This document shows positions 1 to 40,800 of a DNA stretch of 40,800 bases, piece by piece. Where the stretch lies: assembly GCA_012516125.1 (NCBI GenBank), contig JAAYXB010000089.1, positions 1 through 40,800 on the forward strand, read 5' to 3'. A program made the translations under genes and the position numbers. Position 1 is the first letter of the stretch, and every line of letters begins with the position of its first letter. The stretch is from Bacillota bacterium. Its GTDB lineage: Bacteria; Bacillota; SHA-98; UBA4971. Under the pieces are notes generated by a model. That model did not search any database, was not told the DNA's origin, and was given only the letters and a program-made list of their open reading frames with translations.

Positions 1-119
1 CGCCACTCGCAGCTATCCTGCTACCACCCAGGCAAAACAACACCCCCGGTCACCACCCCATCCCCAAGGGGGTCCCGGAGGTATGCCACCTTCCACCGGA
101 AATCCCGCCTACATCAACG

Positions 120-236
120 TCAGATCGCACCGGCGCCGACATCGGTTTTCACCACAAGGTATGCGTTGATGAGATCATCGTTGAGGTCCGACAGAAACGC
201 CGCCCCTGGCGTCAGAATGCAATTGAAAAACGTCTT
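120..236 (-). pseudogene. Remnant of a D12-class DNA adenine methylase
   Basis: Reading the minus strand from about 236 down to the stop at 120 gives a stretch containing PGAAFLSDLNDDLINAYLVV. This resembles the N-terminal motif I block of Dam/D12-class N6-adenine methylases, which run roughly (P)F-x-G-G-x-A-(V)F-L and then a D-x-N-x-D-L-I-N-x-Y block. Only about 40 codons match; the catalytic DPPY motif and the rest of the domain are absent, and there is no obvious start or ribosome site. It is therefore most likely a decayed fragment. It lies directly upstream of and antiparallel to the mazEF-like pair, so this corner has probably received restriction-modification or defence genes before. 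The identification rests on motif recognition alone. Confidence 0.4.
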
Positions 237-263
237 GCCATGCGCCGCGTCCTTCTGTATACT
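235..263 (+). promoter_or_regulatory. Promoter of the mazEF-like pair
   Basis: TTGCCA (235-240) and TATACT (258-263) are separated by exactly 17 bp. They lie about 40 bp before the antitoxin start, whose ribosome site AGGAG is at 291-295. Imperfect GTAT...ATAC half-sites span the -10 region and could serve the antitoxin for autorepression, as is usual for this family. Confidence 0.6.
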
Positions 264-303
264 CAATGTAGATACTGACCGGCTGCGCTGAGGAGCTGAG
301 CAT

Positions 304-543
304 ATGATAGTCAAGGTTCAGAGATGGGGAAACAGCCTGGCACTGCGCATCCCCAGGTCTTTCGCCCGGGAAGTAGACCTGAAGGAGGGTGCTCCCGTCG
401 AGCTCTCGCTGCGAAACGGTGAAATTGTCATCGCCCCCGGAGCACCGAGGTACTCCCTGGAGGAGCTGCTTTCCAAGGTACATGATGCCAACATTCACAA
501 AGAACAGCTCACCGGGAATCCCTGGGGAAAGGAACTGTGGTGA
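304..543 (+). CDS. mazE: AbrB/MazE-type antitoxin
   Basis: This 79-residue protein has the SpoVT/AbrB-MazE swapped-hairpin fold at its N-terminus: V-K-V-Q-R-W-G-N-S-L-A-L-R-I-P, followed by a second strand pair with ELSLRNGEIVIAP. That half binds DNA. The C-terminal half (from about residue 45) would wrap around and inhibit the toxin. The ATG at 304 has an AGGAG site 8 bp upstream. The stop overlaps the toxin ATG by one base, so the two are translationally coupled, as in mazEF and pemIK operons. MazE-type proteins usually repress their own promoter with the toxin as co-repressor; the promoter just upstream fits that. The family assignment is firm, the exact subfamily less so. Confidence 0.85.
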   Translation: MIVKVQRWGNSLALRIPRSFAREVDLKEGAPVELSLRNGEIVIAPGAPRYSLEELLSKVHDANIHKEQLTGNPWGKELW

Positions 544-881
544 TGGAACACAGATACGTCCCTGATAGAGGCGAGGTCGTCTGGCTTTCCTTCGACCCTC
601 AGGCCGGTCACGAGCAGTCAGGACGAAGGCCGGCTTTCGTAGTTTCACCACGCCAATATAACGGGAGAGTTGGTTTGGGCATTTTCTGCCCTATTACATC
701 GCAGGTGAAGGGCTATCCTTTTGAGGTGCTGCTCCCGGAAGGATGCCCAGTGCAAGGCGCGATTCTGGCTGACCAGGTCAAAAGCCTGGACTGGCAGGCC
801 AGACAAGCGGCGTATCTTTGCAGGCTGCCGGACAACACTGTCAGGGATGTCATTGCGAAATTGAGGACTCTGCTGTCGTGA
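543..881 (+). CDS. mazF: MazF/PemK-family mRNA interferase toxin
   Basis: A 112-residue ribosome-independent endoribonuclease of the MazF/PemK/ChpB type. It opens with the family block PDRGEVVWLSFDPQAGHEQ followed by S-G-R-R-P-A-F-V-V-S-P, which carries the conserved G-E-V-V-W strand and the R-R-P-A loop of the active site. The conserved I-T-S strand follows near residue 53 and an A-D-Q-V-K-S-L-D-W segment near residue 79. The length is normal. I prefer the ATG at 543, which overlaps the antitoxin stop, but an in-frame GTG at 537 is possible. With the preceding gene it makes a complete type II toxin-antitoxin module. The sequence gives no hint of the RNA sequence it cleaves. Confidence 0.88.
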   Translation: MEHRYVPDRGEVVWLSFDPQAGHEQSGRRPAFVVSPRQYNGRVGLGIFCPITSQVKGYPFEVLLPEGCPVQGAILADQVKSLDWQARQAAYLCRLPDNTVRDVIAKLRTLLS

Positions 882-1141
882 TGCCGTCCGCCGCTGTCGC
901 CAGGCATGCCCCTACTTCTTCAGTCGCTTGAATCCCGGGGCTCTTGGATAGCGCCCCGGCTCCGACTTCACATTCTCGGCTCATCTCCTCTGCAGCTTCC
1001 AGCGAAGGCGCGGCAACGGAGGCGGCCATGCCGCTCTCACGGCTCCCTCACCTTCCGTGGGAGAAAACACCGATCCGCAAGGGCCATGTACCGGTCCCCC
1101 CACGGGAGGACAGGACGGAACATGGTCTTCAAGACCGTCGT
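882..1141. other. Intergenic, no gene seen
   Basis: This is the 3' space between the toxin gene and the convergent SPOCS-domain gene. No ORF with a credible ribosome site or family resemblance is present, and I see no clear terminator with a T-run. Confidence 0.5.
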
Positions 1142-1666
1142 TCACGACGGCGCTTCCGCCGGCGGCAGCGCTATCAATACGATGATCTCCTCCCGTGTCA
1201 CGACGACCTCGAGCTGTATAAGCCCGCCAAGCGTGGGGCCGGGCGGCGCATCCCAGACCGCCGTTGTTACGGAGACCTCCGCCTCCGCCTGCATGCCCTC
1301 GCGGAACTCGACCTCCGGCAGATCAACGAAGGTCGAAAGCGGGAGTTCGAGCAGGGTGAACCCCACCAGCCCGTCGCTCCTTCTGTAAGTGATGGCAAAC
1401 TCGAGCGCGCCTGCAACGATGACCCTGGTGCTATTCCCGCCGTTGCCGCGAACCGCCAGTGCGCCAACCCGGACGCCGCCCCGCGCCGGCCGGACCCCCA
1501 TCACCTGCGAGCTCGAAACCAACCCCGGGACGAGCGACGTTGCGAAGACGTCCTTCCAAGCCCGCCCCACGACCACGTTCGCGTCGGCGGGCACTCTGAT
1601 CGGCGCGGGGGGCCCCGGCCCCACCTTTACGATGTTGTCCTGGTTGAGTGCCATCGACGTGAACAT
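1142..1666 (-). CDS. SPOCS (DUF3794)-like domain protein
   Basis: About 174 residues. The C-terminal half has the pattern of the SPOCS/DUF3794 beta domain seen in SipL and related sporulation proteins: a strand F-A-I-T-Y-R, then F-T-L-L-E-L-P-L-S-T-F-V-D-L-P, then E-A-E-V-S-V-T-T-A-V-W-D, and a last strand L-E-V-V-V-T. The N-terminal part (N-I-V-K-V-G, then a second beta-rich segment) may be another copy or a partner-binding strand set. SipL-type domains tie coat or cortex proteins together in sporulating Bacillota, so a spore-envelope role is the natural guess. The start is uncertain: ATG at 1666 or 1654, neither with a well-spaced ribosome site. It is the last of three co-directional genes with the glycosyltransferase and the camelysin-like gene. 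Confidence 0.55.
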   Translation of the reverse strand: MFTSMALNQDNIVKVGPGPPAPIRVPADANVVVGRAWKDVFATSLVPGLVSSSQVMGVRPARGGVRVGALAVRGNGGNSTRVIVAGALEFAITYRRSDGLVGFTLLELPLSTFVDLPEVEFREGMQAEAEVSVTTAVWDAPPGPTLGGLIQLEVVVTREEIIVLIALPPAEAPS

Positions 1667-1816
1667 AAGGCATCCGGGCGAGTAGCCCCTCCCGTAATGT
1701 CGCAAGCCCCATCTTTGAAGCAACAACAACCAGGCAGTTGCTGGAAGAATCGCGTGAACTTGCGAATCCACCTTTGGATGGGCACCTGCCTTGAAGCTTC
1801 GCTGTTTATGGGCCCG

Positions 1817-4072
1817 TTATACGAACGTCTCCGCTATCACCCTCGCCCACCTGCACCGCCATCTCTCGAGGCTGAACGCCTGCGCCACGTCGCGAGCCGC
1901 GTTCCCCAGGCGCACGCGCTGCTCCCGATCCTCGATGAGTTCGCTCAGGACATTTATGAGGTTCTGCACCGTGGGCTTGATGAGGCGGCCGTTGTAGCCG
2001 TCGATGATGAGGTCCGAAAGCCCCCCGGTGGCGCCAGCGATGACCGCGCAGCCCGCCCCCATCGCCTCGAGGCAGGCGAGCGACGTCCCCTCTGTTGACT
2101 TGGACGGGATGAGAGCGATGTCCATGTTGCAGTATACCCACGGCATCAATCCCGGTGGGCGCCAATAGTAGAAGATCCTGTCGCTTGCGTTCGCCCATCT
2201 TATCATGTGACTCTCGAGAACGTCGTCGTGCGCCCGGCCAACGAAGTGGAACTCCACGTTATCATATTCTTTCGTGAGCACCTCGGCGGCCCTGGCCGCC
2301 TCGTTGATCCCCCGCACCGACGTGAGGCGCCTCGGGAAGACGATTCGAACCCGTTCATGCACCTCGGGCTCTGGAAGGCAGCGATATGCAGCAAGGTCCA
2401 CGAAGTTGGGGACATACTCGAACTTCTGGTTGAGGCCCGGCCATGTGGCTGCCACCCACTGGATCGTGGCCGTATCGACCGAGACGACCTTCCGGACGGC
2501 CGCGAGCGCCATGAACAACCTGCGGCGCCACTCGCGCCTCGCTTCGCCTCCGCCAAGGGTGGCCTCGAAGGTGGGGTAGTCCCAGTAGGTGCCGTGGGAT
2601 ATGCTGATGCTCTTCTCCAGCGCCTGCGGGTAGGCGAGAAACGTGACGAAGTATATCGCGTAGTCGATGCCCGTGGCACGCTCGTGAAAGGTGTGATTGA
2701 GGCGCGGCGCCGTCTGGAACTGGGCGTCGCCCTCAGGTATCGACCGCACCGGCACTCCCGGGATGAGTTCGCGCTCCCATCCCGTCCCGGCCTGCCACCA
2801 CTCAACCTCGAACCCCATGTCCAGGAGAAGCCTGGTTAGCTCCACGCCGTACCGCTCCGCGCCGCCGTACACCACACGGTTTCCGTCGGGGCTGAAGTGA
2901 TTCGTCGTGAGCACTCCCACCCGCCGCTTGAGGCGTCTGGACTGGTGGTCTCCGATGCACACGGGTATCGCCTGGAACAAGTCGCGTCCTCTGATTGACG
3001 TGCCGGTAGTGGTAGCGGTAGCAACAGTGGCAGCAGAAGCAGCTACAGCAGGACCAACACCAGGCCGCGGACCGGCGCCAGCACCAACACCGCTGGCAGG
3101 TCGACCCCGGCGTCCCTCGGCTGTTCCGGCTGTTTCGGGTGTCGCAGGTGTTTCAGCCGTCCCCGGCGTCCCGGGCGTCAGAGCTGTCCCGGGGCGCGGA
3201 CGGCCTTCATTGCTGCCCTCCTCGCCATCTCCAACCGGCGTTGCGCCGGCTGCGGCGAACCGCGAAGGGTATGGAAGCGGCTTGGAGTCGAACCACTTCT
3301 CCAGCTTGATGTCCTGGAGCGATGCCACGATGCTCTCGGTGTGCTTTGATGGAGCGCCGCGCGCCTCGACCTCCCTGGCCCGATACAGCTCATATTTCGA
3401 CCGGTGCTCATCAGCCCTGACCCAGCCCAGATGCTTGACGCGTATGTCCGAATGGAACGTCAATAGCGGCCCCCGATACTCAAGGGGCCAGCGCCCGACG
3501 TGGATGGGCACGTCCGGCCACGTGCAGCGTCTGCCTGGCACGTGCCGCACAAGAAGCCGGACAAACCGGTTCCAGGGGTTCCACTCGCCATCCACCCTGT
3601 AATGCGAAAGACAGCCCCAAAAGTCGAAAAGCCTGAATTCCACGGCGTCGTACTCCACCTGATTGATGAGATCCCGCACCTCGTGGCGCATCCTGGGCTC
3701 GAACAGCTCGTCAGCGTCTATCGCCAGGATCCAGTCGGGACCGGTCTCCTCCACCATCGTCCAGAGCCTCGCCCGAAGCTTCCCCTCGTGGTTGATGAAC
3801 ATGGGCAACGAGTTTCTTTCAAACCTGACAACCTTGTGGCAGCCTGTGCAGATGGAAGGGGTGTCGTCATCGGACGCATCATCCAGAATGACGATCTCGT
3901 CCACCCACTCGGACAGGTCCTCCAGGACCTCGCGAAGATACCTGCCTGCCTCGTTTCGGACGACCATCATGGCGGTCAATTTGTTGCCCGACGACTTGCG
4001 AACGGGCGTTGCGCCCTCCGTGCTTTCCATGCACTTGCCTCTCATTGTCGCACCGCCGCTTTCCCTTCTCAT
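1817..4072 (-). CDS. Bifunctional GT2-GT4 glycosyltransferase
   Basis: A 751-residue protein with two complete glycosyltransferase modules. Residues about 30-270 are a GT-A (family 2) domain: M-M-V-V-R-N-E, then V-D-E-I-V-I-L-D-D-A-S-D-D, and the metal-binding D-A-D in ILAIDADELFEP. Residues about 385-751 are a GT-B (family 4/1-like) domain: a glycine loop GGAERYGVELTRLLLD, the acceptor-side F-P-R-R-L-T-S-V-R-G and the nucleotide-sugar E-x7-E block EGTSLACLEAMGAG. Between them is a roughly 100-residue low-complexity linker rich in T, P, G and A. No signal peptide or membrane segment is seen. It could add two successive sugars to one acceptor, for example spore-surface glycan or glycoprotein, given its neighbours. 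Three candidate starts (4072, 4045, 4030) have comparably weak ribosome sites. Confidence 0.85.
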   Translation of the reverse strand: MRRESGGATMRGKCMESTEGATPVRKSSGNKLTAMMVVRNEAGRYLREVLEDLSEWVDEIVILDDASDDDTPSICTGCHKVVRFERNSLPMFINHEGKLRARLWTMVEETGPDWILAIDADELFEPRMRHEVRDLINQVEYDAVEFRLFDFWGCLSHYRVDGEWNPWNRFVRLLVRHVPGRRCTWPDVPIHVGRWPLEYRGPLLTFHSDIRVKHLGWVRADEHRSKYELYRAREVEARGAPSKHTESIVASLQDIKLEKWFDSKPLPYPSRFAAAGATPVGDGEEGSNEGRPRPGTALTPGTPGTAETPATPETAGTAEGRRGRPASGVGAGAGPRPGVGPAVAASAATVATATTTGTSIRGRDLFQAIPVCIGDHQSRRLKRRVGVLTTNHFSPDGNRVVYGGAERYGVELTRLLLDMGFEVEWWQAGTGWERELIPGVPVRSIPEGDAQFQTAPRLNHTFHERATGIDYAIYFVTFLAYPQALEKSISISHGTYWDYPTFEATLGGGEARREWRRRLFMALAAVRKVVSVDTATIQWVAATWPGLNQKFEYVPNFVDLAAYRCLPEPEVHERVRIVFPRRLTSVRGINEAARAAEVLTKEYDNVEFHFVGRAHDDVLESHMIRWANASDRIFYYWRPPGLMPWVYCNMDIALIPSKSTEGTSLACLEAMGAGCAVIAGATGGLSDLIIDGYNGRLIKPTVQNLINVLSELIEDREQRVRLGNAARDVAQAFSLERWRCRWARVIAETFV

Positions 4073-4191
4073 CGCTCTCTTCTCATTGTCCCCTTCTCAT
4101 CACCCTGCGCGGGCAAGGCCGCGCCAGCCTCGCACGGCCCCGCCCGCTCCATCCATCGACTCTCCTCTCACTCCAGCGCACACGGATGCCG

Positions 4192-4653
4192 TTACGCCTG
4201 GGTCGCCACGAACACGAAATCGATAGAAAGATCCCGGTTCTGAACCAGGTTGCCCGCGCCCGGATCGAGCGCCACGGTAATGGTCACCTCCTGGACCGAG
4301 CCGAGAGGCAGCGAGTGGCCGCCAGTGGGCTGGTCCACGAGGCCGGTGAGCGCCCCCGTGTAAAGCGTGGTCGTCGGTGGGCTTGCCACCACGCTCGCAT
4401 TGAGTGAGCCTGCCAGTATCTGTGCCATGCTCGCCGTGGTCGGCGACACGGCGGCCCAGTCGGCGGAGACGAAGTAAAGGCAGTTCACGTCGCCGGCATT
4501 GGAGACGGCGAGCGTGCCCACAACCGAGGCTCCGGGCAGAAGCGCCGGGGACGCAAGCACGGCGCTTTCAGGCGATATGGCAATGCTTACGGTGGCCGTA
4601 AGCACCTGGTTGCCAGTATTGGCGGCATCTCCGGTGAACGTGAATGACGGCAT
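4192..4653 (-). CDS. Camelysin/TasA-like secreted beta protein
   Basis: 153 residues, starting at the ATG at 4653 behind a strong GGGAGGGAT site. It is rich in G, A, S, T and V and consists of predicted beta strands. Segments such as F-T-G-D-A-A-N-T-G-N, V-S-I-A-I-S-P, G-T-L-A-V-S-N-A-G-D-V-N and V-Q-E-V-T-I-T-V-A-L-D recall the camelysin/TasA/CotN (M73) fold, in which a strand pair with an N-x-G-D motif is typical. Unlike TasA and camelysin it lacks an N-terminal signal peptide, which would suit a coat component made in the mother cell. It is the first of three minus-strand genes. The alternative is a phage-tail-like or generic Ig-like protein, so I keep the call at fold level. Confidence 0.45.
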   Translation of the reverse strand: MPSFTFTGDAANTGNQVLTATVSIAISPESAVLASPALLPGASVVGTLAVSNAGDVNCLYFVSADWAAVSPTTASMAQILAGSLNASVVASPPTTTLYTGALTGLVDQPTGGHSLPLGSVQEVTITVALDPGAGNLVQNRDLSIDFVFVATQA

Positions 4654-5230
4654 ACAGATCCCTCCCTCGGGACGGGGCAATGATCGCAGCAGCGCGTCGG
4701 TGCATCTGGGGCGGGCCCGATGCAAACTCGTCAGCCCGTCGCACGGGTCGCGCACGCGTAGCGCACAGGCCGCACATCGGCCACGCGCGCATCGGCCGCC
4801 TGTGCGTGCCTCCCTTGCCCTCCTGCTTACTTGCTTGCTTGCTTGTTTGCCTCCGCGCACTGCCGCGCGCTTGCAGGTGTGCAGCTAGGCGAAGCCGCGA
4901 CCATTGTCCCTTCTGCCACATCTTATGCACACCGCCTCAGGGGCGTGAAGGACGTACCCAGACCGCGATGTTGGGTTATCCCTGGGTATAGGTATGGGCC
5001 TGGGTGCGTGCGGTCTCTGCAGGCAAGGGCCGCCGGAAGAGCTGCCAGACCACTGGTCTTGAGGACGGTAGCAAGAACCCGAAATGCATGGACGCACCCT
5101 GCCCTGTCCGGCCGTGCGTCATCACCACGGGGCCCGCGAACTGCGCCTACTGCGGGGATTACGTATGCGATAACCCGAGAACGAGAATCGCGGAGCATGA
5201 GGGGATAGCGAGCATGAGGGGATGGCGAGC
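4654..5230. other. Intergenic spacer between divergent genes
   Basis: About 580 bp with no credible gene. It holds a 9-bp inverted repeat (CGCACAGGC at 4762-4770 and GCCTGTGCG at 4798-4806), a short TTGC tetranucleotide run near 4829-4850, and a 17-bp tandem duplication at 5194-5227. Regulatory sequence for both divergent units must lie here. Confidence 0.5.
5194..5227 (+). repeat. 17-bp direct repeat, two copies
   Basis: The unit AGCATGAGGGGATAGCG at 5194-5210 is followed immediately by the same 17 bases with one A-to-G change at 5211-5227. It sits just upstream of the candidate sigma-K promoter of the multicopper oxidase, so it could be a regulator site. A chance duplication is equally possible. 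Confidence 0.6.
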
Positions 5231-5258
5231 ACGTTGTTCAACCAGCCTTCATAAAATA
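5231..5258 (+). promoter_or_regulatory. Candidate sigma-K promoter of the oxidase gene
   Basis: AC at 5231-5232 is followed by 17 bases and then CATAAAATA at 5250-5258. This fits the late mother-cell sigma-K consensus (AC, 16-17 bp, CATANNNTA). It lies 60-70 bp before the likely oxidase start. A spore-coat oxidase such as CotA is under sigma-K in Bacillus, which makes the match meaningful, but it is a single short match. Confidence 0.4.
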
Positions 5259-5320
5259 TATCGGACAGGGGTATGCTCAGGCGTTCCCCTCCCAAGTCAG
5301 CAACTGAAAGGATGAGACCA

Positions 5321-6859
5321 GTGTCTCGAAGGCTGTTCTACAACTTGTTCGCTACAGACGGCTTCATCTATCTTCCGATAGACCCTACGGGAACCGAGCC
5401 TCGTCGGAAGGTCTACATCTTCGGTTTCGTCGGGGGACTATTCAAGGTTCAGCCTTTGGCGTTCGGGGTACCAACAGGCCCACCTACAATAGTGAACCCC
5501 CAATTCGATATCACCGTTCCGGCAAACCTCGACGCGCTCAGAGGCAAAGCGGTAATCCCCTCGCCGAGAATAGACATGGAAATCGGCGACGAACTATACA
5601 TTACGCTTGTGAACCTCGGTCTATACCTCACGACCCCGCCCATCCTCGACGTCCATACAGTCCACATACACGGAGGTCACGTGGCTACCCAGGTTGACGG
5701 CGTCCCCGAAACGTCCTTCGGTGTGCCGGTCACCCCGCCAGGTGAGTCAGGAATCGCGGTGACCTATTACTTCAAGCCAGAGAAGCCGGGCACGTACTTC
5801 TATCACTGCCACGAAGAAGCATCGGAGCACGTCCAGATGGGAATGTACGGCGCCCTAATCGTCTATCCGTCCGCGCTTAGCCTGGCAGAAGCAGGTATTG
5901 TAAAGAGCCCCATTACTGGGCGCTGGTTCTTCAAAGGCAGACCATTCCCACAGATTCCTCCCACCGCCACTAACAGGAACTTTGCGTACAATGACATTAA
6001 CTCCTTCTTTAACAGCGATTGGGTGTTGCTTTTTTCGGACATCGACACGCGCTGGCACGACGCAGTATTCGCTCAGACCGACTTCAACCCCGTGGACTAC
6101 AAGCCGGATTATTGGCTGGTCAACGGCCGGGCTTTCCCGGACACTCTATTGCCCACCACGCTACCGCCGGAGCTTGTACCCAATTTCGGGTACACCATCC
6201 CGGAAGGATACGACTGCTATGTCAAGGTATCAACAGGTGACCCGGCAAGACGCATACCACCCGACAAGTTCCTGCTCAGAATGATAAACATCGGCTACCA
6301 GCCGGTGCCATTCCACGTTCATGGCTGGCATGGTGCTATCGTAGGGAAAGACGCAAACCCACGAACAGCAGGTGAAATGAACTTCACAACGCTTGTGGGA
6401 TCCGGCGAAAGCTACGACGTCCTCTACACCGCTGACGACAAGAGAGCGATCTATGCGGACTACATCTTCTGCGGAAAAGCAGGCTTCCCGTCCTTGAAGA
6501 GCCAAATCGCTACGGCCACCACTCAATCCAAGGCAGCCGGCACATTCATTCCTCCCTTCCCTGGCGCGAAGGACCTCTGGGCGAATACGGTTCTAAAGGA
6601 TAGTTTGGGTCGAGGGACGTTCATCCCACCGTACAATTGGGTGCCGTGGAACTACGGCTCGGAGGCGGCAGACAACTTCATGTTCCCCCAATTCTATCTA
6701 GCCCATAACCATGACGACTACAAAGTCACCAACAACGGCGTCTATCCCGGCGGACAGCTGATCTTCATCGAGACCGACTTCCCGAGTTCCGACTACAAAG
6801 CGACTCCGCCTGAGATAAGTGAGCCCCCACACGCCTGTTTTCCGAAACTCACCCCGTAG
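5321..6859 (+). CDS. Multicopper oxidase, CotA-like context
   Basis: About 512 residues, with GTG at 5321 preferred because AAAGGA lies 8 bp upstream; ATG at 5312 or 5273 is possible. It carries four copper-ligand blocks: HIHGGH near residues 115-120, HCHEEASEHVQMGM near 162-175, FHVHGWHG near 331-338, and a degenerate HNHDD near 462. The HCH-x5-H-x4-M block has the Cys, His and Met of a type 1 copper site and lies in the first cupredoxin domain. The last block has no cysteine. The enzyme should couple one-electron oxidation of a substrate (phenol, metal ion or coat protein tyrosine) to oxygen reduction. No signal peptide is visible, as for CotA. Its promoter and neighbours suggest a spore-coat laccase. 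Confidence 0.8.
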   Translation: MSRRLFYNLFATDGFIYLPIDPTGTEPRRKVYIFGFVGGLFKVQPLAFGVPTGPPTIVNPQFDITVPANLDALRGKAVIPSPRIDMEIGDELYITLVNLGLYLTTPPILDVHTVHIHGGHVATQVDGVPETSFGVPVTPPGESGIAVTYYFKPEKPGTYFYHCHEEASEHVQMGMYGALIVYPSALSLAEAGIVKSPITGRWFFKGRPFPQIPPTATNRNFAYNDINSFFNSDWVLLFSDIDTRWHDAVFAQTDFNPVDYKPDYWLVNGRAFPDTLLPTTLPPELVPNFGYTIPEGYDCYVKVSTGDPARRIPPDKFLLRMINIGYQPVPFHVHGWHGAIVGKDANPRTAGEMNFTTLVGSGESYDVLYTADDKRAIYADYIFCGKAGFPSLKSQIATATTQSKAAGTFIPPFPGAKDLWANTVLKDSLGRGTFIPPYNWVPWNYGSEAADNFMFPQFYLAHNHDDYKVTNNGVYPGGQLIFIETDFPSSDYKATPPEISEPPHACFPKLTP

Positions 6860-6956
6860 TTGTCGGGGGGCTAAACAAGAACGATCGGGGACCCGGGGAT
6901 CTGGCACATCAGCTCGTCTGCCCGCCGACACCGGCGTTCGGTGAGGCAGAGTTGTG

Positions 6957-8306
6957 CTACCATGCCCGCTCAGGCTGAGTGAGGAGCCTCCCAGGCAGGG
7001 CCGGTGTGATCTTCGAGAGGTCTATACCCATCTGGCTCAGAATCGTCGGGACTATGTCCCTCTGGTCGCCTCTCCTTTTGATCCCCGGGTCGTTGGTCGC
7101 CAGGAACACGTGTGGAGCCATCGCGTGGGAGGTCTTCCCCTCGTCCATGCCGTGGTCGGACGTAACGTAGATGCGTGTGCGTTCGTATATGCCAAGCTCC
7201 TTCAACTTCGCGACTACGCGCCCGAGCCACTCATCCACCGTGATGATGGCCTTCGAATACTCGCTCGAGTTCTCTCCATATCTGTGCCCCGCATGATCGG
7301 GGTCGGAGAAGTGGAAGAACGCGAAGAACCGTCCGCTACCATATCGGTCCAGGCTCGCGAGGGCCAGGTTGCCGACTTCGTCGGCCGTGCGCGACATGTC
7401 CCCCTCGAAGAGATCGATCGCTGGCTTCGCGTTGTAGAATGGCTCGGCCTGCGTGCGCCTCAAGATGTCCTTAAGCCCCTCCGCGCTTACGAGGCCGGGG
7501 CCCGCTGCTTGCGTCGCTTGGTTCCTCGTTTGCTTTTCTTTCGCGCCGTTCTCGGTGCGTCTCTCTGAATAGTCGCCTGCACGGTCCTTCGCCCTAAGCT
7601 CGTAGATACCGCGTTTCCTTGCAACGAGGAGCGTCTCCCGAAGCCTGGCAGGTGCTTTCATAATGAATCCGACAATGGCGCGCCCCACTTTGTCGTCGCC
7701 GAACACCTTCTCGAGCCTTTCCTGGATTTCAGCCTGGCTGATCCCGCTCTTCTCGAGCCGGTCTCTCAGGCGGGCGGTTGCCACCGGCCCGTTCCAGCCG
7801 GGTTTCCAACGGTTCGCGCCCCCAGGCCTTCCTGGCCCTGCCCACTCCGGACCCTTGGAGCCCAGGTTCCCGGCCTTGCCGGTGATCATCACGGTAGCGA
7901 TGTTGTCCTCCCCGAGGGCGTTTTCGAGCCTCTCAAAGATGGTGTAGCCCTTGGGGATCGACCGGTACACAGCGTTGCTGTATACACCCGTTACCTCCGG
8001 GCCGTACCCGGTGAGCATCTGAGCGTGGCCGGCTTTCGTGTCGGTTTTGTGTGTTACATCGATCTCCACTATCGTGCCTTCATCAATGAGCGCCTGGAGG
8101 TTAGGGAGCTGACCGGCCTCGAGAAGTTCACGCAGGTGGTCCCTTTGCACACCGTCCCATGAGATGAGAATGCCGTTATAGACTGGAGCGAGACCTCCAT
8201 TGACTTCAGCACTCGTCCCCGGGCCGAACACGAAGGCGAGTGCCAGAACCAAAGACAAAACCCCTACCCGCGTCAAAGCCGTCTTGAAGAATCGATGCCC
8301 GGCCAA
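6957..8306 (-). CDS. Secreted alkaline-phosphatase-superfamily hydrolase
   Basis: 449 residues from a TTG start at 8306 behind GAGGGGGT. A signal peptide is clear (basic start, then VGVLSLVLALAFVF, with cleavage likely near residue 33). The core matches type I phosphodiesterase/nucleotide pyrophosphatase or sulfatase-like enzymes: metal ligand D51 in I-S-W-D-G, probable nucleophile T90 in DTKAGHAQMLTGYGPEVTG, D-P-D-H-A-G-H in the middle of the C-terminal half, and S-D-H-G-M-D-E-G followed by M-A-P-H. Two low-complexity insertions (a G/P/W-rich one near residues 150-170 and a charged K/R/Q one near 240-265) are unusual. It probably releases phosphate or cleaves phosphodiesters outside the cell. 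It converges on the oxidase gene; substrate unknown. Confidence 0.8.
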   Translation of the reverse strand: MAGHRFFKTALTRVGVLSLVLALAFVFGPGTSAEVNGGLAPVYNGILISWDGVQRDHLRELLEAGQLPNLQALIDEGTIVEIDVTHKTDTKAGHAQMLTGYGPEVTGVYSNAVYRSIPKGYTIFERLENALGEDNIATVMITGKAGNLGSKGPEWAGPGRPGGANRWKPGWNGPVATARLRDRLEKSGISQAEIQERLEKVFGDDKVGRAIVGFIMKAPARLRETLLVARKRGIYELRAKDRAGDYSERRTENGAKEKQTRNQATQAAGPGLVSAEGLKDILRRTQAEPFYNAKPAIDLFEGDMSRTADEVGNLALASLDRYGSGRFFAFFHFSDPDHAGHRYGENSSEYSKAIITVDEWLGRVVAKLKELGIYERTRIYVTSDHGMDEGKTSHAMAPHVFLATNDPGIKRRGDQRDIVPTILSQMGIDLSKITPALPGRLLTQPERAW

Positions 8307-8506
8307 GAGCGGCTACCCCCTCTTCCGGACTCATTTTGGGATTTCCCCCAATAAATGATGAACGAACTTGCCAAGCACAGGGTTCCCGGGGACTAACCCA
8401 CTCCGCTCGCAAGGGTCCGGACGGCTTTCACCAGGACCCCGTTTCCTGCATGCGCCAGCCTGGATGGCGTCGGCAAAGAGACAATAAGTCAAGTTCGCAG
8501 TTATTC

Positions 8507-8536
8507 TTGACAGGAATGGGGAAACGACATTATACT
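8507..8536 (+). promoter_or_regulatory. Promoter of the uracil permease
   Basis: TTGACA (8507-8512) and TATACT (8531-8536) are separated by 18 bp. Transcription should begin near 8543, leaving a leader of about 165 nt that contains the PyrR site and terminator. Confidence 0.75.
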
Positions 8537-8550
8537 CCTATACGAGACAA

Positions 8551-8590
8551 AGGTTACCCTTTAAGACGGTCCAGCGAGGCCGGCAAGGGA
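8551..8590 (+). promoter_or_regulatory. PyrR-binding loop (pyr attenuator leader)
   Basis: The leader RNA contains the PyrR anti-antiterminator signature: CCCTTTAA, then GACGGTCCAGCGAGGCC, then GGCAAGGG. The internal GGUCCAGNGAGG block is the diagnostic conserved loop of PyrR binding loops in Bacillota pyr operons. When UMP is abundant, PyrR would stabilise this hairpin and allow the downstream terminator (8615-8651) to form. A hairpin with arms AAGCG and CGCTT at about 8595-8608 probably belongs to the competing antiterminator. Confidence 0.85.
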
Positions 8591-8614
8591 GTATAAGCGG
8601 ATACGCTTGATGGC

Positions 8615-8651
8615 AAGGCACTTCCTGTCCGGCGGGCGGGAGTGCCTTTTT
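8615..8651 (+). terminator. Attenuator terminator before pyrP
   Basis: The arms AGGCACT (8616-8622) and AGTGCCT (8641-8647) enclose a GC-rich loop and run straight into a T tract (8647-8651). This intrinsic terminator lies upstream of the permease start and is the switch element of the PyrR attenuator. Confidence 0.85.
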
Positions 8652-8708
8652 GCGTGTCGCGCTCCGCGGGTAACCGAGCAGAATCACATCTTGAGGAGGT
8701 CGAGCGTC

Positions 8709-10043
8709 ATGTCTACCCAAACAAACACCCAACTCGTCGGTTACCTTCCCGATGACACGCCCCCGGCGTGGAAACTAGTGTTCTTCGCCCTGCAACAGGT
8801 GGTCGTCATGTTTCCAGCTACGGTCCTCGTAGCGCTACTTACCGGGTTCCATGTTTCCACCACGCTGTTCGCGAGCGGTCTCGCAACTCTTGGCTTCATC
8901 CTGGTCACCCGCGGTCGAATCCCACTCTACTACGGCTCGAGCTTCTCGTACATCGCCGCGGTGGCTGCCATCACCGGCGTCAAAGCGCTCGGGACGGTCG
9001 CCCCTGATTCCCTCATCTCTCAGGCGCAATGCGGCATCGTAGCCTCAGGTCTCGTCTCTATCCTGGCGGGCATCATCATAAACCGGTTCGGCAGGGATAA
9101 GGTCGAGAAGGTTCTGCCGCCAGTCGTGACGGGCAGTGTGGCCATTGTCATTGGAATAGCCCTCGCCGGCACGGCCATGAACAGCGCTTCGAGCAACTGG
9201 ACGGCTGCGCTCATTACGCTCCTTGCCACCATCCTCTTCTCAGTCTACCTGCGCGGAACACTTGGGCAGCTCCCGGTTCTCCTCGGGGTGGCGGTAGGAT
9301 ACCTCGCAAGCATACCCCTGGGCCTTGTGGACTTCGCCAAGATCAGCGAAGCCGCCACGGTGACCGCGCCCCACTTCACTTTCCCGTCGTGGAGCCCTGC
9401 GGCCATTCTGGCGATCATGCCCATCGCCATCGCCACCATCCCTGAGTCCACCGCGCACCTGTACCAGATTGACCTCTATGTCAACAACCTTGCCAAGCAG
9501 CTCGGACGCAAGAAACACTATCCAATCGCCAGCCTCCTGGGCACCAACCTCATCGGCGACGGCATCGGCGATATGATCGCCGGGGCGATCGGCGGGCCGG
9601 CGGGAACCAATTACGGTGAGAACAACAGCGTGATGGCGATCACCCGCAACTTCTCCGTCTCAGTCCTGGTGCTGGCAGCGATCATAGCGATGGGCCTGTC
9701 CTTCTTCGGCAAACTCGCCGCCGCGGTCAGCAGCGTCCCCGGCGCCGTCATCGGCGGCGTGTCCATCTACCTCTTCGGGGTCATAGGCGTGCAGGGCGTG
9801 GCCCTCATGATTTCCCAGAGGGTGGACCTCTTCTCTGCGAGGACCCTTGCCATCGCCTCAACCATCCTGGTGATCGGCATCGGCGGCAGCTTCGCCTTCC
9901 CCAACGGGATGATCCCGGCATTCGGCGTGAAGCTGCCCGCAATCGCGACCGCCGCCATCTTCGGCATCATCCTGAACCTCATCTTCGAGGCCTTCCCGGC
10001 AAGCGCCCATGCGGCAGCGGTGGAACCGTCGCAGGCCGCATAG
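8709..10043 (+). CDS. pyrP: Uracil permease (NCS2 family)
   Basis: 444 residues starting at the ATG at 8709 behind GAGGAGGTCG. It is a polytopic membrane protein of the nucleobase:cation symporter-2 family with about 14 hydrophobic segments. The G-S-S-F-S-Y-I motif near residue 80 corresponds to UraA's substrate-adjacent half-helix, and P-E-S-T-A-H near residue 250 is the conserved acidic motif of helix 8. It imports uracil with protons for pyrimidine salvage. Control by the PyrR leader directly upstream supports uracil over xanthine as substrate. It stands alone as a one-gene unit ended by a GC hairpin at 10080-10109. Confidence 0.92.
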   Translation: MSTQTNTQLVGYLPDDTPPAWKLVFFALQQVVVMFPATVLVALLTGFHVSTTLFASGLATLGFILVTRGRIPLYYGSSFSYIAAVAAITGVKALGTVAPDSLISQAQCGIVASGLVSILAGIIINRFGRDKVEKVLPPVVTGSVAIVIGIALAGTAMNSASSNWTAALITLLATILFSVYLRGTLGQLPVLLGVAVGYLASIPLGLVDFAKISEAATVTAPHFTFPSWSPAAILAIMPIAIATIPESTAHLYQIDLYVNNLAKQLGRKKHYPIASLLGTNLIGDGIGDMIAGAIGGPAGTNYGENNSVMAITRNFSVSVLVLAAIIAMGLSFFGKLAAAVSSVPGAVIGGVSIYLFGVIGVQGVALMISQRVDLFSARTLAIASTILVIGIGGSFAFPNGMIPAFGVKLPAIATAAIFGIILNLIFEAFPASAHAAAVEPSQAA

Positions 10044-10079
10044 TAACCTCCAAGGCAGGACACTAACTCGCGTACCAAG

Positions 10080-10109
10080 GAGAGGGCTCGCCCTCGAGCG
10101 GGCCCTCTC
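10080..10109 (+). terminator. GC-rich hairpin after pyrP
   Basis: GAGAGGGC (10080-10087) pairs with GCCCTCTC (10102-10109) in the short gap between two convergent genes. There is no T-run after it, so it may stop either transcript weakly or protect 3' ends. Confidence 0.5.
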
Positions 10110-10132
10110 GACATGTGCACTATGTGAAACCC

Positions 10133-11005
10133 TCATCCCTTGACCGCCCCGGCGGATACGCCCTTGGTGATCTGGCTGCGGAAGATGAGGTAGAAGATAA
10201 GCATGGGAAGCATGCCGATCACCAGGGCTGCGAACTGCTTTCCGTAGTCCGAAGACAGGGCTCCTGAGAACTTCAGGATCCCGACCGGCAACGACTTGAG
10301 AGAATTCTTCGACACAAGTATGTTTATCAGCATGAACTCGTTCCAAATGCTAGTAACATTCAGTATCGCCAGCGTCGTGGTCACCGGCCTCGCCATGGGC
10401 ACGACTATGGAGGAGAAGATCCTGAGATAGCTCGCGCCATCGATCCTTGCGGATTCCACAACCGAGTCGGGGATGCTCTTGATGTACTCTGTGCACAGGT
10501 AGACACCCAAGGGAAGCCCGATACCTATGTACGGAATGAGCACTCCAAGACGCGTGTCGTAAAGGTGTGTCGCATTAGCCATCAGGAAGAGCGGCACCAT
10601 GATCGACTGCAGTGTCAGCAGGATGCCCACCACGAAGCTCCCGTGGAGAAACGGCGTGGCCCGCGACTTGAGCTTCGCGAAGCCAAACGACGCCGCGAGC
10701 GACAGAATGATTATCGCAGCCGTTGATACACCCGTGTAGAAGAGGCTATTGAGGAACAACCCGCCGAAGCCGCCGATGCGCCAAGCGTTGGGATAGTTGT
10801 CGAGAGTCCAATAGCGGGGCAAACCAAGCCGGTTGATCTGGAACTCCTGTGTTGTCTTAAAAGAGCTCAGTACGAGCCATATGATGGGGTACATCGTCAT
10901 GACGGTGAAAGCGATCAGTACGGTGTAGACCAGTACCCGGCTCACTATGCTGATCTCCCTCTTCCCCGTCCCCCTCCGCTTGCTGTATGATTCCCCCATC
11001 ATCAT
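10133..11005 (-). CDS. Sugar ABC transporter permease, MalG type
   Basis: 290 residues with six membrane segments. The EAA loop that contacts the ATPase is ESARIDGASYLRIFSSIVVP at about residues 185-204. It resembles the CUT1 (MalG/UgpE) inner-membrane permeases for oligosaccharides. Its start overlaps the preceding permease gene by four bases, so the two are coupled and will form a heterodimer. No ATPase gene is present here; CUT1 systems often share one MsiK/MalK-like ATPase encoded elsewhere. It is the last gene of the ROK-GH3-binding protein-permease-permease set on this strand. Confidence 0.92.
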   Translation of the reverse strand: MMMGESYSKRRGTGKREISIVSRVLVYTVLIAFTVMTMYPIIWLVLSSFKTTQEFQINRLGLPRYWTLDNYPNAWRIGGFGGLFLNSLFYTGVSTAAIIILSLAASFGFAKLKSRATPFLHGSFVVGILLTLQSIMVPLFLMANATHLYDTRLGVLIPYIGIGLPLGVYLCTEYIKSIPDSVVESARIDGASYLRIFSSIVVPMARPVTTTLAILNVTSIWNEFMLINILVSKNSLKSLPVGILKFSGALSSDYGKQFAALVIGMLPMLIFYLIFRSQITKGVSAGAVKG

Positions 11006-11910
11006 TCCCTACCTCCAAACCGTCCCTCGAGCGCTTTCGTTACCAGGATTAGGGCGAAGCTGATGACCACCATGAACGTGGAGATCGCGTTGGCCAATGG
11101 GTAATCGGGCGCGCCCCGGAACGCGTTATCGTACATGTATAAGGAGAGCACCGATGTCCTCCTTGCGGGGTTGCCCGCGGTCATGGCGAAGATGAGGTTG
11201 AAGCTCTGCAGTGACCCTGATATGGCGAGGATGGCAGAGGTTACGATCACCCCCGAGAGAGCCGGCAGTATCACGTATTTCAGCACCTGGCCCTCGGATG
11301 CGCCGTCGATCCTGGCAGCCTCTATGATGTGAGGTTCGATCTTCTGCAGGTTAGCCAGGAAGATGATGAGGTAGGTCCCAGTATACATCCACAATACCAC
11401 AAAGAGAACGGGCAGCATAGCAGTCCTGGGGTTTATGAACAGGGTGTTCTCCCACCCTGGCTTGAAGCGCTGCATGAACTCGGAAAACGGCCCGTACGGT
11501 GAAAAGAACGACTGCCAGAGGATGCCCACCACGATCGTGGATATGATGGACGGAAGGTATATCATGGTCTGAAAGAACCCGGGCATCTTCACAAGTTTCC
11601 TGAAGAGGATATAGGCGAGTATGAAGCCGAGAGGGATCTGTCCGAAGACCGAAACGAAGATGATGTAAAAGTTGTTCTTCAATGATATCCAGAAGTACGG
11701 GTCGGAGAACATCCTCACATAATGCGTGAGCCCGGCAAAGTGGACCGGGTTGGCACTGCTGAAGAGACGGCCTCCATTGTAGTCGGTGAGGCTCAGCGCC
11801 ACCGAGAATACGGTGGGGAAGGCCATGACAGCCCAATAAATCAGGATCGCCGGCAGGACCAGCGTGAGGTAGGCACGATGTTCCTCCGCCCTCCACTTGC
11901 TGCGCTTCAC
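11002..11910 (-). CDS. Sugar ABC transporter permease, MalF type
   Basis: 302 residues with six membrane segments, of the CUT1 MalF/UgpA class. The EAA loop reads EAARIDGASEGQVLKYVILP at about residues 193-212. It starts with ATG at 11910 preceded by GGAGGTAAC. It partners the permease that overlaps its 3' end and receives substrate from the binding protein encoded about 530 bp upstream. Nothing in the sequence fixes the substrate. The neighbouring GH3 enzyme and ROK regulator suggest an amino-sugar or short glycan. Confidence 0.92.
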   Translation of the reverse strand: MKRSKWRAEEHRAYLTLVLPAILIYWAVMAFPTVFSVALSLTDYNGGRLFSSANPVHFAGLTHYVRMFSDPYFWISLKNNFYIIFVSVFGQIPLGFILAYILFRKLVKMPGFFQTMIYLPSIISTIVVGILWQSFFSPYGPFSEFMQRFKPGWENTLFINPRTAMLPVLFVVLWMYTGTYLIIFLANLQKIEPHIIEAARIDGASEGQVLKYVILPALSGVIVTSAILAISGSLQSFNLIFAMTAGNPARRTSVLSLYMYDNAFRGAPDYPLANAISTFMVVISFALILVTKALEGRFGGRE

Positions 11911-12443
11911 AATAGGTTACCTCCATAGAATCAGCGAACCTGCGAGCTTGGGTTAATCCGAGGTGGCCCGCAAGCTGACTGGTGAACCCGCCTGGAACCG
12001 GACGGCGCATATTCAGGCCACGGATGTCCCGGGGCCAGCGGCGTGCGTTCCGCGTCCCGATGCCGGCGGGGGAACCCCGAGGCCTTACGCCGCAAGATCC
12101 GCCCCGCCGGACGTGCGTGTCCATATCCGTGTCGGCCTCGATCTCGGTCCCGATCACGGTCTCGGCGCCGGTGCCAGGTCCGTATCCTGGGCTAAGTCCG
12201 TGTCCCGGTCTGCGTTGGGGTCTCCGGCGAGTGGTTCTAGAGAGGAGCCTCCGTCCCTTTCCGCCTCTAATTGAGGGTGCATTAGTCCTCGCCCCTCTTC
12301 CAGTAGCTGCCGGGTTGCCGGTATCGCACTCGGGGACAGCGCCCCAAGTGGGGCGCGCTTCGCCAAAACCCGGCCCGTCCGCCCATCATCGATCCTGTGA
12401 CATGCCAAGTCCGGGTCCGACACGCTATGTTACTTCCGAAGCG
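11911..12443. other. Long spacer inside the ABC operon, with hairpin
   Basis: This 533-bp stretch separates the binding-protein gene from the permeases. It encodes no recognisable protein; the minus-strand frames are low-complexity and lack ribosome sites. A perfect 7-bp hairpin lies at 12339-12356 (GCGCCCC, loop AAGT, GGGGCGC). There is a tract of GTGTC/GGTC/CTCGGTC-like motifs at 12120-12220. Such spacers often hold a processing hairpin that raises binding-protein mRNA over permease mRNA. Confidence 0.5.
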
Positions 12444-13778
12444 TTATTTCTGCGTAGCCCTCCAGCTTTCAAGGGCTTTCTGGACCTTCGCCGCCACCTG
12501 CTCCGGCGTGGAGATCCCGAGCCCGATCTCCTGGAGGCCGACGTTCAGCGGACCGTATACCTGCGCGTGCAGCACATTGTCCAGTACGTACGTCCCACCA
12601 AACTTCCCATAGAACCTTGCCCGCTCCTGAGCAAGAGGTTCCAGCTTATCGCTGGTCACACCCTTCCTCGACGGGAAGGCCGCGCCGGTCTCGAGGCGGA
12701 TCTTCTGAACCTCGGGAGAGGTGAGCCACATGATGAGCTTCCATGCGGCCTTCTCCTTCTCGGAGCCGGCCGGTATGTTGGCGTTCATCCCGAAGCCCAC
12801 ACCTGGGACCGAAGACGTCGTATTGTGACTTGTCTCGCCGGGGATCTCGGGGAATACAGTCATGACGAAGGTCTTCTGTTCCGCGGGCGGAATGAGTGCC
12901 TGCTTAGTGGTGGGGTCCGTCAGGAAGTTGCTTACCTTCCAGTCGCCGTCGATCATGAATGGAGCCTTGCCCGAGGCAAACAAACCGTTCACCTCGTTGT
13001 ACGGTGTCTGCAGAACTTTCCTGCTGAGCACCCCGTCAGTGTAAAGCGACTGGTAGAACTTGAGCGCCTTCACGAACGGCGCGTCCGTGAACCTGGCCTT
13101 CCCGGCCAACACATCATCGATGTACTTGTCGCCGCACAGCCTACCCACGATCATGCTGAACAAGCAGGACTGCATCACCCAGTCGTCTTGAGCGCCCATG
13201 AGGATGACGTCCTTGCCCGCGGCCTTCAACTTTGGAACCATCGCCTTCAGATCTTCGTAGGTCTTGGGAATGGGAAGCCCCATGTCGTGGAGCATCTTGG
13301 TGTTGACGTAGAGCACGTGGGTGGCAGTGACGCCGATGGGCAGCTCAGCCAGGTATCCGCCTGCTTGGGGGACCAGTGCCGCCTCGGAGAACTCCTTCCG
13401 CATCTCCCCCAGGAACGGCGTGAGGTCCTTCACCAAGTGCTTGGTGTGGAGAGTGCTGGACCTTCCTCCAGGCCACATGTAAATGACGTCCGGCAACTGC
13501 CCTGCTGCCGCATAGGCCTCTGTCTTCTGGTGGAACGGTTCGTTGAAGAGATCTTCGCGTTCGATCTTGATGTCGGGGTTGTTCCTCTCGAAGGCTTCCC
13601 AGACCTCGGTGATCTCCCGGTACGCCGAAGGGCTCGTAGCGTCGAGATAGTTAAGGACCCTGAGGACGATAGGCTTATCCGCCGCGACGCCGACGCTTCC
13701 TCCTAACCCAGCCATGAGCACACTGGCCAACGAGACACAAACCAGGATCATGAGCGCCTTTGGCTTCCGAAACGACAT
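12444..13778 (-). CDS. Extracellular sugar-binding protein (CUT1)
   Basis: 444 residues from an ATG at 13778 behind GAGGAGGGACTCAC. A Sec signal peptide spans about residues 1-33. The mature protein begins with I-V-L-R-V-L-N-Y-L-D and has the family 1 solute-binding layout, including the characteristic W-E-A-F-E-R-N-N-P-D-I-K-I segment and a W-K-L-I-M-W-L-T-S-P-E-V block near residue 360. It captures sugar for the two permeases downstream. I see no lipobox cysteine at the signal-peptide end (only C14, inside the hydrophobic core), which is odd for a Gram-positive binding protein and raises the question of how it stays at the cell surface. Confidence 0.92.
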   Translation of the reverse strand: MSFRKPKALMILVCVSLASVLMAGLGGSVGVAADKPIVLRVLNYLDATSPSAYREITEVWEAFERNNPDIKIEREDLFNEPFHQKTEAYAAAGQLPDVIYMWPGGRSSTLHTKHLVKDLTPFLGEMRKEFSEAALVPQAGGYLAELPIGVTATHVLYVNTKMLHDMGLPIPKTYEDLKAMVPKLKAAGKDVILMGAQDDWVMQSCLFSMIVGRLCGDKYIDDVLAGKARFTDAPFVKALKFYQSLYTDGVLSRKVLQTPYNEVNGLFASGKAPFMIDGDWKVSNFLTDPTTKQALIPPAEQKTFVMTVFPEIPGETSHNTTSSVPGVGFGMNANIPAGSEKEKAAWKLIMWLTSPEVQKIRLETGAAFPSRKGVTSDKLEPLAQERARFYGKFGGTYVLDNVLHAQVYGPLNVGLQEIGLGISTPEQVAAKVQKALESWRATQK

Positions 13779-13887
13779 GTGAGTCCCTCCTCGCCTTGTA
13801 ATACTTGTAATGATGGACTCCCAAACCGTACCACTTTGCACGATTCCCCGCGACGGTCCCACAAACGTTCTGGTAACTATTGCATCT

Positions 13888-15552
13888 TCACATCCTGACC
13901 GGGATCACCCCCTTAGGACTTGCTTCGCCAGCCAGCACCCGTGCAAGTGCGGAGAGGACAACGCTTTCGGTACTGTAGGTGAAAAGCGCCGGGGCCCGGC
14001 GCGAAAGCGCCGCCTGTACCGGACGCGCTTCACGTGGATCCCTGATGCCTATCAAGAGCAAGTTCCATCTGGCTTCTAACGCCGCCGCCAGCGCCGCCTG
14101 CCCTGGGGCGCCACCGCCGTTTCTGACGACGAGAGCCACTTGTGGGAGAGGCACGTCAGCGCCTGAACTCTCCGACCTGTCGCAGTCTGCTCCAGCCGCC
14201 ACACCCACGCGGTGCGGCCCTGTTATCGTGCGTCGTTTCATAGCACGCCAGGAGTCCTCTACGAGCGAGATAACGTCCTGTATCTCCTGCGGGTCTGGAT
14301 CCATTGAACAGCGCACTCTGGCGCACCGGACGCCGCGGCTCTCGAGCTCTTGCAGGAGGGGTGAGACGTCCATCGAGTCCTCGGCCAGGGTGATCTGATC
14401 CATGGCCGGCGTCACCAACACAAGTGGGCCCGGTCCGAATGTCCATGATCGCGGTGTTTCCCCATCGACAAACGTGACCACCCGCTCGCCCAGGTCATCC
14501 AGGGACACACTCTGCGCCATTACCCGCAGCGAAAACGCGCGCGCGGCAACCGTAAACCCCTGTTTCCACCTGCGTATTCTCGCGACGGAGCGCTCCACCC
14601 TCTCCAGGCTGATCCTGCCGGAGAGAACCGCGTCTCGCACCGCCTCGAAAGCCGCCTCCTGAAGCTCTGGAGTGTGGCTGATGAGGACGATGTCGCAGCC
14701 GGCCTCTATCGCCATCACCGCAGCCTCGGGCACCGAGCCGACTGCTCGTACCCCGCCCATTTCGAGGCAATCCGTGAGCACCACGCCGTCAAAGCCAATC
14801 TCCTCCCTGAGGAACCCGGTCACCAACGGGTAGGAAAGTGAGGCAGGACGATCAGGGTCCAGGTCGGTAAACCTGACATGGGCGACCATTACCGCAGCCT
14901 GGGGGAGTTTGGCCACCTCGATGAACGGGACAGCATCCCCGGCGACCAGGTCGGCCTTGGGTGTCTTACATTCCGGCAGTGAGAAATGAGAGTCCTCAGA
15001 CACGCTCCCGTGACCCGGAAAGTGCTTCGCTACGAAAAGAACTCCGGCATCCAGAAGCCCGTTAGCGTATGCCACTCCAAACTCTGCGACCCGGCGCGGG
15101 TCATCGCCAAAAGAGCGGGTTCCAACCGCGGGGTTCAACGGTTCCCGGGCCAAGTCCAGAACCGGGGCGAAGTTGGTGTTGATCCCGAGAGCGAGAAGGT
15201 CCCGTCCGGTCCCATAGCCTGCACACCTGGCGGCTTCGGGATCGCCTGTGGCCGCGAGCCCCATGTTGCCGGGAAAGGATGTGACCAGCCCCCTAAGCGG
15301 GGACAAAGCGCCACCCTCCTGATCGATAGCCACAAGCGGCGGCCCAAAGTCCGAGCCGTGCTGTGATGCCAGGTCGGAGAGCGCGCAGGTCAGCTTCTTT
15401 ACCTGCGCCGGGTCATGCACATTTCGACCGAAGAGGATGAACCCGCCGCACGGACAACGGGAATAGTGTGCTTCGAAGTCGGAGTCCACTTCAAGTCCAG
15501 ATAGGCCGGTAATGAAGAGTTGCCCAATGAGTGACCCCACATCTGATTTCAT
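13888..15552 (-). CDS. nagZ: GH3 beta-N-acetylhexosaminidase (NagZ-like)
   Basis: 554 residues, ATG at 15552 with AAGGAG about 9 bp upstream. The first 340 residues are the GH3 barrel: F-G-R-N near residue 35, A-I-D-Q-E-G-G near 67, the diagnostic K-H-F-P-G-H-G block near residue 170 with the H-F-S-L-P dyad loop after it, and the nucleophile in VVLTDCLEMGG near residue 245. The remaining roughly 200 residues are the second, less conserved GH3 domain found in Gram-positive NagZ. It should remove terminal beta-GlcNAc from muropeptides or chitin oligomers. No signal peptide is seen, so it acts inside the cell on imported sugars. It lies between the ROK regulator and the binding protein. Confidence 0.9.
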   Translation of the reverse strand: MKSDVGSLIGQLFITGLSGLEVDSDFEAHYSRCPCGGFILFGRNVHDPAQVKKLTCALSDLASQHGSDFGPPLVAIDQEGGALSPLRGLVTSFPGNMGLAATGDPEAARCAGYGTGRDLLALGINTNFAPVLDLAREPLNPAVGTRSFGDDPRRVAEFGVAYANGLLDAGVLFVAKHFPGHGSVSEDSHFSLPECKTPKADLVAGDAVPFIEVAKLPQAAVMVAHVRFTDLDPDRPASLSYPLVTGFLREEIGFDGVVLTDCLEMGGVRAVGSVPEAAVMAIEAGCDIVLISHTPELQEAAFEAVRDAVLSGRISLERVERSVARIRRWKQGFTVAARAFSLRVMAQSVSLDDLGERVVTFVDGETPRSWTFGPGPLVLVTPAMDQITLAEDSMDVSPLLQELESRGVRCARVRCSMDPDPQEIQDVISLVEDSWRAMKRRTITGPHRVGVAAGADCDRSESSGADVPLPQVALVVRNGGGAPGQAALAAALEARWNLLLIGIRDPREARPVQAALSRRAPALFTYSTESVVLSALARVLAGEASPKGVIPVRM

Positions 15553-15734
15553 CGGCTCGCTCCTTCGTTTCCGGGCCCCAAAGAGGGCCTGAACAGGATG
15601 GAAATAAACGCTGGGCGACTTATATGCTGACTGCAAATAAGTTGGGCCAGAAGCACCTCGTACTTTTCCCGCATCCCCGGGTCCCCCTGCAGCATCCAGG
15701 GCACTGCTTCCGCAGCCGCAGTCGCAGTCGCCGC

Positions 15735-16913
15735 CTAGATCGGTGGAGTGAACCACCTGTTTATCACGATGCCAACTGCTCCGCGTATGTCGGAATCCTC
15801 ACCCAGTGCCGAGCCACGAACCTTGAGTGTCTTGGCGAGCCCACTCCGCTCTATGATCTGGTTGCAACGCTCTTCGACCGGGCCGCAGAACCTTTCCCCG
15901 AGCTCCCCCCAAAGCCCACCGACGACTATGAGGTCGAGATCCAGCATCGTAGCCGCCACGGACGCCATCACCCCGAGCGCCTCTCCAGCTTCGTTCATCA
16001 TCTCCCCAGCCGCCGGATCGCCCGAGACGATGCGCTCGAAAAAATCCCTCGGCTGTTCGAGATGAACCCCGGTCTCAGCCTCATACCGCCTGAGCAGGCC
16101 CTGAGCATAGAGGTAGGTCTCGAGGCATCCGCGCTGACCACATACGCACTCGCGCCCATCCTTTATCACCGGCGCATGCCCGATCTCGCCGGCCATCCCG
16201 CGTGGACCGGCCATCAGGCTCCCGCCGCACACTATACCGGCTCCGACGCCGGTATCGGTCTTCAGGTACATGAAGTTGGACACATCCCTAGCACAGCCGA
16301 ACCAGAGCTCGGCGAGAGCCGCAGCATTGCCGTCGTTCTCTACAACCACAGGGAATCCCAGCGCTTCCTCAAGGGCTTCCGAGATCCGCACATCACGCCA
16401 GCCCAGGTTCACCGAGCGGAGCAGAATGCCTGCGTCTGCATTGACAATCCCCGATATAGCAAGCCCGCTCCCAAGTATGTGCTCTCGGTTTATTCCGTTC
16501 ATACCTAAAAGAAGCTCGAATTCCTTCGAGAGTTCCGCGACGAGACTCCTGGGTTCGAGGGAATAGGGTTGGAACGACCTCTTCGTGAGGATCCTCCCCT
16601 TCAGGTCGCACAGCCCAAGCGCGACGCGATCTCGCACCAATTGGATGCCGACGACGTAGAGCTTGTCGTAATTTAGCCTGAATATAACCGGCTTGCGCCC
16701 GCCGGTAGACTCCGCGACCGTATACTCACTGACCACGCCCTGCTCCGTGAGCTCCGAAATGATCCTCGTCACAGTGGCCGGGCTCATGCTCGTAATTTGG
16801 GCAATCCTCGATTTGGAACACGCGCCTTCTCGGTATAACGTTTGGAGCACTGAGACCACGTTGAATGATCTTATGAACCTGGTGCTGGAGAGAGAGCGTC
16901 TTGGCCCTGGCAT
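15735..16913 (-). CDS. ROK-family transcriptional regulator
   Basis: 392 residues; ATG at 16913 with AAAGGAG 8 bp upstream. Residues about 10-75 form a winged helix (S-K-S-R-I-A-Q-I-T-S-M-S-P-A-T-V-T-R-I-I). The rest is a ROK sugar-kinase-like fold with NDGNAAALAELWFG, the zinc site C-V-C-G-Q-R-G-C-L-E and A-G-E-I-G-H. The DNA-binding domain marks it as a NagC/XylR/Mlc-type repressor and not a kinase. It heads the transcription unit for the GH3 enzyme and ABC transporter and probably senses their sugar or its phosphate. The 182-bp gap to the GH3 gene leaves room for a second promoter. Confidence 0.9.
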   Translation of the reverse strand: MPGPRRSLSSTRFIRSFNVVSVLQTLYREGACSKSRIAQITSMSPATVTRIISELTEQGVVSEYTVAESTGGRKPVIFRLNYDKLYVVGIQLVRDRVALGLCDLKGRILTKRSFQPYSLEPRSLVAELSKEFELLLGMNGINREHILGSGLAISGIVNADAGILLRSVNLGWRDVRISEALEEALGFPVVVENDGNAAALAELWFGCARDVSNFMYLKTDTGVGAGIVCGGSLMAGPRGMAGEIGHAPVIKDGRECVCGQRGCLETYLYAQGLLRRYEAETGVHLEQPRDFFERIVSGDPAAGEMMNEAGEALGVMASVAATMLDLDLIVVGGLWGELGERFCGPVEERCNQIIERSGLAKTLKVRGSALGEDSDIRGAVGIVINRWFTPPI

Positions 16914-16953
16914 GGAACGTGCTCCTTTTTCACTATGAAAAAATCTCAGTTCA

Positions 16954-16982
16954 ATCATAATCTGGATGCCTACGGATGTCAA
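16954..16982 (-). promoter_or_regulatory. Promoter of the ROK/GH3/ABC unit
   Basis: On the minus strand TTGACA (16982-16977) and TATGAT (16959-16954) are separated by 17 bp. They lie about 40 bp before the ROK start, close to consensus. Confidence 0.75.
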
Positions 16983-17542
16983 TGGCTTGCCTGCAAAAGT
17001 TCTGGGTGGTGATAAAGGCTACCATTTCGTGGATTGCAGCTACGAAACTGCTCGACTTGAGCGCCCAAACCAAGTGCTCAGGGAGGACATTTGCGATAGA
17101 GGCCACCATAGCCTAACCCCGGGCAACCCAGGCAAGAGGAAACCGACCCCATTCTCGCCGCAGACTCTTGCAAGTGTCCTGACACGGTTTTCTCCCGAAG
17201 AAAGCGAGTTGCTGCCAAACGCCCTCGTCTCTGTCATCATTGCAGCACGAATGGAGCAACATTGTGCGGTACGTAGGGTCGCCGGGGCCAGACCACCTCG
17301 TCAGGCTCAGGGCACGAGGTAACCCCGTCCTTCCTTAGCGAGTGCGCCGCAATAGCACACGCGGTGATCGCGTTTTGTCGTGGGACGGCGGCAGGCACAC
17401 GCTACCATCAAAGACTGGTCCAGAGGATGGCTCAGAAAACGGCCTCAACGAAGTCAACAACCCCGGTCTCTTTACCCCGGAACCTGCGGGCAAGCTGGGC
17501 GGTAGGCAGCCCAGCGTCTTGCCGGCCCAGGGACTGCAAAGG
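16983..17542. other. Intergenic region before the palindrome array
   Basis: I see no convincing gene in these 560 bp. An imperfect dyad (TGGGC at 17496 and GCCCA ending at 17513) lies just before the array. Open frames that extend into the array are by-products of its repeat structure. Confidence 0.45.
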
Positions 17543-18222
17543 TGGTCCCTGGGGGACCAACCTCGGGCGAAACCTGGTTGCCAGAGACCCACCCTCGTCG
17601 CGGTTCGGCCGGCAAGACGCCGGGCCCGGTCCCCTGGTAACCAGGATCGACCCAAAGGTGGTGCCCAGGGAGCCAGGTTCCTCCGCCGCCTGGTCCCCAG
17701 GGGACCACCTTCACGGATGCGCGCGCACGGGTGGTCCTCAAGGGACCAGGATTTGCTCGCAGCTGGTCCCTGAGGGACCAACCTCGAGCGAAATCTGGTT
17801 ACCAGAGACCCATCCTCCTGGCGCTCGCTCCACGAGGATGCCGGATCTGGTCCTCTGGTGACCAGGTTACGCGCGAAGATGGTCCCCTGAGGACCAACTT
17901 CGCCCCTCACCTGGTCCCCACGTAACCACCTTGCGAGACATCCAAAAACCCCTGGTCCCTGGGGGACCAGGTTTTGCGTGCGGATGGTCCCCAGGGGATC
18001 AACCTCGCGGGCAACCTGGTCCCTGGTGCACCACCCCCGATGGCTGCCGAGGCGTCCTGGTCACGGGGGGACCAGGACGCGCGCCAAGCTGGTCACGAGA
18101 GGACCATCTTCACGCAGGATCTGGTCCCTGGTGCGCCACCCTGCCCGGTTTTAGCGAGGGAGCGCGGCAGGGGTGGTTTCCGGAGGACCAGATTCCGACC
18201 AGGACTGATCCCGACGCGACCA
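17543..18222. repeat. Phased array of 19 palindromes (17 bp)
   Basis: Nineteen 17-bp dyads, best form TGGTCCCTGGGGGACCA, start at 17543, 17575, 17627, 17659, 17691, 17732, 17764, 17796, 17848, 17880, 17912, 17953, 17985, 18017, 18058, 18090, 18122, 18174 and 18206. The 18 start-to-start distances are 32 (twelve times), 41 (three) or 52 (three), near 3, 4 and 5 turns of B-DNA. The 41 and 52 steps always follow two 32 steps, so sites form triplets. A 221-bp period (32, 52, 32, 32, 41, 32) occurs twice in succession. Spacers of 15 bp are partly conserved and in some triplets are inverted about the middle site. It is non-coding. It is not a CRISPR: spacers are related and repeats vary. I do not recognise the element. 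A degenerate further site may follow at 18238. Confidence 0.9.
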
Positions 18223-18284
18223 GGTCTAGCCCCGACCTCGGTCTCGGGCGATCACCCGCATCCGGGCTGCCGGCCGACTGGATC

Positions 18285-18352
18285 GCTGGCTAGCTGCCAG
18301 ATGAGTGGCTAGCTGGGTAGCTGGGTAGCTGGCCGCCTGGCTAGCTAGCTAT
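18285..18352. repeat. CTAGCTGG/TAGCTGGG short tandem tract
   Basis: About 68 bp of irregular repeats built from GGCTAGCTG and GGGTAGCTG (TAGCTGGG appears twice in tandem), ending in CTAGCTAGCTATAGG. It lies just past the palindrome array. The AGCT core is itself palindromic. No coding role is seen. Confidence 0.6.
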
Positions 18353-18636
18353 AGGTAACCAAGCCCGAAGTTGGACCGCGCATAGCAAAAGGTGTCGCAG
18401 CTTACGAGCGCACGGAGAGACAGCGTGACACTCGTTTGACTTTGAGATTGGCTGTCTGCAAGCAGCCGGATTCTGACACCAGCCGTGCAATCCCCGGCAA
18501 CCCCTCCGAAGAGTAATGAAACCGATCGACGGACCCGGCTTTCCTGCAAGTAACACCTCTGAGACGTCCCGCATAGACTGCTATGGGCACAAGACAGGTT
18601 CACGTCGAACCCCAAATGCCAAGGAGGTAAGAGAAG
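18353..18636. other. Intergenic, no gene seen
   Basis: About 280 bp between the repeat tract and the next gene. Nothing recognisable except the strong ribosome site AAGGAGGT at 18621-18628. Confidence 0.4.
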
Positions 18637-18957
18637 ATGGAAGAGCAAGAAGTGCAGAAGCCTGTGGATACCGGCGTCGTTCCTCACCCATTGCTCGCAT
18701 CGCTCCAACACCTCGGAGATCTCGATTCGCTATGTATCGCCGTTGAGTTCGAATGCGACGACTGCTGCAAGAAAGCCCTGAATGCGAGGATTCTGAGGGT
18801 AATCGGCGAATTCCTGGTCTTAGTAGGCTTCGAAGACGCTTGTATTGTGGTGAAGACGATAAGCGGCGGCCAGTTGGTAGAGAGGGAGCTAGTCAGGGCG
18901 ATTGTCATTCCGCTCGAGAGGGTCTGCAGCATAGAAATTGGCGCTGTGCAGATATGA
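18637..18957 (+). CDS. Small protein of unknown function
   Basis: 106 residues, ATG at 18637 with AAGGAGGT 8 bp upstream, so translation is likely. I do not recognise the family. The N-terminal 30 residues are polar with P-H-P-L-L-A-S-L. There is a C-D-D-C-C cluster near residues 40-44, then an alternating hydrophobic C-terminal half (I-L-R-V-I-G-E-F-L-V-L-V-G-F and then V-I-P-L-E-R-V-C-S-I-E-I) that looks like five or so beta strands, as in a small LSM- or PRC-like barrel. It has no signal peptide or membrane segment. It is transcribed away from the palindrome array and stands alone. The cysteine cluster could bind metal or form disulfides, as in spore-coat proteins; this is speculative. Confidence 0.65.
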   Translation: MEEQEVQKPVDTGVVPHPLLASLQHLGDLDSLCIAVEFECDDCCKKALNARILRVIGEFLVLVGFEDACIVVKTISGGQLVERELVRAIVIPLERVCSIEIGAVQI

Positions 18958-19128
18958 TCGCGGCTGCTATTGATTCCCTACAGGGACGGTCTGCCCTCTT
19001 CCTCACTGTCTGAGCCCGGTTCCTTCAGGGCTGGGCTCCGCCGCAGTTGCCGAAAACGCACATATCAGAGTCCCATCTCTGCCACCAACTGGGGGGTGAG
19101 ATATAGGGGCCGCGGTAGTATGACGTGA

Positions 19129-19284
19129 AAGTGGATGAAGTCTTACGGCATCGCCGACGAGACGTTCGATGTCCTGCGCCACGCGCACACGAGCTGGCTC
19201 ACCGCCCTCGGCATGCACCCGAAGGATATCCAGGAGCGCCTGGGCCTGAGGCATGCTGACTTCTCCACGACGATGATGCTTTAG
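19129..19284 (+). pseudogene. Tyrosine integrase C-terminal remnant
   Basis: The frame reads ...D-V-L-R-H-A-H-T-S-W-L and then GMHPKDIQERLGLRHADFST, ending T-M-M-L-stop. This matches the C-terminal catalytic block of phage-type tyrosine recombinases (L-R-H-T-H-A-S-W-L, then Q-E-R-L-G-H, then S-T-T). The TAG at 19282-19284 falls about where the catalytic tyrosine codon is expected. The N-terminal four-fifths of the gene is missing. It lies about 145 bp from the 3' end of a tRNA-Thr gene, a classic integration target, so it is probably the scar of a lost integrated element. Confidence 0.6.
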
Positions 19285-19393
19285 ATCCAGCAGGCCATCG
19301 ACGGGGTAAACCCCGCGAGTGTGCTGGCAGGAGATGACATGGCATCGATCCGGCAACGACCACCTGCGCACATTTGGGCACCGCGATGCAAAG

Positions 19394-19417
19394 AGCGCCG
19401 CAAACCCTTGCGGCGCT
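19394..19417 (-). terminator. Terminator of the tRNA-Thr gene
   Basis: GCGCCGCAA (19395-19403) pairs with TTGCGGCGC (19408-19416). On the minus strand it is followed by a short TCTTT tract, 10 bp after the tRNA 3' end. Confidence 0.75.
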
Positions 19418-19427
19418 TGAAAATTCA

Positions 19428-19502
19428 TGGAGCCGACGACCGGACTTGAACCGGTAACCTGCGCATTACGAGTGCGCTGCTCTGCCGTTGAGCTACGTCG
19501 GC
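19428..19502 (-). tRNA. tRNA-Thr(CGU)
   Basis: The minus strand folds into a complete 75-nt cloverleaf. The acceptor stem is GCCGACG/CGTCGGC with discriminator T and encoded CCA. The D stem is GCTC/GAGC and the anticodon stem is GCGCA/TGCGC with loop CTCGTAA. The T arm is ACCGG, TTCAAGT, CCGGT. The anticodon CGT reads the threonine codon ACG. Confidence 0.95.
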
Positions 19503-19581
19503 ACCAAAACCAAAAGCCTATTCGGTTCGACCGGGTGCTGCGCACCAAGGACCCTGGACACAGAAACCGTCTTGCACTGAG

Positions 19582-19610
19582 AGTATAGCACAGGCGTGCT
19601 GGCGTGTAAA
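19582..19610 (-). promoter_or_regulatory. Promoter of the tRNA-Thr gene
   Basis: On the minus strand TTTACA (19610-19605) and TATACT (19587-19582) are separated by 17 bp, about 80 bp before the tRNA 5' end. Confidence 0.75.
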
Positions 19611-19724
19611 GGCCTCATCGGCGCACGCCGCAGGAGCGCGGTCGCGGACGCGTCCCGACGGGACGGCCGCGAATTAATCGGGACTGTCAGGCACCGCGCC
19701 GCTTCGCCCGCTGCGCCGTATGCT

Positions 19725-20996
19725 CTATAGCTCCGCGCCCGCCGCCGCGCCCGCCTCCTGCGCAGCTGAGGCGGTACCCACAGCCTCTCCGCGTCTTACC
19801 CCGAGCATGAGGGCGAACGCCACGGCGAAGCTCACGAACGCGCACATGAACAGGACCTGCTTTCCCAGGACATCCATGAACCAGCCGAAGACCGGCGGGG
19901 CCACGATTGCCGCAAGGGCCGAGAAGAAATAGTACAGGCCCGTGTACGCCCCGATCCTGGCCGCGGTGGTCATGTCCACGACCATCGGGTACGAGTTGAT
20001 GTTTATGAGCGCCCATGCAACGCCCCCCACGAGCAGCAGAGCCGTGAGCGTCATACCTGGACGCGCGAACCTCATCGCGAGAAGCATGAGCGAAAGGCCC
20101 ACGATCCCCGCCAGTATCGTACGCCGCCGCCCGATGGCCGTGGCGATGAACCCGCTCGGGATGGCGAAGACCAGGAAGGACAGGGAGAAAAACCCGAGCA
20201 CGAACGAGGCCGCCGCAGGGGTCATCCCCCACACTTCGACGCCGTACAGCGTAAACAGCGCTTCGACCCCGCTCCACCCGACAAACCAAAAGAAGATCGC
20301 AAGGAGCAAGCACAGGGCGCTCTTGTCCCGGTTGGCCAGGACCTCGCCCATAGCCTGGACGATGCCGACGCTCTCCTCCTTGCCGCCGCCGGCGTTGGCG
20401 GCGCCGTCCGCGTCGCGCGGCTCGCGAATAGTCTTGAGCAGAACCAGAAGGACGACAACCATGAGCGCGCTGGTTACAACGAACGGCAGGCCGGGATCCA
20501 CTTTGAAGAGCTGCGAGAACACGAAGAAGGCGAGGAGCGCGCCCAGGCCGCCCATGAAGTTGATTATGCCATTGGCCTTGCTGCGAAGCGGGGACGGTGT
20601 GATGTCAGGCATCAGGGCCACCGTGGGTGCCCGAAAGGCCGTCATGGCGACGTTCATCACGATGATGACCGGAATCATCGCCGCCAGGGCGAACCTCGTG
20701 AGTGGAATCAGCGCAAAGAACACTGCGGCCACGGGCACCCCAGCGAGCAGGAACGGCATCCTGCGCCCCACCCTGGTCCACGTCCTGTCGCTGAGCGCGC
20801 CAAAGTAGGGCTGTAGCGTTATGGCGGCGATGTTGTCAAAAGTCATGATGATGCCGACAAGCGTGGTGCGGTAGGCGACGTCCTTGAGAAGATCGGAAAG
20901 AAAGATGGGCACATAGGAGTTGTAGATGGACCAGCTCAGCGATATACTGAAGAACCCAAGGCCCAGGACGAAAGTCCTGAGATAATTCAGCCGCAC
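19725..20996 (-). CDS. MFS transporter, sugar/glycoside type
   Basis: 423 residues with about 12 membrane segments. The GTG at 20996 follows AAAGGAGG by 9 bp. The loop 2-3 signature S-D-R-T-W-T-R-V-G-R-R-M-P and the segment M-P-D-I-T-P-S-P-L-R-S-K-A-N-G between helices 4 and 5 are typical of the SLC45/GPH-like branch of the major facilitator superfamily, which carries disaccharides and related sugars. A Gly-rich loop near residue 200 separates the two halves, and the C-terminus ends in an A/G-rich tail. The GDPD gene lies about 400 bp upstream on the same strand, so the two may be co-transcribed; the transporter could import glycerophosphodiester-derived or unrelated sugars. Confidence 0.85.
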   Translation of the reverse strand: MRLNYLRTFVLGLGFFSISLSWSIYNSYVPIFLSDLLKDVAYRTTLVGIIMTFDNIAAITLQPYFGALSDRTWTRVGRRMPFLLAGVPVAAVFFALIPLTRFALAAMIPVIIVMNVAMTAFRAPTVALMPDITPSPLRSKANGIINFMGGLGALLAFFVFSQLFKVDPGLPFVVTSALMVVVLLVLLKTIREPRDADGAANAGGGKEESVGIVQAMGEVLANRDKSALCLLLAIFFWFVGWSGVEALFTLYGVEVWGMTPAAASFVLGFFSLSFLVFAIPSGFIATAIGRRRTILAGIVGLSLMLLAMRFARPGMTLTALLLVGGVAWALININSYPMVVDMTTAARIGAYTGLYYFFSALAAIVAPPVFGWFMDVLGKQVLFMCAFVSFAVAFALMLGVRRGEAVGTASAAQEAGAAAGAEL

Positions 20997-21394
20997 CGGG
21001 TCATCCTCCTTTCAAGCCTTCATACTGGTCTTTCATGCCTCCTGCTTTCCGCCTTCGCGGCAGCGAGCCCGCCCTCTTACGCGGAGCTTATAGAGCCTCG
21101 TGGCCCCGGCTCGCCTGCTGTGCGCAAGACCGCCACACCGGACGAACGCGTCCACTTGTCGCGGGGGCCCTCTCTGTGCACAGCTGACCAGCCCGGGTCT
21201 TGGTGGAGAGCATTCCTCCCCGTGGAGCTAGCCAGTTCGCTCTGCGTATGGCTCGCCCGGATCAGCAGGCACACCCCCCCGCTGGCGGCATCCTGTCCGT
21301 TCCGTCCAGGGCCGCCGGGGCGCGCCGGCGCTGACAGGACAGTGGACATACGGCTGACACCGTGCGTTCCGTGCGAGCGTGGCGGGGCGCACCT
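20997..21394. other. Intergenic between GDPD and MFS genes
   Basis: About 400 bp with no recognisable gene. The ribosome site of the MFS gene is at its lower end. A minus-strand open frame covering 21077-21349 has no family resemblance and no ribosome site. Confidence 0.4.
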
Positions 21395-22261
21395 CTATGC
21401 GGACCCCGCCCTGACAACGTCAAGCATTGCTGCAGGATGGTTGGTGATCACGGCGTCAACACCCCACGCTACCATCCTGCGCATGTCGTCGGGATTGTCG
21501 ACGGTCCACGTGTTGACCGCGAGGCCCGCGGTGTGGGCGCCAGCCACTATCTCCGGGACAACCGCGTAGAACGCGGGGTGCAGCGCGTCCGCCGGGACGT
21601 GCCTGGCATACACCCACGGGTCCACAAGCCCCTCCATGTACAGAACGCCCGTCCTGATCGACGAGTCCAGAGCCTTGGCCGCTCTCAACGAAAAGTGATT
21701 GAACGACGAGAGCACGGTTTTCTCGACGATGCCGAAATCCTTCAGCACGGCAATGGTCTTCTCCTCAATACCGGGGTAGAGGACAAGCCCACTCTTGATC
21801 TCGATGTTGATGAGGCCGCACTTCGCGGCCACAAGCTCGAGAACCTCTTCGAGGGTCGGGATCTTCTCCCCTGCGAATGGAGCATCGGCAGTGCCAGTAC
21901 CGCCACTGCGGCCATCAGCGCCGTCGCAACCGGCACTGCGGGTGTCACCGCCGAAGGAGCCGCGGCCACTGCCTCTACTTTCGCCGCCGCTTTCTCGCTT
22001 AAACCATGAACCTGCGTCAAGCGCCTTCAGCTCGGCAAGGGTCATGTCCTTCACCCATCCCTTGCCGTTCGTCGTCCTGTCCACCCGCTCGTCGTGGATC
22101 ACCACCAGCTTCCCATCGCGGGAAAGCTGCACATCAAGCTCGAAACCGTCCACCCCGGCATCGAGGCCAGCCCTGAACGCGGCGAGGGTGTTCTCCGGCG
22201 CCACGTCAGGCGCGCCCCGGTGCCCGAGGACGAGAGGCTTCGCCGCCACGTTCCCACCCAC
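21395..22261 (-). CDS. ugpQ: Glycerophosphodiester phosphodiesterase
   Basis: 288 residues, GTG start near 22261. It has the GDPD barrel signature: L-G-H-R-G-A-P-D-V-A-P-E-N-T at residues 12-25, F-E-L-D-V-Q-L-S-R-D-G near 40 and V-I-H-D-E near 54. These supply the His-Glu-Asp-His catalytic and metal residues that hydrolyse glycerophosphodiesters to glycerol-3-phosphate and an alcohol. The strands I-N-I-E-I-K-S-G and N-T-W-T-V-D-N complete the barrel. There is no signal peptide, so it acts in the cytosol. A roughly 30-residue Gly/Ser/Asp-rich insertion near residues 93-125, in the small insertion domain, is unusual for the family. Confidence 0.88.
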   Translation of the reverse strand: MGGNVAAKPLVLGHRGAPDVAPENTLAAFRAGLDAGVDGFELDVQLSRDGKLVVIHDERVDRTTNGKGWVKDMTLAELKALDAGSWFKRESGGESRGSGRGSFGGDTRSAGCDGADGRSGGTGTADAPFAGEKIPTLEEVLELVAAKCGLINIEIKSGLVLYPGIEEKTIAVLKDFGIVEKTVLSSFNHFSLRAAKALDSSIRTGVLYMEGLVDPWVYARHVPADALHPAFYAVVPEIVAGAHTAGLAVNTWTVDNPDDMRRMVAWGVDAVITNHPAAMLDVVRAGSA

Positions 22262-22380
22262 CCCCCGTTTACAGGTCTCTTCTCACACGCGCAGGGCGCC
22301 GTTCGCACGCAGCGCCCTGCGAAGCATGGCCTTTCATCTATTCAACGGAGGCCCCACGATCCCTGCTTGCCCACGCCTGA

Positions 22381-24309
22381 CTATATCTCGTGCGCCACGC
22401 GCATACCCTCGAACACAGCATGGGTTATGCGGCGCGGCCTCCAGGCGTCCCCGATGACGTAGTAGTCTATCCCAGCGCCTTCGAGCTGCTTTGCGAGGCC
22501 ATCCTCCGGCGCCGACCCCACCGCGATGACGACGGAGTCGAAGCCCGAAAGGGTCTCGCTCTTCCCGTCTTTCTGCACCGTGACTTCACGCTCGCCAATT
22601 GAGGCGAGCTTCGCGCCGGTCACGATCTTCACGCCCCGCCCAGCCAGGCGGTCCAGCAGGAGCGCCCCCACGAGCGGCCCAACATCGGAAGCCACGCGCG
22701 GCAGCATCTCGATGATGGTGACCTCGTGTCCTTTCTCGGCGAGGTGCTCAGCGGTCTCGCACCCTACGAGACCGCCACCTATGATTGCGACCTTCTTCCC
22801 CACGGTCGCCTTGCCAGTCAGCACGTCCCACGACATCACCACATTGGGCCGGTCGGCCCCTGGCACGTTAACGCGCGCCGGACGAGCACCCGTCGCGATC
22901 ACCACCACGTCCGGCTTCTCGGCGCGGATGGCGTCCAGGGTCGCCTCCCTGTTCACCTGGACGTTGACCTTGAGCCTGCCCATCTCCCTCATGAGGAAGT
23001 CCCTGAACGTGGCGATCTCGCCCTTCTGGGGCGGTGTCGCCGCAAGCGGCAGCTGCCCTCCGAGGCTCGGGCCCTTCTCCCACAGCGTGACCTGGTGGCC
23101 GCGGAGCGCCGCCACGCGCGCTGCCTCCATACCAGCTGGCCCACCGCCCACCACGAGGACCTTGCGGGCAGCCGGGGCTTTCGCGAGGGTGAACGCCGAC
23201 TCGAACCCCGCCCGGGCGTTCACGGTGCACCCGATGGGATGGTCCTGGAACAGCTCGTCGATGCACCCCTGGCAACACGCGATGCACCTCCGGAGTTCAT
23301 CCACGCGTCCCTCCGCGATCTTGCGCGGCGTGTCCGGATCCGTAAGAAGCTGGCGCCCCATGGCAACAAGGTCGGCTTTGCCCTGGGCGAGCAGCCCTTC
23401 CGCGACCTCGGGGTCGTTGATGCGACCCACCGCTATGACCGGAATCTTCACGACGGATTTTATCCCACTCGCAAGGTCCGCAAGGCACGCGCGCGGCAGT
23501 GACATCGGCTGGATGATCCACACCGCGGACTCGTACACGCCCGCAGAGACGTGCAGAGCGTTGATGCCCTCGCGCTCGAGGCGCCTCGCTACCTCTTTCG
23601 TTTCGTCCAGGGTGAGTCCGCCCGGCACCTTCTCGTCGGCGCTCATCCGGTACAGCACCGGGAAATCAGGCCCGACCGCCTGCCGCGCGGCGCGCACCAC
23701 CTCAAGCGGAAAGCGCAGCCGGTTTTCGAGGGGTCCGCCGTACTCGTCGGTTCTCTTGTTGGCATACGGGGACAGGAATTCGTCGATGAGGTAACCGTGG
23801 GCGCCGTGGACCTCCACGGCGTCGAAACCTGCGGCCTTCGCGCGGCGCGCCGCCTCGCCGAAGGCCCGCACGATCATGGCGATCTCGTCCTTCGACATCT
23901 CTTTGGGCGTCTCGCCCTTCGTTGGGTCCGGTATCGGCGACGGAGCCAGGAGCGGCTCGCCCGTCACATCGGAGGTGGTCTGCCTGCCGCCGTGGTAGAG
24001 CTGGATGGCGATCTTCGCGCCGTGGGCGTGGACGGCGTCCACCAGGCTGCGCAGGCCGGGGATGAGCTTGTCCGAGTGGATGCCAACCTCGTTCTGAAAG
24101 CCCCTTCCGGACGGGTGAACGTACGAGGCCTCCACGATGACGAGGCCTACCCCGCCCTTCGCGCGCTCCACGTGGTACGCGCGCAGCCTTTCGGTGACCG
24201 ACCCGTCCTCATAGGCGTAGTTGGTCACCATGGGAGGCATGACCATTCTGTTTCGGAGGTCCATGTTTCCGATCTTCGTCGGGCTCGTGAGATTCGGAAA
24301 TCCTGCCAT
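22381..24309 (-). CDS. FAD/FMN/Fe-S oxidoreductase, dienoyl-CoA reductase type
   Basis: 642 residues; ATG at 24309 with AAAGGAAG upstream. Residues 1-370 form an Old-Yellow-Enzyme FMN barrel with I-Q-L-Y-H-G-G-R, E-V-H-G-A-H-G-Y-L-I-D-E-F and P-V-I-A-V-G-R. A [4Fe-4S] cluster site follows (C-I-A-C-C-Q-G-C...C-T-V-N near residues 340-365). The last 260 residues are an FAD/NAD(P)H module with VVGGGPAGMEAARVAALRG and IIGGGLVGCETAEHLAEKG dinucleotide loops. This is the FadH/trimethylamine-dehydrogenase architecture, which passes hydride from NAD(P)H via FAD and the Fe-S cluster to FMN for enoate reduction. A stand-alone gene; substrate unknown. 2-enoate reductase is an equal alternative name. Confidence 0.9.
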   Translation of the reverse strand: MAGFPNLTSPTKIGNMDLRNRMVMPPMVTNYAYEDGSVTERLRAYHVERAKGGVGLVIVEASYVHPSGRGFQNEVGIHSDKLIPGLRSLVDAVHAHGAKIAIQLYHGGRQTTSDVTGEPLLAPSPIPDPTKGETPKEMSKDEIAMIVRAFGEAARRAKAAGFDAVEVHGAHGYLIDEFLSPYANKRTDEYGGPLENRLRFPLEVVRAARQAVGPDFPVLYRMSADEKVPGGLTLDETKEVARRLEREGINALHVSAGVYESAVWIIQPMSLPRACLADLASGIKSVVKIPVIAVGRINDPEVAEGLLAQGKADLVAMGRQLLTDPDTPRKIAEGRVDELRRCIACCQGCIDELFQDHPIGCTVNARAGFESAFTLAKAPAARKVLVVGGGPAGMEAARVAALRGHQVTLWEKGPSLGGQLPLAATPPQKGEIATFRDFLMREMGRLKVNVQVNREATLDAIRAEKPDVVVIATGARPARVNVPGADRPNVVMSWDVLTGKATVGKKVAIIGGGLVGCETAEHLAEKGHEVTIIEMLPRVASDVGPLVGALLLDRLAGRGVKIVTGAKLASIGEREVTVQKDGKSETLSGFDSVVIAVGSAPEDGLAKQLEGAGIDYYVIGDAWRPRRITHAVFEGMRVAHEI

Positions 24310-24565
24310 GCAACACTCGCTTCCTTTCCTGGCATTGTTGAACCTTTGGACCGCAAGACGTGCCCCGCAATAGGTTTTGCCAGGGTGCGGAAACGTATGC
24401 TCAGCGTGATGTTGCACCGCGTTCTGCAGGTAGAGTGCTCCACGCTGCTATTACCAACGGCGCTCACACTCGAGGCTCTGCAAAGGATTGCCGATTAATG
24501 ATTCTATAACAGTGTTCTACAGAGCCACAAACCACGACGCGACGCCATGTGTCAAGTCCTACATG

Positions 24566-25069
24566 TCACCTGCTCCGCCACCGGGCCAGCCGCGCGGCGC
24601 ATTCCTGTTGTGGCAGCCGGCTTCCCGCAACAAGCATCATCCCAAGAGCGGTCGCTGCTGTTCCCATATCGATGGCTTGCAGTCTCACCATTTCATCAAG
24701 GAGCCACAGGACTCCATGGACCGTCACACCGTGTTCTTCTGCCGCGCGCCTGAGGTGGTTGTCACCAGTGAGAAGCGGAGCCTTGAGCCGCATCGCGAGC
24801 ACCAGCGCAAAAAGGTCGTTGGTAGACACTGCTCGATACCGTTCCCGGCACCGCAATTGCGACACAAAACGCACCTCACTGCCTGATAGCTCGTAGCTTG
24901 CCAGGCCGTATCCAATGAGCTCGGCTCCATCGGGGACCAACAGTTCTTGCACGATGACATCTGGTGCGGCAAATCTGGCGGGGAGGTCGAAGACTCTGCG
25001 CGCCAGCCCGCCCGCATGAAGGTCTATCCAGATATTCGCGTCAGTGACGTAGGTCTGCCGGTAGTCCAT
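24566..25069 (-). CDS. PIN-domain ribonuclease paired with XRE/ImmA
   Basis: About 167 residues. I choose the second of two adjacent ATGs (25069), which sits behind GGAGGAG. PIN acidic residues are visible: D in Y-V-T-D-A-N-I-W-I-D-L near residue 10, E in V-I-V-Q-E-L-L near 44, D in S-T-N-D-L-F-A near 104 and D in L-L-T-G-D-N-H-L-R near 123. It would be a metal-dependent RNase. The gene overlaps the end of the XRE/ImmA gene by about 29 bp and is translated from within it. This is the known arrangement in which a Zn-protease-fused Xre protein (COG2856) precedes a PIN toxin. Its target RNA cannot be told from the sequence. Confidence 0.8.
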   Translation of the reverse strand: MDYRQTYVTDANIWIDLHAGGLARRVFDLPARFAAPDVIVQELLVPDGAELIGYGLASYELSGSEVRFVSQLRCRERYRAVSTNDLFALVLAMRLKAPLLTGDNHLRRAAEEHGVTVHGVLWLLDEMVRLQAIDMGTAATALGMMLVAGSRLPQQECAARLARWRSR

Positions 25070-26126
25070 CATGCTCCTCCGCAATCTGTTTGCGGAAGTC
25101 ACTGAGGGATATGCCTAGCAACTCAGACGCACGGGCGTGTGAAATGATACCTTCAGCCACCGCCCGCAGGGCAAGCCTGCTCATTCGACTGGGCCTTTCG
25201 GGCGGCAACTGGTCACCAGGCTCTGCCTTGTGCCATCCGCGGCTGCGAAACGTCTTGAACAGCCGCACTGCCGCTGCCTCCGATATGACACCGGTATCTT
25301 GCGCCCGGCGAACCCAAGCCTGCATGCTCAGGCCGTACTTGTGCTTCAAGAGATGTAGTTCGAGGAGGCCCAGGTTCCGGCGTTGTTCTCCGAGCTCCAA
25401 CTTTACAACGCTAGCCGGTACCAGGAATGCGCCCGCAAACCTGTGGGCAGCCGCTTCTGCTGATAGCGCTGGCGCTCCGGACTCCTTTTCATCGACTTCT
25501 AGCACAATGTGCCCCAACTCGTGGGCGAGGTTGAACCTCTGCCGGTCTCCAGGAACGTCGTCCCTGACCACGATCACTGGATCGTGCCCGGCCCAGAAGG
25601 TGCAAGCGTCGAAGTCGGGATAGCCATCAACAAGGCCAACCTTGATGCCGTGGTCCTCCAGCACTTCCATGAGGTTCTCGATGGGAGAAAGGCCGAGGTT
25701 CCATCTCATACGTAAGTTCTCTGCAGCATCCTCGATCTCCTCCAGCCTGCCAACACGGTAGCGCAGGTCCTCCGGGAATCGGGGTCTTGCACAACAGCCA
25801 AACGGTATCAGGGTCTCGATTTCCACATAGCGCTCCAGCCATTCCTGGATCCGCGCCGCAATGGAGTCTTCCTCTGCACGCGTAAGCCTAGACCGCTTGC
25901 GATGGTACGCAGGCACAATGGCGACTTCGGACGAAGGTCGGAGGAAAAACTCCACCTTGACCCCCAGCGCAGCCGCCAGGCGCAGCAGAGCTCTCGAGCT
26001 CGGGACGTCAAGATCTCTCTCGTACTTTGAAATCGCCTGCGCGCTGAGACCTGCCTTCTCCGCCAGGCCGCGCAGACTGAGCGCCGCCGTCCTTCGGGCA
26101 AGTTTTATCCGTTGGCCGATCGACAC
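25041..26126 (-). CDS. XRE regulator fused to ImmA/IrrE metallopeptidase
   Basis: About 361 residues; GTG at 26126 chosen because AAAGGAGGT lies 8 bp upstream. Residues 3-62 form a Cro/C1 helix-turn-helix (L-R-G-L-A-E-K-A-G-L-S-A-Q-A-I-S-K-Y-E-R). The middle carries an ImmA/IrrE zinc-protease domain with H-E-L-G-H at about residues 202-206 and a downstream A-A-H-R-F-A-G-A-F-L-V-P, the usual third-ligand region. The last 60 residues end in a helical segment (R-A-S-E-L-L-G-I-S-L-S-D-F-R-K-Q-I). It probably represses the operon by binding the dyad at 26145-26186 and acts as antitoxin for the overlapping PIN gene; cleavage could link the module to stress. Confidence 0.88.
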   Translation of the reverse strand: MSIGQRIKLARRTAALSLRGLAEKAGLSAQAISKYERDLDVPSSRALLRLAAALGVKVEFFLRPSSEVAIVPAYHRKRSRLTRAEEDSIAARIQEWLERYVEIETLIPFGCCARPRFPEDLRYRVGRLEEIEDAAENLRMRWNLGLSPIENLMEVLEDHGIKVGLVDGYPDFDACTFWAGHDPVIVVRDDVPGDRQRFNLAHELGHIVLEVDEKESGAPALSAEAAAHRFAGAFLVPASVVKLELGEQRRNLGLLELHLLKHKYGLSMQAWVRRAQDTGVISEAAAVRLFKTFRSRGWHKAEPGDQLPPERPSRMSRLALRAVAEGIISHARASELLGISLSDFRKQIAEEHDGLPADLRH

Positions 26127-26144
26127 CAGCGTCACCTCCTTTCA

Positions 26145-26186
26145 CCGGTTTACATTGTACTGTACTTGCGGCTATTTGTAAACCGG
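26145..26186 (-). promoter_or_regulatory. Promoter within inverted repeat of the XRE/PIN operon
   Basis: The perfect 10-bp arms CCGGTTTACA (26145-26154) and TGTAAACCGG (26177-26186) lie 32 bp apart, centre to centre. Between and inside them on the minus strand are TTTACA (-35, 26182-26177) and TACAAT (-10, 26159-26154) with 17-bp spacing. The arms therefore cover both promoter elements, as expected for autorepression by the XRE protein. Confidence 0.75.
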
Positions 26187-26200
26187 CAGGGGCAATCTCG

Positions 26201-27172
26201 TCATCCGTGGATGAGCCGGGGCAGGCATCGCACGCATATCCAAAGGCTGTCGCCCTTGAAGCGGCACGGTATGAGGACCTCGGCGCCCTCGCCCGCCCCG
26301 CAGATGCCGTCCACGGCGGCCACAGGGTCGGTCTCCACGGCGAGTTTGCCGCCGGTCAGGCCCTCCACGTCGCGCGTAAGGAGGGTCACCACATCAGGCG
26401 CGCCGGTCACCGGTGGGACCGGTGACACGTGGGTGTAAAGCCCCAGCGCCACGGCGGAGAACGCATCGATTACGGCCTTCTGCTCCATGTACTCGGGCGC
26501 CGTCACAGCCACCGGCAGCGCTGCCGTGTCCACGCCGAGCGCGTCGGCCACCGCTCCCACGAGAAGCGCGAGTCGCCCCGTGTCTGTGCACGTCCCGAAG
26601 CTGAGCACCGGCGGGATGCCGAGCGCCCTGCACACGGCCTTCAGGCTGTCGCCCGCGAGTTCCTGGGCCTCCAGCGAATTGAGCCCGGCCACCTGGCACG
26701 CCGCGTTGCCGCATCCGGCCGAGAGCACGAGGAAGTTGCGCTGGATGAGCTCCTTTGCCACCGCCACGGTCATGGTGTCCTGGCCGCCGCCCTTCAACGA
26801 TGTGCAGCTCACGAGGGCCACCACGCCCCTGATGTCGCCTTTCCTGATCGAGTCGAGCAGCGGCTCGAGCGTCCCACCGAGCGCGCGGAGGACCGCCTCG
26901 GTTGAGAAGCCCGTGAGTATCTTTGTGCGCTTCAGGTTGCGCGCCACCCGGTTTGCCTTCCTGCGCTTGAAGTTTTCGATGGCAAGGTCGATGATCTCAA
27001 GCGCTTGCTCGCGCACCCTGTCGGGATCATACACGATACGTTTCTCGACGCCTGGCACGCCGACGAGCCTGGAAGCGCGGACGAGGGTCACGCCGCGCCA
27101 CCCGCCGGTCGCGTCCCCCTGGACCCGGCGCTTCTCCGTTATCACGCCGCGGCTTTGCCTGCTGCTCGACAA
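26201..27172 (-). CDS. C-terminal half of anaerobic CO dehydrogenase (CooS-like)
   Basis: Up to 323 residues, start uncertain. The sequence follows the C-terminal half of CooS/AcsA nickel CO dehydrogenases: I-R-G-V-V-A-L-V-S-C, then L-S-A-G-C, then S-F-G-T-C-T-D-T-G-R, then A-P-E-Y-M-E-Q-K-A. By spacing, C123, C154, C195 and K232 correspond to three C-cluster cysteines and the catalytic lysine (446, 476, 526 and 563 in the Carboxydothermus enzyme). Everything before about CooS residue 365 is missing, including the B- and D-cluster cysteines and the other C-cluster ligands. As it stands it cannot be a normal CO dehydrogenase. It overlaps the Rrf2 gene by up to 146 bp. It is either a truncated relic or a repurposed metal-cluster protein. 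Confidence 0.75.
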   Translation of the reverse strand: MSSSRQSRGVITEKRRVQGDATGGWRGVTLVRASRLVGVPGVEKRIVYDPDRVREQALEIIDLAIENFKRRKANRVARNLKRTKILTGFSTEAVLRALGGTLEPLLDSIRKGDIRGVVALVSCTSLKGGGQDTMTVAVAKELIQRNFLVLSAGCGNAACQVAGLNSLEAQELAGDSLKAVCRALGIPPVLSFGTCTDTGRLALLVGAVADALGVDTAALPVAVTAPEYMEQKAVIDAFSAVALGLYTHVSPVPPVTGAPDVVTLLTRDVEGLTGGKLAVETDPVAAVDGICGAGEGAEVLIPCRFKGDSLWICVRCLPRLIHG

Positions 27173-27563
27173 GGGACTTGAGAGTAACCCCTTTCAGAAA
27201 AGCCACAAATCCTTCCTGGATTCCGACCCAACTTTGCCGCAGACGACAGACTTCCCATCGCTCGCACGCATCACGCCCGAGGAGGCAGCGGTTGACTGCA
27301 ACCCGTCCCTGGATGGCCTCGACGATCTCAAGAGCGGTGATTTCGCCGGGATCATGTGCGAGCGAGAAGCCGCCGCGAGGACCACGGTGGGAAGTAACGA
27401 TATCGGCCACCGCCAGCTTCTGAAAGATCTTACGCAGGAATCCCTCCGGGATCTGCTCGGCACGGGCGACCTCCGACACCGAGAACACCGTCCCCGCTGG
27501 GTAGGTCGCCATGTATGACAGTGCTCGCAACGCGTAGTCGGTATTTCTTCTGATGAACTCCAT
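27027..27563 (-). CDS. Rrf2-family Fe-S transcriptional regulator
   Basis: About 178 residues; ATG at 27563 with GGAAGGGAG some 13 bp upstream (TTG at 27587 is possible). Residues 1-80 are the Rrf2 winged helix: T-D-Y-A-L-R-A-L-S-Y-M-A, V-S-E-V-A-R-A-E-Q-I-P-E-G-F-L-R-K-I-F, S-H-R-G-P-R-G-G-F-S-L-A. Cysteines in C-L-L-G-R-D-A-C-E-R-W-E-V-C match the three-Cys iron-sulfur site of IscR/Rrf2 proteins. The family normally ends near residue 140; here about 35 basic residues are added that read out of frame through the start of the CooS-like gene, a sign of rearrangement. It probably senses redox state or CO/NO and controls itself and the gene behind it. Confidence 0.88.
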   Translation of the reverse strand: MEFIRRNTDYALRALSYMATYPAGTVFSVSEVARAEQIPEGFLRKIFQKLAVADIVTSHRGPRGGFSLAHDPGEITALEIVEAIQGRVAVNRCLLGRDACERWEVCRLRQSWVGIQEGFVAFLKGVTLKSLVEQQAKPRRDNGEAPGPGGRDRRVARRDPRPRFQARRRARRRETYRV

Positions 27564-27598
27564 GTAAGGCAACGCGCTCCCTTCCAATACCCCTTTAC

Positions 27599-27633
27599 AG
27601 GACTATTCTAGTCCTATATATTCTGTTTGTCAA
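27599..27633 (-). promoter_or_regulatory. Rrf2 promoter with 17-bp operator dyad
   Basis: On the minus strand TTGACA (27633-27628) and TAGAAT (27610-27605) are 17 bp apart. The -10 lies inside the perfect dyad AGGACTAGAATAGTCCT (27615-27599), with 7-bp arms. A dyad over the -10 is the expected position for autorepression. Confidence 0.8.
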
Positions 27634-27848
27634 GAAGGTCCAACATACGCTACGCGCCCTCCTTCTAGAGAGGCCTTTCTTTTGAGTGCAGCGCAAGAAG
27701 GGTGAACACAACCCCACATCGAAGAGATAGCTGCCCCACCATCTTTGACCCGAACTACCCTAATCGGAGGATGGTGGCGCCGCCCTGATCATGATAGAAT
27801 TGACTTAAGATGAACAGCACGATGCTGGCTTGACTGGAGGGGAGTAAC

Positions 27849-28436
27849 GTGACCGGTCCCGACCGCATTGGCGAAGCAACGCCCGAGTATATCAGACCCT
27901 CTCCGCGCCTCACCTACGATGACTATTGCCAGATACCGCCGGGGCACCAGCGCTACGAGCTCATAGGGGGGGCAATAAGAGTGGTACCGTCGCCCAGTGT
28001 GTCTCACCAGGAGGCCTTAAAGCGTCTGCTCATGGCTTTAGCCGGGTGGGTTGAGGGCCACGGCCTCGGTCAGGTGTACTGTGCCCCTCTTGACGTGGTC
28101 CTGAGCGAATATGACGTAGTCCAGCCCGACCTTGTATATGTGTCGAAAGAGCGCTCCAGCATTATCAAGGAGGCAAACATCTGGGGCACCCCCGACCTGG
28201 TGGTGGAGATCCTCTCCCCCGGCACCGCCAGATGGGATCAGGAAATCAAGCGTCAACTGTACGCGCGCTTCGGTGTCCGGGAGCTTTGGCTTGTGGATCC
28301 CCAAGCCCATACCGTCGAGGTTGCGGCCCTGAAAGACGGAGCCCTCCTGAGCTCGCAGGTGTATTGGGTCGGCGCCACTCTGACCAGCCCCTTGTTGCGG
28401 GGGGTTGCGCTGGACGTAGAGCGCCTCTTCGCCTAG
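27849..28436 (+). CDS. Uma2-family (DUF820) nuclease-like protein
   Basis: 195 residues, GTG at 27849 behind GGAGGGGAG. It has the Uma2/DUF820 restriction-endonuclease-like fold: L-T-Y-D-D-Y-C-Q-I-P near residue 22, Y-E-L-I-G-G near 36, then V-V-Q-P-D-L-V-Y-V and the catalytic-site block G-T-P-D-L-V-V-E-I-L-S-P with K in E-I-K-R-Q-L-Y. These give the D-x(n)-E-x-K-like acidic residues near 96, 115 and 135. Such genes are expanded in cyanobacteria and many high-GC Bacillota, often near mobile DNA. The cellular role is not settled. A transposase remnant follows it. Confidence 0.88.
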   Translation: MTGPDRIGEATPEYIRPSPRLTYDDYCQIPPGHQRYELIGGAIRVVPSPSVSHQEALKRLLMALAGWVEGHGLGQVYCAPLDVVLSEYDVVQPDLVYVSKERSSIIKEANIWGTPDLVVEILSPGTARWDQEIKRQLYARFGVRELWLVDPQAHTVEVAALKDGALLSSQVYWVGATLTSPLLRGVALDVERLFA

Positions 28437-28474
28437 TCCTCTTCGCTCAGGAGAAAAGCGGTTCATCTTCGATT

Positions 28475-28846
28475 GTGGGGCTGGTATCGTGCAGGGCGGA
28501 GCATGAGTACTTTGTGGCCTTCCTTTCTCCCAATGGGAGCCATCTTATCTATGTTCTCGGCACGATGTGTGTGAGGAAGCCTGAGTGTCTGGAAGCTTTG
28601 GCGTACGTGGTGCCGCTCGCGGCGTTTGTGCGGGCGATCATTGAACAACATGCGAGGCGATATGCAGAGGCCACCGGCAAGGAGCTTCCGCTCCCAGGCA
28701 AGAGAACCTCAACGCTGCCCACAGCACGTATAATCCCCGATTCGTTTGATCCAATCACCGTGGTCATAACGCCCGACGGCACCCGAGCGCCGGCCGAGTC
28801 TCCGCTGTGTCCCGATAAGATGTTTAAAGTTTTGGGCGCATCCTAA
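28475..28846 (+). pseudogene. Transposase C-terminal remnant (IS1634/IS4-like)
   Basis: About 120 codons in one frame with no ribosome site near a start. The segment C-L-E-A-L-A-Y-V-V-P-L-A-A-F-V-R-A-I-I-E-Q-H-A-R-R resembles the last hydrophobic helix of IS1634-type DDE transposases. The P-T-A-R-I-I-P-D-S-F-D-P-I-T-V-V segment and the ending K-M-F-K-V-L-G resemble their C-terminal tail. No DDE catalytic residues are present and I see no terminal inverted repeats. I read it as the 3' stump of a decayed insertion sequence; a small orphan gene is the alternative. Confidence 0.45.
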
Positions 28847-28928
28847 TCGGCATACCTGTGCGCTCTGCAGCAAAAGGCTGGCTCTTGAAATCCGCGGAGC
28901 CGCACGGGCAAGGGTGGGAAGGATCGAA

Positions 28929-28972
28929 TTGACACCCGTTCCTGCGATGTATATCATAAATCGCAATGTATA
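28929..28972 (+). promoter_or_regulatory. Promoter and repeat operator of the RHH/PIN pair
   Basis: TTGACA (28929-28934) and TATCAT (28952-28957) are 17 bp apart. The near-identical direct repeats GCGATGTATA (28944-28953) and GCAATGTATA (28963-28972) lie 19 bp apart across the -10. This suits cooperative binding by two ribbon-helix-helix dimers. Confidence 0.7.
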
Positions 28973-28991
28973 GACAGGAGGTGATCGCCCA

Positions 28992-29336
28992 ATGCCTGGA
29001 ATGGTACGAAAGCAGTTCTATGTAGAACCCAGGCAGGACGCTCTTCTCAAGCAACGGGCCAAGGAACTCGGCACCACCGAGGCAGAGCTTGTGCGCGAGG
29101 CGCTGGACGCGTATGCAAGTGAAGCTGCAATGCCCCGCCTCGATCCTGCAGCGTGGCAACGTGAGAAGGCGTTCATCGAAGCCCTGACCGGCAAGGTGTC
29201 TCTGGCCGCCACAGACCCCAGGAAGGCCCGGATGGCAAGAGACACGGAGGATGCCCAGGCCCCGGAAGCCGCGAAAGCCGGAGAGGCCGCCAAGGCCAAG
29301 AGGGGCTGGACGAGGGATGAGCTCCATGAGAGATAG
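28992..29336 (+). CDS. Ribbon-helix-helix antitoxin-like protein
   Basis: 114 residues; ATG at 28992 with AGGAGGTGATC upstream. Residues 4-45 have the MetJ/Arc/CopG layout: a strand V-R-K-Q-F-Y-V and two helices (D-A-L-L-K-Q-R-A-K-E-L-G and then T-E-A-E-L-V-R-E-A-L-D-A-Y-A). The middle (P-R-L-D-P-A-A-W-Q-R-E-K-A-F-I-E-A-L) is typical of RHH antitoxins of VapC-like toxins. An Ala/Lys/Glu-rich tail follows (about residues 80-105). It overlaps the PIN gene by 11 bp and should bind both operator and toxin. Confidence 0.82.
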   Translation: MPGMVRKQFYVEPRQDALLKQRAKELGTTEAELVREALDAYASEAAMPRLDPAAWQREKAFIEALTGKVSLAATDPRKARMARDTEDAQAPEAAKAGEAAKAKRGWTRDELHER

Positions 29337-29779
29337 GATCTTCGTAGACACCAATGTGCTCGTCTACGCTTACGACCGGAGTGAGGCGGCGAACCAACAG
29401 AGAGCGGTTGAAGTTCTCGACCTTCTCATTGCCTCCGGCAAAGGGGTCATCAGCACTCAAGTGTTGTCAGAGTTCTTCAACGCCGTGACCCGCAAGATAA
29501 GGATGCCGCTCACTATCGAGGCTGCGATGGCGAGCGTCGAAAACCACACCCGGGCATGGCGGGTGCTTGATGTCACGACCTTCATCATCCTCGAAGCCAT
29601 CCGCGGCGTGAGAGACCACCAACTCCCCTTCTGGGACGCCCAGATCTGGGCCACCGCTAGGCTGAATCAGGTCCCGGTGGGTCCTCAGCGAAGACTTGGC
29701 GTTGAGCAGAACGCTCGACGGAGTGCTCTTTGTGAACCCGTTTGCGGTCGGCTTCGAACCAGCCGACTGGGCGATTTAG
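29326..29779 (+). pseudogene. PIN-domain (VapC-like) toxin gene, frameshifted
   Basis: From ATG 29326 the first 118 codons give a good PIN domain: D8 in F-V-D-T-N-V-L-V-Y-A-Y-D, E49 in V-L-S-E-F-F-N-A, and D104 in F-W-D-A-Q-I-W-A-T-A. The frame then goes astray at a GGG run (29679-29681). Removing one G restores V-P-V-V-L-S-E-D-L, the fourth PIN acidic region, and F-V-N-P-F, and ends at TAG 29777-29779. As written, the frame continues to 29886 as unrelated sequence. The gene is thus either recently inactivated or carries a one-base sequencing error. The partner antitoxin overlaps its 5' end. Confidence 0.8.
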
Positions 29780-30422
29780 CAGCCTCGTCCCGTGTCTCTC
29801 CCGCATTCCTCGGCCCTCGCCCCCTTCGCAGCTTTTGCCCGGGCGTAATGCGTTCCGGCTTTGCAGTTGTACACGGGCCGGCCTGAAGCCGACTCACCGG
29901 GCACCAAAGCCCATTCCCTCACCGATGGCACCGCCGAAGTCACCCGCACAGGCCAACCACCCCCGGGGAATCCCGTCATCCGAGCCGCAATCTCTTCGTT
30001 CTCGCCCCACGACGGCGCCCGCCCGGGAATTCTTGGGCATCCTTGTGCACCGACGGCGCCGACCGGTAAGGGGCCGTGCCGTGGGGAACAACTCTTCTAA
30101 GACGCGTCATTTGAGACAATGACATGCGCAACGTGTTGCACATCGGTTTTGCACGGACCGGAAGGGTCAAAGGGTTCGAGCGCGAAATCTGCACATGAAG
30201 ATCCCTTGCTGGCAACGGTCGCATCGGCCTTTGTGTCAGGGACGCGCGGGTCAGTGGGCTGGGCCGGCAGATAACAGGACCGCACTCGCCAGCGCGAACG
30301 GTGTTGCACGCATGTTGCGCGCAGCCAAGTGGCCTGGCCGACCGCCCGGCCAGGCCGGCCGACCGAAGGCCCATCGCGTCGCGATTCACACTGTGGTGTT
30401 CCCGTTCCAGGAGGTCAGCCTC
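29780..30422. other. Intergenic region upstream of the LacI gene
   Basis: About 640 bp with no credible gene. It contains a good LacI-type operator dyad at 30124-30143 and a second GTGTTGCAC copy at 30301-30309. I could not pick out a strong promoter. Confidence 0.5.
30124..30143. promoter_or_regulatory. Candidate LacI-family operator
   Basis: ATGCGCAAC (30124-30132) and GTTGCACAT (30135-30143) form a 20-bp dyad with one mismatch. The half-site GTGTTGCAC recurs at 30301-30309 closer to the gene. Position and symmetry suit the LacI-type regulator encoded next, which would then control its own operon. Confidence 0.5.
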
Positions 30423-31487
30423 ATGCCCGTGACCATACGTGAGCTTGCCCGCATGGCTGGGGTTTCCCCTTCCACGGTATCGCGGGCCCTCTCGGGGAAT
30501 TCGAGGATAAGCCAAACCCGGAGGGAGCAGATCCAGCGCCTTGCCGAGGAGAAGGGGTATCGTTTTCCCGCGTCCGCCATCTTTCGCGAGAAGAGTTTCG
30601 CGATAGGCGCTATAATCGCAAATCCCCTCGGGGGCCTGTCCTCAGACAGCTTCTTCAGCGAGGTTGTCGGGGGGTCCGTCGGATACGTCAAGGAGCACGG
30701 GCATTACCTAGTCGTCGAGACCATCACGGGGGCCGCCCCACCCGATTCCTCCAACGACCTGCCCAGGATTGTGAGCGAGAAGAGGGTAGATGGTCTCATC
30801 GTGGGGGGCATCCCAATCGAAGAAAGATACATCCGGTTACTTCTTGATTGCGGGCTGCCCACAGTCTTCATAGGAAAATACCTCAAAGACCCCGCTCCCT
30901 GTAATGCTGTCATCCCAGACAACGCGTCTGGGGGACGGCTCATAGGCAAGCATTTCGTCGATTGCGGCTACGACGAATGCTACTTCATGGGCGCGGACCT
31001 TTCCATCCTCACGTTCGCCGACAGGCTTGCGGGCTTCCGCAAAGCCCTCGACGAACACGGCCTCGGCCTCCCGGACGACAACATCATCCTGACGTGCGGC
31101 ATCGATCAGGCGGCGGGCTCACAGGCAACGGTGCAGCTTCTACCGCGCCTCCACAGAAAAGGCAAGCGCATCGGGATCTTCGCCGCAACCGACTGGATGG
31201 CTGCAGGGGTCATCCGTGTGCTCAAGGCGCACGGCATCGCCGTGCCAGAGCACGTCGGAGTGGCCGGCTATACTGACCTGGAGCTAGCGGCCCATCTTTA
31301 CCCAAGCCTCACCACGGTGCACGTGGACAGGCTGCAGCTTGGATTCCTCGCAGCTCGCACCCTCGTGGACCTCCTGAACCGCAACATGACCGAACCTGTG
31401 CAGATCTATCTGCAGCCGTCCCTGGTGGTACGCGAGTCCACGCGTTGCAGGCAGGGCAAGCCGGGGAGCGGAGGCGTCGGCGCTTGA
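30423..31487 (+). CDS. LacI-family transcriptional regulator
   Basis: 354 residues; ATG at 30423 behind AGGAGGT. The N-terminus is a standard LacI headpiece: T-I-R-E-L-A-R-M-A-G-V-S-P-S-T-V-S-R-A-L-S-G, then the hinge region Y-R-F-P-A-S-A. The rest is a periplasmic-binding-like sensor with V-D-G-L-I-V-G-G, D-N-A-S-G-G-R-L, F-A-A-T-D-W-M-A-A-G and V-A-G-Y-T-D-L. The ligand is presumably the sugar handled by the operon. Its stop overlaps the TTG start of the DUF4127 gene, so regulator and enzymes are transcribed together. Confidence 0.92.
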   Translation: MPVTIRELARMAGVSPSTVSRALSGNSRISQTRREQIQRLAEEKGYRFPASAIFREKSFAIGAIIANPLGGLSSDSFFSEVVGGSVGYVKEHGHYLVVETITGAAPPDSSNDLPRIVSEKRVDGLIVGGIPIEERYIRLLLDCGLPTVFIGKYLKDPAPCNAVIPDNASGGRLIGKHFVDCGYDECYFMGADLSILTFADRLAGFRKALDEHGLGLPDDNIILTCGIDQAAGSQATVQLLPRLHRKGKRIGIFAATDWMAAGVIRVLKAHGIAVPEHVGVAGYTDLELAAHLYPSLTTVHVDRLQLGFLAARTLVDLLNRNMTEPVQIYLQPSLVVRESTRCRQGKPGSGGVGA

Positions 31488-33217
31488 AGATCGGGTTCGT
31501 TCCTCTCGACGATCGCCCATGCACCAGGGACTTCGCCGCCGCAGTCGCACGCATCGCAGGCGAAGACCTCACGATGCCCCCCGCGCCGCTGCTGGGCCAT
31601 TTCCTCACTCCCGGGTCGCCCGAGGGCATCCTTGCCTGGCTCAAGGAGGTAGGCCCGGAACTCGATGTCCTCGTGGCCTCCATCGATATGCTCGCCTACG
31701 GCGGCCTCATCGCCTCCCGGTCGCCGGAGCCGGAGCATAACCTTGCGCGGGAGCGAGTAGCCGCGCTCAACAGGGTCAGGAACAGCAGACCAGGCCTGCG
31801 CATCCTCGCGTTCAACGTGCTGATGAGGATATCCGTTACGTGCTCTGACGCAGCGTCGGCGAGGTGCTGGGAGATGGTTCACAGGCTCAGCATCCTCGAG
31901 GACAGGGCTTCGCTGGGATTGTGCTCCGAGGCTGAACTCGCAGAGAAGGATCGCCTCCTGGTGAGCGTCCCGGCGGACGTGCTCGCTCAATACAAGCGGG
32001 CCAGGGCGCGCAATCACGCTGTCAACCTCTTTTGCCTGGACCTCGTGAGCGCAGGTGTTATCGATTTCCTTTCTTTCTGTCAGGAGGACGCTCACGTATT
32101 CGGCCCGCACAGGGCGGAGCAGGAGACCCTGAGGGATCGGGTGCGGAGGCTTGGCCTTGCGGAACGGGTAGCGATGTACGCCGGGACCGATGAAGCAGGG
32201 ACGCTCCTCGTAGCGAGGGCGATAAACGAGCGCCGCGGCCTCGTCCCCCGCTTTGGGTTTCTCTACGTGCCGCCCGGGGCCGAGCGGAATGTGCCGGTCT
32301 TCGAAGACCGGCCTGTCGAGGAGAACGTCTGACTCCAGGTATCCGTCGCCCGCGGCGAGGTCGCCCCGCCCAGCGCGCCCCTTCGCGAACTTGACTGCTT
32401 CTGCCTGGTCAATTGCCCGCGCAGCCCCAACACGGAGGCCAGGGTGAACGACCGTGCGACCGTTGCAGCCGCAACAGGGGCGCCACCTGGCTCCAAGCTG
32501 AACGGCCGCGGCATGATGCAAACAGGCCGTGGTGGTCGCCCTTGCATCACCGGCGGTCCGCTACCGCTTGACGGCGGCCTGCCGCTCGGTGATGAGCCCT
32601 CTAACCCGCTCGGGCAGCTTCGGGACGCCATACAGACTGGCATGCCTGCGGGCGTTTTGGACATCGCGCGGCCCAACGGCGCGGACTGCGCGTTCATGGC
32701 CGATCTCCTGAACCAGGTAGACGTCGCCGCACTCGCAGCGTTTGCCGCCTGGAACACGGCGGGCAATTCCATAGGAACTGTGGTGGCAACCCTCGCCGCC
32801 GCAAACGCCGCCCTGAAGTCCGGCATGCTCGGGAGGAGCGCGAGGCCCCTCGACGCTCTATGCCAATTCCTCTTCGAGCGATTGGTTGACGACTGGCTGT
32901 ACCAGTCTGTCGTGAGGTCCGAGGTGAACTCCAGTTTTGCGTCCGTTCCCGGCGTGAACCTTCACAACCTGGAACAGCCCGGGCGCTACGAGAAGGTAAA
33001 CAACATGGTCCGAGAAAAGCTCGGCAGGCTCGCCCGCGACCTCTACGCACAGTTCTTCTCGGGCCGCCCGGTGCCGCTCGGGTCGAGCTGGGCGGGGGCC
33101 GACGATGCTCACAGGCTACGCATGCCCGCGACCTGGCCAGATACAAGCCGCGTTAGTCTGGAAGTGCGCCTGCCGTGGGAGCGCACATTCGAGGTTCAAA
33201 TTCGGGTCTCCTGGTGA
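31484..33217 (+). pseudogene. DUF4127-family gene with in-frame TGA
   Basis: The gene starts at TTG 31484, behind GGAGG and overlapping the LacI stop. The DUF4127 start is L-K-I-G-F-V-P-L-D-D-R-P-C-T-R-D-F, and L-V-A-S-I-D-M-L-A-Y-G-G-L-I-A-S-R near residue 65 is also typical. At codon 283 (32330-32332) the frame meets TGA inside F-E-D-R-P-V-E-E-N-V. The same frame then continues to 33217 with more of the family, including R-P-N-G-A-D-C, A-A-F-A-A-W-N-T-A-G-N-S-I-G-T-V and V-N-N-M-V-R-E-K-L. A CGA-to-TGA change would explain it. A proline/glycine-rich insertion lies near codons 325-375. The function of the family is unknown; it recurs with GH3 and sugar genes. It may be a recent nonsense allele, a sequence error or a recoding site. 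Confidence 0.85.
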
Positions 33218-33350
33218 GGATCGGGCGTTGCCCTGGGCCGGGATCCGGGTCACAGCGTGCAGATGTCGGAATGCGGGTAGAGACGTCTATGCCAAGCGGG
33301 TAAAAGCAAATATGGGCGACATCAACACTCCGCTGAACCTTCACTTATGA

Positions 33351-33362
33351 GGAGGCGCCTCC
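33351..33362 (+). promoter_or_regulatory. Palindrome covering the ribosome site
   Basis: GGAGGCGCCTCC is a perfect 12-bp palindrome containing the GGAGG that serves the TIM-barrel gene starting at 33367. The mRNA could pair with itself or with another copy and mask the site. AGGA at 33363-33366 is too close to the ATG to help. Confidence 0.4.
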
Positions 33363-33366
33363 AGGA

Positions 33367-34116
33367 ATGAGCTGGTTTGTCACGCTGTTGAAGAAGCAGC
33401 CCTTCACGCTCGTCGCCTCGCTGCCGGCCAACGACCCCGAGCTTGCGAAAGCGGCGCTCGACGGCGGCGCCGAGGTCATCAAGGTCCACATCAACGTGCA
33501 CCACAGGGCAAGTGGCACCCTCTTCGGGTCGCTCGACAAGGAATGGGATCGGTTGGTCGCGATTCTTGAACTGTGCAAGGCAAAGGCACCTGCTGCGCCT
33601 GACACGCCTGTCGGGATCGTGCCCGGCGGTGGTTCATCCGTGGTCGAAGCAGGGCTTGTCGAGACGCTGCGCGACATGGGTTTCGACTTCATTTCGGCCT
33701 ACGCGCACCATCTCTCCCCTACTTGCCTCGACGTGGACGGGATCGGCAAGATGGTGGCCGCCGATTTCACGTACACGGCTCAGGACGTGGCAACTCTGGC
33801 TACCATGAAATTCGACGTGTTCGAAGCCTCCGTCATGCACCCGGAGACGTACGGCCGGCGCTTGTCCCTGAGGGACATCGCCACATACAGGCACCTCTGC
33901 GATACCATGCGCCGCCCCGTCGTCGTCCCGACCCAGCGGGCGATCTGCCCCGAAGAAGTCCGCCAGCTTGCCGCGGCAGGCGCAAGGGGGATTATGGTGG
34001 GCGCTGTCGTCACCGGAAAGACGCCGGAGGCGATGCGCGAAGCCGTCCAGCGCTTCCGTAACGCGATAGCGAGCCTGGATGGGCCGCAACGACTACGCAA
34101 CAGCGACCACAAGTGA
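33367..34116 (+). CDS. TIM-barrel protein, NanE-like phosphate barrel
   Basis: 249 residues. It looks like a complete beta/alpha barrel: T-L-V-A-S-L-P-A-N-D-P (strand 1), A-E-V-I-K-V-H-I-N-V-H-H (2), V-G-I-V-P-G-G-G (3), F-D-F-I-S-A-Y-A-H-H (4), K-M-V-A-A-D-F-T-Y-T (5), F-D-V-F-E-A-S-V-M-H (6), P-V-V-V-P-T-Q-R (7) and G-A-R-G-I-M-V-G-A-V-V-T-G (8). The last has the glycine-rich phosphate-binding form seen in NanE, thiazole synthase and related enzymes. I cannot assign a reaction; an epimerase or aldolase acting on a sugar phosphate fits the operon. Its stop overlaps the GTG of the oxidoreductase gene. Confidence 0.75.
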   Translation: MSWFVTLLKKQPFTLVASLPANDPELAKAALDGGAEVIKVHINVHHRASGTLFGSLDKEWDRLVAILELCKAKAPAAPDTPVGIVPGGGSSVVEAGLVETLRDMGFDFISAYAHHLSPTCLDVDGIGKMVAADFTYTAQDVATLATMKFDVFEASVMHPETYGRRLSLRDIATYRHLCDTMRRPVVVPTQRAICPEEVRQLAAAGARGIMVGAVVTGKTPEAMREAVQRFRNAIASLDGPQRLRNSDHK

Positions 34117-35600
34117 GTCAGGCATACGTGGCTACGTGGCAACGATCACTGGGAAGTGGTGACACGCTATTGAGTGCCGGACAACGAGACGTTCATGAGA
34201 CAGCAGATCGCATAATCGAAACGGATGTGCTCGTCGTTGGTGGAGGACCAGCCGGGGTCGCGGCAGCTATAGCAGCCGCCCGCGAGGGCGCGTCTGTGGT
34301 GCTCGCCGAGCGCTACGGCTTCCTTGGTGGGATGCTTGCGGCAGGGCTCGTCTCGCCCATGATGACGTTTCATAGCAGAAAAGGCCAGGTCGTAGGGGGC
34401 ATCGGCCAGGAAGTCGTCGCACGGCTCGTGGAGGCCGGCGGATCGCCTGGGCACGTGCAAGATACCATCGGCTTCGTCGCGTCTGTCACCCCCTTCGATC
34501 CCGAGAAGCTTAAGCTCGTACTCCAGGAGATGGTCGAGGAAGCGGGTATCCGGCTCATTCTCCACACAGATGCGGCACACGTTGCCACGGGCGCCACGCC
34601 TGAGCCTCGACCGGCCGGCATCACCGTGGAAAGGGTCGTGCTCCGCCACCGCGGAAGGCACGGCTCCGATACGTTGCACGTCAGGTCGCAGACGGTAGTG
34701 GACGCCACGGGGCACGGCGACATCGCGGCCTCGGCCGGCTTCCGCACCGCGATGGGCCGCGACGCGGACGGGCTGGTGCAGCCTGCGACGCTCATCTTTA
34801 GAGTTGCAAACGTGGACATTGAGAAGGTAAGGCAATACATAGTCTCCCGACCCCACGATTTCGTGCTCGCGCGGCCTGATCCTGGCACCGACCTTCGGTG
34901 TGCCCGGTATCTCTCGGTCGCGGGTTTCTTCTCCATCGTGAAAGAGGCAGCCGCAGAAGAGCGCTTCCGGGTGCCCAGAGACAGGGTCCTCTTCTTCCAG
35001 GGCACCCACCCCGGGGAAGTGATTGTGAACATGAGCCGCGTCACCGGGGTAGACCCTCTCAATGTGATGGACATGACCATAGCGGAGCTGGAGGCCCGCA
35101 GGCAGGTAGAGGAGATACACGCATTTCTGCGCGGGTATATCCCGGGATTCGCGGATTCGTATGTGGTTCAGACCGGCATCGAAACGGCCTTCAGGGAGTC
35201 CAGGCGGGTGTTGGGGTCCTACGTTCTGACAGCAGATGACGTGGTGCGCGGCGCGCGCTTCCAGGACGCAGTCGCAATGGGGGCCTTCCCCATCGACATC
35301 CATGACCCAGACGGCAATGGGCTCACCACCGTGCCGATGGAGGCCGAGGCCGGGTATGAGATTCCGCTGCGGTGTCTCCTGCCTCGGGGCTCCGCAAACC
35401 TTGTCGTGGCGGGCAGGTGCATCTCCACAACGCACGAGGCGTACTCCTCCACCCGCGTGACTGCGACGTGTTTCGCAACCGGGCATGCAGCGGGGGTCGT
35501 GGCCGCGCTCGCAGCCAAGACAGGGCGGGGAGTTGCTATGCTGGATGCAGAGGAGGTTCGCACTCAACTCCGAAGGGGCGGCGCGATCTTTGAGTCTTGA
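34113..35600 (+). CDS. FAD-dependent oxidoreductase (FAD_oxidored family)
   Basis: 495 residues; GTG at 34113 overlaps the previous stop. After a 35-residue lead it has the dinucleotide loop V-L-V-V-G-G-G-P-A-G-V-A-A-A-I-A-A-A-R-E-G near residues 39-60, then E-R-Y-G-F-L-G-G-M-L. A second FAD contact lies in T-V-V-D-A-T-G-H-G-D-I-A near residue 195. The C-terminal block is N-L-V-V-A-G-R-C-I-S near 430 and C-F-A-T-G-H-A-A-G-V near 455. This is the PF12831-type flavoprotein often found in sugar and sulfonate catabolic clusters. It may oxidise a sugar hydroxyl or keto-sugar before or after the GH3 enzyme acts. The GH3 gene overlaps its end by 11 bp. Confidence 0.88.
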   Translation: MSQAYVATWQRSLGSGDTLLSAGQRDVHETADRIIETDVLVVGGGPAGVAAAIAAAREGASVVLAERYGFLGGMLAAGLVSPMMTFHSRKGQVVGGIGQEVVARLVEAGGSPGHVQDTIGFVASVTPFDPEKLKLVLQEMVEEAGIRLILHTDAAHVATGATPEPRPAGITVERVVLRHRGRHGSDTLHVRSQTVVDATGHGDIAASAGFRTAMGRDADGLVQPATLIFRVANVDIEKVRQYIVSRPHDFVLARPDPGTDLRCARYLSVAGFFSIVKEAAAEERFRVPRDRVLFFQGTHPGEVIVNMSRVTGVDPLNVMDMTIAELEARRQVEEIHAFLRGYIPGFADSYVVQTGIETAFRESRRVLGSYVLTADDVVRGARFQDAVAMGAFPIDIHDPDGNGLTTVPMEAEAGYEIPLRCLLPRGSANLVVAGRCISTTHEAYSSTRVTATCFATGHAAGVVAALAAKTGRGVAMLDAEEVRTQLRRGGAIFES

Positions 35601-37131
35601 ACAGCTGGTGTCCTCGCTCTCAATCGAAGAGAAAGTCGGCCAGCTCTTGATGGTCGGGGTTCCGTCAAGCGAGCTCGACGGCAGCACGAGGGCTGTGATA
35701 AAAGACCTCGGGGTGGGTGGGGTCATTCTCTATCGGCGAAACATCAAGAGGCCGGACCAGCTCAGGGCACTCGTCGAGGCTCTCCAGTCCACTGGTACCC
35801 GCTCCAGGACAGGCATAGGCCTTCTCATTGCCGTCGACCAGGAAGGGGGCACCGCCGTTCAGCTGTGGGAGAGCGAGGTCCCCGTCCCGCCCGGGGCCAT
35901 GGCGATAGCGGCCATGGGCCCGGAGGATACTGAGCGACGAACGGACCGACGAGAAGAAGTGGCGTATCGCGTAGCCCTCGCAAGCGGCACACATACCAAG
36001 GCGTTCGGCGTGAACATGAACCTCGCGCCGGTCCTTGATGTCAACAACAACGCCGAAAATCCGGTCATAGGAGTGCGCTCGTTCGGTGCAGACCCGCACC
36101 TCGTGGCCAGGCTGGGGACAGCCGCGGCGCGAGGCTTCATGGACGCCGGTATCCTGTGCTGCGGCAAGCACTTCCCGGGGCACGGGGATACTCGCCTGGA
36201 TTCGCACCTGGACTTGCCGGTCATTCCCCACAGTCGGGAGCGGCTGGACGCCGTGGAGCTGGTTCCGTTCAGGCGCGCCATCGCCGCCGGAATCGATGCG
36301 ATAATGACAGCCCATGTCGCGTTCCCGAGCACCGAGCAGGACCCCGGGATCCCGGCGACCCTCTCCCCGGCAGTCGTCTCGGGCCTGCTCAAGGGCGAAC
36401 TCGGGTTCTCCGGCGTGGCCGTGAGCGACCTCATGAGCATGAAAGCCATCGCAGACCGTTACGAAGCAGGCGAAGCGGCGGTGAGGGCGGTGGCCGCGGG
36501 GATCGACCTCGTCCTGGCGGCCGATGATCAGTATCTTCAACGAGTGACCCGAGACGCGCTCCTCTCGGCGCTGGCCACCGGAAGGCTGAGCGTTGTGAGG
36601 CTGGACGACGCCGTGCGCCGCGTCCTTAGCGCGAAACTCCGAGTCGGCCTCGTGCCCCTTGGCGCCGAGCAGCCGGGAATTCGACACCCGAGGGCGGCTG
36701 GCGAACCGAGCAAGCCATCCAGGCCACCGGATACTGCCGGGGATGCGGCACATCGGAGGCTGTTTGCAGAAGTGTATCGCAGGGCCATTACCGTGCTCCG
36801 CGACAGGAGAAAGGCGCTGCCCCTGCGTATTCCCGAGGCAAGCCTCGTCGGAGTGGTCTTCATCGCTCACGAGGACGAGCTACACCGGCACCGGTGGCAG
36901 TCTGCCCGGCAGAGGCTGCTTGAAGCCTTCTCGCGCAGGCACCACCGCTGCGTCGAAATGCCCGCGACGCCCGCAGGCTCCGGGGAGGTAAGCGCACGTG
37001 CTGACGCTCTGGTCGTGGTCTTCTGCACAAGAAAGGACCTCAACCCCGAAGAGGTAGAGGTAGCAAGGTCGCTTGCCCGAAGGAGGGGGACGAGATCCTC
37101 AAGAAGTAGGTGGCAAAGAGGCGGCGAGTAG
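35590..37131 (+). CDS. Second GH3 beta-N-acetylhexosaminidase-like enzyme
   Basis: About 513 residues from a TTG at 35590 that overlaps the oxidoreductase gene. GH3 marks are L-L-M-V-G near residue 17, A-V-D-Q-E-G-G near 80, N-L-A-P-V-L-D-V near 145, K-H-F-P-G-H-G near 194 and V-A-V-S-D-L-M-S-M-K-A near 280, where D is the nucleophile. It differs from the enzyme encoded at 13888-15552. The second domain stops early: after N-P-E-E-V-E-V-A-R-S-L-A-R-R comes a basic tail and TAG at 37131, about 65-80 residues short of the usual end. The barrel is intact, so activity may survive. It probably cleaves the glycoside imported by the permeases that follow. Confidence 0.85.
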   Translation: MSLEQLVSSLSIEEKVGQLLMVGVPSSELDGSTRAVIKDLGVGGVILYRRNIKRPDQLRALVEALQSTGTRSRTGIGLLIAVDQEGGTAVQLWESEVPVPPGAMAIAAMGPEDTERRTDRREEVAYRVALASGTHTKAFGVNMNLAPVLDVNNNAENPVIGVRSFGADPHLVARLGTAAARGFMDAGILCCGKHFPGHGDTRLDSHLDLPVIPHSRERLDAVELVPFRRAIAAGIDAIMTAHVAFPSTEQDPGIPATLSPAVVSGLLKGELGFSGVAVSDLMSMKAIADRYEAGEAAVRAVAAGIDLVLAADDQYLQRVTRDALLSALATGRLSVVRLDDAVRRVLSAKLRVGLVPLGAEQPGIRHPRAAGEPSKPSRPPDTAGDAAHRRLFAEVYRRAITVLRDRRKALPLRIPEASLVGVVFIAHEDELHRHRWQSARQRLLEAFSRRHHRCVEMPATPAGSGEVSARADALVVVFCTRKDLNPEEVEVARSLARRRGTRSSRSRWQRGGE

Positions 37132-37153
37132 ACGATAAGGAAAGACTGGGAAG

Positions 37154-37188
37154 GCCCGGCAACACGTGACCCGCACGTGTTGCCGGGC
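37154..37188 (+). terminator. Perfect 15-bp inverted repeat between GH3 and permeases
   Basis: The arms GCCCGGCAACACGTG (37154-37168) and CACGTGTTGCCGGGC (37174-37188) are perfectly complementary around a 5-base loop. No T-run follows; the ribosome site of the next gene is only 6 bp downstream. It may be an RNA processing or stability hairpin, a partial terminator, or a protein site with two CACGTG cores. Confidence 0.6.
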
Positions 37189-37210
37189 GCAAGAAGGAAT
37201 GGTGATTCCG

Positions 37211-38134
37211 ATGGGCCCGAGCGCGAGCCATGGCGTGTCGTCATTGTCGTCATACTGGAAGAATCGCGCCAGACGTCACGCGATGCTGACGGGTTACCTT
37301 TTCGTCGCCCCCGTGGTGGTGTATGTCCTTGTCATTCACTTCATTCCCATCGCGTCCTCGCTGTACCTGAGCTTCACCAACTACAACATTCTAACTGCGC
37401 CCAAATGGGTGGGCGTGGCGAACTACGTCAAGCTTCTGTTCCGTGACGACCTCTTTCGTAGGGCCATGAGGAACACGGCCCAGTACTCACTGGAGGTCCT
37501 ACCGCTCAACATCGCCATATCTCTCGCGCTCGCGCTCCTAGTAAACCGGGCCAGCCGCGGGATAGTCATCTTCAGGACGCTGTTTTACTTGCCGGTAGTG
37601 ACATCCATAATAGCCGTGAGTATGATATGGCTCTGGCTATATGAGCCGCGCACGGGGCTCATCAACCTTATCCTTGGAAAGCTCGGGATCGGCCCTGTCA
37701 ACTGGCTGGGTAACCCCGCGCTTGCGCTTCATTCGCTCGTGCTCATGCGCGTCTGGAGAGGCGTGGGCTGGAACATGGTCATTTACCTCGCAGGGCTGCA
37801 AGGTATCCCGCAATACCTGTACGAGGCGGCGGATATCGACGGCGCATCAGGCCTGGGCAAGTTCCGATACATCACCTGGCCCATGCTGAAGCCGGTGACG
37901 TACTACATTATTGTGATGGGCCTCATAAGTACATTCCAGACGTTCGGCGAGGTGTACGCCATGACGGGCGGCGGGCCGCTCGACAGCACGGCCACGGTGG
38001 CGTTCCTCGTATACCAGCGCGCGTTCCAGTACTTCGAGATGGGAGAGGCGGCAGCCGTCGCGTTCCTGCTTTTCCTGGTGATCCTCGCGCTGTCGCTTGC
38101 AAACATCAGGTATTTCCAAACAAGGCTCGAATGA
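37211..38134 (+). CDS. Sugar ABC transporter permease, MalF type
   Basis: About 307 residues; ATG at 37211 or 37199, or GTG at 37202, all near AAGGA at 37194-37198. Six membrane segments, and the EAA loop EAADIDGASGLGKFRYITWP near residues 203-222, place it among CUT1 permeases. It forms a pair with the permease encoded at 38445-39410. Unlike the other sugar operon in this window there is no binding-protein gene beside it, so that component must be encoded elsewhere. It directly follows the GH3 gene. Confidence 0.9.
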   Translation: MGPSASHGVSSLSSYWKNRARRHAMLTGYLFVAPVVVYVLVIHFIPIASSLYLSFTNYNILTAPKWVGVANYVKLLFRDDLFRRAMRNTAQYSLEVLPLNIAISLALALLVNRASRGIVIFRTLFYLPVVTSIIAVSMIWLWLYEPRTGLINLILGKLGIGPVNWLGNPALALHSLVLMRVWRGVGWNMVIYLAGLQGIPQYLYEAADIDGASGLGKFRYITWPMLKPVTYYIIVMGLISTFQTFGEVYAMTGGGPLDSTATVAFLVYQRAFQYFEMGEAAAVAFLLFLVILALSLANIRYFQTRLE

Positions 38135-38175
38135 TGGCAGGGCACGGCGCACGGTAATAGAGGAGGAGGCAAAGC

Positions 38176-38400
38176 GTGGTGCCGTCCCCCGAGGAAGCCC
38201 GGAGGAGGAAGCCGCGGGAGCATCCCATAGCGACGAAACGCGTACGCAGCAAGGAAGCAAGAGCGGAGCGGGGGTACGATATCGATGCAGAGTACAGGAA
38301 CCTGCGCAGGGGCATCGATTGTGAATGGTTCTTCGGCAAGAGGAAATCTTGCCTTACACAGCACTACGCAAGGCGCATCGAAAGGCCGGTGAGCGGATAG
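38176..38400 (+). CDS. Possible 74-residue protein between two permeases
   Basis: GTG at 38176 has a strong AGGAGGAGG site, which is the only reason to call it. The protein is highly charged (E-E-A-R-R-R-K-P-R-E, then R-S-K-E-A-R-A-E-R-G-Y-D-I-D-A-E-Y) and I do not recognise it. It could be a small regulator, a leader that couples translation to the next permease, or the remains of a different N-terminus. Permease pairs normally adjoin without such a gene. Confidence 0.35.
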   Translation: MVPSPEEARRRKPREHPIATKRVRSKEARAERGYDIDAEYRNLRRGIDCEWFFGKRKSCLTQHYARRIERPVSG

Positions 38401-38444
38401 TGGGATCAACTCGCAGGTTTACGCTGGATCTGAATGAAGCGAAC

Positions 38445-39410
38445 ATGCGTGAAATACATGAGAGCACATGCGGCGCTGAGCAAGTACGGTCAGGATCGCC
38501 TGGACCGCGTCCAAAGGTGCTTCTTGAAAGGCGCCGATCCCGCCTTCTTCGCTCCGCGTTGGCCAGCGCCGGGGTGTACGCTCTCCTGACAGCGATCGCC
38601 GTCATAATGGCCGGGCCCTTCGTGTGGATGCTGCTGAGCTCATTCAAGCCCAACCAGGAGCTCTTCGCGTATCCGCCGGTATGGATTCCGACCAAGATAA
38701 CCTTCGAGCACTTCATAAACGCGTTCAGGTACACCAACTTCGCACGCTACTTCCTGAACAGCACCATCGTTTCGGTGACGGCTACGCTCCTGAACCTCTT
38801 CTTTTGCTCCCTTGCAGGCTATGCTTTCGCAAGGCTCGATTTTCCGGGAAAGAACCTCATCTTCTTCGCAATCCTCGCGACCATGATGATACCTGTGTAC
38901 GTGACGCTCATCCCCCTTTTCATTCTGGTGAAGAGGTTTCCTCTGGCAGGCGGCAACAACCTCTTCGGCCAGAACGGCACCGGCCTTATCAACACATACT
39001 GGGGCCTCGTCCTTCCGTATGTTGTGAGCGTATTCGGGGTATTCCTAACGCGCCAGTTCTTCAGCTCTATTCCTACAGAACTTAACGATGCTGCGCGGGT
39101 TGACGGAGCGAGCGAGTTCGCAATCTACTCCAGGATCTATCTCCCGCTCAGCCGCCCGGTCCTCGCGACTCTGGCCATATTCTCCTTCACCGGCGTGTGG
39201 GACGATTTCCTGTGGCCGCTCGTCATAACGAACTCCGAACATATGCGCACGGTGCAGCTGGGGCTCCAGATCTTCAGGTCGCAATTCCTCGTTGACTGGG
39301 GCCCCCTGATGGCCGCAACGCTCGTCGTGACCCTCCCCGTACTCCTCATCTTCATATTCAACCAGCGCCATTTTGTAAAAGGAGTGGTCACAACCGGGCT
39401 CAAGGGATGA
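38445..39410 (+). CDS. Sugar ABC transporter permease, MalG type
   Basis: About 321 residues if translation starts at ATG 38445; the frame is open back to 38325, and no start has a strong ribosome site. The N-terminal 30 residues are polar, then six membrane segments follow, with the MalG-like P-F-V-W-M-L-L-S-S-F-K near residue 50 and EAA loop NDAARVDGASEFAIYSRIYL near residue 222. It ends F-V-K-G-V-V-T-T-G-L-K-G, the usual CUT1 MalG tail. It is the last gene of the LacI-DUF4127-TIM-FAD-GH3-permease-permease unit and converges on the DUF364 gene 32 bp away. Confidence 0.9.
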   Translation: MREIHESTCGAEQVRSGSPGPRPKVLLERRRSRLLRSALASAGVYALLTAIAVIMAGPFVWMLLSSFKPNQELFAYPPVWIPTKITFEHFINAFRYTNFARYFLNSTIVSVTATLLNLFFCSLAGYAFARLDFPGKNLIFFAILATMMIPVYVTLIPLFILVKRFPLAGGNNLFGQNGTGLINTYWGLVLPYVVSVFGVFLTRQFFSSIPTELNDAARVDGASEFAIYSRIYLPLSRPVLATLAIFSFTGVWDDFLWPLVITNSEHMRTVQLGLQIFRSQFLVDWGPLMAATLVVTLPVLLIFIFNQRHFVKGVVTTGLKG

Positions 39411-39442
39411 AACTGATCCCCCATAGCCGAACGGGGACCGCA

Positions 39443-40240
39443 TCAGCGCGAGCACGGACAGAAGCGCTCGTAGCCCATGAGCTTCGCCGGCCCGGCGGCG
39501 GTGACACCGTAAAAGATGATTGGTTTGCCGCGCAAAACCGCAAGGAGATCCTCGACAGTCCCGTTGGCCAGCACCGTGCCGGTGGAGAGGACGAGGTCGG
39601 CCCACTCGATGATCTGGGGGTTGCGCTCGGCGCTTTCGATGATGACGCCCTGGCGGGACGTGCCGATGTTGGCCGGGTCCATGTCGGTGACGCGGACCTG
39701 AAGACTCCCCGCCCCTGCCAGGCCGCTCACTATCGCAGGCTGAAGGCCGATGACAGCGACGCGCGGCCGGGCCGGCCCTTCACCGGAGTGACCAACGGCA
39801 GTGACGCGACGGGCCGAGGCGCCGCCGCTTGTGATGTGCTCCACATGCTCGCGAAGGAGCCGCGCGCACTCCTCGGGCTCGTTGTCGCGGCAGTGAAGGG
39901 TGTGGTCGACTAGGCCGAGGTGGCGCATGACGGCGTTACAGGTGGCCACGAACACCGCGCGCTCGTAGTTGGTCCGCAGCGGGAGCGCGATGACGTCGGC
40001 GAGCCTGCCCTGGAACGGCGCGGGCATGTCGGTGTACGCCTGGCCGCCGCTGTCCCGGAAGCGCGCCTGGATCATGACCTCCTTGCCCTTGAGTAGCGGG
40101 AAGTCGCGCCTCGCCGGCGAGCCGATGGCCTCCTCCGGCGTGAGCGGCCGGGCCGTGACCACTTCGACCTCGTCGCCCGCGAGATCATGCGAATGAATCA
40201 GCTCTCTGAACTTATCCCTGCACAGATCAAGGACTTGCAT
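39443..40240 (-). CDS. DUF4213/DUF364 Rossmann-like protein
   Basis: 265 residues; ATG at 40240 with AAGGAGG 10 bp upstream. The N-terminal 80 residues resemble DUF4213 (enolase N-like). The rest is the DUF364 'putative heavy-metal chelation' domain: C-N-A-V-M-R-H-L-G-L-V-D-H-T-L-H-C-R-D-N-E-P-E-E-C near residues 100-125, V-A-V-I-G-L-Q-P-A-I near 162, N-I-G-T-S-R-Q-G-V near 192, then D-L-V-L-S-T-G-T-V-L-A-N-G-T and I-I-F-Y-G-V-T-A-A-G. Such proteins often accompany molybdenum, tungsten or other metal uptake and cofactor genes. The conserved C/H pair in the C-N-A...H-C-R-D block could bind metal. No partner gene lies nearby within the window. Confidence 0.82.
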   Translation of the reverse strand: MQVLDLCRDKFRELIHSHDLAGDEVEVVTARPLTPEEAIGSPARRDFPLLKGKEVMIQARFRDSGGQAYTDMPAPFQGRLADVIALPLRTNYERAVFVATCNAVMRHLGLVDHTLHCRDNEPEECARLLREHVEHITSGGASARRVTAVGHSGEGPARPRVAVIGLQPAIVSGLAGAGSLQVRVTDMDPANIGTSRQGVIIESAERNPQIIEWADLVLSTGTVLANGTVEDLLAVLRGKPIIFYGVTAAGPAKLMGYERFCPCSR

Positions 40241-40521
40241 CCTAGCTCGCCCTCCTTCGTCCATGTGTGCCTCGTGCCATCGGAGCCCCAGTCCCCGGGG
40301 AGTCGCTACAGAACAGATAGCCAACTCAAGAGCTAAGGGATGACACCGTCATGCCACCGCTTGGCGGCTGAGCGGGGCGCGCACGGCCCGCACATAGTTC
40401 AACTCTGAGCTCGGCCATGGATCACGTACACGCACACCACTCACAACGGCCTCCGGGTTGATGACCGGGCAGCCCTTTGTGCGTCAAGCCTGATCTACGA
40501 GTGCCTGCGTTCGTCCCTGGG

Positions 40522-40792
40522 TGGTCCCTGGGATCCCAGGATCTCCTGCGCGGTTGGTCCCTGAGGGACCAACCCCGAGCGAAATCTGGTCACCAGAGAT
40601 CCACCCTCGTCGCGGTTCAACCGGCAAAACGCTGGACCTGGTCCCCTGGTGACCAGGACCCACGCAAAGATGGTCCCCAGGGAGCCAGGTTCGAGCACGA
40701 CCTGGTCCCCAGGTAGCCACCTTCGCAGGTGCCCACGGGCGGCTGGTCCTCAAGGGACCAGGATTTGCGCGCAGGTGGTCCCTGGGGGACCA
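40522..40792. repeat. Second palindrome array, running off the window
   Basis: Eight 17-bp dyads of the same family start at 40522, 40555, 40587, 40639, 40671, 40703, 40744 and 40776. The steps are 33, 32, 52, 32, 32, 41 and 32, so apart from one extra base they reproduce the 221-bp period of the array at 17543-18222 in the same orientation. The spacers are also recognisably related (for example the CCACCCTCGTCGCGGTTC segment occurs in both). At 40552-40574 a perfect 10-bp stem flanks a TGA loop. The array continues to the last base of the window, so its full size is unknown. Confidence 0.9.
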
Positions 40793-40800
40793 ACCCCGAG

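Follow-up and report, generated by a model that had tools for sequence, protein, structure and literature searches.

What could maintain a row of nineteen short palindromes at only three distances from one another, each close to a whole number of DNA helical turns? This question is raised by an array at positions 17543 to 18222 (+ strand) of the window, which is the whole 40,800-nucleotide stretch of DNA analysed here and forms contig 78 in a 3.24-Mb MAG of 98 contigs (G000). The original prediction described nineteen 17-bp dyads with the core TGGTCC-N5-GGACCA, arranged in triplets with start-to-start steps of 32, 41 or 52 bp. A motif scan recovers the same dyads (general form TGG-N11-CCA), and the re-measured steps match, in the order 32, 52, 32, 32, 41, 32, 32, 52, 32, 32, 41, 32, 32, 41, 32, 32, 52 and 32 bp. 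The proposed core stands as a consensus only, because it is matched exactly in six of the nineteen dyads and with one to four mismatches (among 12 specified positions) in the other 13. Similarly, the rule that a long step follows two 32-bp steps holds overall, as in the complete triplet at 17627 to 17707 (+ strand; dyads at 17627, 17659 and 17691), but the array opens with a doublet because alignment reveals that this copy lacks part of the left end present in others. At the right end, a degenerate twentieth dyad (TCGGTCTCGGGCGATCA; 18238 to 18254, + strand), whose aligned counterpart in other copies is TGGTCCTCGGGGGATCA, lies one 32-bp step further on and completes the final triplet.

The array had been treated as a single locus, and this proved incorrect. 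Searching the genome and its relatives for the motif at 32-, 41- and 52-bp steps revealed copies with the same step pattern genome-wide, amounting to approximately 30 intergenic arrays in G000 and about as many in G004, a sister species of the same genus. Perfect TGGTCCN5GGACCA motifs number 145 in G000, compared with three for a reversed control pattern, well beyond what chance would give, and fall in approximately 35 array fragments, many of which lie at contig ends; our figure of roughly 30 arrays is an estimate made by merging these fragments. Because the genomes compared are MAGs whose contigs often end in arrays, the array counts and some joins are uncertain. G004 carries 146 perfect motifs, and the remaining four genomes in the genus carry zero to two each. 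The window array is 77-91% identical to further copies in the two species, and three copies that are only 77-78% identical align with it across 680 bp with zero gaps.

Inspection of another genome of the class (G001) revealed TGG-N11-CCA dyads with different inner arms but the same steps. A search for three TGG-N11-CCA dyads at exact 32-bp steps, with the reversed pattern as a control, found matches in nine of 17 class genomes (G000, 65; G004, 61; G013, 11; G008, 10; G001, 7; G003, 3; G012, 2; G011, 1; G016, 1), and the control gave zero. Among 398 genomes of the phylum, approximately 380 of which are from outside the class, the sole additional bearer is G389, a member of another family with eight matches. 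A 33-bp version of the triple yields matches in G001, G003, G004, G008 and G011, again with a control count of zero. Arrays are dispersed in G008 and G013 as well. No array was found with these patterns in the close relatives G002 and G005 or in several genomes of the same family, and therefore the lineage can dispense with whatever function the arrays have. The non-bearers in the class are G002, G005-G007, G009, G010, G014 and G015. One array in G000 (L248, at 1070-1770 of G000:C15:41500-44500) is a sequence-divergent set of 20 dyads (TGGTCGC..GCGACCA) with steps of 32, 41 and 52 bp; it is related to an array in G001:C11, and the flanks of the two differ. Plasmids and phages gave no match to the array, and an origin from either was rejected; each of the four pattern matches in IMG/VR is a lone run of three dyads, and most of these runs are exact direct repeats.

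The spacing of the dyads is conserved. Among 1062 dyads in G000 and G004, the steps are 32 bp (567), 33 bp (68), 41 bp (158) and 52 bp (82), with 31, 34, 40 and 51 bp occurring once each and larger values being mostly sums across a missed dyad. In 23 loci that carry sequence-divergent arrays, an unrestricted histogram of distances has peaks at 31 (5), 32 (87), 33 (40), 41 (26), 42 (4), 51 (5) and 52 (14) bp, contains a single value of 47 bp and is otherwise empty below 63 bp; the control is essentially empty. These loci were chosen by the 32-bp triple pattern, a choice that contributes to the 32-bp peak but not to the 41/42- and 51/52-bp peaks or to the empty gaps. A scan of periods from 9 to 12.5 bp gave 10.55 bp as the best fit both in the main family and in the divergent arrays. 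Random triples of lengths match a helical repeat equally well in approximately 0.5% of cases, although many copies have one ancestor in common, which means that the three step classes cannot be counted as independent.

Insertions and deletions are correspondingly scarce. Per 100 substitutions, there are 0.9 indels in the array core and 2.35 in whole arrays, compared with 8.3 in the leaders that precede the arrays, 6.6 in the trailers that follow them and 4.7 in orthologous flanks, which are partly coding. Even in the spacers, letters have been replaced almost without indels. Thus, spacing has been retained while sequence diverged. Because the arrays may share one ancestor, the data show that spacing was kept as letters changed and not that it arose repeatedly. 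These observations uphold the earlier proposals of helical phasing and of selection on spacing, since distances are confined to 31-33, 41-42 and 51-52 bp, and no freely varying steps, which would have spoken against both, were found across the copies and relatives examined.

Conservation within the array is concentrated in the half-sites. In 27 full copies, the mean pairwise difference is 0.075 for dyad arms, 0.204 for the N5 centres and 0.22 for spacers, making spacers approximately three times more variable than arms. The averaged divergent dyad has a symmetric logo that extends approximately 4 bp past TGG and CCA (roughly AAGS-TGGTCG-NNWNN-CGACCA-SCTT), in which TGG and CCA themselves are fixed by the search pattern. 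Half-sites fit the shared consensus rather than their own partners, and complementarity within dyads is at background. This pattern is expected if a protein recognizes each half-site independently, and it is not expected of a stem.

We therefore consider it probable that the dispersed intergenic array is a phased platform on which a dimeric DNA-binding protein, encoded elsewhere in the genome, docks. The geometry of the array, its conservation under divergence, the joint constraint on half-sites and spacing and the lack of covarying pairs are all directly apparent in the genomes; that a protein binds the dyads, and that it is a dimer, we infer from them. Each 17-bp dyad, with its two inverted TGG half-sites (AAGS-TGGTCG-N5-CGACCA-SCTT), would hold one dimer, and steps of three, four and five helical turns would place all dimers on one face of the DNA. 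Triplets of such dimers might then bind cooperatively and build a regular nucleoprotein body. In the lineage of the window, a non-autonomous element bounded by terminal inverted repeats would have dispersed the arrays, and recombination between copies would have kept them alike. With approximately 30 sites per genome, a role in chromosome organisation or anchoring seems more plausible than regulation of single genes, although this assignment is less certain than binding itself.

The carrier element is the basis for the most serious alternative, in which the array is the part of a non-autonomous mobile element that binds a transposase or accessory protein, with phased sites that assemble a transposition complex and serve no host function. 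In both G000 and G004, the array copies are bounded by a common leader and a common trailer, each roughly 170-500 bp long, and many have terminal inverted repeats, with TATAGATAGCCAACTCA on the left and its complement TTGAGGTTGGCTATCTATA on the right. The whole element, with ends TATAGATAGCCAAC..TCAA and the array inside, measures 1.07-1.69 kb. With these terminal inverted repeats, the element is MITE-like and probably non-autonomous. At one locus (L099), it is missing from G001, G003 and G005, with 1.67 kb corresponding to 24 bp in G001, and at another (L107), a gap of about 100-200 bp in G002 and G005 occurs where the element spans approximately 1.37 kb. Absence at the same loci in relatives means that the element was inserted in this lineage or lost elsewhere, and the dispersal of copies in G008 and G013 is likewise expected of a mobile element. 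However, G008 and the G000:C15/G001:C11 pair have only the array as their shared unit and lack these ends, no clear target-site duplication was evident at two loci where an insertion faces a 24-bp or approximately 100-bp gap, and no autonomous partner or transposase was identified at the loci examined, where solo ends without arrays exist. Furthermore, neither G000 nor G004 has a Y1 transposase, and array positions are mostly common to the two species, leaving little trace of recent hopping. We regard an array that serves transposition alone as unlikely.

Parts of the carrier element are also recognizable in the window by comparison of copies. A trailer remnant (18255 to 18460, + strand) consists of a simple TGGC/TAGC repeat followed by a degenerate right terminal repeat (TTTGAGATTGGCTGTCTGCA) that ends near 18460; the tetranucleotide-like repeat, at 18280-18350, differs in length among copies. 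The first array of the window has no ortholog among the arrays of G004, which matches only the right flank at this locus, and G002 has both flanking genes there without an array. A second copy begins with a leader (40312 to 40496, + strand) that starts with the left terminal repeat AACAGATAGCCAACTCAAGAG and whose family was recovered by search. It is followed by an array (40497 to 40800, + strand) in which the motif scan found eight dyads (40522-40792; starts at 40522, 40555, 40587, 40639, 40671, 40703, 40744 and 40776) and which continues past the contig end; the left flank shows synteny with a G004 locus that also bears an array. Two other features lie nearby. Positions 18458-18515 are the end of a dispersed element of approximately 120-200 bp with hairpin-like ends (GGTTGCCGGTGTTGCAC...CAATCACCGGCAACC), which occurs in many places across genomes of the genus and often adjoins the dyad array without being related to it. 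A small ORF of 106 amino acids (18637-18957) has no Pfam match, and its DNA is 72-94% conserved in G002, G003, G004 and G005, beside changing neighbours.

A second alternative is that the array is a multi-dimer operator on which a repressor or activator controls neighbouring genes. All array copies are intergenic, and 37 of 54 left-hand genes are directed away from the array, a count that is inflated by orthologous sites and reflects a one-sided bias. However, in the sampled genomes the arrays are flanked by housekeeping genes that are unrelated to one another, no gene family is common to the neighbours of ten arrays, and twenty phased dimers at approximately 30 unrelated loci far exceed what an operator needs. 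Control of adjacent genes is thus a decidedly improbable purpose. No par genes were found beside the arrays examined. A coding role was rejected, as the arrays sit between genes and unit lengths of 32, 41 and 52 bp hold no reading frame.

A third possibility is a passive satellite or selfish repeat that is regular only through recent duplication and gene conversion. Most array sites are common to G000 and G004, with flanks that are 87-97% identical, and yet the arrays at these shared sites are often just 79-88% identical, below the figure for the closest paralogue in their own genome. The copies therefore evolve in concert, most simply through recombination with one another, and chimeric MAG assembly could contribute to the pattern. 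Together with dispersed, MITE-like carriage, this means that copies within a genome are alike in large part because of mobility and homogenisation. However, concerted evolution within a genome cannot by itself keep step lengths the same in families that can no longer be aligned, and it leaves unexplained why arms are three times more conserved than spacers. We consider a purely passive repeat very improbable. In a separate case, two opposite-facing arrays flank a segment of approximately 8 kb (L100, G000:C89:1500-21000, compared with L135, L153 and L156 of G004), at whose joins the two species differ in the manner of an inversion, through either recombination or MAG mis-assembly.

Least credible of all is a transcribed structured RNA or DNA cruciform array in which dyads or pairs of dyads fold as hairpins, since, although perfect palindromes could fold and some half-sites in G003 and G008 appear by eye to have a better pairing partner in the following dyad than within their own, covariation is lacking both within dyads (83.8% for real partners, 83.6% for shuffled) and across the 15-nt spacers (87.7% versus 87.8%) and therefore disfavours either structure, G-T and A-C mismatches are about equal in number and thus reveal no wobble bias, an Rfam scan of the window found only tRNA and nothing at the array, and folding offers no reason for a 10.5-bp period.

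The docking platform for a dimeric protein, which we continue to favour, points to an undescribed DNA-protein scaffold in one poorly known lineage. A broader formulation, which we advance tentatively as a serious possibility, is that TGG-N11-CCA dimer sites in triplets of three-, four- and five-turn steps define an undescribed class of chromosomal scaffold that is old in one class and one further family. Its geometry would be inherited while the site sequence drifts with the putative partner protein, and each chromosome would carry approximately 30 nucleoprotein bodies. If so, bacterial DNA would have a new mode of carrying positional information, in a non-coding element preserved through its helical spacing and not its sequence, and cooperative, face-specific protein assembly is predicted at approximately 30 chromosomal loci, possibly by a new nucleoid-organising factor.

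No description of such arrays was found in the open-access literature, and no described family among those tested fits. Plasmid centromeres, chromosomal parS and the ram sites of RacA are clustered sites for a dimeric protein, with helical phasing important in some, but they occupy one or a few loci or have a fixed site sequence. The present arrays resemble them in phasing and in the clustering of sites for a (here putative) dimeric protein; unlike them, they number approximately 30 per genome, and their site sequence changes by lineage whereas their spacing does not. REPs are short single or paired palindromes tied to RAYT transposases, and REP/BIME and REPIN systems with RAYT similarly place many intergenic palindromes in a genome, whereas each array holds approximately 20 dyads in fixed triplets. 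A REP/RAYT identity was rejected because the main array bearers are without a Y1 transposase (RAYT, PF01797), which gave no match in G000, G004, G001, G008, G012, G013 or G016 and is present in only four of 17 class genomes. CRISPR loci also combine regular short repeats with spacers, but their repeats are identical and their spacers unique, whereas array repeats vary by position, spacers have three lengths and are common to all copies, and no cas context was seen. As for structured RNA families, no described member occurs at the array and there are no covarying stems.

Rows of dyads resembling TGGTCC-N5-GGACCA also occur at 22-bp steps in MAGs of uncultured Bacteroides (L051, L054, L055, L063 and L066), where one GGTCC/GGACC half-site per 11 bp marks a different element with a similar logic. 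In Hymenobacter guriensis (L065), dyads of the TGGTCCTCCGAGGACCA type lie approximately 42 bp apart around 283-341.

The nearest published analogue among those checked is the BOX element of Streptococcus pneumoniae, which is dispersed, intergenic and MITE-like and has a tandem internal module between its two end modules (PMC3049150). The arrays share all of these features. However, the internal boxB module varies in number and is predicted to form RNA stems (PMC3049150), and whereas a BOX-type internal module is conserved in sequence, the dyads of the arrays differ by position and the order of their 41- and 52-bp steps is largely kept. The conserved trait of the arrays is instead the three-, four- and five-turn spacing of protein-type dyads without covariation, such that, across species, it is geometry and not sequence that has been conserved.
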